Below, in pieces: positions 1-64,000 of a stretch of DNA of 64,000 nt (the first letter of the stretch is position 1; each line of letters starts with the position of its first letter). The DNA lies in the NCBI RefSeq assembly GCF_021917145.1, contig NC_061072.1:9999805-10063804 (forward strand), in the 5' to 3' direction. A program made the position numbers and the translations under genes. Below the pieces are notes generated by a model, which did no database searches, had not been told where the DNA came from, and saw nothing but the letters and a program-made list of their open reading frames with translations. This stretch comes from Hypomesus transpacificus (Eukaryota; Chordata; Actinopteri; Osmeriformes; Osmeridae).

Positions 1-145
1 GTTTCAACCATGTTTTCTGATTCGTTTGATCACAGCATTTTGTACATTGGCCCTGTTGTTATTAAATTAAAATATATTTCTGTGAGATATTGTAAGATTG
101 TGTGTATTATATTTATTAATATATATTATGTATTTTATCTTTTAG

Positions 146-2074
146 GGTTCAATTTCGGCCTTGGGTGTACATACTGCAATTCCAGGTATAGGCAACGATT
201 GAAATCAGTTGGTTCTATGATATACATGTAAACAATACTGCATGTTATCTTACACTAAAATCTTTCTATAGAATCCAAGCTGCCTTCCATTGGCTTGAGG
301 AAACGTCCAAACTGTAGCTTACAGTCAGGCATTCAGAGGTCTTTGCCCCCTCCAATACCCCTACCAGAAAGGGCCAGCGCAGTGTCCTCCAATGACAAGC
401 CAAGTGGCATTGCAGGTATGCTCATTTGTTTTGGAAATGGCTCTGTACACTGTAGCACACTTGTATTATTTCCCTCTTACTGATTTGCCTTTGTTCATAT
501 CATGTTATTTGTTCTAATGTGTGTAATTTCACTTGCAAATCTTTCCCACAGGTGCCTTGAGGTCCAAATCTAAGACCGTACAAACACACAACAAAGGCCA
601 AAAGCATCCATTGACCGGCAGTGAGGCCTTTCCATTGGCAAAGAGGAAAAAAATAGGTAAATATTAGTCATGTAAATAGGATAAATGTTTTTAAAATAAT
701 TCATTTGTGCTGTGAAATTTGCTTTTGGAGATGGTACAGACACAGAAGTAGGATTATTTTTGTTTTCAGGGATGGAATGCAGGTACTGTGTGTTGTGCTG
801 TGTGTCTGATGTGAATATGAATTGACTTGGCTCTGTCTCTGCTTTAGTCCCCCCTTCCAAGGGTGCTGTCCCATCAGTCTCAACCCAGCCAGCGAACCCC
901 CCAGATGGTAAGGCTATTATATTAAACCTAACGTTTCATCTCTTCAGCTATTGTGGTAATGTGTGTTTTGTATAATTGCTTTTGTGACCTAGTATATCAA
1001 TAGGAAGATACATAGAAAGAGAAATGTCTTGTTTCCTCATAGATGCAGAAATTCTCGGCCAATCCACAAGCCGTGGAGCTCAGATGTGCACCAATGAGAC
1101 TGCAAGGGGAGCTAGAATCCTGAAGAGACCTGCATCTAGCCTGGCAGTTGTACCAACGAAACAGAACCCTGGTGAAAAGCTGCACACATTACAATGGGTG
1201 CTTTCTCATTGGAGGGCAATTGACATTTGTAGAGCTAATAATAAACTAAAACCCTAAACGTGCATGTTGTTCAAACTGGTTCTTTGTTTTTAATTGAGAA
1301 CATGGTTATTTGTCTCTGTCTGTGTTTAACGGTTTTATCCATCTTGTCTAAACTAGGTGTCAAACAATTATCTGGTACATTCACTTCAAAGCAACCCACC
1401 AAGGCGATTTACCAAGCAGGTGAGATCCTTGTTTTATTGATGTGAAAAACTGCATGGTTAAAGGTGATATGGTGAAGGCATCTTTTACTAAATGTACTTA
1501 GTACTAAAATATATATATATATATAATACACAGAGACCAATTGTTTAAACTTTTTCTTTTTATAGATATTATTACATATTATTTGTTTATTATTATTCTT
1601 TTTTGTTGCAACAAATATTCATTTACTCAGCGCTTGTCTCTTGTTTAGCTCCCACCACCAGGGGTGCTGTTACGTCAGTCTCAACCCAAATGTTTAACTC
1701 CCCAGATGGTAAGGCTCTCATGTTAAAGGTGCTTACTTAATCCAGTGTTTAATCTTTTCATAATGGCTCTTTTGTGATACTTTTTTCAAAACTACACAGC
1801 ACATTAGTATTGGTGTTTGAATCGGTTTTCATTTCAATTGTCCTGCAGTGTGTGCCAATTGCCTCATCCTTCAACAAGAATTGGAGCAGTGTCGTCAAGA
1901 AATCAAAAGAATGCAGGAAGGTATTGTTTCATTTCAAATCTTTTTTTTTTTTTCCAGAGATGGCAGTGTGAAGAAAATGTCATCAGATTTAAAATGGCAA
2001 GGCATTTCTAACTTTAAAATCTAATTTGCCATTCCTTTTCAGAATTGCGGAACCGAGACCAAATGGATATGTGA
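146..2074 (+). CDS. 3' exons of an unrecognised gene with duplicated exon (partial at 5' end)
   Basis: Nine exons can be threaded: 146-185, 272-415, 552-656, 848-907, 1043-1171, 1357-1419, 1649-1708, 1849-1920 and 2043-2074 (TGA). All are GT-AG, all internal junctions are phase 1, and the frame stays open throughout. The protein is low-complexity and rich in Ser, Pro, Lys and Thr, with a basic patch (PLAKRKKI) that could be a nuclear localisation signal. It ends in a short charged helix starting CANCLILQQELEQC that looks like a coiled coil. Exons 848-907 and 1649-1708 are both 60 nt and plainly homologous (GAVPSVSTQ versus GAVTSVSTQ), so an internal exon was duplicated. An AATAAA at about 2120 gives a plausible 3' end. 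I do not recognise the family; the upstream exons lie off the left edge. I am fairly sure it is a real transcript end and have no functional call. Confidence 0.55.
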
Positions 2075-2661
2075 AGGAATACAAGAATGGATGTCACAGT
2101 TTTTACTTTCCAAGAATTTAATAAAAATATTTGCTGCTATTTCTTGAGTCTGAGTTATGTTTTACTCTGAGAATAGAATATTATATGCTGAGGAGAATAT
2201 GCAGGCATTTGTTGCTGGTGTTAGCCCACCTAGAGCACATGTGGAGGAGGCATATGCCCATAAAAAACTCCCAATATCCACTGTGTGTGGCACACACCAG
2301 GACAATTAGATGTAGTTCAGACAATGAAAAAGAACAATCCCATTGCAATTGATTTATGATAGTCTCATTACTGGCCCTTAGAGAGGGGTATGAACCACTT
2401 TAAATAAAACGAAGTTTATAAGATGCCATTATATAGATGATTTTCTTAACTTGCTATTCTGACCAAAAACTGAAATGTAAAAAATGTTGGGTATATTAAA
2501 GGGACGGTACCATCAAAAACAATGAGTTATCAGTCCCTGAAGTCTTTCAGTAGGCCTACTTGCAGCATTCTTTGTTGAATTGACGGAACATTAAGGACGT
2601 CCTACGCCAATGAAGTTGATCACCCAGGAAATTGCGTTCCCTCATTCTTCTGCGGGGGAAA
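2075..2661. other. 3' UTR/poly(A) of first gene and dnajc7 upstream region
   Basis: AATAAA at about 2120 lies 46 bases after the stop of the preceding gene and probably ends its transcript. The rest holds no convincing exon. Positions 2580-2661 should include the dnajc7 5' UTR and proximal promoter, with no TATA box visible. Confidence 0.45.
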
Positions 2662-5600
2662 ATGGCAGCTGTTGACATCGACATGCCTATGGAAACTGAG
2701 GTAGAAATCCTGAACGAAGAGGATATGGAGCGGTAAATATGTTGTATTTGATCAAAGTTGCTGAGTTTATGTAATTATTTAATATGATTGTCTTAAGTCT
2801 GCTTAAGATTCTAAGGTGTCCTACTGACCTATTTTTTCTATTAAGGCCTAGCTACCAGTAGTACCAAACTGTCCTGCTAGTAGTATCACCAAGATAGCTA
2901 GTGCTAGCAAACATACAATTGAATTGCTAGCTATGCTAAATACACCAGCAAGCACCACAATGCTGCCTAGCCATCCGCATGGCTAGTGTGGCAGGTAAGT
3001 GGGTAGTTGGTTAAATAATTGAAGTTTAGGATGAAATTACTTGTCTGAATAGACAAATAAGAGTAGATATTAGATTTAAGGACGATGAGTTAAATCGATG
3101 GCTAGCTAGCTATACGAAAGAACCTCTTCAGCAAGCCAACCAACTGTATTGTACTTAGAACTAGCTAGCTGACGAACCTTTCCAAGATTACCAAGCTACA
3201 TTCTCCTAAGCCTCCTTTAGTCTTAAAATGTAGACGGGCAACTATGGTAATATTACCATGACATATATCCTTTAGTTGACTAGCTATTGTTGTAATTTAC
3301 AAACTGCCTGATCTTTAAATTAGGCCGAACTTTATGAAGGTGAATTGAAGGGGTAAACACCGGCAGTAAGTTGAGTGAGACGCATGACACAATCAAGCTC
3401 TAGTCGAGAACCTTCCATAACTGTTTCGACCTTATCGTGTTTAGAAACTGTACTGTAATCTAGGTACTACAGACACGACAATACAGAACAGTAGTTTAGA
3501 TTGCTAATTTATCATCAAAACATTTAATATTTATTAAGTCAGAAGCGTAATAGGTGTCCATCTGATTGACAATGTAACTAGTATTTGTTTGCAACAGCAA
3601 GCTACCGCTGGTGAAGCTAACAACTAGCTAGTGCTAGCTAGGAGTTAGCCGGTGCTACAGTACTGTACTAGCTACATGGCATAGCTAAGTTCATAACCAG
3701 TGTAACGATAGCTTGCTACAGTAGCTGATCGTTACAGACTACATCTGATGAAGTTGTATTTTGTTTCCCCCTGGACCGGGGTGGATATGTCCATGATTTG
3801 GATTACACAAAGTGGATCAAACTGCAAATTGCATCGTAATAAAGCTACGCTGTGGCCGATCAAAACGAAACTTAAGATCACAAATGACTGTCTTGTCTAC
3901 TCTCCTTGAAGGCCTATCCCTGTCTAATAGCATACACACACTCATACCTAGTTGTTCTATACCCTTTTACCCTCCCCAGTGAAGCAGAAGGCTTCAAGGA
4001 ACAGGGAAATGCTTTCTATGTCAAGAAGGATTACTCTGAGGCATTCAACTACTACACCAAGGCCATCGGTGAGTAACAGAGTATTCTTGATGACACTCAA
4101 CATAAGGAACGGTCACAAGTGGCAAGTCTGGTCCTCAGATATGCTGGGGTTTTTTGCCCCATGACTCATAAGTATGACTGACAACTAAGATGCTAACTCC
4201 TTAAATCTTTGGATCATTGCAGTGTAGGTACAGCAATGACTTTTGTTTTGTTATTCTACCCAGATTTGATGTATCAAAAGGGTCAAAATACTATTAGACC
4301 TTGACAAAAGCAAGACTGTCCTTTTAAAAACGTGCTTGTTTTAGTGTGCGTGTAGGGATATTTCAAGACCGGTGCCTTCCAGCATTACTGTCCTAGTTGA
4401 GAAATTAACCATTTTGTGCCCTTCACAGATGCATGTCCCAAGAATGCAAGTTACTATGGAAACAGGGCAGCCACCCTCATGATGTTGTGCCGTTTTCGAG
4501 AAGCTCTAGAGGACTCACAGCAGGCAGTGCGTCTTGATGACTGCTTCATGAAGGTCAGAGTTCAGCAATTGTGCCATCGCAAGAAAGGAAATTGGACATG
4601 TATAGGTTGTCTTCACTGTTCCAATGTTATGATTGACAATTGAACCCTGTAGTAGTTGAAGCCTGTTGTCCTTTATAGACCTGTTGTATTAATGTGTTGA
4701 CTCATCTTACCATAGGGCCACCTGCGAGAGGGGAAGTGCCACCTGTCACTCGGAAACGCCATGGCAGCCAGCCGCTGCTTTCAGAAGGTTTTGGAACTCG
4801 AGGCCAGCAACGGCCAGGCGCGTCAAGAGGTATAGCCAAGTAGCTTCAGTTTGACATTGGGGGAATAAGATCACCTGTTTTTGTTTGGCATAGTCCTTTG
4901 GCTAGTAACCAACTGATTTGACTGATTGAAAAATCTCAATTGTAAATGGTCTTAAAAGTTATAATATGTACGTCTATCAAGAAACAAGTTCCTAAAAAAG
5001 TTAATCCTCGTTGTGCTTTCCAGCATAAGAACGCATCTTCAGTCCTGGAGTATGAGCGAATGGCCGACTTTGGATTTGAAAAGAGGGATTTTAGAAAGGT
5101 ATGTTACAACTGACATACAATCCAACCAATGAGAATGATGATGCTTCATGCTCTCCTCCAATCAGGGCTGCTGATGTTTTTCTCCTTTTCTCATGGTGGT
5201 TGGTTGCCTCACGTCTGTCTTCCCATGCTGCAGGTGGTATATTGTATGGACAGGGCCCTGGTTTTAGCCCCTGCTTGTCATCGCTTCAAAATTCTCAAAG
5301 CAGAGTGCCTGGCTCTTCTAGGCCGCTACCCTGAAGCCCAGTCTGTGGCCAGGTACTACATTTCACAAACACTGCTTTATATAAAGTATTGTTGTGGAAA
5401 AACTTCCCATACAAAGATTTCTGAGATCTGTAAATATCACTTCAGATTTGAATTAATTTGCTGCCTTAATGAAATCCATTACTATCAACCATGATGTATA
5501 TGAACTATAATGTTATTTTTGTTTAAATGACTACTAATTACGGTTTCCTTAATGCTCTTTTCTTTCCAAGTGATATCTTACGCATGGACTCCACCAATGG

Positions 5601-8299
5601 AGATGCACTGTACGTACGTGGTCTTTGTCTGTATTACGAGGACTGCATCGATAAAGCTGTGCAGTTTTTCGTTCAGGCTCTTCGTATGGCTCCAGACCAC
5701 GAGAAAGCTCGTCTCGCCTGCAGAGTGAGTGTACACTGCTAGCATTTTGAACATGTTATATTGACACTTTCCTGGCATGAAGAAGGTCTATCTAGTTTAT
5801 GAAATGAAGTCTGAAGAAGTTAATTGTTTTGAATATTACGTGCTTTCAGTTATGTTGTCGTCTCCACCCCAACAGAATGCCAAAGCTCTAAAAGCCAAGA
5901 AAGAAGAGGGCAACAAAGCTTTTAAGGAGTGCAGCTACGAAGCAGCATTCAAGCTCTACACGGAGGCCCTGACAATAGACCCCAACAACATCAAAACCAA
6001 TGCCAAGCTCTACTGCAACAGAGGCACCGTGGGAGCCAAGGTGAGACTGCGACTACAGCGTTGTCATCAGGATGCAACCAAGCATCCAGCTATTAATTTA
6101 GGTATCCCTCATATGCTGTAGGCCCAGTAGGAAGAATGAAAGATGGGGATAGCGATAAGCAAGGAGGGCTGGTACCGGGACAGTATTGTGAGATGATTTT
6201 GTTGAATAATGCAACCACCTAATTACATTCTCTTCTATCCCACTCTGTTCCATGTGCTCATTTGGCACATGAGCGAAGCTAGTTCAGGCATGGCACTCGG
6301 GCAGCGCGTGTCATCCGCTCATTACCACACCTGTGTTAGTCAGCACAAGCCCATTGGGCCATGTCCGATAAGACGGCATTAAAAGGCCCTTGCGGATACA
6401 CACACTCACCCTGGTTGTTTTATGATCAGCGCTGCTGCCGCCCTCAACCATCCCCTTCTCCCCCCCTTTGCTGTCTGTATGTTCTATCCATCAGGGGGAT
6501 TATCTCTATTGCTCCCTAGAGCTTCCCTTAGATCATCCAATCTGCCAAAGTCAAATCTATTTCCATGTCATGGTTATCAATGAATGCTCAAATATAATAC
6601 ATGTGTCTTGACTGAACTGTATATGCTGTCCCTCAGCTGAAGAATCCAGATCAAGCCATCGAAGACTGCACAAGTGCAATAAAACTGGATGACACTTATA
6701 TAAAGGCCTATTTGAGACGATCCCAGTGGTAAGCCATGAACATAATCATGATGCTTTTTAGAAAAGCTTTGTGAATGAAACGAATTTTCAGTGTTGCTAT
6801 TCGTGGACTTTTCTTTCCCCAGTTACTCGTAGGATGGCGGACAAGTCCTTTTATGGTGTACATGACAAGTAACTGTGGTTTTCCCATAGTTATATGGACA
6901 CTGAACAGTATGAAGAAGCTGTGCGGGACTATGAAAAAGTTTACCAGACAGAGAAGACAAAAGGTAAATAGCCTGGACATCAGACCAAAGGGCCGGTCCA
7001 AATATACCATCATGATCTACCAACATGAGGCAAGTTTGTTCTTAGTTCGTGGCCCAAGAATTTAAAGGTGATGACAAGTCGTGAAACATTCTTTTGATAT
7101 TAAAATCCTAGCAATCCCAGGCAAGTTTCTTGCAAATGCTTCAACACTGCAGCGGTTGTCTTCCAGGTCGTGTCTGTTAGTGTATAGTCATAGTGCATGT
7201 TCTTCTTGGGGTCGGAGATCGCTGTAAAGGCCTCACCCGCCTCCTTGATCTTCCTATCTTCTAATGACAAAAGGCAGTCAGAGGCAGCTTCCCAACTTTA
7301 TCTTGTTGCCTTTAAGAAAATGTCTTGTCCTTGATGTGCGTTTGCTAATTTCTCAAATTCCAACCCTGCTCCCCCCGCCCCTTATCTCTCTAGAACACAA
7401 GCACCTACTGAAGACTGCTCAGTTAGAGCTGAAGAAGAGCAAGCGGAAAGATTACTACAAGGTGCTGGGGGTGGGTAAGCAGGCAACTGAGGATGAAATC
7501 AAGAAGGCCTACAGAAAACGGGCCCTCATGCATCACCCAGGTAATGAAGATATTGATTATAAAAAATTATAGATATTATTCACACTCAATATGAATGTAT
7601 TATTCAATTTATCTGAATGAGACAGAAACAGAATTGAGACTGAAATGTAAAACAGGTTTTTTGAATGAACCATGCGTTTGCCTTTCAGACCGTCACAGTG
7701 CAGCTACCCCTGAGGTGCAGAAGGAAGAGGAGAAGAAGTTCAAGGAGGTGGGTGAGGCCTTCACAGTGCTCTCCGACCCCAAGAAGAAGATGCGCTACGA
7801 CAGTGGACATGACCTGGAAGACGAGGGCTGCGGAGGGGGAGGTCAGTGCTGCAAACTCAAGTTTCTTGGGTCGAGGACAAACTCTTGGGCCCAGATTATT
7901 AGGCCAGGGACAAAGGAAAAAATTGCTTCATGTTGGTAGATCATGATGGTACATTTGACCTTTGGTCCTATGATCGGAAGACTTGGCTAAAAATTATGTT
8001 TATTTGTATTTTCAAGTTTCTTTATGCAAGTGACAAGGTTTATCTCGAATAAAATGTTTAAAGTAACTATTTTCCTTTTTACCTCAGATTTTGATGCCAA
8101 CAACATTTTTAGAGCCTTCTTTGGTGGCCAAGGGGGAGGATTTAATTATGAATCCAATCAAAGTATGTATACTGTTCTGAACATGGTATTCCTTTCTTAG
8201 TAAACGAAAAAACAGCTTGATGTATTTAATCACCAATCTTTTGTTCTTTTCCCCCCTCCAGATTCCGCACCTGGAAACTTCTTTTTCCAGTTTGGTTAA
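2662..8299 (+). CDS. dnajc7: DnaJ homolog subfamily C member 7 (TPR2 co-chaperone)
   Basis: Fourteen exons: 2662-2732, 3980-4068, 4429-4553, 4716-4829, 5024-5098, 5234-5352, 5571-5724, 5876-6040, 6637-6728, 6890-6963, 7394-7540, 7689-7841, 8088-8162 and 8262-8299. They give 496 codons (human about 494). The start [13 protein letters not shown] sits in a good context (aaaATGG). Residues about 30-355 form tandem TPR repeats ([41 protein letters not shown]). A J-domain at about 378-450 carries KDYYKVLGV and an HPD motif split across the 7540/7689 junction. The C-terminus is GNFFFQFG. The family protein is a cytosolic co-chaperone that binds Hsp70 and Hsp90 through its TPRs and stimulates Hsp70 ATPase through the J-domain. 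No frameshift or missing motif is seen. Identification is secure. Confidence 0.96.
2733..3979 (+). other. dnajc7 intron 1, CTAGC-rich
   Basis: This 1.2 kb intron is unusually rich in CTAGC/GCTAGC words, for example around 2850-2935, 3100-3170 and 3600-3720. No exon, known repeat or RNA gene is apparent. Confidence 0.6.
6041..6636 (+). other. dnajc7 intron 8
   Basis: About 600 bases between exons ending at 6040 and starting at 6637. The stretch 6240-6440 is GC-richer than its flanks, but I see no open frame or repeat signature in it. Confidence 0.5.
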
Positions 8300-9905
8300 G
8301 AGTAAAGAGGATACTTCCAAGGAATGCTGCATCCCTCTGGTGGACAAATTAAGTTGGACACACGCTCGCAACCTGATTTTTATACTTCAAATATTTTGCT
8401 AACAAATCTCTTTCACATGCTTAAGACACTGTGTCGATAGCAGAAAGAGATATGTTACCCCTTATGCTTAGAATTATCCTTGACAAACACAGTTTACAAA
8501 TAACTATTCAAATTAAAACCAGCAGTCACTGCAGGGCAACTGGTTTTATCAACAAAGGTTATTAACTGTTGTTTAATTAGAAACTGACAAAGGGGTTTTT
8601 AAGAGGTTTAAGAACTCAAATCCTCAGGAAATTTGCTTAGCTCTCTTTTTTTTGCGCAATTAACACAAATGCATGTCTTCTACAGGTGAAATGAGTACAG
8701 TATTGCCAAATTCACAGGTCTTCATATAATATAGATAAATAATTTGTGCTGTACCTTGAATATGTTTCATAAGTAAATACATTCTTTATTAAATTCATTA
8801 ATTGGGAGTTAAGGCCTCTAAATCTTTATAAGTAGTTTATTGAATATGATGCATTCATTTAACAAACATTAGGATCTATCTATGTGAACTATCAATAGGC
8901 GAAGTGAAAAAGGTGCTCTGCAGCATTTGAGGGAAACCTTGTTTCTGATCAGTTACTTTTATTTAAATTTTTCTTTCACTCCTGCAGACTGCAGGTACAA
9001 ACTGCAGGTTCATTTATATACCCTTCTGCACATCATCGCATTCATACATTTTACTGGACTGTAAAGTGTTAATACATGTGTTTATAATGTTCAGTTTCCC
9101 ATAAGTGTATTTATTTTTTATTGTATATTCTTATCCATCTTAATTATAGTGTTGATTGGTCTCCCGTTTTTCCAGTACTAATTAGTCAATAGGCTGTAAA
9201 CATTCTTTCCTTACCTACTTCTGCTTTAGTACATTTTGTCTGTTATCCTATAAAAAGGCCAAAATCTGTGTATGTGAAGTGTTTTAATTTTTTTCCTCCG
9301 TTTTGTTGACTACTCTGTGTCCTAAGTGGTTTCCATGCCATTATTGATGCACCTGCTCTCCACTTCCTCACTTATTGTCACTAGACAATATTACAACAGT
9401 CCACTACAGTGGTGCCTTACCTGCAGAACCTGCTGATGTGGCTCACAATCAGCAGGAGAAGGTTGAAAAATTCCCTCTTGATGTGCTAAGCAACTAATGA
9501 TTCCTTTCAATGTGCAGTTTGAACTAAGATCTGGCAAGCTGTTATCTAACCACACATGAGATGAAGGATATAGCCAATTTGTTACTGGCATGAGCTGGTG
9601 TTTGTTCTAAAGAAGAAAAAAAATTAACAACCAGTTAAAGGGTGTCTACATTTGCAAGTGGATACTTGACAAGCAAGGTCCTCTTTTGTTAGTCTTGGAG
9701 ATTATCATCACGCCATGTACCTGTCATGCATGTTTGGTCAGTATATTCTCACTGTCAAGCTGCCAGATAGTAGGTTGAAAAACGTCTGAGACATTGTACA
9801 TTGTCATGAACCTAGTACCCGTGTACCATTTTTAAAATGAATATGCCACTGTAATAGGCCTACAGTGTTTTGGTAATAGGAAAATAAAGATTCGTCTTTT
9901 ACTCT
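8300..9905 (+). other. dnajc7: dnajc7 3' UTR
   Basis: AT-rich non-coding sequence after the dnajc7 stop, ending near an AATAAA at about 9883. No earlier canonical signal is followed by an obvious end, though shorter isoforms are possible. No open frame of note on either strand. Confidence 0.5.
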
Positions 9906-10389
9906 GTAAAGATGTAATTTGTTTGAGATGTTTTACTTATGTACATATGTCCAGTGACAAAACAATGAAATGTGTAGTATTTTGTTTATTTTAACTGAAT
10001 TGACAATTTCAAGGATCATGTTTAGCACAGAACTGTATTTGAGTCATTCGTGCAACCGGGTGAATTTTTACTGAATACTAACACTACCAGGATAACGTAA
10101 CTATGACAAAATAAGGTCAATAACGTTTTACCCATACATTTAAATATTGCAAGTTGCAAAATACATTTTCTGAAACTATAGAAGAACGTTATTAAGAGCG
10201 AATTCTTATTAGTGACTTGGGTTTGAGGAAATAATTTTAAATGACATGTTTGATTTCATATTGCGTTGTCGACACGTGGTTGTGTCGACCAATGGGAACA
10301 GCTAAGAGATCGTGTAATCGTATGGCCAGATTATGGGGCGACAGTGAGAGAAGTGGCATGCGTGGACTGCTGTATTTAGCGCAGACTGG
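9906..10389. promoter_or_regulatory. candidate acly promoter with E-box/NF-Y motifs
   Basis: The interval upstream of the acly non-coding exon contains an inverted repeat GTCGACAC (10268-10275) / GTGTCGAC (10282-10289). It overlaps a palindromic E-box CACGTG (10273-10278) and is followed at once by CCAAT (10289-10293). E-box and NF-Y sites are known in lipogenic gene promoters controlled by ChREBP or SREBP. Use of these sites here is inference. Confidence 0.4.
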
Positions 10390-10478
10390 TCCATTTAAAA
10401 ACTAGACAACAAGATCTTCAGTTGCTTTAAGGACACGACCCCTCCACTTCTAGGACGTGGAAAATCTGATAAAAAAAG
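10390..10478 (+). other. acly: acly 5' non-coding exon (approximate start)
   Basis: A purine-rich stretch ends in AAAAAAAG followed by a GTAATG donor at 10479. The next acceptor in phase with the coding start is TTCAG at 13280-13284, so exon 2 starts at 13285 with a short leader before the ATG at 13306. The 5' boundary is a guess; the donor is clear. This leaves a 2.8 kb first intron. Confidence 0.45.
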
Positions 10479-11899
10479 GTAATGTCCCATTTTCACAATA
10501 TGTTTGAATTATTTAAGTTTACGAACAGATCTATATCCCGGACGAACATCTATCGTACATTTAGCCAGTTAGCTAGCTACGGACGGTCGCTACATGCGCA
10601 CGATTAACTTGCGTGATGCATCTGAAACATGAAGTGACTGCTGGTGTCCGTGCCAGATCTGACGTGTCTATTACAAGCACATCTTGATTTTCAGACCAGT
10701 GACAATGCATATTTAATTCAAGTCCAAATTAGTTTACATATTGATGCTGAGTTACTATAGTATTTCCTGCAGGCTAAGCTAACAAACATATCCGGTTGTT
10801 TAGCTAACTATCTGGGTACTGTAGACGACAGCTTTTCTATTGTATTTGTTTCTGATTGATCAGGAGTTACTTTTCTAAAAGTCAGTGGCTTGAATACAGA
10901 ACGAACCCCGACAAAACTATGCTATAATCGCAAAGTAACCGGCCATGATTGTTCCTACTGTCTCGACTAAGTCAGTGGTTAGGCATGAGTCCTCAGCATC
11001 TTCTGTAACAGTCTCCTCTTTGGCCCAAATGGTGTGTAGCTAGGTATTTATGTTATGTCATCCTCTACCATCCTCTACCGAGCAGTTTACTCGTTTGATT
11101 GCAAAAACATCGATGATAGCATCACTGGGACGTTACCTAGCTGTTAAGTAGGCCCATGGTTTAGGTTTATTATTGGTTAATGTGTAGATGAAGTGATCGT
11201 CGTCACAGTAGGTTTGCAGATGGTCCATAACTTGTTTGCAGTAACTAAGAAACACTCAAGTAGCAAGTTAACAACCTTAGCAAGTCATTACAGGGTAGAG
11301 ATATGAGGGGAGAGTAATGTGCTCATCAATATCCCTATATAAGTAGTTACGGCACTTCACAGAGCAAACTACAAGAGGACTGGTAAAACAATTTCCAAGT
11401 TTTGGTCTAGAGTCTACAGCCCATCCTGTGTCTCCACAAACGGAAAGTGTAAACTGAAGGCTCTAGATTTGCATTTCAGATCAATGAATGGGTGTATGAG
11501 TAAAGCATTGCTAGAGTTGGACAAGCTTAGCTGGTCTGTCAGCTTACATCCATGTTTTGGGAGGAATGTACTACCGGCACTGTGTCCTTAGAGGAAGTCA
11601 ACTTTCACAAGAAAGGCCTATAAATAATGTTGTCATAATAACACATTATTCATAATTTCTACTCATCCTTTGTGAATATACAATAATATTATGTAAAATA
11701 ACCTTATAATGTCTGAAAGTACCTAGTTGTCATGGAGCTGTGGATAAGCAGTTGTATAATATCTCAAATCTAATCTAAGGCCTAGGTTATGTATAGTTTG
11801 TTCAGTCTGTATTGCTTCTGTGGTAGTCAACTCAGTAGCATCCTGCCTGTCCAGTTTTACAATATGTTAAAACAGACTGAACTGACCAATCCAGTGCTC

Positions 11900-11967
11900 C
11901 TGTCTTGGATGCTTGCTTTGTTAATGTAATTCCTTGTCTTGGATGCTTGCTTTGTTAATTTATTTCC
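11900..11967. repeat. 34-bp tandem duplication
   Basis: Two adjacent copies share TGTCTTGGATGCTTGC and following bases, starting at 11901 and 11935 (period 34). The copies diverge slightly at their 3' ends. Confidence 0.85.
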
Positions 11968-12781
11968 TCATTGTGATGTTTTACACCTATTTATTTATAT
12001 TGGAATAATACTGACAAAGTATTGTTGGCATAATCAAATTCAACGGTCATTCTTTCTTGAGACTTCAATAAAAGTAATTGTTGTTTGTGCAAAATAACTA
12101 CCGTGCTGTGTTTTAAAAATGTTGGTGAGTCCTTGACATCTGATCGGGCTAATAAAAATAAACATGAAGGTCCTTTTGGTTCAGCTCAGTACAGCATGTG
12201 TTTTGAATTAGCCTAGGACTCCTACAACTGAGTTTGCATCGGTAATGTGCCACATACAGTGTGCCTTTTAGTAGCTTTCTTGGTTTGTGTACAGAACATT
12301 CTAAGGTGTTTTGTTGACTAAAGGAAGGGGACCGGAACTCTGTGTATTCGCTAGCTGTACAAATTGTCTGACTTTTGTTAATGATTTGTTTTTTTATTTT
12401 TATAGACCAGTTGTTTACATATAGGGTCATTAGGATGATAACCTAAACGTGCAGACATTGGTGTGCTAGCCTTTTCCCACTGGAGTCACTTGAACAGAAA
12501 TATCAGCCATTCTTTTCAAAGGAATGCTTCTGCAGTTATTTTGGGCTGAACAATTGTGATTGATCATGAGAAATCACAAAATGGGGGTGACATACAATTT
12601 ATTGCTACTTCTAAGTTTAGCAAAAACTGAATTGGTAGTATTGGCTTTACTCTGGTCACCATCATACCACACATTTTACATGTAAGGCTGCTGGAATCTT
12701 CATTGTCAAATGTCTATCTAAAGATCCTCCTTGTTGGTTGCAGTACCTACACCCAGCATATTACTCCTAGACTGTTGCTGT

Positions 12782-12837
12782 AAACTGATCCAAATAATAC
12801 ATTTAGCTTAAACTGATCCAAATAATACATTTAGCTT
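12782..12837. repeat. 28-bp perfect tandem duplication
   Basis: Two identical 28-base units, 12782-12809 and 12810-12837, each starting AAACTGATCCAAATAATAC. Identity suggests a recent duplication or an assembly slip. Confidence 0.9.
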
Positions 12838-13305
12838 AATTGCTTATCTGAAACACCGACCTTCACTTGATTTAGTTTTGTCTGGTTCCCATGGAGCAGG
12901 ACCAATGTCTTCTTTTGAGAAACCTTTCACACACCGATTAGCTTGTTTAACTGGACATGTTTTTTTTAAGACCCCTTGTTTTCCTCAAGCCATGCTGTAT
13001 AAAACTTTTTGTTTCAAAGCTCTAAACACAGTGCTTTAATAGTCCACTAGGTTGTTAAAAAGTCACATATTCTAAATTCTGGTAGAATAAATGATTGGGA
13101 CAATTTAATGTCCGGTCCAGTCATATGGTATATGTTAACAAACCACAAGCTGCCAAACTATCAAAAGATACCTATTTTCCTCAGACAGAAGCACTGCCTG
13201 TTTATAAAAGCTATCTCAACTCATATAGGCCAAGATTAACAGACCCCCTTCTCTCTTCCGTTCTCCTCCCCCTCACATCTTCAGCTAGTAGCAAGTGATT
13301 CATCC

Positions 13306-16300
13306 ATGTCTGCCAAGGCCATCTCGGAGCAGACGGGGAAGGAGTTCCTCTACAAGCACATTTGTACCTCGGCAGCCGTTCAGAACCGCTTCCGCTATGC
13401 CAGCGTCACCGCGGAGACGGACTGGGGCCGCATCACACAGGACCACCCCTGGCTGCTCTCTGAGGTGAGGTCACTCCGCTCACTCCACTTCCTGTCCGGC
13501 ATGACCAGCTCAAAGCTTTGTTTTCCAGCATTGTTTATAGTTTAGGATATTAGGATGCAATCCAATACATTTCAGTTTTTAAGTTACACAATATCCAAAC
13601 AATTCATCATTATAATATAGACTGCTATTAGGGCTGTCAAGTAAGGCAAGGCAAGGAACTTTTTTGTTGCACATTTCATACATGAGGAAGACTCAATGTG
13701 CTTCACATACAAAACCCTTGATCAACCACATCAACTAAAATGGTATTTAGATGCTTTCTTGTGTGATACAGGGTCAGTGTATGGTCATTAAAAATATCCC
13801 CCTCCCGCCCCTTCAGAGGTTGGTGGTCAAGCCAGACCAGCTGATCAAACGTCGAGGTAAGCTGGGCCTGGTGGGTATCGACCTGGACTTGGACGGTGTT
13901 CAGGAGTGGGTCAGACAGCGCCTCATGAGGGAGACCACTGTGAGTCGATGGACCTTTTCTCATTTGTTCATTATACAATATTGTAGTGTCATAGTTGAGA
14001 GGGAGGTACTGTTGGGAATTGCTCTACATATTCTTCTATGCAGTGGTAGGCAAACAATGATTCTAGTGACCAGTGTTGACTTTCCCTCTCTGGTTCATAT
14101 CATGTCGTAAAGGCAAAGCTTAAGGAATGGAACTTGTCTTGCTTGCCTATCAGAACTGACTATAGTGGAGGAGTCGCCTTCATGCCTCCTCAGTGTGTGT
14201 GTGTGTATGTCTCTGTCCTTGTTAATGCTGTGAATGTATGGCATGTGGATGGGTGGTTTTTTTCAGGGGTAGCTAATCCACAAAGCACTGCTCTCTGTTA
14301 CGCTCCAACCAGCAGCTATGCAGGCCAGCTAGAGGGGGAGGGGAGAGGGGAGAGGGATGCCCTACGCCCAACGAACAAGGACAGAACGAGCAGAATGTGT
14401 GTCTGTGTCATCAGGCCACTATAGATTGACCAGACATTAATTGCTTTCTCATTGTGGCCTTGTGTCTTGTGATGAGTATTAAATTAATAAGGCATGTGCT
14501 AAATTGAAGTAGCACAGTTGACTCAAACTAAATAACCATCTAATGTGGTTATACGAAATACAGAAGAATAAGGAAGTGAGAGCCATGCAAGACGTCTCAT
14601 CTTTACCCCATGAACACAGTTTACCAGCACCTGTACAGGAATTGACAGTATGCAAACAGAAACATCTTAGGTTGCCATTGGTCTTTAAATCTTGGAGCCC
14701 AGAAAGGTTGGAGTTATGTTTAGCGCTAGAGGGGTCGAAGGGTATGTTATGTCACTGTCATGAAGCTATTTTGGTTGCTCTAAGAGTGGGACCCTGTCAA
14801 AACAGCTGCAATGTGCTGTACCTTTTCCATTTCCTTTGTTCCTTTTTCTAAAAACGTGTTGGAAGTTATTTTCCCCCCAGTGTGTGATAAATGAAAGGAA
14901 ATGCTTCTAAAAGAATGAAGCTTCCATATAATTCTTCCATGAAGCCCAGTTGATTAAATATATATTGTGTGTATTCACAGGTGGGAAAAGCAAAAGGCGT
15001 TCTAAAGAATTTTCTAATCGAACCATTTGTTGCACATACACAGGTAAGTGTAGGCCTGGCTGTACATTCTTCAGTACAGTATATCTCCCAGTCCCTCGTA
15101 CATTCTCTGAGTGTTTCTGCCACTAGCTCAGCCCTCTCCACATCTCTGCCCCTTCAGGAACAGGAGTTCTACGTGTGCATCTACGCCACTCGTGAAGGTG
15201 ACTATGTGTTGTTCCACCACGAGGGCGGCGTCGACGTGGGAGACGTAGACGCCAAGGCCCAAAAGCTTCTGGTCGCCGTGGACGACAAGCTAAGCGTGGA
15301 CACGATCAAAGAGCAGCTGCTCACTCATGTACCAGAGGATAAGCAAGAGTAAGAACCAATACACACGCTGTCTGAAAATGATCATTGCACAAGTGCAAGT
15401 ACTCAAATGAACCCTAAGGCTCTTACTTTACATTGACTGCCTACAATGCACGTGGGCGTGTATTTGCTTAATGAAAATACTAATGGCTTTCTGTTTGTGT
15501 TTTTCCAGGGTTCTGGCCAGTTTCATAATAGGTCTTTTCAACTTTTATGAAGACCTTTATTTTACCTATCTGGAGATCAACCCACTTGGTATGTCGTCCT
15601 GGCTTCTGTGCCTGAATAACTGTCACTTTCATGTTATTCAAATGGCAGCCTTGTCTAGATTCACAATGGCTTCTTTCCTTCTCTTCAGTCGTCACCCACG
15701 ATGGTGTGTTTGTTCTTGACATGGCGGCCAAGATCGACGCCACAGCAGATTACATCTGCAAGGCCAAGTGGGGTGATGTGGAGTTCCCCCCACCCTTTGG
15801 CAGAGAAGCCTACCCTGAGGTGAGATTTTTGGATGACGACGATGATGTTGATTGGGCCTGGGAAAGTGAGAATTTAGACAATATCTGAATTTAATCATGA
15901 CTAAGGGCATGCTGTCGACTGATGCACATACAGACCGTGCTAATTCTTCCTGGGTTATGTCCATGGGTATCCCTGTTTTAGGAGGCATATATTGCAGACC
16001 TGGATGCCAAGAGTGGTGCCAGCCTGAAGCTCACCCTGTTGAACCCACGAGGCCGGATCTGGACCATGGTGGCAGGGGGAGGAGCCTCTGTCGTGTACAG
16101 GTACAGGGGAGAGGGTGAAGCAGAATGCTAGTGGTTCTCTGCTGGTCACATGGTGGCGAAAGCTTACTCTTTCTTCTGGGTATAGTGACACCATCTGTGA
16201 CCTTGGTGGCGTGGATGAGCTGGCCAACTATGGGGAGTACTCTGGAGCGCCCAGCGAACAGCAGACCTACGACTATGCCAAGACCATCCTCTCCCTTATG

Positions 16301-19300
16301 ACCAGAGAGAAGCACCACGAAGGTGGGCTGGCATGAGCCATGTTTACCTACACGCAACTTTTCTTTTTATTTGAGCCCTCTAGCTCTTTCATGTCATGTT
16401 CTTTACGACTTTTGTCTCTTTGGTTGACAGGAAAAGTTCTGATCATTGGTGGCAGCATCGCAAACTTCACTAATGTGGCAGCGACGTTCAAGGTAAAACT
16501 CACAATTACATTTTCCACAACTACAAGTATAGTACTTTCATGTGGACACAACTGTTAGTTTTGTGTTGAAAGTTGAGATGATTTGAAAGAGCCCTGACCT
16601 AACCTCAACATACTTGCTTTGACTCCCCTTTGACCTCTGACCCTCGTTTCTCTTCCGCAGGGCATTGTCAGGGCCATCAAAGACTACCAGGGACCTTTGA
16701 AGGAGAACGAAGTGACCATCTTTGTTCGTCGTGGCGGCCCTAACTACCAGGAGGGGCTGAGGGTCATGGGAGAAGTGGGTGAGTCCTGAGATCTAAAATC
16801 ACAATTTTAGGTCCTTGAAAGTAGAAGATTATAACAACATAACAATTTCTAGAACAGCGAGTTCACACATTATTGTAAGACAAGTTGTTTCTCCCACCAC
16901 ACACAGCCACAAACGGGTTTAACTAGAATGGAACATTGTAGCCTTTAATTATAAGAGAGTTCTGTGGTTTCAGAACCATAATGGACCCATAATTATATCC
17001 ATGTCCCCTACAGGGAAGACCACTGGTATCCCCATCCATGTCTTTGGCACAGAGACCCACATGACAGCCATCGTTGGCATGGCACTGGGCCATCGACCAA
17101 TACCTAACCAGCCTCCCATGGCTGCCCACACTGCCAACTTCCTCCTGAACTCCAGCAACAACGCTGTTGTACGTCTATGTTGCCTGATTCTTTTTTACTT
17201 GCTTACTCTTCCCCTCCTCACTCTTCTCCTTATGTCTTCCTCCTCTCACTGTTGCTCACTCCTCACCACTCTCTGTTTCTCTCGTCCCTCCCCCATAACA
17301 GCCGAGCTCTCACTGTCACACCCAGGTGCTGTTACCTTAAGCATTGACATTAGAGCCCCTCCAGTTTAGTACATGTCCTTTGTTCTCTTTAAAATGCAAG
17401 CTTTTTATGTTTAAATGCAGATTGTTTTATATTAAAAATGCAAACTTAGTCGATTAAGTTACAGACACCACCTTCATCTGCTACTCCAGATTTAGATTGT
17501 CATGGGTGATCCTACTAATAACTAGCAGTTACCGCTGAGTGTATGGATTTGCTTTTAGTACAAAAATGCAAAGCACTCTACTGTAGATCTTTTATGTGTC
17601 CACCTTCTGGTCCCCTCCTACCATTCAGACTCCAGCCACCACCAGGACAGCATCGTTCTCTGAGCCCAAGTCAGCCAACGATGCCACGCCAGCCAAGAAG
17701 CCCAAGGAGGGACTCCCAGCAGGTAACCCACACACATCCTCCTCCTCTTGAAGACCCAGAGTGGCTTGGCCTCATGCATCGTCTTACACCACACACCCCC
17801 TTACATTTCTGCTTTCTCCTTCCTGCTGTCCCGTCTTTCCTTTATCATCCTTCTCTCCCTACATCCACTGTCATCTCACCCTGTGTTTTTAATGTTCTTT
17901 TTCCTTTTCCTTTTCTCCCTGGTTTTGGTGCACTTGGCTACCTCCTGTATCATATTCATATATATAAGACAGTTTAAATTCTCTGCTGTGGCCTTTGAGG
18001 AGTGCAGGTTCATTCACAGGAGACTGCAAAGGTATGTTTTAGATCTGCATTTTGACTGCCTCCAACCATTCTGGTCCTTTCTGGTGCTTCTAGTTGCACT
18101 TTAGACATGCATTGTGTATAGGTAAGGCATGCCCCCATATAGTGACTGCACTTTGTGTGTTTCTGTGTATTATAAGCCTCCCTTATAGCATTTCTGAGGC
18201 TTTCAGTGAACCAGTTCAAACGAACACGAGAGCCAGATCCCAGTGTGGCGAATGTAGTGACATTTGATTCTGATGCTTTTGCTCTTTATTCTTTTGTCTC
18301 TTATGTGTCATTATTGTTGGGTCACAGAAGCAAAGGCCTCTTCAGGCTGCAGTGGAGGTAGGGAAGGGTGTGCTAGTTTGCTGTTTGTCTGTCCCTTGTC
18401 CTCCGATTCTCCTCCTTCCCTTTCTTGATATACTGCTGGCCTGGGACAAAAACACTTTCACTTTTAAGATGCACTTGATGACACTGTCTTGGTTTGATTG
18501 GCTAGTATGTCTCTTCAACTATTGGAACAGTGTTTTTGACCTGGGTTTGGTACAGTGTGGTCAGTGTGGCTTTCCCCCTCCTTGCTCAAATACCAAGTCA
18601 AAGACCTGTGCAGACAAAATGGGATTCATTCCAGAGACTTGAAAATGGCTCTGCTCTCAGTCTTATAAAGGCATGTTCTTGGTTGCCTTCTCAAAGATTT
18701 TAGACGATTGCTTGTCTGTGTTTTGTGTTTTGTTGTATGTTAGTTCAAAACTGGAAACAAACTTTGTGGGTACACCGAGTCTGTCTCCTTCCATTGTGTT
18801 TGCGTCTCCTGTAACGTGTGAGACCTTCCCTCCAAGTAACATGTTTGAACAAATAACATCTTAAATATTTCCATGATATTTGTGTAATATCTTGACATGG
18901 TACTTGGTTGATCCGTTCTGTTTCTTTCTTGCTCTCTGTCCCCTTCAGCAAAGGCTACCACACTGTTCAGCAGCCACACCAAGTCCATCGTGTGGGGAAT
19001 GCAGACGCGGGCAGTGCAGGGCATGCTGGACTTTGACTACGTGTGCTCGCGAGACGAGCCCTCAGTGGCTGCCATGGTCTACCCTTTCACGTAGGTCCCT
19101 CCAAAGCCGTGACAAAATAAGAACGGCTAGTAACAAATGGTTACTGCTGTCGATCTCGTTGCAGTACCCATCAACCCAAGCTAGATAACCACACACCTCA
19201 GTTTGGAGCCATTACCGTTTATATTCAATTAAAGTTTAATATACAGCACACAACCCTTTCTTAACCATGCAGTGTGTTGGGATGGGAACTACTCTACACT

Positions 19301-22300
19301 TTCTCTTTATAAGCCATGAATCTGCTTCTGTAGTGGCGACCACAAACAGAAGTTCTACTGGGGCCACAAGGAGATACTGCTGCCTGTGTACAAGAACATG
19401 GCCGACGCCATGAAGAAGCATCCTGAGGTGGATGTGCTCATCAGCTTTGCCTCGCTTCGCTCAGCTTTTGATAGCACCATTGAAACCATGCAGTACCCAC
19501 AGGTAAGGGCTAGGTGTTATGCTGTGCCGTAGACCAGAGAATAATCTTCATTTAATTTATCATACATTTTCATTTAAATATTTGCATAAATTGATATACT
19601 TTTCCCCTAGATTCACACCATCGCTATCATTGCTGAAGGCATCCCTGAAGCCCTAACCAGAAAGTTGATCAAGAGAGCAGATGAGAAGGGCATCACAATC
19701 ATTGGTCCAGCCACGGTAAGCCCAGAGGGGAAATGCCATATTCAGCCTTTCATCATTTCTGTGATCCTGAGGTCATACATTGTGTCACTGTCCTACTTTT
19801 GGAGTAAACTCTCAGGAGTCGCAGTATACATGGATTGATTAGAACGACGTCTCAAAGACAATTGAGTATTTGATGAGTCTAACGTCATCCGTCCAGGTTG
19901 GAGGGATCAAACCTGGCTGTTTCAAGATCGGCAACACCGGAGGAATGTTGGACAACATCCTGGCCTCCAAGCTCTACCGACCAGGGAGCGTGGCGTACGT
20001 GTCTCGCTCGGGAGGGATGTCCAACGAGCTCAACAACATCGTCTCCCGCACTACCGATGGAGTCTACGAGGGAGTGGCCATTGGAGGGGATAGGTGAGGA
20101 AGAAGAGGGAAGGGGGGTTTGCATTATTTTATTTTTTTTACTTTGTCACTTTTCCTCAGGCTGTTCCCTGAAATGTTGATTGCTTGTATCGCTTGAAATT
20201 ATGCTTCATTATTACTTGTCTTATTGGTCTCCAGGTATCCAGGTTCTACATTCATGGACCATGTCCTACGCTACCAGGACACTCCAGGGGTCAAGATGAT
20301 TGTTGTTTTGGGAGAGGTAAGACGATTTTACTGTAGATCATGAAAGCATGTCATTGCTTCTACGGGTATTTACATTTGTCATAGACACTCTGGTTTCAAA
20401 GCATTCCTTTTGCTCTCTTTTTCTCTCTCTCTTAATCTTACTGTGCAGATTGGAGGCACAGAAGAATACAAGATCTGTGAAGGCATCAAGGAGGGCAGAA
20501 TTACCAAGCCGGTGGTGTGCTGGTGCATAGGCACCTGTGCCACCATGTTCTCCTCTGAGGTCAGTGGGGAACTGTGGCAGGGTTAAAGGTTATCAATGTG
20601 TCAGTTTGGTTTACCAGTAGGTTAAAATCTAAACTTGGAGGTTGAGATTTGAACATGTGTGCGTGTACTCTTTCAGGTTCAGTTTGGCCATGCCGGAGCC
20701 TGTGCTAACCAGGCTTCAGAAACTGCAGTGGCCAAGAACCAGGCCCTGAGGGACGGCGGGGCCTACGTACCCAGGAGCTTTGACGAGCTGGGAGATGTCA
20801 TCAAGTGAGTTCATGAACTGTGCCATTTGAGTTCTTTTGGCTTGTGGTCATTTGGGATGGAATTCTGTTCTCTAAATCCGACCCTTTGAATAAATGTTGA
20901 CAACTAATGTTAGTGTTGGTTCAATCTATCAGGGTGGTGTATGATGAACTTGTAGCCAAAGGAACCATTGTTCCTGCTCAGGAGGTGCCTCCACCAACAG
21001 TGCCTATGGACTACTCCTGGGCCAGGGAGCTGGGCTTGATCCGCAAGCCGGCCTCCTTCATGACCAGCATCTGTGATGAGCGCGGCCAGGAGCTGATCTA
21101 CGCTGGCATGCCCATCACAGAGGTGTTCAAGGAGGAGATGGGCCTGGGAGGGGTGCTGGGTCTCCTCTGGTTTCAACGGAGGTGAGCATGGAACACATCT
21201 GGTCTGGGCTCCTGTCTGTATATTCTTAAAATGTTACCTCCCGTATATGCACAACATTCTCACTACAACCCATGTCAGTCACACTGTAAGATCAAAGATT
21301 AGGTGAGATATAATTACTAGTTTGTTGAGTATTTAGACAGGTGCAAAGTGTGGTTTTGGCAAATTTCCTATTATTGGAAATAAAGGACTGTTTGGAATGG
21401 TATAAATCATAACAATTGGATCAAACTGTGCAGTGTCCAACGTTGGAAAAATGTAATCTCACATAAATGACCCTGCAGGTTACCGCGCTATGCATGCCAG
21501 TTCATTGAGATGTGCCTGATGGTGACTGCGGACCATGGGCCTGCGGTCTCTGGAGCTCACAACACCATCGTCTGTGCCCGGGCTGGCAAAGACCTCATAT
21601 CTAGTCTGACCTCTGGCCTACTCACCATTGTGAGTAGTTGAGTCTCATACACAATGGCTAACCTATTCCACAAGACACCAGGGCCACTGTTATCCGGATG
21701 GGTTGGATCTTCACTGAGTCTTGTGTTTCAGGGGGACCGGTTCGGAGGGGCGTTAGACGCTGCCGCAAAGCAGTTTAGTAAGGCGTTCGACAGCGGAATG
21801 CTCCCCATGGAGTTTGTCAACAAGATGAAAAAGGATGGCAAGCTGATCATGGGGATTGGACACAGGGTCAAATCAGTGAGCAGTGTTTTTGATTATTCTG
21901 TACCCTCCTGCAACTGCATCTTTTGACCTATAACCTTTTTGTGTTTGTTACTTTTCTGATTGAGTGACATTTATTTGTTGATATGTTGATAGATCAACAA
22001 CCCTGACATGAGGGTCCAGATCCTGAAGGACTATGTGAAGCAACACTTCCCCACCACCCAGATGCTGGACTACGCACTAGATGTGGAGAAGATCACTACA
22101 TCTAAGGTAACAGGTCCAGTTCACCTTTCACCAACATCTCCATGTTATACCACAGGAAACATGTTTAGGCTTGCTTTTGCCAGAGTTTTGACACATGTAA
22201 TAAGCATATATTTTCTTTGCTAAATCGTTTTGTAATGCTGGTTTACAGAAGCCAAACCTGATCCTCAACGTGGATGGTTTTATCGGAGTGGCCTTTGTGG

Positions 22301-22876
22301 ACCTTCTCAGGGCATGTGGGGGCTTTACACGGTAAGATGACTAGACTATTATCACAGGAACACTTGACTTGGGTCATGCAGCCGTCAAAATCCATCAGTA
22401 TCTTTCCATATATTCCATGTAAACTTCCAAAGTTTCTCTAACTGCTGTTGCTGTGTACTTGTATCACTTCTCATCGGCACACTAACCTTTTGTGTACTGG
22501 CCCATCACGCTGTCCTTTGCTTACGTTGTGTTGATGCTGTGTTCCAGAGATGAAGCGGATGAGTTTGTGGAGATAGGTGCTCTGAACGGGATCTTTGTGC
22601 TTGGCAGAAGTATGGGCTTCATTGGTGAGTTCCATATACAATTTTTAAAGAGAGCTTGGTATGCATAATGTTTATCTTTCTAAATATCTTCCCAGCTCAC
22701 CTGTAGTTATATTGCCAGCCTTCTCTGAGTTTGACCTGGTAAAGGAATGGACTAACACACTCTTTTTCTTTCTAATTATAGGTCACTACCTGGACCAGAA
22801 GAGGCTAAAACAGGGCCTATACCGCCACCCATGGGATGACATCTCCTATGTCCTTCCGGAACACATGTCCATGTAA
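13306..22876 (+). CDS. acly: ATP-citrate lyase
   Basis: Coding exons: 13306-13464, 13817-13939, 14981-15043, 15158-15348, 15509-15588, 15689-15819, 15982-16100, 16186-16322, 16431-16492, 16661-16778, 17014-17168, 17629-17722, 18949-19090, 19334-19502, 19611-19715, 19897-20093, 20235-20316, 20449-20559, 20677-20804, 20933-21181, 21479-21629, 21732-21875, 21993-22106, 22249-22331, 22548-22624 and 22782-22876. They total 1092 codons. The enzyme makes cytosolic acetyl-CoA and oxaloacetate from citrate, CoA and ATP, feeding fatty acid, sterol and histone-acetylation pathways. Visible landmarks are the ATP-grasp N-terminus ([14 protein letters not shown]), [10 protein letters not shown], the linker site RTASFS with Ser455 at the same number as the human Akt/PKA site, the phospho-His loop [12 protein letters not shown] (His751 in the short form), and the citrate-synthase-like module GHRVKSINNPD. 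It ends YVLPEHMSM. Every key residue is intact. Confidence 0.98.
13641..13712. repeat. possible teleost interspersed repeat fragment in acly intron
   Basis: The stretch starting AGTAAGGCAAGGCAAGGAAC and continuing through a GCACATTTCATACATGAGG core to TGTGCTTCACATAC resembles a repeat I recall as widespread in teleost introns. The assignment is from memory only; family unknown. Confidence 0.4.
18007..18030 (+). other. acly: possible 24-nt microexon in acly
   Basis: Twenty-four bases flanked by an AG (GTGCAG) and a GTATGT donor would insert eight in-frame codons between exons 17629-17722 and 18949-19090 (phase 1 on both sides). The polypyrimidine tract is weak and no mammalian counterpart is known to me. 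Speculative. Confidence 0.2.
18328..18357 (+). other. acly: candidate 30-nt cassette exon of acly
   Basis: Exactly 30 bases lie between GTCACAG and a GTAGGG donor, in the intron between exons 17629-17722 and 18949-19090. Inclusion adds ten codons ([10 protein letters not shown] across the phase-1 junctions) without a stop. Mammalian ACLY has a 10-residue optional segment at the same position, giving 1101- and 1091-residue isoforms. Position, length and phase all agree, although the residues do not resemble the mammalian ones. Confidence 0.6.
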
Positions 22877-24245
22877 CCATGGAGATTGATGTCAATCTCT
22901 AACGCATCTGGATGGTAATGCCCAATAAGGACAGGCAGCGGTTTGCACTTCTCTACCCTTCTCTTCATTCACAACCGCTGCCTTGATTAAGAAAGGGCAA
23001 GATGATTCCAGATAGATTGTGGGAAATGGTGGAGGTACACTGGGAGTTTTACTGAAAAAGAGGAACCTTTGCTTCTCTTTGCTTCTTTTAGTCAAGTTAT
23101 TCTTGATGTCTAAGTTATTAAATTATGAACAAAAAGCCAAAACAATGCAATCACCAAATGTGGTCACTCTGGGGTTAATTGGTACTTGATTGTCAGTGCT
23201 TTTGGGTGAGTTTGCCCTATCTCAAAATTGGAATTGGCAGCACAGTTTATGCCTTACACCAGTGTTGTAGTAGATTGATTAATCTAGTACTAAGGCATCC
23301 TAAAACGATGATTTATGTTCATCTTCCAGCACATAAGTATGTATAGCAATCGTGCGTGTCTCATGAAACTGCTTTGATTAACGTGACGATTTCATCAAGT
23401 TTATCCTGTTAAATGTGTCCAAGAGGCATGCACTTGAAACTAGGCTTTTTTTCTGGGAAGCTTTGATGTGCAATTTTACATTAACACTAACTTACAGATC
23501 TTTCTGGGAAACTTTGTTGTGCAACCTTACATTAACTTACAGATCTACAAACAATGATAGGGGAACTGTACAGTTCGCAGACTATTTGTGAATTGGGAGA
23601 TAAACATCAGTAGTAAATGAAATCACAAAACCCTAGTAACATGTTAGATAATGTTGTGTGCATGTCATCCATGATTAAATCCGAGTTTCCCTGTCCCGCA
23701 AAAAAATGGTTTCTATCCCACTGTGGAGTGTACACTGTGGCTGTTAATGATAGCGACGGAATACAATTTTACCTGAATTTTAATGTGCGTTTCTGGCACT
23801 GCCTTCACCTACCCACTCTCCAGGATTAGGAGGATGGCCTTCTGTAACTCCTGAAATCACAAATTAGGCTGTTGGATGATGATAAAGGTGTATTTTCTTT
23901 GTTTTATGATGTCCAAATCACAAAAAGAGGATGGTTAATATGCTTTATGAATGTGCCCTGTGAGTCTTAAACGCACCTTTTGCGAGGGACCATGAAGGCA
24001 GTGGACTTTAAACGGAGTTTCGTAAACATTATACAACTACTAGACCACTGCGTTTAGTGGGGCTCCTGTCAGTGACCCATTTTTTCTTTCTATGAAGAAC
24101 GTTTAATGTACACGGGATTCCACAACTTTCTGGCAATGTTTGTTCTCTTTGTGCTTTATTTTATTTATATGTTATGTTTCTGCTTTTGTAAGCCCAGAAC
24201 TGTTATATTGTAGTAAATCTTAATAAAAAAATGACTTCGTTAACT
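22877..24245 (+). other. acly: acly 3' UTR
   Basis: Non-coding, AT-rich, ending just after an AATAAA at about 24222. It contains an imperfect 51-bp tandem duplication at 23450-23546. No other gene is apparent. Confidence 0.65.
23450..23546. repeat. imperfect 51-bp tandem duplication in acly 3' UTR
   Basis: Copies begin TTTCTGGGAA at 23450 and 23501 and both end near CTTACAGATC. The second has a small internal deletion and a few substitutions, so it is older than the perfect duplications elsewhere. Confidence 0.75.
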
Positions 24246-24725
24246 TTTTATTGTTGTTTGTGGCTTACATTTTTTATGGATTTATCGTTGTAAAAATTCC
24301 TGTACTCATTATATAAAATGTGTGTACAGCAACAAATGTTTTTCACTTTTTGGGGGCATTTGTAACACGTTAATCAAATATTTCTGGAGACCTGCTATAT
24401 AGTTTAATCGTTTGTATTAACATTGGTATATATACAATTCTGTATTTTTTGCAGAATGAATGCCCTACGGTCATAATTTTAAAGTATTGACGTTGTTATA
24501 TTCACCTTTTTTCGACTCTTTTAAAGGACATACATTACACTGCGGCTCACTCAGTGACCCCTCCCACTCCGCATATTAACTCACAAACGTCACAACGTGT
24601 ACTTCCTGCCATCACTACGCATGTCCAGATTTGAGTATTTGTTTACTTGTGTGATATGTGCGTATGACTTCTTTCCTAAGCTAGTTCATAATATTACTTT
24701 GCGATTGCGACCAACATCTGCTGCT
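24246..24725 (+). promoter_or_regulatory. acly-klhl11 intergenic and klhl11 upstream region
   Basis: About 480 bases separate the acly poly(A) signal from the klhl11 ATG. The distal half is AT-rich. Nearer the gene there are a CCCCTCCC GC-box-like word (24558-24565) and a CGTCACAACG half-CRE-like word near 24588. The klhl11 5' UTR must lie here, but its start cannot be placed. Confidence 0.4.
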
Positions 24726-26986
24726 ATGGCAGCCGCAGCACCGACCCCAGAGGACACAAACCGAGGCGGTAACACTGGAAGCGGCACAGCTGGGACGCTC
24801 GCGGCGGATGGAGAATCTGAAGAGGCTGAGGAATTTTCGTCGTCGACCCACTGCTCTGAGCTCTCTCGTCGGCAAAACGAGCAGAGGAAGGCCGGTTTGT
24901 TCTGTGATGTAACGTTGGTATTCAGTTGCGGAGCATCCAGTGACACGGTACAAAGTTTTGAACTGTCTGCCCATCGCTCGGTTCTCGCCGCAGCTACAGA
25001 CTATTTCTCTCCCCTACTGGGAGGACAGTTTTCGGAGTCGCTGTCTGGCCGGGTGAACATGAAAGAATGGAGTTCTGAAACAGGGCCAGATCCAGAGACA
25101 GTTGAAAGCGTCATGCAGTTCATATACACAGGAGAAATACGTGTCAGCACTGCCAATGTGCATGAGGTACTGGAACTTGCAGACAGGTAGGCAAAATACA
25201 CACACCACAAACAAACTCAATGTAAAGAATAACCATAACGCATTATTCATTGCGTGTATGCAACGCAATTTTCCATGATTCAGGTAGAAATGGACAGTAT
25301 CTTGTTAAGGCTTACTATAGACTTAAGCAATAGAGATATTGCTTGGTTGCCTACCTTAGTTTTTCAGATATTGTATTATTTGTGATGATTTTATGTATCA
25401 GATTCCTGCTGGTGCAGCTGAAGAACTTTTGTGGCGAGTTCCTGAAGAAGAAATTGAGCTTGACCAACTGTGTAGCCGTGCACAGCCTAGCTCATATGTA
25501 CACTTTGGACCAGCTAGCACTGCGGGCTGCTGACATGATAAGACGCAACTTCCACAAGGTCATCCAGGATGATGAATTCTACACCCTGCCTTTCCACCTG
25601 GTCAGGGACTGGTTGTCTGATGCGGAGATCACTGTGGACTCAGAGGAAGTGCTGTTCGAGGCTATTGTCAAATGGGTGCAGCGCAATGGTGAAGAGAGGG
25701 ATAAATATTTTGAGGAGCTGTTTCGACTCCTCAGGCTTCCACAGATCATGCCCACCTACCTGACACGGGTGGTCAAGAAGGAGCCTCTGGTGGGTAATAA
25801 CTCTGCGTGCTTGCAGCTGGTGTCAGATGCCGTTGAGGGCCATGCCATTCGCTTAGAAAACCTCAAATCAGCGGACCTCGAATTCTGGGCCAATTACATG
25901 GCGGCTTTCCAGCCACGCTTTGGACAGAACATGGACGTTATCATGGTGGTCGGCGGAGTGTCCGAGGGCGGTGACTACCTGAGTGAGTGCGTGGGCTACT
26001 TTGTGGCTGAGGATCGCTGGGTCAACCTTCCGCACATCCATAATCACCTTGACGGTCATGCTATAGCAGTAACAGACTCCCATGTCTATGTTGCGGGCTC
26101 CATGGAACCAGGCTTTGCCAAGACAGTGGAACGCTACAATCCAAACCGCAACACCTGGGAACAGGTGAGCAACTTGACCACCCGCAAGCACTCTTTTGGC
26201 CTAACCAGCATCAAGAACATCCTTTACAGCATCGGGGGCCACGGAAACTTCAGCCCGGGGTTCAAGGACGTGAGCGTGTACGAGCCCGAGCAGGACAAGT
26301 GGCTCAACCTGGAGTCGGCGCCCAAGATCTTACGGGACGTGAAGGCGGTGAGCGTGGAGGACCGCTACGTCTACGTGACGGCTCGCACGCCGGTCGACAC
26401 GGACAACGAAGACGGGCTGAAGACGGTGACGACGCGCTACGACACGGAGAGCCGCCAGTGGCAGGAAGTGGACTCCCTGCCCCTCATCGACAATTACTGC
26501 GTCTTCCAGATGGCCGTGGCGCCTACCAACTTCTACCACACGGCCTCCTGCTGCCCCAAGAGCTACGGTGTGCAAGACGAAGCGGCGAAGCAGAAGATCA
26601 GCGCCCGCATCTCGGACGACATCCTGGAGAGCCTGCCGCCAGAGGTCACCAGCATCGAGGGCACCGCCATCTGCTACCTGGGCGACGACGTCTTCATCAT
26701 CGGCGGCTGGAAAAACAGCGACGACGTCGACAAGCAGTACCGCAAGGAGGCCTACCGGTACTGTGCAGAGAGGAAGCGCTGGATGCTGCTGCCGCCCATG
26801 CCTCAGCCCCGCTGCAGGGCCACCGCCTGCCACGTCCGCATCCCCTACCGCTTCCTGTACGGCTGCCAGCGCTACCCCATGCCCCAGAACCTGGCTCGTC
26901 AACGGGATCGCATGCAGCAGATGCAGCAGCTGCACCGGCGTACCCTCACCTTGCGCAGGCAACTGCAGTCGCAGATAGAGTGCTGA
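24726..26986 (+). CDS. klhl11: Kelch-like protein 11
   Basis: Two exons, 24726-25186 and 25402-26986, encode 681 residues (human about 708). The frame is open upstream to 24597, but the ATG at 24726 ([11 protein letters not shown]) matches the family N-terminus. Domains in order are an acidic Ala/Gly-rich leader, BTB (about 50-165; [25 protein letters not shown]), BACK (about 175-290), then Kelch repeats ([47 protein letters not shown]). The tail is basic and glutamine-rich, ending SQIEC, as in other vertebrates. BTB-Kelch proteins serve as substrate adaptors of Cullin-3 E3 ligases. The two-exon structure matches mammals. The second exon is strikingly GC-rich from 26220 on, which creates long open frames on other strands that are not genes. 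Confidence 0.96.
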
Positions 26987-29402
26987 ATTCCCTTTCATTA
27001 CCTCTAGAGGGCAGCATTTCTCACAGCACCAAATTCACATTCTTTGTTTAGCTAGGACTGTGCCCTTTCTGTGCCACCGGATGTTGTTTTTTGTTTTCAA
27101 GTGAAGAAATGTATGGGGTTGAATTTGCTCAGGTCTGTAGGAAGGGAGAGTGACTTTAAATAAAAAATGTTTATAGAATTGTGAATGATCCGACAATAAA
27201 AAATTTAAATATTTACATATTTATTGAAATGATGTTTCCAATCCTGAATGATCGAGCTTGCTTTTTGGCCTTACATACTTACATATGCTTACCTTGATCC
27301 TCTTATTCTGTTGTCGGTTTGACAGTTCCATTCCGGCTGAACGTGGATTCATTGGTATTACATTTTGTTCACTGTGATGGCCTACATGACTTAATGCTCT
27401 TCTTTAATGTTCTCTGAGAACATGCCAGAACATAGTGTGGCCAAACAAGTCCATATTGCTTCTTTACAGTGAAGAGAATGGGCTTTAGATGATTCTTGTA
27501 AATTACATTGTACTGTTAAACAATGTTTTCCAGTAGAGCTGACGGTTGCAATAGCTGATGCAATTCAGGCGTTGTGTACAATTGGTTAAGATCGTTTGCA
27601 TGTTTGTACCTAATCGGAAACCAAGGGTGGAACTTTTGTGACTAGTACAGGAAATATCTGAACTAGAAGAGTAAATATGTTAGTGTTATGCCAATGTGTG
27701 AAATGGGTATAGGTTTGAGAACTAAGCTTTAATATTTGTCCTCCCCCCTAACCCAAATAGTAAATTCCTTCATGGCCTTCTTTGCACTACATATTTATAA
27801 TGAGGAATGTGCTTTATGATTTGTGGTTTATCTTTAATATGAATAAAAAATATATAAAATAATAATAAAATAACGCATAGCACATACAATCTAAATCAGC
27901 ACTAGAAATCAGGATGGAACAAGAAGCACTTAATTTGGAGACGTTATTCTATGTTTGTCTCCCATTTTATGGATATGCTACATGAAAAACCTTAGAAAAT
28001 GTGTTAATGTTCCAAATATCACAGTAATATTTATAACTGTGGCGTGCTGTTATCTTTATATCTTTAGAGCATGCCGTATGATTAGCTTATTCTGGAAGGG
28101 TGGATACTTTCTCTTTATTTTGTAATATTAGGTCAAATGTGGCTTTTCTTTGGATTAATTAACTGAAAGGTAATATTCTGTATCATCATTGCTCACTTGC
28201 AAATAGTTGGGTAATTAAATGACTGTAACATAGGGTTACCATTGTTATTTAGAGTAGTTCTGTTGTTCCTAAGTAACGTAACATTCCTTGCTGTTGTATC
28301 ATTCCCATATGCTCACAAGCATGGCTACCGGCACTTGTGTTTGTGTTTTGTGTTGAATTACAGTTGGCAGTTGAAGATCTTACATTACATTTGAAATTGC
28401 CACTGATACCAAAATGTGATCGTCTAGCCATTCCATGACAGACCAAGCGCAGCTGTAGTTAACCCAGTGTACAAAAAGAGCCCAGCCATTGTTTGTATAC
28501 TAGAGAGTTAGTAGATTAAATCTATTCATTCCTTAATCCATTAAATTGTGTTAAGCCACTGTTGTTTACCATACATGTGGTTACTGTTACATTGTGTGCT
28601 TGCTGCTCTGTGGCTCCTATTTTTCTTAAAATGTTTATCTTGAAGACTCTAGAGAAACCTATTATTGTGTCCTAAATGGATCTTCAATTGGATGTGCTTG
28701 CTCTGAGATTCATAAACTCTGTAGCTACCACCATGTTCTTTTAATTCACAGTGTGTTACATTCCCCCAAATTAATAAATCTGTGTGGATATATATTTAAC
28801 TGTGAGATCTATAGCCTCAATTGAGATCCTTTATTTACATCTACCCTGATTTTACAACACAGGTTACACCATTACTAAACTTAGATTGTATACCAAATGT
28901 ACATTACATAGTCCAGTATACAATGATATTGTTTGCTGATTTGTAAATGCCATTTGTAGGCCGTTGAACTTGTTTGCTTTAATGGATTGGCAAAATGATA
29001 TTAATTACATCTAAATTAAGTATCAAAACAATGCCCTATTCCTTCTGCTGTCTTATATGTTCAGTAATGTGAAATATGAATTGACCTTAATGTAACGTTT
29101 TATGAAGCACAGCTTGCTGTAAGTGTTCTTAATCTGAAATAAAAATATATTTCATATGGCGATAATATACATTTTATGTTGTGGAAAGATGTAACAAAAT
29201 GCAGTTATAGAATATTTCAATTCAGTAGAGTATTTAATATGCAGTTAGTGATTTTCCTATGTGTGCTTCCTAGACTTTAGTATAAAATAGTCTCAAGTGG
29301 CAAAATTACTATGGAATATGTAAAGTTTTTTTGTTTACGTTTTTTGTTGTTGAATTTTCTGAAGGTCAGTAGGCATCTGGCAGGGTCATTCTGGAGGATC
29401 AG
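26987..29402. other. klhl11-klhl10 convergent intergenic region
   Basis: The two genes point toward each other. klhl11 poly(A) candidates are AATAAA at about 27159 and 27196. A reverse-strand AATAAA (TTTATT at about 28830) could end klhl10. The remaining AT-rich sequence shows no exon, RNA gene or recognisable repeat. Confidence 0.5.
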
Positions 29403-31973
29403 TCACACGTGCCCAGAAGCAGGTGTGCTCCCTGCTTCACCACAGGCCAGAGGACTGTCACGTGGGACTATGTAATCTGTTACATTGGGCAGGCCAGGCA
29501 CCACACAGCAGCTGAGGGCACTCCGAAGGATAGCCATGTCTTGGGCATCATACCACTCATCCGTCTTATCGTTGTAACATTCCACGTTGAAGGTGGTGTT
29601 GAAGCCGTTGAATCCTCCCACAACATAGAGCATGTTGTCTACCACCTCAATGCCAAAGTTGCTACGAGGGTTGAACATGGAAGGCAAGGTACGCCAACTG
29701 TTGATAAGTGGGTTGTACACCTCTGCAGTCTTGAGACGGTTTGCACCGTTAAAACCTCCAACCTTGTTGGATATGAAAAGTATGAATTGAAATCAACCCC
29801 TGTTATTCACAATAAGGAACAGAGCACCATAATCTTTGAAGGTCAACTCATTAATTTAAGCACAGTGTTCTATTTTATCACTATATCTTCAATGTTCAGT
29901 CATAAAAAATATATATATACACACCCCTCTTATGCTTGCAACCAGTAGTTTGTTCAGCTCTAAAGCCTCCACTTAAGATGTGTGGTGAGACTTACTGCAT
30001 AGAGCTGATTGTGGTAAACAGCAATCCCAACCCCACTCCGTCGGCAGGTCATGGGTTTAATCAGGGTCCATTGGTTGGTGTTGGGGCAGTAGCTCTCTGC
30101 ATTGAATAGGCACTCTTCCCCGTTGAAGCCTCCACAAATGTAGACCTGACCCATGAAGGGCCCCCATAATATTCACACATAATTGACTGAGTTTTTATAA
30201 TGAAAGTCGTAAACGGATAGATGATGTTTATATCCCACTTTCTTAGTGGAATATAATAAGAATGTTCTCCTACAGTCTGTGGTCTCCTGCTTGTACCCAC
30301 CTGTCCATTGAGTGTGGCAGCGCTGGCGTCACTTCTCCTCATATGCATTGGTGCTATAAGAGTCCATTGGTTGGTCTCAGGGTCATAGCGCTCGACAGAG
30401 TTGATTCGCAAACAGCCATCAAAGCCACCCATGGCGTAAATGTAGCCATCCAGCACCGCCACACTGACGTAGCATCGCCGTGAGTGCATGGGTGCCACCT
30501 GGTGCCAGGTGCGAGTGATGGGGTTGAACTTGCGTACGTCGTTGAAGTAGTCCACACTATCAAAGCCACCGATGCAGTAGACAAAGCCATCGAGGTACAC
30601 GGCGCCATGGTAAGCCCGTGAGGTATCATTTTGGGCCACCTTTACCCAGCGGTCAGCCTTTGTGTCATATGCCTCAATCACATTGGTTGGACTGCCACCA
30701 CTCCAGCCCCCGATGGCCAATAGGATGTTGTGGGGAAGGCGAGGGCGGGACATGGGGTTACCAAAGTACATGTTGGAGGGACCATGCATGTTGAGCTCAT
30801 ACAAGGCCTTCAAGCCGTTGAGGACAATGGTTTTGCACTCTAAACTTTCCTTTACAAGAGGGTGATTCCTGATGCTGTCTAGGAAGTTTTCAGGGGTCAT
30901 CAAAGCCATACGCACCTATATAGATGACACAATAGCAAATAGTTTGGTCATCCAAAGATAGTAGTAGAAATGTTTTCAAATCCCCTTACATCTTACACAT
31001 CTTTCCCACATACGTTGAACATGTTGCTTGCTTACCTTCCCACCAATCAAATATATTAACATAAAAAAACTGACTGTAAGTGGGGTGAATCAAGCATTTC
31101 AGGTCTCTATGACCTATGACACTATCTAAAGAGGAGACTGTCACCTTTGGTAGGAGCACGGGGAGGGAGTGCTTGCGATTTGAGAGATCATGAGAGACCC
31201 ATCGAAGAATGGCCTGGTACACTTGGTCCTCCTGCTTGGCATTGAGGTTGTCTTTCTCGATGAGGTCACAGAGTTGCACCAGCGACAGCTCCAGAAACTC
31301 CTCAGACACTTTGGCGATGTCTTCAAAGTGATGAAGGGTGAAGAGGAATGCCTTGCTGCGCAGTTCGTCACAGGAGTAGAAGTCGGCAAACTTGCAGATG
31401 CCTATGCAGTTCTCCAGACACAGTTGCGACTCCAGGAATTCGCAACAGGCCTGCACTATCCCTGTGATGCAGAACTGGTCTGCAGCCTCCAGGAGTCTCT
31501 CCACATTGTCCTCGGTGACAGGGAGAGCTCCAGTGTAGGCAAACTCAATAATCAGCCTCATCATCTCAGGAGTGGTGCCAGGGATAGTATACACACTCTT
31601 CTCTGAGTTGTTCCAGCCACTGGTGAACAGAGCACTGTCGGAAAGTATGTTACATTTCAGTTGTTACAAAGTGGTTAAGACACATTTGATGTAGTGTTAC
31701 ATTACAGTATATGGGTACACCACAGAGATAGATTTGTTGATCAAGTATATAAGTCCTTATAGATCATTAAAACAATGTAACTGATTATTTTATCAACCAT
31801 TTCTAAATGGACAAAGATTCTTACCGGAAATAGGAGCTGAATGCACACAGGATATTCTTATGAGCTTTGAACTCAACCCCATCAACTTTGATGACCACAT
31901 CACAGAGCTGCCCCTCCAGCCGTAACTCATTAAAAATATTAAAAGCCACGTTGGTCTTGTCCATATTGCACAT
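29403..31973 (-). CDS. klhl10: Kelch-like protein 10
   Basis: Five exons in coding order: 31973-31825, 31634-31145, 30915-30301, 30145-29996 and 29762-29403, about 590 residues (human 608). Two in-frame ATGs, 31973 and 31964, are possible; a stop lies directly upstream of the first. The N-terminus is BTB (FNELRLEGQLCDVVIKVDG, AHKNILCAFSSYFRALFTSG), followed by BACK (CCEFLESQL, NCIGICKFADFYSC) and six Kelch blades (ILLAIGGWSGGSP, VYCIGGFDSVDYF, IYAMGGFDGC, VYICGGFNGEECL, LYAVGGFNGAN, LYVVGGFNGFNTTFN). In mammals KLHL10 is a testis-specific Cullin-3 adaptor needed for spermatid maturation. The N-terminus lacks the short extra leader of the human protein. It is head-to-head with nt5c3b. Confidence 0.95.
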
Positions 31974-33011
31974 TTAAATATATTTGAAGTGGTACAGACC
32001 TCCACGTTGTTAGCAAGTTTAGTGTGTGCAAAAAGTTTGATGGCATTGGGAGAAGTAGCTGTGTTCCAATTCTCCCCAAGTTCTAGAGTGTCCGTGCATT
32101 GATACATCACAATGGCATGTCCATTTCTCTGTGGATGCAAAGCAGTAGTCATGTTGCCACCTTTACCATGGTAACATGGCCAGTTTCTCATTAAAAAAGG
32201 TAGAGCTAAATGTCATATTAATGGTGTCTACCGAGCATAAACTGGATGTCTTATTTTTATATTTATTTTCCATCAAAATACCTAAACATAGATACATGTA
32301 TGACATTTTAGGAAGGGTATGGAATGATAATTTTGCTGTTATTTTAATGTGTGTTCTTATTTGCTTTAGCTCAAGCAATCATAGATAGGAACATAAGACA
32401 CCGGAACCATTGTTTCTAATGTAGCTGTTCAAACAGGGAAGCTGGAAGTGGTACAAAGTTATCTTTAGACCAGTAAACAAAGCTTACTGGGCACCAATGT
32501 ATCAACGTTTTAGCAATTTTTTTATATTAATTTTTTTATAGGCTACGTACCTTTCACCGCGTTTTATGAAACAATCTATTTAAAGTATTTCTCACCTCCT
32601 TGTAAAGGCCTAAAATGGTAAGTAGGTTAAACACTAGCTAGCTGTTAGTAGCTAGCAAGATAGCTAAATTGCAAGCTTGCGATATTTCAGTCAAATGATA
32701 CACTTTAAAATTCTATTTCTAAAACCACATTCTTATGTAAGATTCCACGTAGTCACTGTCCCCCCTATGCAATGCTTAATGCATAACGTGAAGAAATGAT
32801 TAGTTAGCTAACGTTTCTCGTGTAAACTTGGGCTAAAGGGTTATTATTTTAATGGAAAATGTGTTTTCTTGCGCTTATTTAATGATTTTTGTTTTGTTTG
32901 TGTTTGAAACTTTGAAAAACATTGTTACATTGTTGTTCATTGCACTGGGAATCCACTTTAAACCTATTTTTTTTGTTTTATGCTCAGTTATACCACATAC
33001 CCTGGATTAAT
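31974..33011. promoter_or_regulatory. klhl10 / nt5c3b divergent upstream region
   Basis: About 1 kb between the klhl10 start and the first assigned nt5c3b ATG. It must hold both promoters and any 5' UTR exon of nt5c3b. An acceptor-like TGCTCAG at 32981-32987 precedes the ATG, so an upstream non-coding (or coding) nt5c3b exon is likely and not located. CTAGC-rich words occur at 32630-32665. No TATA box stands out. Confidence 0.45.
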
Positions 33012-36000
33012 ATGCCGGTGCGGACTGCCATTGCAATCTGGCACCAGTTGACCAAGTATGAGGTTAGAATTTGCTCTGCTTTTAAGAATGTTCAGCTGCC
33101 TCTAATACATATCTATATTTGCTTAGAATTTGTCCAGTTCCATTTGCTTTGAGTTGTTCTTACCTTTCAGATATTATGTTAAATAATTTGTATCACAGTA
33201 TGTGCACAAAGCAGTGCATTCGCAGCATACATCCACTTGGCTGTAGTGTAATTTTATAGTAGTTTGAGGTTAAATTAAATCTTGACCTCAGCCTATTTTA
33301 TAGATCCCTGACTTGGCCAAGTCCTCAGTGCTGATGAGGGACCGCAGCAGAGTTGAAGAGACCATACAGGCCATGCACAGAGCTGGACCCAGCACCCTCC
33401 AGGTAGCACAAACCACAATCTGATCCCACACTGCCCTCTATAGATGACATACATTACTCAGTGTTCATCCTGCCCATTCATTTCTCTAGGTGAGCTTGTC
33501 TCAGCTGCCCTTGACACTTCCTTTATTTGTTCTTTGTTGGGACTAAACACGTCTGGCTAATTTAACCCAAACCATAGACCCAAACCAGTTTTCCTTGTCC
33601 TAAGATTTAGCTGGTGAAACACCATCCTGAACTCATCATGTAATATGAGTGAGTGGATGTGTACCATTTGGGTGTAGGTAGGAAACTGTATTCTAAACAT
33701 GGTTGGGTCTCTACAGGTGATTTCTGACTTTGATATGACACTCACCAGATTTGCTCACAACGGGAGGAGGTGTCCCACCACTCACAGTGAGTACCACCAA
33801 CCCCAGTCAACACAGGGTCCCGGAAGAAATAATATATTGACCTAACATTCCCTTAACATAAAAATGAGTATGCTATTTAAACATCTAACACAATCTTGCA
33901 GATATCTTGGATAACAGCTTGATCCTCAGTGAGGACTGTAGGAACCAGGTGAGCTTATGACAAGAATGTAATAAAAGGAGAACAGCTCTAAAAAAATAAT
34001 AATAATGTTATCTATAGTATTGTTAAAGAAGATGTCTGTAAAGCTCTCACACCTCTGTCTGTAGATGAGGGAGTTATTGAACACCTACTACCCTATTGAG
34101 ATTGATGCTGCCCTCACCGTTAAAGAGAAGCTGCCCCTCATGGTGGAATGGTAGGAGTCTGACAGCACAGTGCAATCACTGCATGCACATACTGTATTCT
34201 ACATCTAAATGTATAACACACATGCAGGTTTCAAACAGGGTTTGTTTACTGTACTGTCCACTGCATGATGTCTACAGGTGGACTAAGGTACACGAGCTGC
34301 TTATCCAGCAGAAGATCCGTAAAGACCTGCTGTCCCAGGTTGTGAAAGAGTCCAGCGCTATGCTCAGGTTAGTCCCGCCATATCACAATGACTCTCTGCT
34401 TACAAGGAGTTGTCCATACAGTATGGCTAGACTGATTTGTGATACTTTGTGTACAGTGCCCTCCAAAAGTATTGGAACAGTGAGGCCAATTCCTTTATTT
34501 TTGCTGTAGACTGAAAACATTTGGGCTTGACATCAAATAATGAACGTGAGACCAGAGATCAACGTTTCAGCTTTTATTTCCAGGTATTTACATCAGGATC
34601 TGATGCACAACTAAGAAAATATCACATTTTGTTTGAATCCACCCACTTGTCATGTGAGCAAAAGTATTGGAACAGATATACTTAAAACATATTTAAGTGA
34701 ATAAGACTTAATATTTAGTTGCAAATCCTTTGCTTTCAATAACTGCAGCAAGTCTGTGACCCATTGACGTCACCAAACTTTTGCATTCTTCCTTTTTGAT
34801 GCTTTCCCAGGCTTTCACTGCAGCCTCTTTCAGTTGTTGTTTGTTTTGTGGGGTTCCTCCCTTCAGTCTCCTCTTAAGCAGGTAAAATGCATGCTCTATA
34901 GGGTTTAAGTCTGGAGATTGACTTGGCCAGTCTAATACCTTCCATTTCTTGCCCCTGATGAACTCCTTTGTTGTTTTGGCAGTGTGTTTTGGGTCGTTAT
35001 CTTGCTGCATGATGAAGGCTCTGCCAATCAGTTTGGTTGCATCTTTCCTTAAATTGGCAGACAAAATGTTTCTGTAGACTTCCGAGTTCATTTTGCTGCT
35101 GCCATCATGTGTTACATCCTCAATGAAGATTAATGAGCCCGTCCTAGAAGAAGCCATGCAAGCCCAAGCCATGACATTACCTCCACCGTGTTTCACAGAT
35201 GAGCTTGTGTGTTTGGAATCATGAGCAGTTCCTTTCTTTCTCCAAACTTTAGCCTTTCCATCACTTTGGTAAAAGTTAATCTTTGTCTCATCAGTCCATA
35301 AAACTTTGTCCCAGAATTTTTGAGGTTCATCTCTGTACTTTTTGGCAAATTCCAGCCTGGCCTTCCTATTCTTCTTGCTAATGAGTGGTTTGCATCTTCT
35401 GGTGTAGCCCTTGTACTTTTGTTCATGAAGTCTTCTGCGAACAGTAGATAGTGATACCTTCACTCCTGCCATCTGGAGGTTGTTGCTGATCTCACTAACA
35501 GTTGTTTTAGGGTCTTTCTTTACAGCTCTCACAATGTTTCTGTCATCAACTGCTGATGTTTTCCTTGGTCTACCTGTTCGACGTCTGTTACTTAGTACAC
35601 CAGTAGTTTTCTTCTTCTTCAGGACATTCCAAATGGTTGTACTGGCTATGGCCAATGTTTCTGCAATGGCTCTGATTGATTTTCCATCTTCTCTAAGACT
35701 CACAATTGCTTGTTTTTCACCCAAAGACAGCGCTCCGGTTTTCATGTTGTTTTCACCTCTGAATACAGTCTGCATAGACAAAACCTATCTTACCCAATCT
35801 GAACCTGAGTGTAGACATTCAGTGGTATTTATTGATTGAATAATGTATGTAATAGGACACACCTGGGCAACAAAACACACCTGTCAGTCATATGTTCCAA
35901 TACTTTTGCTCACGTGACAAATGGGTGGGTTCGAACAAAAAGGTGATATTTTCTAATTTGTGCATCAGATCCTGATGTAAATACCTGGAAATAAAAGCTG

Positions 36001-37085
36001 AAACGTTGATCTCTGGTTTCACATTCATCGTTTGATGTCAAGCCCAAATGTTTTCAGTCTACAGCAAAAATAAAGGAATTGGCCTCACTGTTCCATTACT
36101 TTTGGAGGGCACTGTATATTGTAGCACGCTTATAAACTGATGAGTGGCTCCTGATTAGGTAAATAGTTGTGCTGTGATTAGGAGACAATAATACATTTGT
36201 GTAATAGATAATACAGTATACTATTCCTTCTCCTGTGCTGTTGATTTCTCCAGGGAGGGCTACAGGGGGTTCTTTGACCACCTGCAGGAGCAGCATGTGC
36301 CTCTGTTGATCTTCTCAGCTGGAGTGGGAGACATCCTGGAGGAGGTGATCAGACAAAACCAGGTCTTCCACCCCAACGTTCACATCATGTCTAACTACAT
36401 GGATTTTGATGACTGTGTAAGTGCTAGAAACCTTTGATCCAAATCGAATTCATTTGATCACGAAACATGCTAACAATGGTTTAGCGATGCCAATGGTCTT
36501 ATTGCCCATGTCAACGTTTTTTTTAATCAAATGTCCCAAACCCCACACTACTTAAGGGATCTTTTGAAGTCCCCAGGTGATGGTCCTTCCTGACCCTGGT
36601 TCTTTTCCAGGGAATACTGCGGTCCTTCAAGGGCCAGCTGATTCACACCTTCAACAAGAGGGAGGGTGCCCTCCTCCACACGGCACACTTCCTGGAGCTG
36701 AAGGAGCGCCCCAACGTGCTGCTGCTGGGGGACTCTCTGGGAGACCTCACCATGGCAGACGGAGTGGCCACTCAGCACATCGTCACGATTGGCTTCCTCA
36801 ACGACCAGGTGAGGGGACCTTGTTGGGGGTCATTTAAACATGCAACCTCCAAGATTTCACTTTAAAGGTACCATACACACTTGATGGACTATGGACTGGG
36901 AGTTTGCAAAACGGCACGTAACAAACCTCGTGATTCCTGGACTTGATCTTTGGCTGCCGTCTTGTTTTCCCCAGGTGGAGGAGAGGAAGGAGTCCTACAT
37001 CAACTCCTACGACATTGTTGTGGTGAAGGATGAAACCATGGATGTCCCCAACGCTGTCCTCAACTACATCACCACCGGCAAGTGA
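33012..37085 (+). CDS. nt5c3b: cytosolic 5'-nucleotidase 3B (7-methylguanosine phosphate-specific)
   Basis: Nine exons: 33012-33062, 33304-33402, 33717-33786, 33902-33948, 34065-34150, 34278-34367, 36254-36416, 36611-36808 and 36975-37085, giving 304 codons (human about 300). HAD-superfamily motifs are [12 protein letters not shown] (nucleophile DxDxT), [26 protein letters not shown] and [15 protein letters not shown]. The family dephosphorylates pyrimidine or 7-methylguanosine monophosphates. Order between klhl10 and fkbp10 supports the 3B paralogue over 3A. The start is uncertain: the frame stays open upstream to the acceptor at 32988, and the first 17 codons are not recognisably conserved, so translation may begin in an earlier exon. 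The sixth intron is enlarged by a Tc1 insertion without damage to splice sites. Confidence 0.92.
34454..34676. repeat. Tc1 left terminal inverted repeat
   Basis: Left arm with outer and inner direct repeats sharing AAAAGTATTGGAACA. It is near-identical to the reverse complement of 35892-36114. Confidence 0.88.
34708..35781 (-). CDS. Tc1-like DD34E transposase (intact open frame)
   Basis: Continuous 357-codon frame within the Tc1 element. An N-terminal paired-type helix-turn-helix region (about 15-110, [20 protein letters not shown]) contains a GRPRKT AT-hook-like basic motif. The catalytic domain shows WTDETK (first Asp), [10 protein letters not shown] (second Asp) and SPDLNPIEH (Glu). Thirty-four residues separate the second Asp of QQD from the Glu, the DD34E signature. 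It ends GFATKY, typical of the family. Usual Tc1 transposases are about 340 residues; an internal Met ([11 protein letters not shown], residue 13) may be the true start. No stop, frameshift or lost catalytic residue is seen, so the enzyme could be functional; this is not shown by sequence alone. Confidence 0.95.
   Translation of the reverse strand: MSMQTVFRGENNMKTGALSLGEKQAIVSLREDGKSIRAIAETLAIASTTIWNVLKKKKTTGVLSNRRRTGRPRKTSAVDDRNIVRAVKKDPKTTVSEISNNLQMAGVKVSLSTVRRRLHEQKYKGYTRRCKPLISKKNRKARLEFAKKYRDEPQKFWDKVLWTDETKINFYQSDGKAKVWRKKGTAHDSKHTSSSVKHGGGNVMAWACMASSRTGSLIFIEDVTHDGSSKMNSEVYRNILSANLRKDATKLIGRAFIMQQDNDPKHTAKTTKEFIRGKKWKVLDWPSQSPDLNPIEHAFYLLKRRLKGGTPQNKQQLKEAAVKAWESIKKEECKSLVTSMGHRLAAVIESKGFATKY
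35892..36114. repeat. Tc1 right terminal inverted repeat
   Basis: Right arm, reverse complement of the left arm with a few substitutions, ending CACTG before the flanking TA. Confidence 0.88.
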
Positions 37086-38214
37086 GGAAATGGTGTGACA
37101 GTGGGACAAGTCAAGCATTGATTACTTCCTGTTTGCATAGGGGTTGTGACAGGAACCACAATCAATCGCATGATGGGACACGCAACACCCGTCACAAGAA
37201 TGAGGCATTCGACTAGTTCCACATGGTTGCTCCACAACGCTGCATGCTGGTGCACCCTCAATTACCTCAACCAGTTAAAAGCTATAAAAAAAAGAAAGAT
37301 GTTTACTGTCACTGTATGGTTGGAGTCTTATCAACATTTCTTGTAAATCCCAATGTTGGTATCCAGCGGTTTTTTAATGCGTTGGTACAACATGTCTACA
37401 TCTCTAAGTTCTCAATGGAGGTGAGCTAACCCTTCACTAAAATGTATTTTGCCACGGAAGAACCTCAAAATGTAAGATGTTATTTAATAGGGGTGGGAAT
37501 CTTTTGGTACCATATGATTCGATTCTTGGGGTCATGATTCGAGAATCAATTGTTTCCCCCACCCCTATTATTGAAATATCTTTTCCAGGACTTGTTAAGG
37601 AGTAGGTTTACACCAATGTATATTTTAGACACTGTGATGGTGTACACAGAGCTTGTGAACCACAATGGTGCACCTTTTTATTTAAACTTTTAACTAGATG
37701 CATTTTGGAACTGTTTTACATATGTATTTGATAATGTAATTTTGAATGACATTTTAAAGTTGTGGTTTACCTCTAGGATTAGGCCACTGTTTGTCTGGGA
37801 AAGTGACATGGTGTGTCACTTGGAAGTGCATGGAAGTCATTATGTTGGTATTATCTGCAGATGCTAGGAAACGTTTTTTGCACATACCCAGAAATGTTAG
37901 TTATGAAAGAAGATACATTTTTATCCCCAAAAAGTTTGAAGTTTTCTGTGAAAAAAAAAACTTTAATTCTTAGAAAATCAGGGACAATGAAGGTGCCGTT
38001 AGGAAGATTGACTTGTTCAATCAATCACTCTTTAACATAACTTTCTCTTAACATGACCAAACCTTACCATTAAGAATTGTGCTTCTTTGAGAATACTTTC
38101 CACAATTTGTGTCAATGGAAATATTAAACAATTCACTTGGTAAAAAGTCTTAATTTGGATGTGGCGGGTGCAGTCTGTCCCTGAGAAAGAGGAAGTGTGT
38201 GTGTCGTGTTCTCA
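37086..38214. other. nt5c3b-fkbp10 convergent 3' region
   Basis: Contains the 3' UTRs of both genes, which converge. A small hairpin repeat lies at 37485-37570. TTTATT at about 37677 is a possible reverse-strand poly(A) signal for fkbp10, and an ATTAAA-type signal near 38120 could serve nt5c3b. Neither is certain. No exon seen. Confidence 0.45.
37485..37570. repeat. 86-bp hairpin, MITE-like
   Basis: The segment opens TAATAGGGGTGGG and closes CCCACCCCTATTA, a 13-base perfect terminal inverted repeat. The core has GATTCGATTCT and GATTCGAGAATCAAT, resembling a short non-autonomous DNA element common in fish genomes. Family assigned by memory only. Confidence 0.6.
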
Positions 38215-41200
38215 TCACAACTCCTCGTGCATTGCATTCTCCTTGTCCTCCTCCACCTTCAGTTTCAGCTCGTCTGGGGTGATGACTCCATCTTTGTTGC
38301 GATCCTGGTTTCTGAACATGTCTGCGATAACCTCTTCAGGGTCCGCCCCTGGTTTCATACGACCTTTGCCCTCCGCTACTTGTATTTGAATGAATTCTCC
38401 AAACTTAGGGGTTAGAAAGAAGAAAGTGGGGAGGGAGGGAGAATGAAGAGAAATGTATATGAATTGAATCATGTGCCTTCATAACATGCAAATCTGAACC
38501 ATACTTTACTTTTATATTACTATTTAGTTAACATGTGCCTTCATAACATGCAAATCTGAACCATACTTTACTTTTATATTACTATTTAGTTAACAGTGGC
38601 CTATCTGCATACAGTAACTGTCTAACCTACTGTATTTCATCTAGGTTATTGTAGCACCATACCTCCTCCACAGGGACCTTCTCATTATTGTCCATGTCCA
38701 GGGCTTTGAAGAGTTCTGCAGGGCTGTCCTCAAGCCACACAAACAGGTAACCATCTGGCACACCCTTCTGCAGACTCATCAACTCCAGCTCAAACTGGAG
38801 GACGGCACTGCCCGGCACACCAGACGCTGAACCCGGAATAGAACGCACTAGTGTCAGCTGCTGATAACAGTTCACAATGAAACAGCCGGGTTGGATCCTA
38901 AATGCTATATTTTGATAGTAGTTAATAGCATTGTATCCCAGTTGTTGAAACGGTAAGGTGGAGGGGAAGGTGATCACCTCCTTTCTCTCCGTGTCCAAGG
39001 TGCGGAGGGATGATGACCACCCTCCTCTCTCCTACGCACATGCCCCGGAGACCCTCGTCCAGCCCGTCAATCACCTTGTCCGCTCCAAGCACTGTGTCCT
39101 GCATGTTGTCATAGTCACTTCTGACAAGTCAAACATGGATAGAAGAAGGACACTAGTTAGGAAAATGAACGCCGCCAGACTAGCCAGCTATATAATTTCT
39201 GGATTTAACTAATGTAGCAGTCTGAATGACAGTTCTGCTATTTGAGTTATACTCATGCATGTTACGCTGATAGCATGGTATAGAAGGATGACTTGGCTGT
39301 GGTCACGTGAGAGTAGGACACAAAAACATCAACATATGGCCTGATGAGATCTGAGCTTACGAGGAAAAGAGGAGTGTTCCGTCCAGCAGGGAGCAGTTGT
39401 AGTGGTAGTGGATGAGGTCATTGATGTCGCTGGTCTCGTTGCATACCTCAGGCTTGTGGGTTACCTGGATCTCCACAGAGTCCTTGGGGTTGTGAAAGTC
39501 GATGACGTGGATGTCAAAGACCAGCACGGCTGAGCCTGGAATGTCCTGACCTGGATGGACAGAGAGAAGTGATACATTTTGCTGTGGACTGGAATACAAA
39601 AATAACACAATGATGGACAGGTTTATTAGACAAAGACTCAATCAAGAACCCAAGAGAAGTCTGTGGTAATCGGCCTGCATGCATATGCTGAAATGTGTTG
39701 TTTTATTCTAAAACATCTACATCAAATATTCAGGGGCCAGAGATGGACCAGGGCTCAGCACTGCTTGTCACTCACCTGCTCCCTGCTCTCCATAAGCCAG
39801 GTGAGGTGGCATGACGATCCTTCTCTTCTCCCCAACACACACCCCCTGCAGACCCTTGTCCATGCCTGAGATAACGTAGCCCATCCCAATGTAGGTGTTG
39901 TATGTGCTGTTCCTCTGGTAACTGCCAAAAGGTAGAGGAGAGAAAGATTCGACATTCACATTTAAAAAAGCCATACACATTTACAGACTGGGATTTAGTA
40001 GTAAGATATGTGGAAAGCATTCAGAATGTTGCAACATTAACAAGCTGTCATTAAAACAATATTTTGATTTACTTTCCAACATGCCCAGGCACATTTCCAC
40101 TTTCCATTGCGTGCAGTGCAATGGCATTGTCTTCATGTACATTGCATGAAAGCACAAGTTCAGAGACCAATGAGCTAAGTATCCTGAAGATACCCTAAGG
40201 TGGCACCAATGTGGTCTATAGCAGTGTCCTCACTATCCATATAGGTGTAGTAAATACGTTCATGGTCAAAAACCGGTAAAGGCAGGCACCACCTGCCATG
40301 TTTGCTTCCCATTTTTAAAAATAATAAATGTATTTAAATAGAAAGAGAATACCAGAAAGCCACTGTGTGTTGAATGGGAGGTATACTGAAGCAGCACTAA
40401 TACTAGGTGAGCTGCTTTTTTTCATGACTAATACAGTGTTTGAATTGTACCACGGGGCTGTTGCATGAGCTTTGAAGACAAACTTGAGCTTTGGTCCTCT
40501 CACACATGTGCTTAGGTGCTGGAGAATTTTTGCCTCCTAGTCCTTGTGATTTATGTTTTGTTCTTCCTGATCTCAAATTTAGAGAATCTTGACAGTAAAC
40601 ATTAAGAGCAAACATCTTGGTTCGGCCCGCCAACCAATAAACAAAGCTTACCTGCTGTCGAATGAGACTCCGTTGAGGAAGCTGCCATTGTAGTGGTAGC
40701 GAATATAATCCCCAGCCACAGATTTGCGCGTGCAGGACTCAGGCACATCCTGGTTTTCCACAGTGACATCATCCTTGGGGTTGTACAGATCCACTAACAG
40801 GACATCAAACACTAGAGTGGCCTGAGAAGGGATATCTGTGCCTGATGTCAGGGATGAAGACACAAGCAGACACAAATACTCAGTATTCAACTTTATGTTG
40901 GTTCAAATTCACACTGTATGTGACCTAAGTTTAGTTTGTTAAGGTGAAGAGGCACTGAACTGTGTGAGTTGGTGCTCTGTTTTCAGGTCTGGAACACGGA
41001 CCATTTAAAAGCTGCTTTGTCCTTAAAGGACTTCAAACTACCTCTCTAACAATTCGAATGGTTTCCTGTAATGTAATATTTTTTGTGTTTTTTTGTAATT
41101 TTATAAATTATGTTTCCAGCAACCCTATAGATCTATTTCTCAAGTATGGCTAAATAAAGGTCAACATTCAAATCTCAATTAACTGCTGAAGCAATCGGTT

Positions 41201-42808
41201 AACCCATTTCCATGTTCCCTCTCCTATACTTACCAAATCCTTTCTCTCCATAGGCCAGGAAAGGTGGGACTACAATATGCCTGATCTCCCCCACGCACAT
41301 GCCCAGTACACCCTGGTCCATCCCCTTGATCAGCCAGCCCTCACCTACCAGGCCATCTTGGGTCTGTTTCCTGGTGTAGCTGGGTGGGGCTCATACAAGC
41401 GCATAGTCAACACACACCCATTTCCTCACAAATACCTGGACAGCACAACACAGACAGACACAGAGACATGGGCTACCATTTCAGAGGGTTGTGAGAGATT
41501 GTGGTGTTCATCATCTGGTTTGTTTCCGTGTGTGCCAAATAAGTAAATGATGGTTTAGTGGTTCTAGGCTACATAAAATACTTTCACACAAACTGTAAGC
41601 CAAAGCCACAATGGGTGACTGTTTCACAAACTGTATGTTGATACCATTACAGAGAAAATTCTGGCTTCCATTTACCAAAATTACCTTTGGAAAACACATC
41701 TAAGATCTACACAAAACTTCTACTGACCCTAACAGTCTAATTTGGATTCCTACTATTTCTGTTGTCTCTCTTACTCTGTCAAAAATCGGCTCACCTGGAG
41801 TCAAAGGGGGTGCCATTCAGTAGAGTACCGTTGTAATGGTAGCGCACAAAGTCTGTACGCTTCACTGAGCGCTGGCAGTTCTTGGGTGTGCTGATGGTTC
41901 GAGTTGCGACCAGGTCTGCCGTATTCCATATGTCCAGCAGGATAATGTCAAACACCAAGGTAGTGTCTGGGGGTACCACATCACCTGACAGAAGGGAAAT
42001 AAATAAAAGTGTAAAAACATTTTGGCTGGCAAACAATATGATTTACTAATATTTAAACAAACACAGACATAAAATGCTCTAGATAAATTCTGCTAAGTAA
42101 ACGACATATGGAAATGTAAATTGTCGCGATATCATGAAGGACATGGCAATAGGCTACCTGCGCCTGTATTGCCATAGGCAAGATGTGGGGGCACAGTCAC
42201 TTTTCTGCGCTCGTTGACACACATGCCCTGGATGCCTTTATCAATGCCAGCGATGAGGCGTCCCGCACCAGTCTCACCGACTGTAGGGACTCCTCTTTTA
42301 AGACTGTGCAGGCCAAACCAGACCATGAGAGGGAGACAAATGCTTAGAGGAGAAAGAGGTAGGCCTACAGAATAATTTTATCAGTCTAAACATGAGGACG
42401 AGAAGAGCAAATTAGAACAACATGTTTTACCGAAACATTCAGAACAGATGTCCGTGAGGATGCAAATCAAACCAGCGATAAAGCGTAGGCCTACTTTTAA
42501 AAAGCGTTCATATAGCATTGAGATGCCGAGCTATTTTGGCAAAGGATTAGCAACGCAAACAAATCCCGAATGCACGCACAAGAACAACAAAGATGGTGAA
42601 AATTTAAATCTTACCTCGAATCGAATTCTTTTCCATCAAGGAATGTCACATTGTAATGATAACGAACATTATCTCCACTTTTCACTTCTCTATTACAAAC
42701 TTCAGGTATGGAATATCTGTCCACGACTACATCTCCGAGTGGACTAGGGTTGCACTGAACATAAGAACAAGAATTTAGGAGCAAAACAAATATATACCTT
42801 GCAAACAT
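38215..42808 (-). CDS. fkbp10: FKBP prolyl isomerase 10 (FKBP65)
   Basis: Ten exons in coding order: 42808-42615, 42303-42158, 41984-41795, 41379-41234, 40841-40652, 39921-39776, 39550-39361, 39120-38978, 38826-38663 and 38403-38215, giving 565 residues (human 582). An N-terminal signal peptide ([19 protein letters not shown]) leads into four FKBP-type domains. Each is encoded by a 190-194 plus 143-146 nt exon pair and contains VRYHYN/IHYHYN and PPHLAYG-like motifs. Two EF-hands follow ([24 protein letters not shown]) and the protein ends HEEL for ER retention. NVT, NGT, NGS and NCS are candidate glycosylation sites, one per domain. The protein is an ER collagen and elastin chaperone that influences collagen telopeptide lysyl hydroxylation; human mutations cause osteogenesis imperfecta/Bruck syndrome. 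It is divergent with p3h4. Confidence 0.97.
38471..38594. repeat. 62-bp tandem duplication in fkbp10 intron
   Basis: Two copies start ATGTGCCTTCATAACATG at 38471 and 38533 and appear identical. They lie in the last fkbp10 intron. Confidence 0.9.
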
Positions 42809-43776
42809 TTTAAATAAAAGCTATTTAAATCCTGAAAACGGATTCAATGCACGAACAACTAATTTGTTGGTACGAACTGGCCCTGCGTCCGTTTAAGTAA
42901 ACTGCATTCACACACGCACACACTCATTCACTCGTTTCTGTCTAAAGAGGGAGTACAGAGTTTGGACGGCACTTTTCCCAAGGAAGTGGGGGCTCTCCCT
43001 CTAGCAAGGAATGTTGTAAACGTGGACAGTCTCCAGTTAACTTCTAGCGGTAATGCGCAAAGCAGGGCGAGGGCGAGTTTTGCGACAGCCATCCTTATAT
43101 TGAACAGTGGGAACCTTGTTCAAAAACTATATAACCCCGTTTGGATTACATACAGTAGTCTATTGTAGCTTTTTTCGTTCCAAACTGTTTCAATGATTAA
43201 CAATAAGTATTGCGTGCACATCCTATCTTTTCTTATTGCATAATGATTTTAATAGCCAAGGCATTATATGCTGTAGAAAATAGGCCTACGTTACGGGACT
43301 GGCCTTCTAGCCTAATTATAAATCTTCATCTGTTACTTTCTGTTCCCAAGAATAAAATAATGATATTATTGCATGTTTGAAGGTCAAGCAAGCGATGGAT
43401 GCTATTGAACACAGTTATAAAGCTTTAAAAAATGAAAGATATAGGCCTATATGTCAGAGCCCTGTAACTTGAGTCAAGTGTAGTCTTTTTAACATGAGTA
43501 TCTGTACTTCTACTTGAGTGAAGGATGTGTGTACTTTTGCCATCTCTGACAATAGCCTAATATAGCTTACGCCTACTTATACGAAAGCATGTGTCATTTA
43601 TAGGCCTACATGACAGCTGGGCGTCATGTAGAAATCTGATACCACAGACCACTATTCACTATTCCCCTAAACCCCTAAGCGGTTTACCAGTCTTGCTACT
43701 CACTAAAACTGTGGAAAACAACTTTGTAGGAGCTATAAGAAGACGTGACTCACATTGGGAGTATGACTAGTCTACC
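42809..43776. promoter_or_regulatory. fkbp10 / p3h4 divergent shared upstream region
   Basis: A 968-bp head-to-head gap between two start codons. The fkbp10-proximal part (42860-43100) is GC-richer with several CpGs; the p3h4-proximal part is AT-rich. A TATA-like TATATAA word is not evident for either gene. No other exon is supported in it. Confidence 0.5.
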
Positions 43777-46700
43777 ATGGTTAACAATATCCAATGCGTT
43801 AAAGGAGTTCTATTTTCAGCTGCATTGCTGTGTTGTGTTTGTGCACTGGTCGCGCAACTTGACAATTTTAAAACTCTCCCTCAAGACGAGCTTATGCCCC
43901 TTGCTTTTGCTTATGGTCAAGCCTTGGACCACTATGCCGCAGAGAGTTGGACGGACTGCATCAAATATATGGAACTAAGTTTACGGTTACATCGGCTTCT
44001 GAAAGACAGCGTGACTTATTGCATTAGACATTGTAATGATACGAGCCATAACCAAGAGGAAAGTGTCTTGGTTACCAGTGACCTCCAAGTGTTCTGGCGT
44101 GTATTGATGCGAGCGTCATGTCATAAAAAGTGTAGAGCGCATTTCCCTGCGCTCTCACTCCCTTATCCAAGGAAAGAGATCATAGAGGATTTTGAAAGAA
44201 GGTCGCCCTACCGCTACATGCATTTTGCTTATTTTAAGGTAGGCTATAGTCAGAATTAAGCAATTAGCCTATTATATGGCTTACATATATGAATTAGCGA
44301 TTGCTCACCCAATCAACTAAAGTTATTTTTCCATATTTCATCAACTGATAATGTGATAGGGGTGGGGAATATCCTGCAATTACGCAAAGCATTTGTTGTT
44401 GCAGTTTGTTTGGTAGAGTAGGTTACTCGCTGCTCCAGTATCGATGATGTCGTGCTTCCAGTTGAAAAAAAAAGACTTCAAAATTCATAAACTGAAAGTT
44501 GGATATGCAAATCCGTAAATTTCTTATTAGGCTATGACAAAACAAATAACAAAACATTGTAGGCTATTCTAATGTATCTTCCAATATCATCGGCTTCAAA
44601 CCTATGCCAACAAACATTAGACCTCCTGTGCTACAACTGTCATCACTTAGGCTTACCTTTAAGTAGGTTACCATGGCTACTGAAATGGCTCGAACAATAT
44701 TTATGTGAGTTGTTTTCAAGTTCGTTTGAGTGAAAGTAGAGGGGGATAACTAATTGATCACACATACATGTTCCTTAGATGAATGACCTACAGAAGGCTG
44801 TATCCTGCGCCCACACTTATCTACAGAAAAACCCAGATGATCAGCTGATGAACCAACACATGGACCACTACAGAAGTGAATATGACCTGGAGGGCTTCCT
44901 CGTCGACCAGGAAGAACAACCTTATGAGGTGAGGGCAAGATGGCTGCTATAACCAAGTGGCTCTCATCAACATGATCTAGTCGACAGCTTTCACCAACCC
45001 TCTTGATCTCTCACCCCAAGGGCAGCTTCCTGAAAGCTGTAACAATTTTCAACTCTGGAGATTTCAGCAGCTGCATCAAACACATGGAGCAGGCTCTGAG
45101 CCAGTACCTTCACCAGCACCAACTGTGCCTGGCAGGGTGTGAGGGGGCCAGTGAGGTGCCCCTCCTCAAAGATCTATACCCCACCCTGGCAGGTCAGTAC
45201 ATGATAAAGATGTTAGGTGAATATTGTTTTGATTTGTATTGAAACAAAACATAGTTATGGGCTTCAGAGGAAATCATGCTTATTCTATTTCCAGTTGGAA
45301 ATTATAGGCACAATAGCGGAATTAGAAGTTCCGATGCTAGTTCAATAAAATACCCTTTCCCTGTAATTATCACATCTTTTAATAGACTTTTCACTAAACA
45401 AAGCTGTTGCAAGAAATGTTGCTTTCAATCCATGTTCACAGTTCAGTAGTGAAAGCATCTTGGTGTAGAATTGGAAAGAAAAAAAATGAATAATTTCACT
45501 GTTCACCATGTTTAACAAGCTTGACTGATTACCCAATGTTGTTGTCCAAGTAAATTGAGACAACTTATATGAAATTAGCTTTTTGTAGAACATTGTCTAT
45601 TAGCTTGAACCTTTTACAGTTCCTGTGGGCTACAGACAGTGGGCAACCCTAACCCAGCCTAACCCACTTGCTGCCCTCTCTCCCCACAGATACCTATGTA
45701 GAAGCACTGAGGTGTAAGGTGAAGTGTGAGAGGAACCTGATGCCTAATGTTGGTGGCTACTTTGTGGAGAAATTCATGGCCACTATGTACCATTATCTGC
45801 AGTTTGCTTACTATAAATGTAAGTACCATCATGTGAAAAGTTCCTTCTTCATCGCATTACTTTTCTCTGGTTGATGAAAGCTCGTCAAATTATAATAATT
45901 CTGACATCAAACTCACAATTAAGTATCTTGTTTCTCATTGTAGCCGAATAGCAGTATAGATATAGCGCCATTGCACCATTGTTATAAAAAAAGTATTTCC
46001 CAAACAGGACATGTATATAAGCAGGACTATAGATAACATATTTGTAGATAAAATGTAAAACTCTAAAATGCCAACCGACCACCTCCACTAGACATACTGT
46101 CTCTTTGTGTAGTAAATGATGCCCGCAGTGCAGCGCCATGTGCATCCAGCTACATTCTCTTTGACCCAGAGGATGATGTAATGAAGCAGAACATTCTGTA
46201 CTACCGGTCTTACAGCCAGCAGTGGGGCCTGGAAGACAGCCACTTCACCCCTAGAGTGGTGAGAGCCATTTTCTTCATCAAAGCTCTGTGTATTGAGTAT
46301 GTTGCATTTGAATCAGAATATTAAATGCTGATGTATTTCCTTTGATCAGGAGGCCCAGAGGTACTATAACCAGACCAGCCTGCAGAAGCAGATGCTGGCA
46401 TTGGCAGTAAAGTACTTGCAGTCAGATGGGGAGGTCGGTTTGATGAACAGTTTTTGGTTGTTCAATATTCCAATTCTTGCAAGTTGACATTTGACCTTTT
46501 GAATGAGCTTGACCACATTGCCAAAAAAAAATCTTAGTTAAGTATCCTAATATATTGTGAGGTGATATAAAAACGAGATCTTAATGGATATTTTAGTTTG
46601 AGCAAGTGGAAAATCTAGAAATGTTTAAAAGTATAAGCTTTCGTGTGACCTTTTTCGACAGGACTTTTTGGGCCCAGAAGTAATTGTAATTGAGTCCCCG

Positions 46701-46808
46701 GAGTCGCCCGATGTTGAGTTTGAGGGACCTGGAGATTATGAAGAATCCATCTATGCCAAATGGTGGCAGCCAAAGGGAAAATGGGACATTGGAGATTCTG
46801 ATATGTGA
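43777..46808 (+). CDS. p3h4: prolyl 3-hydroxylase family member 4 (SC65, non-enzymatic)
   Basis: Seven exons: 43777-44238, 44779-44928, 45021-45192, 45690-45818, 46113-46258, 46350-46433 and 46662-46808, giving 429 residues (human 437). The hydrophobic N-terminus ([18 protein letters not shown]) is a signal peptide. The body has the TPR-like, Cys-rich LEPREL modules ([62 protein letters not shown]) and an acidic C-terminal end ([19 protein letters not shown]). Like mammalian SC65 it stops before any 2-oxoglutarate dioxygenase domain, so it should be a scaffold, not an enzyme. In mammals it acts in the ER with P3H3 and lysyl hydroxylase 1 in collagen modification. Confidence 0.96.
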
Positions 46809-46904
46809 ATGTAATCTAAAACCAATGTGGACCAAAAAGGTTTTAAGGAAAACCATTTTAGTTCACTTGCTTTGAGTAGTAGTATACATTGCTGCATAAT
46901 TGGG

Positions 46905-47086
46905 TTTACATTTTAGATTTAGTCATTTAGCTGACGCTCTGACTTACAGTAAGTACAGGGACATTCCCCCCCCCCCCCGAGGCAAGTAGGGTGAAGTGCC
47001 TTGCCCAAGGACACACCGTCATTTGTCACGAACCGGCAACCTTCTGATTAATAGCCCGATTCCCTAACTGCTCAGCCATCTGACCC
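46905..47086 (-). mobile_element. tRNA-derived SINE, near full length
   Basis: Read on the - strand, the element starts with a tRNA-like head: A-box-like TGGCTGAGCAGTTAGGG and B-box-like GGTTGCCGGTTCGTGAC. It runs through CTTGGGCAAGGCACTTCACC to a core and tail (TCAGAGCGTCAGCTAAATGA, then CTAAA-rich). A run of 12 C on the + strand (about 46967-46978) lies inside. Related copies occur at 54779 and 55237. The core resembles V-SINE-type teleost elements; that family name is from memory. Confidence 0.75.
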
Positions 47087-48582
47087 TGGTTGATGTAGTT
47101 TCTGAAAGATATGTTTACATGTTTAAGCTTTTCAAAACAAATTTAATAGTCTAAATTTGAAGTGGAAACACGTAATCTTAAACAGAGTAAGCTTACTTTA
47201 TACACCATTAATCACATATCATGCTCATAGTTATTTCACATTTCAACTTTATTTTGTCTTTGTCCTCACAGTTTCATTGAAATGTCATCAACTGCCCCTC
47301 TATTTGAATGTCTTAAAAAATATATGAAGTCAATAGTTACATTATCATAGTAAGTTGATTCCAGAGCTATGATTCATTATACAGTTGCATGTGAATTGAA
47401 AACAAGTAATAGGCTCCATAATAAAGGAAATTAAACTTACTGGTCACACATGAAAAAGCATAATTCTATCAAACTCAGTCCCCGGTCCAGACTACATGAC
47501 TTCAGAGCGCTTCATCACTATGTACATACGATATGTAAGAAAGGAAACCCTAGACAAAGTGGTTATGCACAATTAAGCAGGATATACACAATGTACAAAG
47601 GTGCACTGAAGAAATGTTTACATCCAGCTGACAAGATACATTAGTTGTTTTCCAAAGTACGCTATTAATTATTTAATAAATCGGAGTATGTCCAATATTA
47701 ATGGTTTTATGGTATATTTGTCTATATTTTATACATGTCCACTCTCATTTATGAATATATGTACAAAATACACATGGTACAGAAGATGCTTTACACTTGT
47801 ACAAGGCTGTTTTGTGCTCCTGGAATGCTGATACGACGTGCCAAGACTAGGTGGGGTTCATATCATAAAAACAATGCTTAGCAAAGCACACATTTAATCA
47901 TTGGTGATTAACAAAAGTGACCAGTTTTAATAAATACTAACCAATATCCTGTATTATACTACCTTGTAGTAAGTTATCATTATCCAATGAAAATACACAC
48001 ATTATACAAAATGTTTGAAAGAAAACTGCATAATGGAAAGTAGCCTGAGATTAACGGGTAGTTTTGTGGCAGTGATAAATCAAACACCTAATATCAATCA
48101 CATATCTTGTTTTTGCTGTTTCACATATTTATCGTATTGATATTTTTCAAGTTGTTGGGAAGTCATGAAGGAAATGTTGTGACAAGATCCTTGAAACAGG
48201 AATTGACCAGTGGCAGTTTTCTTGATGTTCTAGCACTGATATTCTTCTACTTTTAAGTAATTGTGACATTTTACTAACAAAAAGATGAAATAGAAAGAAA
48301 ATATTCTAACCTTCAAAGTGACTGAGATCAGTCTCTGTGGTTTCAGAGCCAGATCTTTGGGAGCCTGGATTAGACAAGGCACAGAATACACTGAAGAAAC
48401 AGGATTCAAAATCTGAGGTCAGGCTAGCAGGAGATTAAATCTACAAATAATGGCAAAACATTACATTCTTTTGAGTATGAGAGTCAAATGGTAGCTTAGT
48501 CCTCACCCCAAAATATCATACTATAATAATATAATTACATTTCAACTGTAGTTCTCGCAAGAGATGTTCTCCAAGAACATGT

Positions 48583-48650
48583 GGCATCTGACTGTTTACA
48601 CCATGCCAATAATGCAGGCATCTGACTGTTTACACCATGCCAATAATGCA
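48583..48650. repeat. 34-bp perfect tandem duplication
   Basis: Two identical adjacent units starting GGCATCTGACTGTTTACACC at 48583 and 48617. Confidence 0.9.
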
Positions 48651-51600
48651 GGCTAATGAGGCTACTATTGGAATGTCAAGATTTAATTAACCTGGCCACA
48701 CCGGCTCGATCTAGAAGTCAAAGGGCAAGGCACAAGTGGGCCTTGGTCAACATCTTGGACAAAGTAAAGAATATGGACACAATAAGAAAAGCAAGTTCAC
48801 AGCAAGACATCTTTACAAAAACATATTTTTTCAGAAAACGACTAAATGTTGAACCCCGTAGCATTAGTCTATGGCAACCTTGATTAACATGACAGCCGCT
48901 TCAATAGGAACACAGACAGGCATTGATGTTCAAGTTATTAAACGTCATACAGTATGTATGATTTTATACAGGAAACATATTTACACCCTAAGGAACCCTT
49001 CAGACCACAATGCATTCACATACACATATTTGTCAAAAGTGTTGTGTTTAAGTACTATAACCTTTTGAAGTTGAACTCCTATGCAAGATCTTAAGCAACG
49101 GATAATAAAAATTACAATGGATCATTTCCCCCTATATCATTAAGTCCTATAAACAATAGTGCTTTTTCATTTATTTATTTGTATCTGTTGTTTTCTTTCT
49201 TAACTTAATGATCATCTGGATGTTGTTAGTACACCTAATATGCAACATATTTCATCTACAATCCAACAATTGTTTAGGTATAAATGCTACTGGCAGTGTA
49301 ACTTTTAATGGCCATATCATCCGTATGCTCAAGTTTATGATGTTTCAGTGTCCTGTTAAACTTAGGTAACTGACGTTACTAGATACAATACACACAGTAA
49401 AAAAAAAAAAAAAAAAATGTATTTTTGAACAAACAATATTCTTCTATTCAAAGAGAACCAGGAGGGAGTTGTGTGGCACACACCGTCTACACTTTCTTTC
49501 TTAGTGGGAGAAGGTAATTGTTTTCACAGTATGGTAAAGCTTGTTTCATTGTGAAAGTAATGTGTTAATTTGTGTGCATTGCATTATAAAATTCAAAATC
49601 TGCATACAGTAAACCTTTACCAAATGAATTCATTAGATATGCTTGTGTACAGCTAATTTTGATCCACATTGTATACATTTAACTTAATCGAGCGATATCT
49701 TCACAATTTGAGAACAAGTTTAATCTCGGTTTAAAAAAACGTTTCAAATATGGTTCACTACCCATTTCATGGAAATAATACATATAATTTTAATTCCTAT
49801 TCAGTTAAAGTGAATACATTCCCCCAGGGGTAGTATTTGTAAATGAAATACTGAATCAAGCTCCAATTAATGGTCATTCCTGCATTTCATCATCATCTCC
49901 CTAAGGGCTTCTTGGAAGGGAAGCCATTAGGGAGCCATCACAAACTTGTGCTTCCCATGGCTGAGCTGGTCACATTTCCCTGCCGTCTAAATGTGTGAAA
50001 CTACGATACAAATATACAGAAGCACCCATATCCAGCCTACATGTACGCATAATCAATCTCTATGGATTTAATGTTATACGGTGTGATACACATTCTATAG
50101 AGTGTGCATGTGCAATCGACTATCTAGCTAGGTTGTCAACCCGTGCAAAGTTACTTTGTCGACACTGGTGCGATAAGTCTTTGCTCAATCGAAAGCTTGA
50201 GATATACATTCAGACATTCTGCATATTATGTTTGATTGAATTACTGATTAAGGAAGGAGAGACTACTGATTCATACTGACAAGCAGCATCATATGAGGTA
50301 AAGGAATACATGTATTAGTCCAGTTTAACTACACCATTTTAAATACTTGTGCTTGATTCACAAGCAAGCAGATCAAGTTGGAACCTGGAACTCTTTCCTA
50401 AATAGTGCTAAAAATGAACTTTTACTGTAGTTCAAAACCAGAAAATAAATATATATAGTCTCACTCTGTGTCTGATGATGTGCAATACATCAGCCGTGGG
50501 GGAAGGTTACAGGTATGGAAACCATCTTTTGAGTGAGATAGAACTTTACACGCATCCATACATGGATGAAGTGATTAATGAACTTTTACTTGTTCTCTAC
50601 AAACAATCCTTTAAAGGGGGGTAAAGCGTAACAGTCCAATTAGCAGGTAAGACGAACTGTTCAATCACAAGAAGAAGAAAGCTAAACTAATTATATCAGT
50701 AAAGCACTTATGTTAAGGTAATACAGATCTGGGTCCCCTTTCATCTGGTTTATGACATTCTCCAACACTTCATCAACAATGCTTAAGAGGTTAAACTGTG
50801 GGGCAAAATGGAATGACATTGGAAGGCCTCCGACAAAGAAGCATTACATTGGAGATGTAGGCAATACAGCGTGGCCATTGCCTGTCAGGTATTCAGATCT
50901 GGCTGGAATGTATTTCAGTTTGAAACCTACCGAAGGCAAGAGGTGAGACGATTCAGGGATGAAGGAACAAAGTTAAAAAATAAACAGAAAGAAGTTGAAA
51001 AGGAGGATTGTGAGAGGTGTAGTTTGAGAGTAAAGATAATGGAAGACATCTTTGCTTTTTCTCCTCAAAGTGGATAGGACACAGTGCAAGGAAGACAGGA
51101 CAGCAGGTGGACACACTTTTCAACCGCCTCCAGATCTAGAAGGAAGAGAAAGTAGAAAAAGAGGGAAATAAAGAAAAGCGCTTGAGAATTTTGAAAGAAG
51201 CAGATGAAAGTCCTCAATAGCACAGCTCTTGAATCAAAACAAAAGCAGAACAGTTTGAACAGGCACTTTAAAATAACACATTTTATTCATTTACATGCAC
51301 AGCTGATTAGAGCTTTGAATCCACTTTAAAAAGCCAATGCGATCGGATGCGTCAATGTCAAATGTGTACTTGGGATGCGAAAGGAACCTCCACCACACAT
51401 AATCATTAATAATGACATTCTCTGAAGGGCAGGGAAGCTACAGGTGAGCCTATCGAAACATTGAGAGGCTATGGGGATGAATTGACTGCAGTCATGGGTC
51501 TAAAGAACATCATTATCGGACTACAGAAGATAAGACATGACAGCATGGCGATACTGAGGTTGATTTGAGCTTTATGGAGATAGAATTTGGTGACCTAGTG

Positions 51601-51657
51601 GTGCAATAAGTGGTTTACATAAACAATAAATCGGGACAGTGGGATGATTGAAGTGAG

Positions 51658-51785
51658 TCAGACCATGGCCTGTTGGGCGGGATCATACCTTCCTCTTCGG
51701 ATGTTTCTGTATCCATGGCAGGGCAGCGAGGGAGCGAGGGAGCGAGGGAGCGAGGGAGCGAGGGAGCGAGGGAGCGAGGGAGCGA

Positions 51786-51839
<54 letters not shown>

Positions 51840-54800
51840 ACAATAAATGCACAGAGTTGGAGGAGGTAGATCATTTCACACATAGATGGTGTGCACACAT
51901 GAAGCCCCAGTAACGTCAGGGTGTTAGCTACAAGCAAACAGGCATAAGTATGTTGTGTGAAAGACTCTGGTCACAAGAACACCTCAATAAAGTGTACCTC
52001 AAAAACATGAGGGAAAACTCGGATCCTGACAGACATTCGTTTTACTTTACACAATGACCATCTACAGTTTCACATGGGCCTCTACTAGAGCAGTACATCA
52101 GGTAAATATGTGACATGTAATTAATGTAATTATTACTTGGACAGCAGTGGCAGGTGATCCATGTCGCATTAAGAAGCACACAGACACAGAAAAATGTGTG
52201 CCACAGTGAGGCATACTAGAGGTCTTACTTAAATCCCCATCCAGTTCCTCCTAGGACAATAGCTGCCAGCAGGATTGCCCCTGCGATGGACCCTATTATG
52301 ATATTGGTGCCACTGGGACCTGTGCAGAGGGTAATGGGAAAGGAGGAAAAAACACCAGATCCCAAATTAGTTTGGTAAGAAAGGTAATGATTAAACAGTG
52401 TGTTCTCAAGGGGTCAGCTGGGTATGAACCTTTGTATTTCTCTGGGCCCTCTGGAGGGGTGGGGTCAGGGATGGGATCGTACACGCTGCAGTCCTTTCCT
52501 GTGTAGTCTGGATCACAGATGCACTTCACCTCATTACTACATGTCTGCAGAGGAGAGAGAGGGAATGAGTCACATCACAATTAATTCAAACTAAACAAGA
52601 ACAACAGACGTTGTAAAAGATATTTTGGATGCTGAATATGAAAATCACACTGAAATCGATATGCTGCTGTTTCACACTACATATTTTTTTACAAATGACT
52701 GAGTGTATTGCTTTTGAAAACGTGAGGAATCCACCCTTCAAAGTTTGTAAAGTCCACCAGCCTGCTACTGATCTGACCCCAGGACGTTTGACCAAGCGTC
52801 CACCAGAGTCCACCAGCCTGCTACTGATCTGACCCCAGGACGTTTGACCAAGCGTCCACCAGAGTCCACCAGCTTGCTACTGATCTGACCCCAGGACGTT
52901 TGACCAAGCGTCCACCAGAGTCCACCAGCTTGCTACTGATCTGACCCCAGGACGTTTGACCAAGCGTCCACCAGAGTCCACCAGCTTGCTACTGATCTGA
53001 CCCCAGGACGTTTGACCAAGCGTCCACCAGAGTCCACCAGCTTGCTACTGATCTGACCCCAGGACGTTTGACCAAGCGTCCACCAGAGTCCACCAGCTTG
53101 CTACTGATCTGACCCCAGGATGTTTGACCAAGCGTCCACCAGAGTCCACCAGCCTGCTACTGATCTGACCCCAGGATGTTTGACCGTACACACCCCATGG
53201 TGGGAGCAGACCCGGGAGGGGGAGGAGCCGGGGCAGGTGCTGAGGTTGAAGGTGTTGACGGGCAGGCAGCGACGATCCAGGCACATCATGTTGGGGCCGC
53301 ACGGCGTCCCATCCTCAACGTAGCCCAGGTCGGAGCCGTCCTCCAGCACCGCGTGACCCCCGCTGGCCACACCAGAGGAGACACAGTGAGACACAGGAAG
53401 ACACAGGGAGACACAGGGAGACACAGGGAGACACAGGGAGACCCGGGGAGACACGGGGAGACACAGGGAGACACAGTGAGACCCAGTGAGACACAGGGAG
53501 ACACAGGGAGACACAGTGAGACCCGGGGAGACACGGGAAGACACAGGGAGACACAGTGAGACCCAGTGAGACACAGGGAGACACAGTGAGACCCAGGGAG
53601 ACTCAGTGAGACCCAGTGAGACCCAGTGAGACAAAACAGACGTTACACTATCCGAATGGTTATCCCCTGATGTTTAGGTGTTTTTGTATCGCTTCCTCTC
53701 TCTCTCTTGTCTCTGTTATCTATCCCTCTCCTCCTCACCGGCAGTCCAGGTACTTGTTCTGGTGGTAGATGGTCATGCTGGTCAGGTCCCCCTGCAGCTC
53801 TCCAAAGCTGGGCTTGGCAGACATGTTGGTGCACAGCAGAAACCCACAGAGCACATCCCTGAGACAGGCACAGAGAGAAAGAGAGCCAGAGAGCAAGAGC
53901 TTAGATATATCTGATTTTGTTGTTGATACAGGTACAGAGACAGAGGAGAGTCAACTCAGGACACGTGGTTTCTAACCAATGTTCACTCACTGCTTATTGC
54001 ACTGGACCCAGCTCTGTCCGCTGGAGTCTCGTCCACAGTTTCCCTTCTCTGTGCCCTCGGAGTTGAGCTTCTCATAACAGAACCGATCAGCCGAGTCTGA
54101 AACATCCAGGGTTAAAGGTCAGGCTACATCACTTCCATCGCTCATTTTTGTGCACTTCTGGTGTCTGGTTTCAGCAACTGAAAAATACCCACTGTAGAAC
54201 TTAATGACGCTCAACAGGTTTTTACATCATACACTTTAGGTAAGCATGCTTTAATATACAACGGTAACACAGAATAAGGGGAACAAAGTGGAAAAGAGGA
54301 AGAGGCTGGCTGGCTGGATACTAACTGTGGCCCCAAAGAGTCTTGCACTGGCCATCTCTGGTCTTGCAGCGGCCCCCGTAGCAACGTCCCTGAGAGAGTG
54401 AGAAAAGAAAATCAGAAAAAGACAAACCATTAATAAAGGCAAACTGCATGTTTGTATTAATCCTCTCGTTGGGTCACAAAACACTGCTTGTGTGCTTTTC
54501 CTTTACCTGTCCGACATCACACATGTACCCATCGAGTTTGTGGACATTATGAGGACACTAGAAAGATAAAAAATGACACATTGACTACTTGCAGTACGTA
54601 GTCTAACTGTTACACAAAATCCTCATGTTGAATAACACTCACCTGACTGGAGTCTCCTGTACACATTTCAGGGACGTCGCAGTCATTTCCAGTCTCACGA
54701 CACGTCACCCCCCTAATCTCATACTGTCACATCACCACACGCAGAGAGAGAAAATGTAATCGTAGTAAACCTTATCTACATTTACATTTAGTCATTTAGC

Positions 54801-57734
54801 AGACGCTCTTATCCAGAGCGACTTACAGTGAGTACAGGGACATTCCCCCCGAGGCAAGAGTTAGAGGCACACAAACAGTACTAAAATATGAATATTTGTT
54901 TTTTAATATTAGTAGACCAAATATCTATTAGATATCAGTTACAAGTGGTAAAGATTTTGTAGATTTTTGGCGTTAAGCATGTAACTGCTGTTCACAACAT
55001 AAGTGAAACACCATACAAACGGCTTTGTCATAGTATCGTACTGTGTTTCGTAATAGCAAAGTCTCACCCTGCAGTTCCTGCAGCAGAGGCCGTTACTGCA
55101 CATGGCATCGTGGGTAAGAGTACACTTCTTACAGCAGGCCCCTCCGCTGCGCCCACACTCCTGCAACACATGTTACCTCACATATTGATGCACAAGTCTC
55201 ACAGCAGTCTTTATTGTCATGGCAGGAGGCATAATTCATTTTACATTTAGTCATTGAGCAGACACTCTTATCCAGAGCGACTTACAGTAAGTACATTTCC
55301 CTCAAAGGCAATGAGGGTGAAGTGCCTTACCCAAGGACACAACGTAATTTTTCACGGCCGGGTATCAAACCGGCAACCTTCTGATTAATTGCCCAATTCC
55401 CTAACCGCTCTGTACTGTTTGATACTGGATGTGGAGTTGTGACGGTGACTCACCACCTGAGAGCCACAGTCACACTCCTCGCCCACTTCCACAAAGCCGT
55501 TCCCACACTCTGGGGGATCCAGGAGCTGGAGACACAAGAGGTCGGAGGTCACACAGGGTTCACACAGGGTTCACACAGGGTTCACACAGGGTTCACACAG
55601 GGTTCACATCCTTCCTGAGGTGTAAATCCACATCCTAAGATGTGAGCCCACAAAAAAACTATGTAAGAGCGCTAAAAATCCACTATCACTAAATGTGAGG
55701 CAGAACAGTACATTTAGATCACCTATATCTTGACTCATATATCAAACATTAGCTTATTTCACAGCTCAGATGGCATCTCCAAAACTGAAAGTTCCATCAC
55801 CACTAACCTCGAGCACCCCTTTCACCCCAGCTAGACCTCACCTTGCTGGGCTTGTTAAAGAGACAACTGCCCCCTCCTTGCTGGAGGAAGCGCAGGTATT
55901 CATCTATACTGCAGCGAGAGAACTTCCTGGGCAGGTAGTACCTGATGGATACATTCTTGTGTGAGTCTAATAACTGCCCATCAAACATACTGACCAATAG
56001 ATGACAGACAGTAGAAGGGTTTGACAGCTATTCCTGAAAATGTCATAAATGACTACTAGTAATATAGAATAATTCAACTGTATTTAAATTATCTAATGAA
56101 GAAAAAAAAAGAAAAAACATTTCTAGAAGGTGCAATAACTAAAAACATGATTTAAGGTGAAGAAATAAAAGTTGACACTGCAGACACAGCACAAATGACC
56201 AACTCCATAAAAACATACCCTGTATCCTCCATGATACACCCCAGCCAAGGGTCCGGGCACCTGCAATCTCCTAGACAATGACACACAGGAAACTGTTGTT
56301 TGACCATAATCTAGCCATGCCATAAACTCTTTTCTAAAAGGTACTCTCCATCTTTCCTCCACCAGGGGGAGCCCTTTAGCAGGGTGGCGTCTCCACTCAC
56401 CAGCAGCAGGTCTCTCCTTGTTCCACATCATGCCAAGGTTCTGTCCCAGACTCTGGCACAGCGTAATGGCCATAGGGCCCACGTTCCCATACTGAAACAC
56501 ATACACAGAAAATGAGTGATAACACTCCCACACATAGCCAACACATGGCCAACCAAAGGGCACAGATTGATGGGCACGTGGATCTACAGGCTAATCAACA
56601 CTCTGACACGTCAGCGAGAGACAGGCACATGAGCAGCAGTCTGAGTTCTATAAAGGGCATATCCCGGAATCACTTTCAGGACACAGACTGGGTCACAACT
56701 AGTCCTAGAACGAGTATGAAGACAGACAGTTCCGAAAACAGAAAACACAAACTGATGTAGCGAACCAACACTAGCAGTCGCAGACGAAGGTGTAGCTTAA
56801 ACAACCCCCTTGAGTAGACATACACAAGAGTGGACGGTTCGTACCTCATTGACCCCCCCACCACGGGTCAGGGAGCAGATTCCTCCGATGTAGGCTGTCC
56901 CACTTCGACTGCTCAGGAAGGTTCTTCCCCTACAACACACAGTCACACATGCTACAACACAGGTACCAGCCACACAGTCACACATGCTAAACCTGGATCA
57001 GGTGTATTTTATAGCAGTTATTTTATTTTTATTTTATTTTATTCGGATCCCCATTAGCTGATGCCAAAGACACCAGCTACTCTTCCACCAGATAAAAATA
57101 AATTAAAAAAAGACTAAATAACCATCAACACACAAAGACAACAGATGACAAATAGGAAAAATACAAAGTTATAGCAGACTTAACAAAATGCTGCCCGATA
57201 AAGTCTAGTAATTAGCTAGTGCTGTCCTCGTTGCTGCAAAGATACCCGTGTATAGTACTTGCGAACCATAACCTGCGCTTGTTGCTTTGTGTCACCGTCA
57301 CCAACCCCATCCCTATGGCAACGTTCTGGGCTATTAGTAGAAAAACTCACGAGAACAGGTGTGCTGCATCGCTGCGTTCCTTGATGCTCTCCTTCCTGTA
57401 TTTCATGAAGTCGCGCAGGGTCAGCAAGGGGTCATCGCCAACGGAAACCATATTCTGGGATGACCAAGTTTCCATGGCAACCAACACTATCCTGGTGTTG
57501 AGTTGTTCTTTGTAGATCTGAGATCAAAAAGGCAACAAGTACGACAGCAGCAATGAGATTTAAACTAGGAGAGGAAAGATTAAATCCATCATTTGTTGAA
57601 TGCAAAGTCTGAAAATACAATCCGATTAATTCTATACTTTACTTTTGGCAACGCTTCACATTAAGGTTAGATCAATAACCATGTAAATACACAGCAATAT
57701 CTATAGTCAAATTTAAATTTACACTGAGAAACTG

Positions 57735-57771
<37 letters not shown>

Positions 57772-60700
57772 CAAAAGTGCCCTCACCGCGTCTGCCATGT
57801 TGACCACCGCTTTGGCAAAGTTCCTTGTCTGCGACGTCGACCTACGCATCTGAACAAACTGTGAGAGAGATAAGCAGACAGAAGGGGACACAGCACAACC
57901 ATTACATTTCAGATTGAAAGGAAATTTGCATTCAAACTATTGTCACTTAGTTTTTACATTCGAAATAAATAAACGGTTGATCTGTTCATATATCCTACAA
58001 AATCTCAACGGGGGAACTGACCAGGTCATGATCGTTGACAACCATCAGCTCTATGTACTTGGTCTCCGTCTGAACCGTGCGTTGACCACGACGAACCTAC
58101 AGGGGGCGACAGAGAACCTCACAACTTCAGTCCATTCCAGCATGACTGTCACCTCTATCACCTCTACAGAGGACATAAGCACCAGCCACTGCAGGTGTAA
58201 CTCTATAGTCTGTGTCCTTGAAAAGCACATAAAAGCTTTGATTCATTTCCAGCATAAACTCATCTGGTCCAATTTTGCAGAGTGTCTGAAAAGTGATATC
58301 TGTCTCGGATTACTTTTAGATTCTACTCTTACTACTCTGAGGCGGATATTTAGGAGTCTGTATGACCGGCATTGGGCCAATAGACATACTGAATTGATAG
58401 TGTTTCAGTGTTAGATTAAATGCACAACACTGTAAAACATTGATTGTATTGTGATCCATTTCATTAGTGCAACTACATTGTACATTGCTTCTTTTTAGTA
58501 TCTCTTTTACAGTGTGTTTGTGTGCATGTTGTGAGTGCTGTGTGTGTTTGACTGTGTGTGTTGTGGATACTGAGTGTGTTTGCGTGTTGGTTGAAGAATA
58601 CAATGACCATGGGTTTTAATCTTTGTGTGTGTGTTAAGGTGTGTGTGTTAAGGTGTGTAATCAAGCTCACACATGCATGAATCACCTGTCTCTTTGCGCG
58701 CCTCAAACCCTGAGAAAAGACGGATTCCTCCTGTTCAAACGAAACCTCGTCATTTCCACCTTCTTTGTCACCTTCCGCCTCTATGTCACTCTTGATGCCT
58801 CCCTCAGTGTCACTGCTGTTCACTAAACATCCTACAAGGAGAGAAGAGGCAGCCTCAGGGAAAAGTGCACAGTCATCAGTCTGTGTGATCGATGCAGCTA
58901 TGTATTTTTGTCCAGTGATCTGGAGGAGAAATCAATATCCGGCAGACGATGTGGAAAAGGGAGGAGGGTAAGAAATAAGGGATGAAGTAAAAGGACAAGG
59001 AAGAGAGAGAGAGAGTGGTGCGGTGGGGAGAGGAGAGGAGGAGTGGTGGGGATAGATGGGGAGAGTGGAATGGTGGAGTGGGGGATAGGGGATAGAAAAG
59101 GCATGAAAAAAGGACAGTCCAATAGAGTAGCAGAGGAGAAAGCAGGAAGGTTAGTGTTGGGTGAGGAAGGTGTGTGTGTGTGTGTGTGTGGGGGGGGGAG
59201 TGGGAGGATGGATGATTGGAGAGACGCCATACGAGACATGGAGGACATGGAGGACAGCCAGAGAGCAGGAGAGAAAGAGGGAGATGGATGAGTGTGTGCT
59301 GTGATGAGAGGTAAGCATGCTGAGGCAGGTTATGGAGGAAAGAACCTCAGCAGGAGGTGAGGTGGTGTGTACAGAATGACTGAAGGAAGACTCAACTAAA
59401 CGCTTTGAGGTTTGAGGCTGTCTGAAGGTTGTGTACCTGGGCAGTGTTGCAGCAGCAGGTCCAGATCAGGCATACGATACACAACGTGTTCACTCAGCTC
59501 CTGCAATCCACACAAAGACATTGAATAATTAGAACATCACAGAGACAATCATGGTGAAAATGCTAGGGTGACGTTAATGTCTAAAAAATAACCTTCAACT
59601 ACGAATTTTACTGTGTGTTTTAATAATGATTTTTTTTTTTATGTAAATCTACACTGACTATATTTGGTCACCAAAATCAAAACAATATAGGGTTAGGGTA
59701 AGATTTATAGACCCTGAGATGTGGACAAGCTCATATGTAGATACTGTAAGTGAGTCTACTTGACTAATAACCTTTCTTCCCGTGCAGTAGGCTGTTAGCT
59801 GACCGCTCAGATGAAAAAAAAACACCATAATGCATAATTGATCCCATAGATGGGCTTTCATTAATGCAATAGCATTATTGGGCACTACACAGAGAGGGCA
59901 AACTTGAGGAGCAGCTAAATACTTCATGAAAATGACCCTATCTGAGGAAGGGAACAGGAGGGAGAGGAGGCCATCAGGTAGTTGTAAAGGAGAGAAGAAG
60001 GGAAGGAGAGGAGGAGTGACTCAGGGCCACACATCGATCTGCCTTTCCAGTCAATGTAATGGAGCTATGCCACTATTACCATGGGTCCTAGGATCTTAAT
60101 GGATAAGTGCTCACTCTCTGCCTTTCCTTCCCCCTCTCTCCTTTGTGCCTCGATAAAATACTTTATAAATGAAGGAATCAAGCAAAACTAGAAAATGCAA
60201 AACTCTCAGGTAAATGTCGGTCCCATTTTAGCATTTGACTTAGTTGTCAGTGTGTACAGAAAGTCATAGTGATATACAGTACATACTCTCTGTTGCAATA
60301 TCCATGTATTTACCTTTAAGTGACAGCCTCTCTAAATACAAACTTAATGGAGAGTGGGATTTCTATATTTTGAGTAGATTTAAACAGTAATTTGTTGTTG
60401 TTGCTAATCCAAGACCGAGGGAAGGGACAGATGACAGATGGGACGAAAGGTTGAGAAGCTCGCTTTAAAGACCCCGTGTGCTGGCATAGTGGTGGTGTGT
60501 TACTCTCTCTTTCCCTCTGCCAGTTTATATCTCTTCCATTACCTCTTTCCTTTCTATCTGCCTGTGCACTATTGTTCTTCACTCTCCACCTCTCTTTTTT
60601 TTACTTTGCATGCCTCTCTCTCTCATAAACCAGAACTGCACATGCAACATGAGAAGAGACAAAGGCATATCAGTAGGATTGTATTTCAAATCAATAATTT

Positions 60701-61160
60701 CAATACTGCAAGACAAAGAAGAACTGTCATCACTGCCAGTAAGAAGGAAAGAGAGATTGGAAGACCAGCAAGAGAGAAAGATTAGTTGAAGAACAAGGGA
60801 GGAGTGCTGTGTGAAATACCCCTTGCTGAATTTTAGATCCATGTAGTAAGTTTGAGACACTGGCATGACTTCCACGTGGGGATAGCCTCTCCCCTTTCAC
60901 ACTCACCTCCCCGCTGCCATTAAGGACAGGCTCGATGCCATAGGAGAAGTTGCCATCGGAAAACATCCCACTGTAGGAAGACAGATAGAGATGTGTGTGT
61001 GAGGAAATAGCATGTGACTGTGTAGATTAGATGGTTCGGTTCAACAATGTAGTCTGCCGTCTAGTCGGTCGACTCACCGTAGACCATGACAGGTAGACAG
61101 AGCCACCCAGGAACCTGGTACCTCTCTCATCTGACCATGGTAATAGCAGTGCTCTCCTCC
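51658..61160 (-). CDS. adam11: ADAM11, catalytically inactive ADAM (5' exons outside window)
   Basis: Twenty-two exons in coding order: 61160-61078, 60970-60907, 59500-59437, 58831-58686, 58096-58022, 57858-57787, 57517-57351, 56929-56845, 56491-56401, 56270-56219, 55941-55842, 55525-55454, 55160-55068, 54723-54643, 54557-54507, 54389-54326, 54096-53991, 53858-53739, 53362-53194, 52544-52430, 52319-52229 and 51706-51658, 669 codons with consistent phases. Modules: prodomain end ([18 protein letters not shown]), furin site RRAKRQ, metalloprotease-like domain ([15 protein letters not shown]), disintegrin ([16 protein letters not shown]), Cys-rich/EGF ([18 protein letters not shown]), TM ([16 protein letters not shown]), and tail [15 protein letters not shown]. 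Where active ADAMs have HExxHxxGxxH, this reads [12 protein letters not shown], so zinc cannot be bound. ADAM11/22/23 are neuronal adhesion proteins linked to LGI ligands and potassium channels. About 100 N-terminal residues are missing; the 61160 acceptor is the least certain edge. Confidence 0.95.
51725..51839. repeat. 8-bp array plus (GA)n at adam11 last-exon acceptor
   Basis: On the + strand an octamer GGGAGCGA repeats about seven times (51725-51787), then (GA)n runs to 51839. On the coding strand this is a pyrimidine-rich CTCTCT/CCCTCGCT tract ending about 20 bases before the acceptor of the final adam11 exon (51706). Confidence 0.92.
52752..53185. repeat. 56-bp minisatellite, about 8 copies
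   Basis: Period exactly 56: the word CTACTGATCTGACCCCAGGA recurs at 52765, 52821, 52877, 52933, 52989, 53045, 53101 and 53157. Copies differ at a few sites (CCTGCT versus CTTGCT; AGGACG versus AGGATG). It lies in an adam11 intron and ends eight bases from the donor at 53193. Confidence 0.95.
53381..53630. repeat. 10-bp minisatellite, 25 copies
   Basis: Twenty-five uninterrupted decamers of the type ACACAGGGAG/ACACAGTGAG/ACCCAGTGAG in strict register. On the adam11 coding strand the array reads CTCCCTGTGT and lies directly upstream of the acceptor of exon 53362-53194. Confidence 0.95.
54779..54858 (-). mobile_element. SINE tail fragment (truncated)
   Basis: Shares the tail and core of the 46905 element (TTTAGTCATTTAGCAGACGC, CCAGAGCGACTTACAGTGAG), then stops after GAGGCAAG. 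The tRNA-like head is missing. Confidence 0.75.
55237..55410 (-). mobile_element. tRNA-derived SINE copy
   Basis: Near full-length relative of 46905-47086 with the same core (ATCCAGAGCGACTTACAGTA), CCCAAGGACACAACG block and B-box region (complement of GGTATCAAACCGGCAACC). It lies within an adam11 intron in gene sense orientation. Diverged, with an altered A-box end. Confidence 0.75.
55550..55608. repeat. 11-bp tandem array, about 5 copies
   Basis: The unit GGTTCACACAG repeats about five times, 25-85 bases upstream (coding sense) of the adam11 acceptor at 55525. Confidence 0.9.
57020..57095. repeat. possible non-LTR retrotransposon 3' fragment
   Basis: A (TTTTA)n-like run followed by CGGATCCCCATTAGCTGATG and ACACCAGCTACTCTTCCACC resembles a repeat end I recall from salmonid and other teleost genomes. 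Family not established. Confidence 0.4.
57738..57769. repeat. (TG)n microsatellite
   Basis: About 15 uninterrupted TG units in an adam11 intron, 17 bases 3' (coding sense) of exon 57787-57858's donor. Confidence 0.95.
59170..59199. repeat. (TG)n followed by a G run
   Basis: About ten TG units running into nine or more G, in an adam11 intron embedded in a purine-rich GGAGA/GGGGA stretch (about 58960-59300). Confidence 0.9.
59501..60906 (-). other. adam11 intron without exon
   Basis: A 1.4 kb gap between adam11 exons 60970-60907 and 59500-59437. Mostly AT-rich, with pyrimidine-rich CTCTCT blocks near 60500-60625. No exon or known repeat is supported. Confidence 0.5.
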
Positions 61161-61183
61161 CTAGCAACACACATGCGCGAGCG

Positions 61184-61185
<2 letters not shown>

Positions 61186-61222
<37 letters not shown>
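61186..61222. repeat. (CA)n microsatellite
   Basis: About 18 CA units, 25 bases upstream in coding sense of the adam11 acceptor at 61160. Confidence 0.95.
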
Positions 61223-61224
<2 letters not shown>

Positions 61225-61734
61225 CTGTGAACTGCTGTCCAAGTTTCAAGTTCAACTGAAATGGAAATTCACAAAAGCAATTGTAACATAACACACAAAC
61301 ACTCTCACAGATATTGATATCAGTGGTGATTTGACGTCTGGGACTAAATGACCTGCTTGGTCAACAGAGCCGTATCAATGACTACTGTAAAACCGAGTTA
61401 AAACCACCACGGAGAAAACCTACACCTATTGTGGCAACTGATGCATGAGGACTAAAGATTATGCCTTTGAGTCGAGTTTCATCACGGAAAACGTACGTGT
61501 GTGTGTGAGAGAGGGGGATGGGGTAATTTGTAGTTTGTGATGAAAAAGGATGGATATTTTTTTCAAAAAACAATGTCACATATTGATCTCACAAAGGTGA
61601 ACATTGGTTATAATGTTTGAGTGCCACGCACTACAGTTTGTTTGTGGTTGGATGCGACGGTGTGTGGATGTGTGCAAGTATGTGCGTAAATCAGATTTCA
61701 GCATGTGGGGAATATGAGGAGTGTATTATAAGTT

Positions 61735-61759
61735 TGTGTGTGTGTGTGTGTGTGTGTGT
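61735..61759. repeat. (TG)n microsatellite
   Basis: About 12 TG units within the long adam11 intron. Confidence 0.92.
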
Positions 61760-62587
61760 CCACACCTGAGGTTTGTTCAATAGGGTGTCCGGTGTTTGTA
61801 ATGAACCCCAATAAGTCATGCATGTCACTTGAGACCACTGTCTGCTAACATGCTCAAGAGCACAAAAAGAAAAGCAGCGTTCAAGTGTAGCAGCATTCAA
61901 CCCTCAGCAAGCTAAACAACTTGGAGTGGGTGTTTTGTATGCTTGGTCAAACTTTACTTCACATTTGCGGTGAGCTTTCAGGTGATTGTTTTTGATTGTT
62001 TGAGAAAGTGTTCATGTGTAAATGTTGAATTCTTGGTGCATGATGCCTTCATGACGTATTTATAATGCCATACATGTCGAACTGTCTGGTTTTTATCTGC
62101 ACGGATTTGAAAACACAGTATGCAACTGTAAAACAACGTCAAGAAGGATGCCACTGAAAAGGCGTTCCTCCGCATCTAGTCACACTGTATTAATGCAGAT
62201 GAAAAACATAGAAATACAGAGAGTAGCCTTATTGCCTAAGTTGAACCCCAAATAGAAAGACGCAGGTCAGCTAGCCATGATGAAGCTTATTCGAGCTGGC
62301 TAAGCTTAGCCTCAATTAGCTATCCATTATATTACTTAACTCCATTAGCCTCCACTGACTTGCCAAGCTGAACCTTAGAGTCAGTCCTTGTTTGTTGGAG
62401 ACAGTTTGGTCATTCAGACTAATTGCAGAGAAACCCCAGAGCACTTAGGGCTGGGCTAAGATAAATAAATAAAGGTTTGGATTACGAGGGGAAGTGGAGG
62501 AAATCTGATTGCCTCACACTCCACTGCTGTTGGCTGAGGAGGAATGAGTGTCTTTTCACAAAAGATGCCAGAGATGAATGGGAGTCT

Positions 62588-62654
62588 GTGTGTGTGTGTC
62601 TGTGTGTCTATGTGTGTGTGTGTGTGTGCATGTGTGCATGTGTGTGTGTGTGTG
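62588..62654. repeat. interrupted (TG)n microsatellite
   Basis: TG repeats broken by TC, TA and CA units over nearly 70 bases. Confidence 0.9.
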
Positions 62655-63303
62655 AGAAGGGTGGGGTTGCTCTGCTTGGTAGGATGAGAAAGTACGAAGG
62701 GTAGTTCAATAGAGTTTCAAATGTTATTTATACTTCCAGAGAATGCTGTATAGGTTGAAATGCATCAAAGTAGGGTAAACTCATGATGGCATACAGATGT
62801 GAATCCTACACAGTGTACACAAATGAACACACACACCCTCAAAGAGAATAAACTTGGTGAAGGTGAGGTCTTTGGCACAGCTCTGACTCAGCACTGCTGA
62901 CTTTGTATGTTGGATTGTAGTCAATGAGCAGAATTAAGGACACTCCATTAGGAACATTAAAGCCTAACGACATGCTACACTACTTCCTGGAACACAGCCA
63001 ATAAAGATGTACGGGGTTAAGACCCATATTAGGGGCTCTCACACCAATTCGCTATTGACTAGCTATTGCAAAATACATTTTACCTATGAATTCAACTATA
63101 ACCACAACATACCAAACCAATTTTAGATTGGCCCACTACTGAGGGTGTTATCACTTAAAGGCCTTGGTACCTCTAAAGGTTACACCTTGCAAAACAACTG
63201 GGGGTGATTGCATCACTTACTTTCGCTAAACTTCTGCGGCCCGGCTATTCCTGTCTGGAGGAACAGGATACCTCTCTGACCTCTCTCCAATCCCTTTACC
63301 ACC

Positions 63304-63328
63304 GCCACACACACACACACACACACAT
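63304..63328. repeat. (CA)n microsatellite
   Basis: About 12 CA units near the right edge. Confidence 0.92.
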
Positions 63329-64000
63329 CCCAAATGCAGAAACACTACACAATTGCACACACACAAACATACTCTGCTGACTACTTGACTCAACAAAGAC
63401 TGCTAACAGGAAGGACATCATGTCCAATGCTCCAGTCTAAATCCTACCCCTCCTACTTAATTCACTTCCATTCAAGCCCCACAATGTCATTGAGATTCTA
63501 CCTTGTCGACAGGCAACTGCGATGACTTGTGATGGATCCACAGGGACCCATAAAAAGAGACATACAATGGCAGGGGATTTATGACTTGATCAATAGAATG
63601 ACACAAATCAAGAGGTGGATGGGAGCATGTTACGTGGGAGAGGATTTGATCATGTTTAAGATGAATTGCTTGAGCAGCACATCCTGTGAGAGCACATGTA
63701 CTGTGTACCCCATGTCAGCCCAGTGTGCTTGGGAGAGTTCCTCCCATTGAAAGCACCGTCGTTGGGGCCTGCTGTAGAGGATCACTGGCAATTACTCACC
63801 ATTAAATATTCTGGTCCAGCCATTGAAACACCCCTGACCGCCTTCCTCTCTTCTCTTTCACTCTACATATCTCTTTCTATCACTCCTTCTCTCTCTCTCT
63901 CATGGTGAGTTGCAGGACCGGCAAAGGAGGGCCGGCTCTGCTGACTGCTGGTTGCCATAGCAACCTTGCTCTGATTGGTCAGGTTGTGGCCAGAGAAAAA

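Follow-up and report, generated by a model that had tools for sequence, protein, structure and literature searches.

To our knowledge, few DNA transposons of vertebrates have been demonstrated to be natively active. Fish carry several groups of DD34E Tc1 elements, among them Sleeping Beauty and its ZB, SB and SB-like relatives, which PMC9777934 describes as having long ends, a TA target, a transposase of about 340 aa and AT-rich insertion sites, and as reaching hundreds of copies in some fish. Coding sequence identity exceeds 80% in the four groups treated there, although the wording of that source leaves it ambiguous whether the value applies within or between groups. Genomes with at least 100 intact copies are given as 4 fish for SB-like elements, 1 for SB and 19 for ZB-like elements (PMC9777934). 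Sleeping Beauty was rebuilt from dead copies, and Passport (PPTN) of flatfish is named as natively active, in the account given by PMC4683633.

Salmon Tc1 elements form a long-ITR subclass with CAGT ends (DTSsa1, 4, 9, 10, SSTN1, Tss and SALT1), for which PMC2198921 describes repeats of about 200 bp, lengths of 1.5-1.6 kb, short bursts and horizontal transfer, with a few open frames in DTSsa1 and DTSsa2. The Group 1 Tc1 elements of lampreys and teleosts are about 1,610 bp long, occur in thousands of copies that are 95-99% identical, and are described as horizontally transferred between lampreys and teleosts (PMC3516227). For vertebrates as a whole, PMC7070016 infers that transposable elements have been horizontally transferred at least 975 times.

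The element considered here lies in a 64-kb window (the whole stretch of DNA that was analysed). It shares with Sleeping Beauty and the ZB, SB and SB-like groups the long ends, TA target, transposase length, AT-rich sites and high copy number. Membership of the Sleeping Beauty (SB) family was considered and rejected. Identity to the SB100X catalytic domain is only 43% over 234 aligned amino acid columns, the linker is CKPLIS in contrast to the conserved PLL that PMC9777934 gives for the SB groups, and 96 residues separate the two Asp of the transposase, as against the 90 given in PMC4683633. The salmonid families are similar in their long, CAGT-ended repeats, size and bursts, and Passport in being a native teleost Tc1; both are likened by description. 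Membership of Group 1 (DTSsa1-like) is disfavoured, as the six Group 1 PCR primers given in PMC3516227 match the element at best at only 12-15 of 20-23 bases (raw counts). The element appears to fall outside Group 1 as that source presents it, and the transfers reported there appear to concern a different group.

Strings from the tip and transposase gave no relevant match in open papers (one unrelated foamy-virus paper was returned; supplements and Repbase lay outside the scope of this search), and the family may well be catalogued already. The kind of element is well known; within it the family is new, or at least had no match here, and it is strikingly young, intact and abundant.

Structure of the element and its place in a host gene

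The preliminary description had placed an intact Tc1 element with IR/DR ends, flanking TA and an unbroken DD34E frame at 34454..36114. These coordinates proved exact: read from the window sequence, the interval is a full-length Tc1-like transposon of 1661 bp with tips CAGTG...CACTG. The features of the locus are as follows.

34278..34367, plus strand: host exon upstream of the element, UMPH-1 profile positions 63-91, limits set by eye
34452..34453, no strand: left TA target-site duplication; TA/TA in 40 of 40 scored copies and 33 of 33 copies of contig C1
34454..36114, minus strand (that of the transposase): full-length Tc1-like (DD34E) transposon, matched from 1 to 1661 at 40 of 40 scored genome places
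34454..34675, plus strand: left terminal inverted repeat, holding outer and inner direct repeats, from arm comparison
34463..34480, plus strand: left outer direct repeat, CCAAAAGTATTGGAACAG, putative transposase-binding site by analogy with Sleeping Beauty
34658..34675, plus strand: left inner direct repeat, GCAAAAGTATTGGAACAG, of putative function
34708..35745, minus strand: transposase frame, 345 aa, starting MKTG, with D152/D249/E284 and Ser at residue 177 (majority Pro)
35894..36114, minus strand: right terminal inverted repeat, from arm comparison
35894..35909, minus strand: right inner direct repeat, GCAAAAGTATTGGAAC in the minus-strand reading, from the window sequence
36088..36105, minus strand: right outer direct repeat, in which the window copy departs from the family majority at 36096
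36115..36116, no strand: right TA target-site duplication, from the window sequence
36254..36416, plus strand: host exon downstream of the element, UMPH-1 profile positions 92-145, limits set by eye

All 345 codons of the transposase frame are open, and a start at the in-frame ATG at 35775 would extend the product to 355 aa. The catalytic triad is of the DD34E type, with 34 residues separating D249 and E284. Pfam matches to HTH_Tnp_Tc3_2 (PF01498, 3.2e-25) and DDE_3 (PF13358, 1.1e-13) give the protein the paired-type HTH and DDE domain of Tc1 transposases. The first HTH is followed by a GRPR motif. The top PDB match is the catalytic domain of Sleeping Beauty (SB100X, 6.3e-54).

CAAAAGTATTGGAAC is present twice in each inverted repeat, once as the outer and once as the inner direct repeat. 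The right outer copy is off by one base, and the left outer copy has CC in place of GC before AAAAG. Complementarity of the arms is 96% over 179 nt and 90% over a further 51 nt. The likeness of the arms, said earlier to differ by only a few bases, is real, but that count was a little generous: 12 substitutions and 1 indel separate them through the inner direct repeat, a length of about 222 bp. Ten of the 12 substitutions and the indel are already present in the family majority sequence. The similarity of the arms is therefore inherited and is no evidence for the age of the insertion, and we rejected arm divergence as a means of dating it.

Ends of about 200 bp that each carry two direct repeats, one outer and one inner, are those of the IR/DR subgroup, and the TA target-site duplication is that of the Tc1/mariner superfamily. 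On these sequence features we assign the element to the Tc1/mariner superfamily, Tc1 (DD34E) family, IR/DR subgroup. No other Tc1 copies were found inside the 64-kb window. The observed/expected CpG ratio is 0.24 for the element versus 0.42 in the remaining window, which suggests that the ancestors of the element lived in methylating genomes.

The element had also been described as lying inside nt5c3b. The gene family is upheld by UMPH-1 exons on both sides, but the specific name is supported at family level only. The downstream piece scores 76.9 bits against the UMPH-1 profile; the upstream piece, of 29 residues, scores 20.0 bits and so falls short of the curated cut-off (23.7). The two exons are consecutive parts of UMPH-1, and the element is therefore intronic and antisense to the gene. 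It leaves the coding sequence of this UMPH-1 (5'-nucleotidase) host gene uninterrupted and is presumably spliced out along with the intron. The right flank of the insertion is single copy in the assembly, except for paralogous exons of 73-78% identity and a short dispersed repeat. Elsewhere in the window, frames judged by eye to be Kelch/BTB-like occur at 24.6-27.0 kb and 30.1-31.7 kb. These agree with the KLHL10/KLHL11/NT5C3B neighbourhood in human.

Copies of the family in the genome

We searched the 437-Mb assembly that contains the window. A 35-bp core of the transposase has 1,347 exact matches and 1,537 matches with up to 3 mismatches (88% of the latter being exact), and reversed-pattern controls gave 0 for both, which excludes chance matching. 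The 34-bp tip, including the TA, has 3,093 matches with up to 3 mismatches (control 0). With 2.01 tips per core, there can be no large population of solo ends or of derivatives with internal deletions. Among 100 tips listed, 98 make 49 pairs, and the span is exactly 1661 bp in 43 of these; 2 tips are unpaired in the list. The copies with an exact core alone account for 0.51% of the genome. Beyond a divergence of about 10%, most copies would probably escape the search patterns.

Two sets of copies, overlapping by 3, were compared in full. The first comprises the 40 best-scored of 864 first-look candidates and is thus biased to similarity. In this set, 36 copies are letter-identical across 1661 bp and the remaining four are 1 to 4 bases off the majority. 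No two of the 40 have the same 30-bp flanks, indicating that they occupy different sites. The second and less biased set takes in all copies of contig C1 that contain the exact 35-bp core (n = 33); C1 has at least 8 further tip pairs with a non-exact core, which fall outside this set. All 33 are flanked by TA and complete in length. Their identity to the majority is 99.3-100%, with 0-12 substitutions per copy (mean 4.6) and small indels in five. The frame extends over at least 340 codons in 25 of the 33 and is broken or shortened in 8.

Linked differences divide the C1 copies into two subfamilies. Mean divergence from the own consensus is 0.13% among the 20 copies of A and 0.28% among the 13 copies of B. 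At a neutral rate between about 3e-9 and 1e-8 per site per year, the subfamily divergence would correspond to roughly 0.1-0.9 million years, and to a shorter time for identical copies. The 36 copies without any change among the 40 best-scored imply that the last jumps were very recent. A recent burst of the family is evident from these data. The preliminary description had read the intact element as a sign of recent arrival or activity, and had held that the presence of only old, diverged copies would speak against this. We looked for that pattern in the element's own genome and found instead that the examined copies are young, full length and mostly open, and that the genome-wide counts fit. 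The reading of recent activity is therefore upheld, on stronger grounds than the window sequence alone could offer.

Four element positions set the window copy apart from the majority: 34, 193, 764 (P177S) and 1643. The state at position 34 also occurs in two other copies. At position 1643 (36096, in the right outer direct repeat), 69 of 70 copies compared have the other base. The sequence context of P177S has 1 match in the genome and is thus unique, so the window copy left no descendants that carry this change. We read it as an intact-looking, recent leaf of the burst, not its master. Given a unique missense change and an altered direct repeat, the window copy need not itself be active, and these two changes may make it less fit.

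Three of the C1 copies (L050, L059 and L067) have a stop codon in common, which arises from clustered changes at element positions 1141-1144. The variant is present in 40 copies, spread over 24 contigs; full sequence was examined in 3 of the 40. This is most simply explained if a source that lacked a functional transposase was multiplied by transposase supplied in trans from other copies. Four pairs of the stop-bearing copies lie within 100 kb of one another, as against 0.36 expected under uniform placement (p 0.001). This is a hint of local jumping, given an expectation that assumes uniform element density. A haplotig or a duplication was considered as the cause of two of the close pairs (C48 and C364) and rejected, as their inner flanks, where compared, do not match as duplicates. 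Local hopping was not significant among the listed copies of C1 (33) and C2 (61). The excision-footprint motif TAC[AT]GTA has 117 occurrences in 152,000 bases of flanking sequence, and 7 of the 40 copies have one at a distance of up to 60 bp, counts that we do not read as a sign of excision.

Origin and present state of the family

The structure and the copies together make it highly probable that this is an autonomous Tc1-like cut-and-paste family that has undergone an explosive, very recent expansion in this genome, with the window element as one copy. By analogy with Sleeping Beauty, the transposase would bind both direct repeats of each end and bring the ends together. Cleavage would then occur at the tips beside the TA, and the freed element would enter a new AT-rich TA site. 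Copies could be gained via repair from the sister chromatid or by a jump ahead of the replication fork. The spread of the stop-bearing variant gives indirect support to cut-and-paste transposition by the encoded transposase, and some copies of the family probably still jump.

The family could instead be young yet now silent, the burst being over and all copies inert through host silencing or self-inhibition. This is possible, though we regard it as rather unlikely. Coding variants look neutral after insertion, as there are 17 silent, 45 missense and 4 stop changes where random single changes predict 21%, 74% and 5%, and a transposase-dead variant was able to spread to 40 copies. Both are compatible with silence, as are the short bursts that PMC2198921 describes for salmon Tc1. 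However, the unchanged copies among the best-scored place the last jumps very close to the present, and most of the C1 copies have kept the frame.

The second matter is where the family came from. A degenerate 10-residue pattern from the transposase has 1,522 matches in the genome. Of 100 listed, 97 are identical to the family, 1 is a one-base variant and 2 derive from another Tc1 family. The two copies examined of that other family (L071 and L072) are decayed by stops and frame changes; compared with one another in two stretches, 86 and 146 bp long, they share 90-92% identity. Older copies of the present family thus show little sign of a tail, and the copy pattern is as expected of recent horizontal arrival. 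The transposase peptide pattern matched 2 stretches in IMG/VR and 32 in GTDB contigs, none upheld by tblastn, and the tip pattern had 0 matches in each.

A long-resident family lately reactivated from one surviving copy would also yield young copies, and older Tc1 elements do persist in this genome. The CpG depletion of the element likewise fits a long stay in methylated genomes, its own or a donor's. We nevertheless consider reactivation unlikely. Few older copies were found, with nearly nine-tenths of the cores exact and a single family variant among the 100 listed pattern matches, and the proteins of the decayed elements are only about 43-48% identical to the window transposase over aligned parts. 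That the near identity is an assembly artefact, with short-read polishing having overwritten true differences with the majority sequence, is very improbable: polishing could have raised the likeness, but private substitutions, indels, two linked-difference subfamilies and a 40-copy stop variant are all preserved, two copies of another Tc1 family are visibly decayed in the same assembly, and polishing should not produce the scarcity of truncated copies.

Recent arrival and expansion may be taken one step further, to a Tc1 family in the middle of its invasion. It would have entered horizontally and given rise to about 1,500 mostly full-length copies in well under a million years. Many hundreds of these would have open frames (extrapolated from the C1 copies), transposase-dead riders would already spread among them, and a large number of insertions, that in the nucleotidase gene perhaps among them, would still be segregating in the population. 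We give this fuller account an even chance of being correct.

In mechanism and structure the element is textbook Tc1. Its significance is in the family: about 1,500 copies, of which those read are near identical and largely intact, offer a direct test of how a Tc1 element takes hold. They allow one to gauge the speed at which non-autonomous riders arise, whether silencing by the host follows, and whether the insertions, intronic ones such as this included, affect genes. A native transposition tool could also come from this family.

Surroundings of the element

Two open frames, judged by eye, fit an arrangement with klhl11 and klhl10 next to nt5c3b. These frames and the repeats identified elsewhere in the window are as follows.

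24558-26983, plus strand: Kelch/BTB-like open frame
30064-31663, minus strand: Kelch/BTB-like open frame
6999-7061 and 7895-7957: inverted repeat pair, 84%
7187-7262 and 7726-7801: inverted repeat pair, 86%
37477-37556: short dispersed repeat, 80-92% identity (37/42 among the matches listed), from a genome search with the element's right flank
38470-38595: perfect tandem duplication, 62 bp, two copies
52751-53185: tandem repeat, 56-bp unit, 7.8 copies, 99% matches
53377-53633: 10-bp array beside the 56-bp repeat

The two inverted repeat pairs are nested and enclose about 0.5 kb; they are perhaps an older inverted-repeat element.

Transposase-dead and decayed copies

The variant in which a common stop codon inactivates the transposase is present in 40 copies in the genome (on contigs including C2, C22, C48 and C364). 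These are more clustered than expected for uniform placement, with some only 20-90 kb apart.

Two decayed copies of a different Tc1 family (L071 and L072), with stops and frame changes, share about 43-48% amino acid identity with the element's transposase over the aligned parts.

Variation within the left arm

Among 70 copies compared, element position 34 (window 34487), in the left arm, occurs in three states: G (65/70), C (3/70) and A (2/70). Because C is the state at the counterpart position in the opposite arm of the majority sequence, conversion between arms, or gap repair, is possible.
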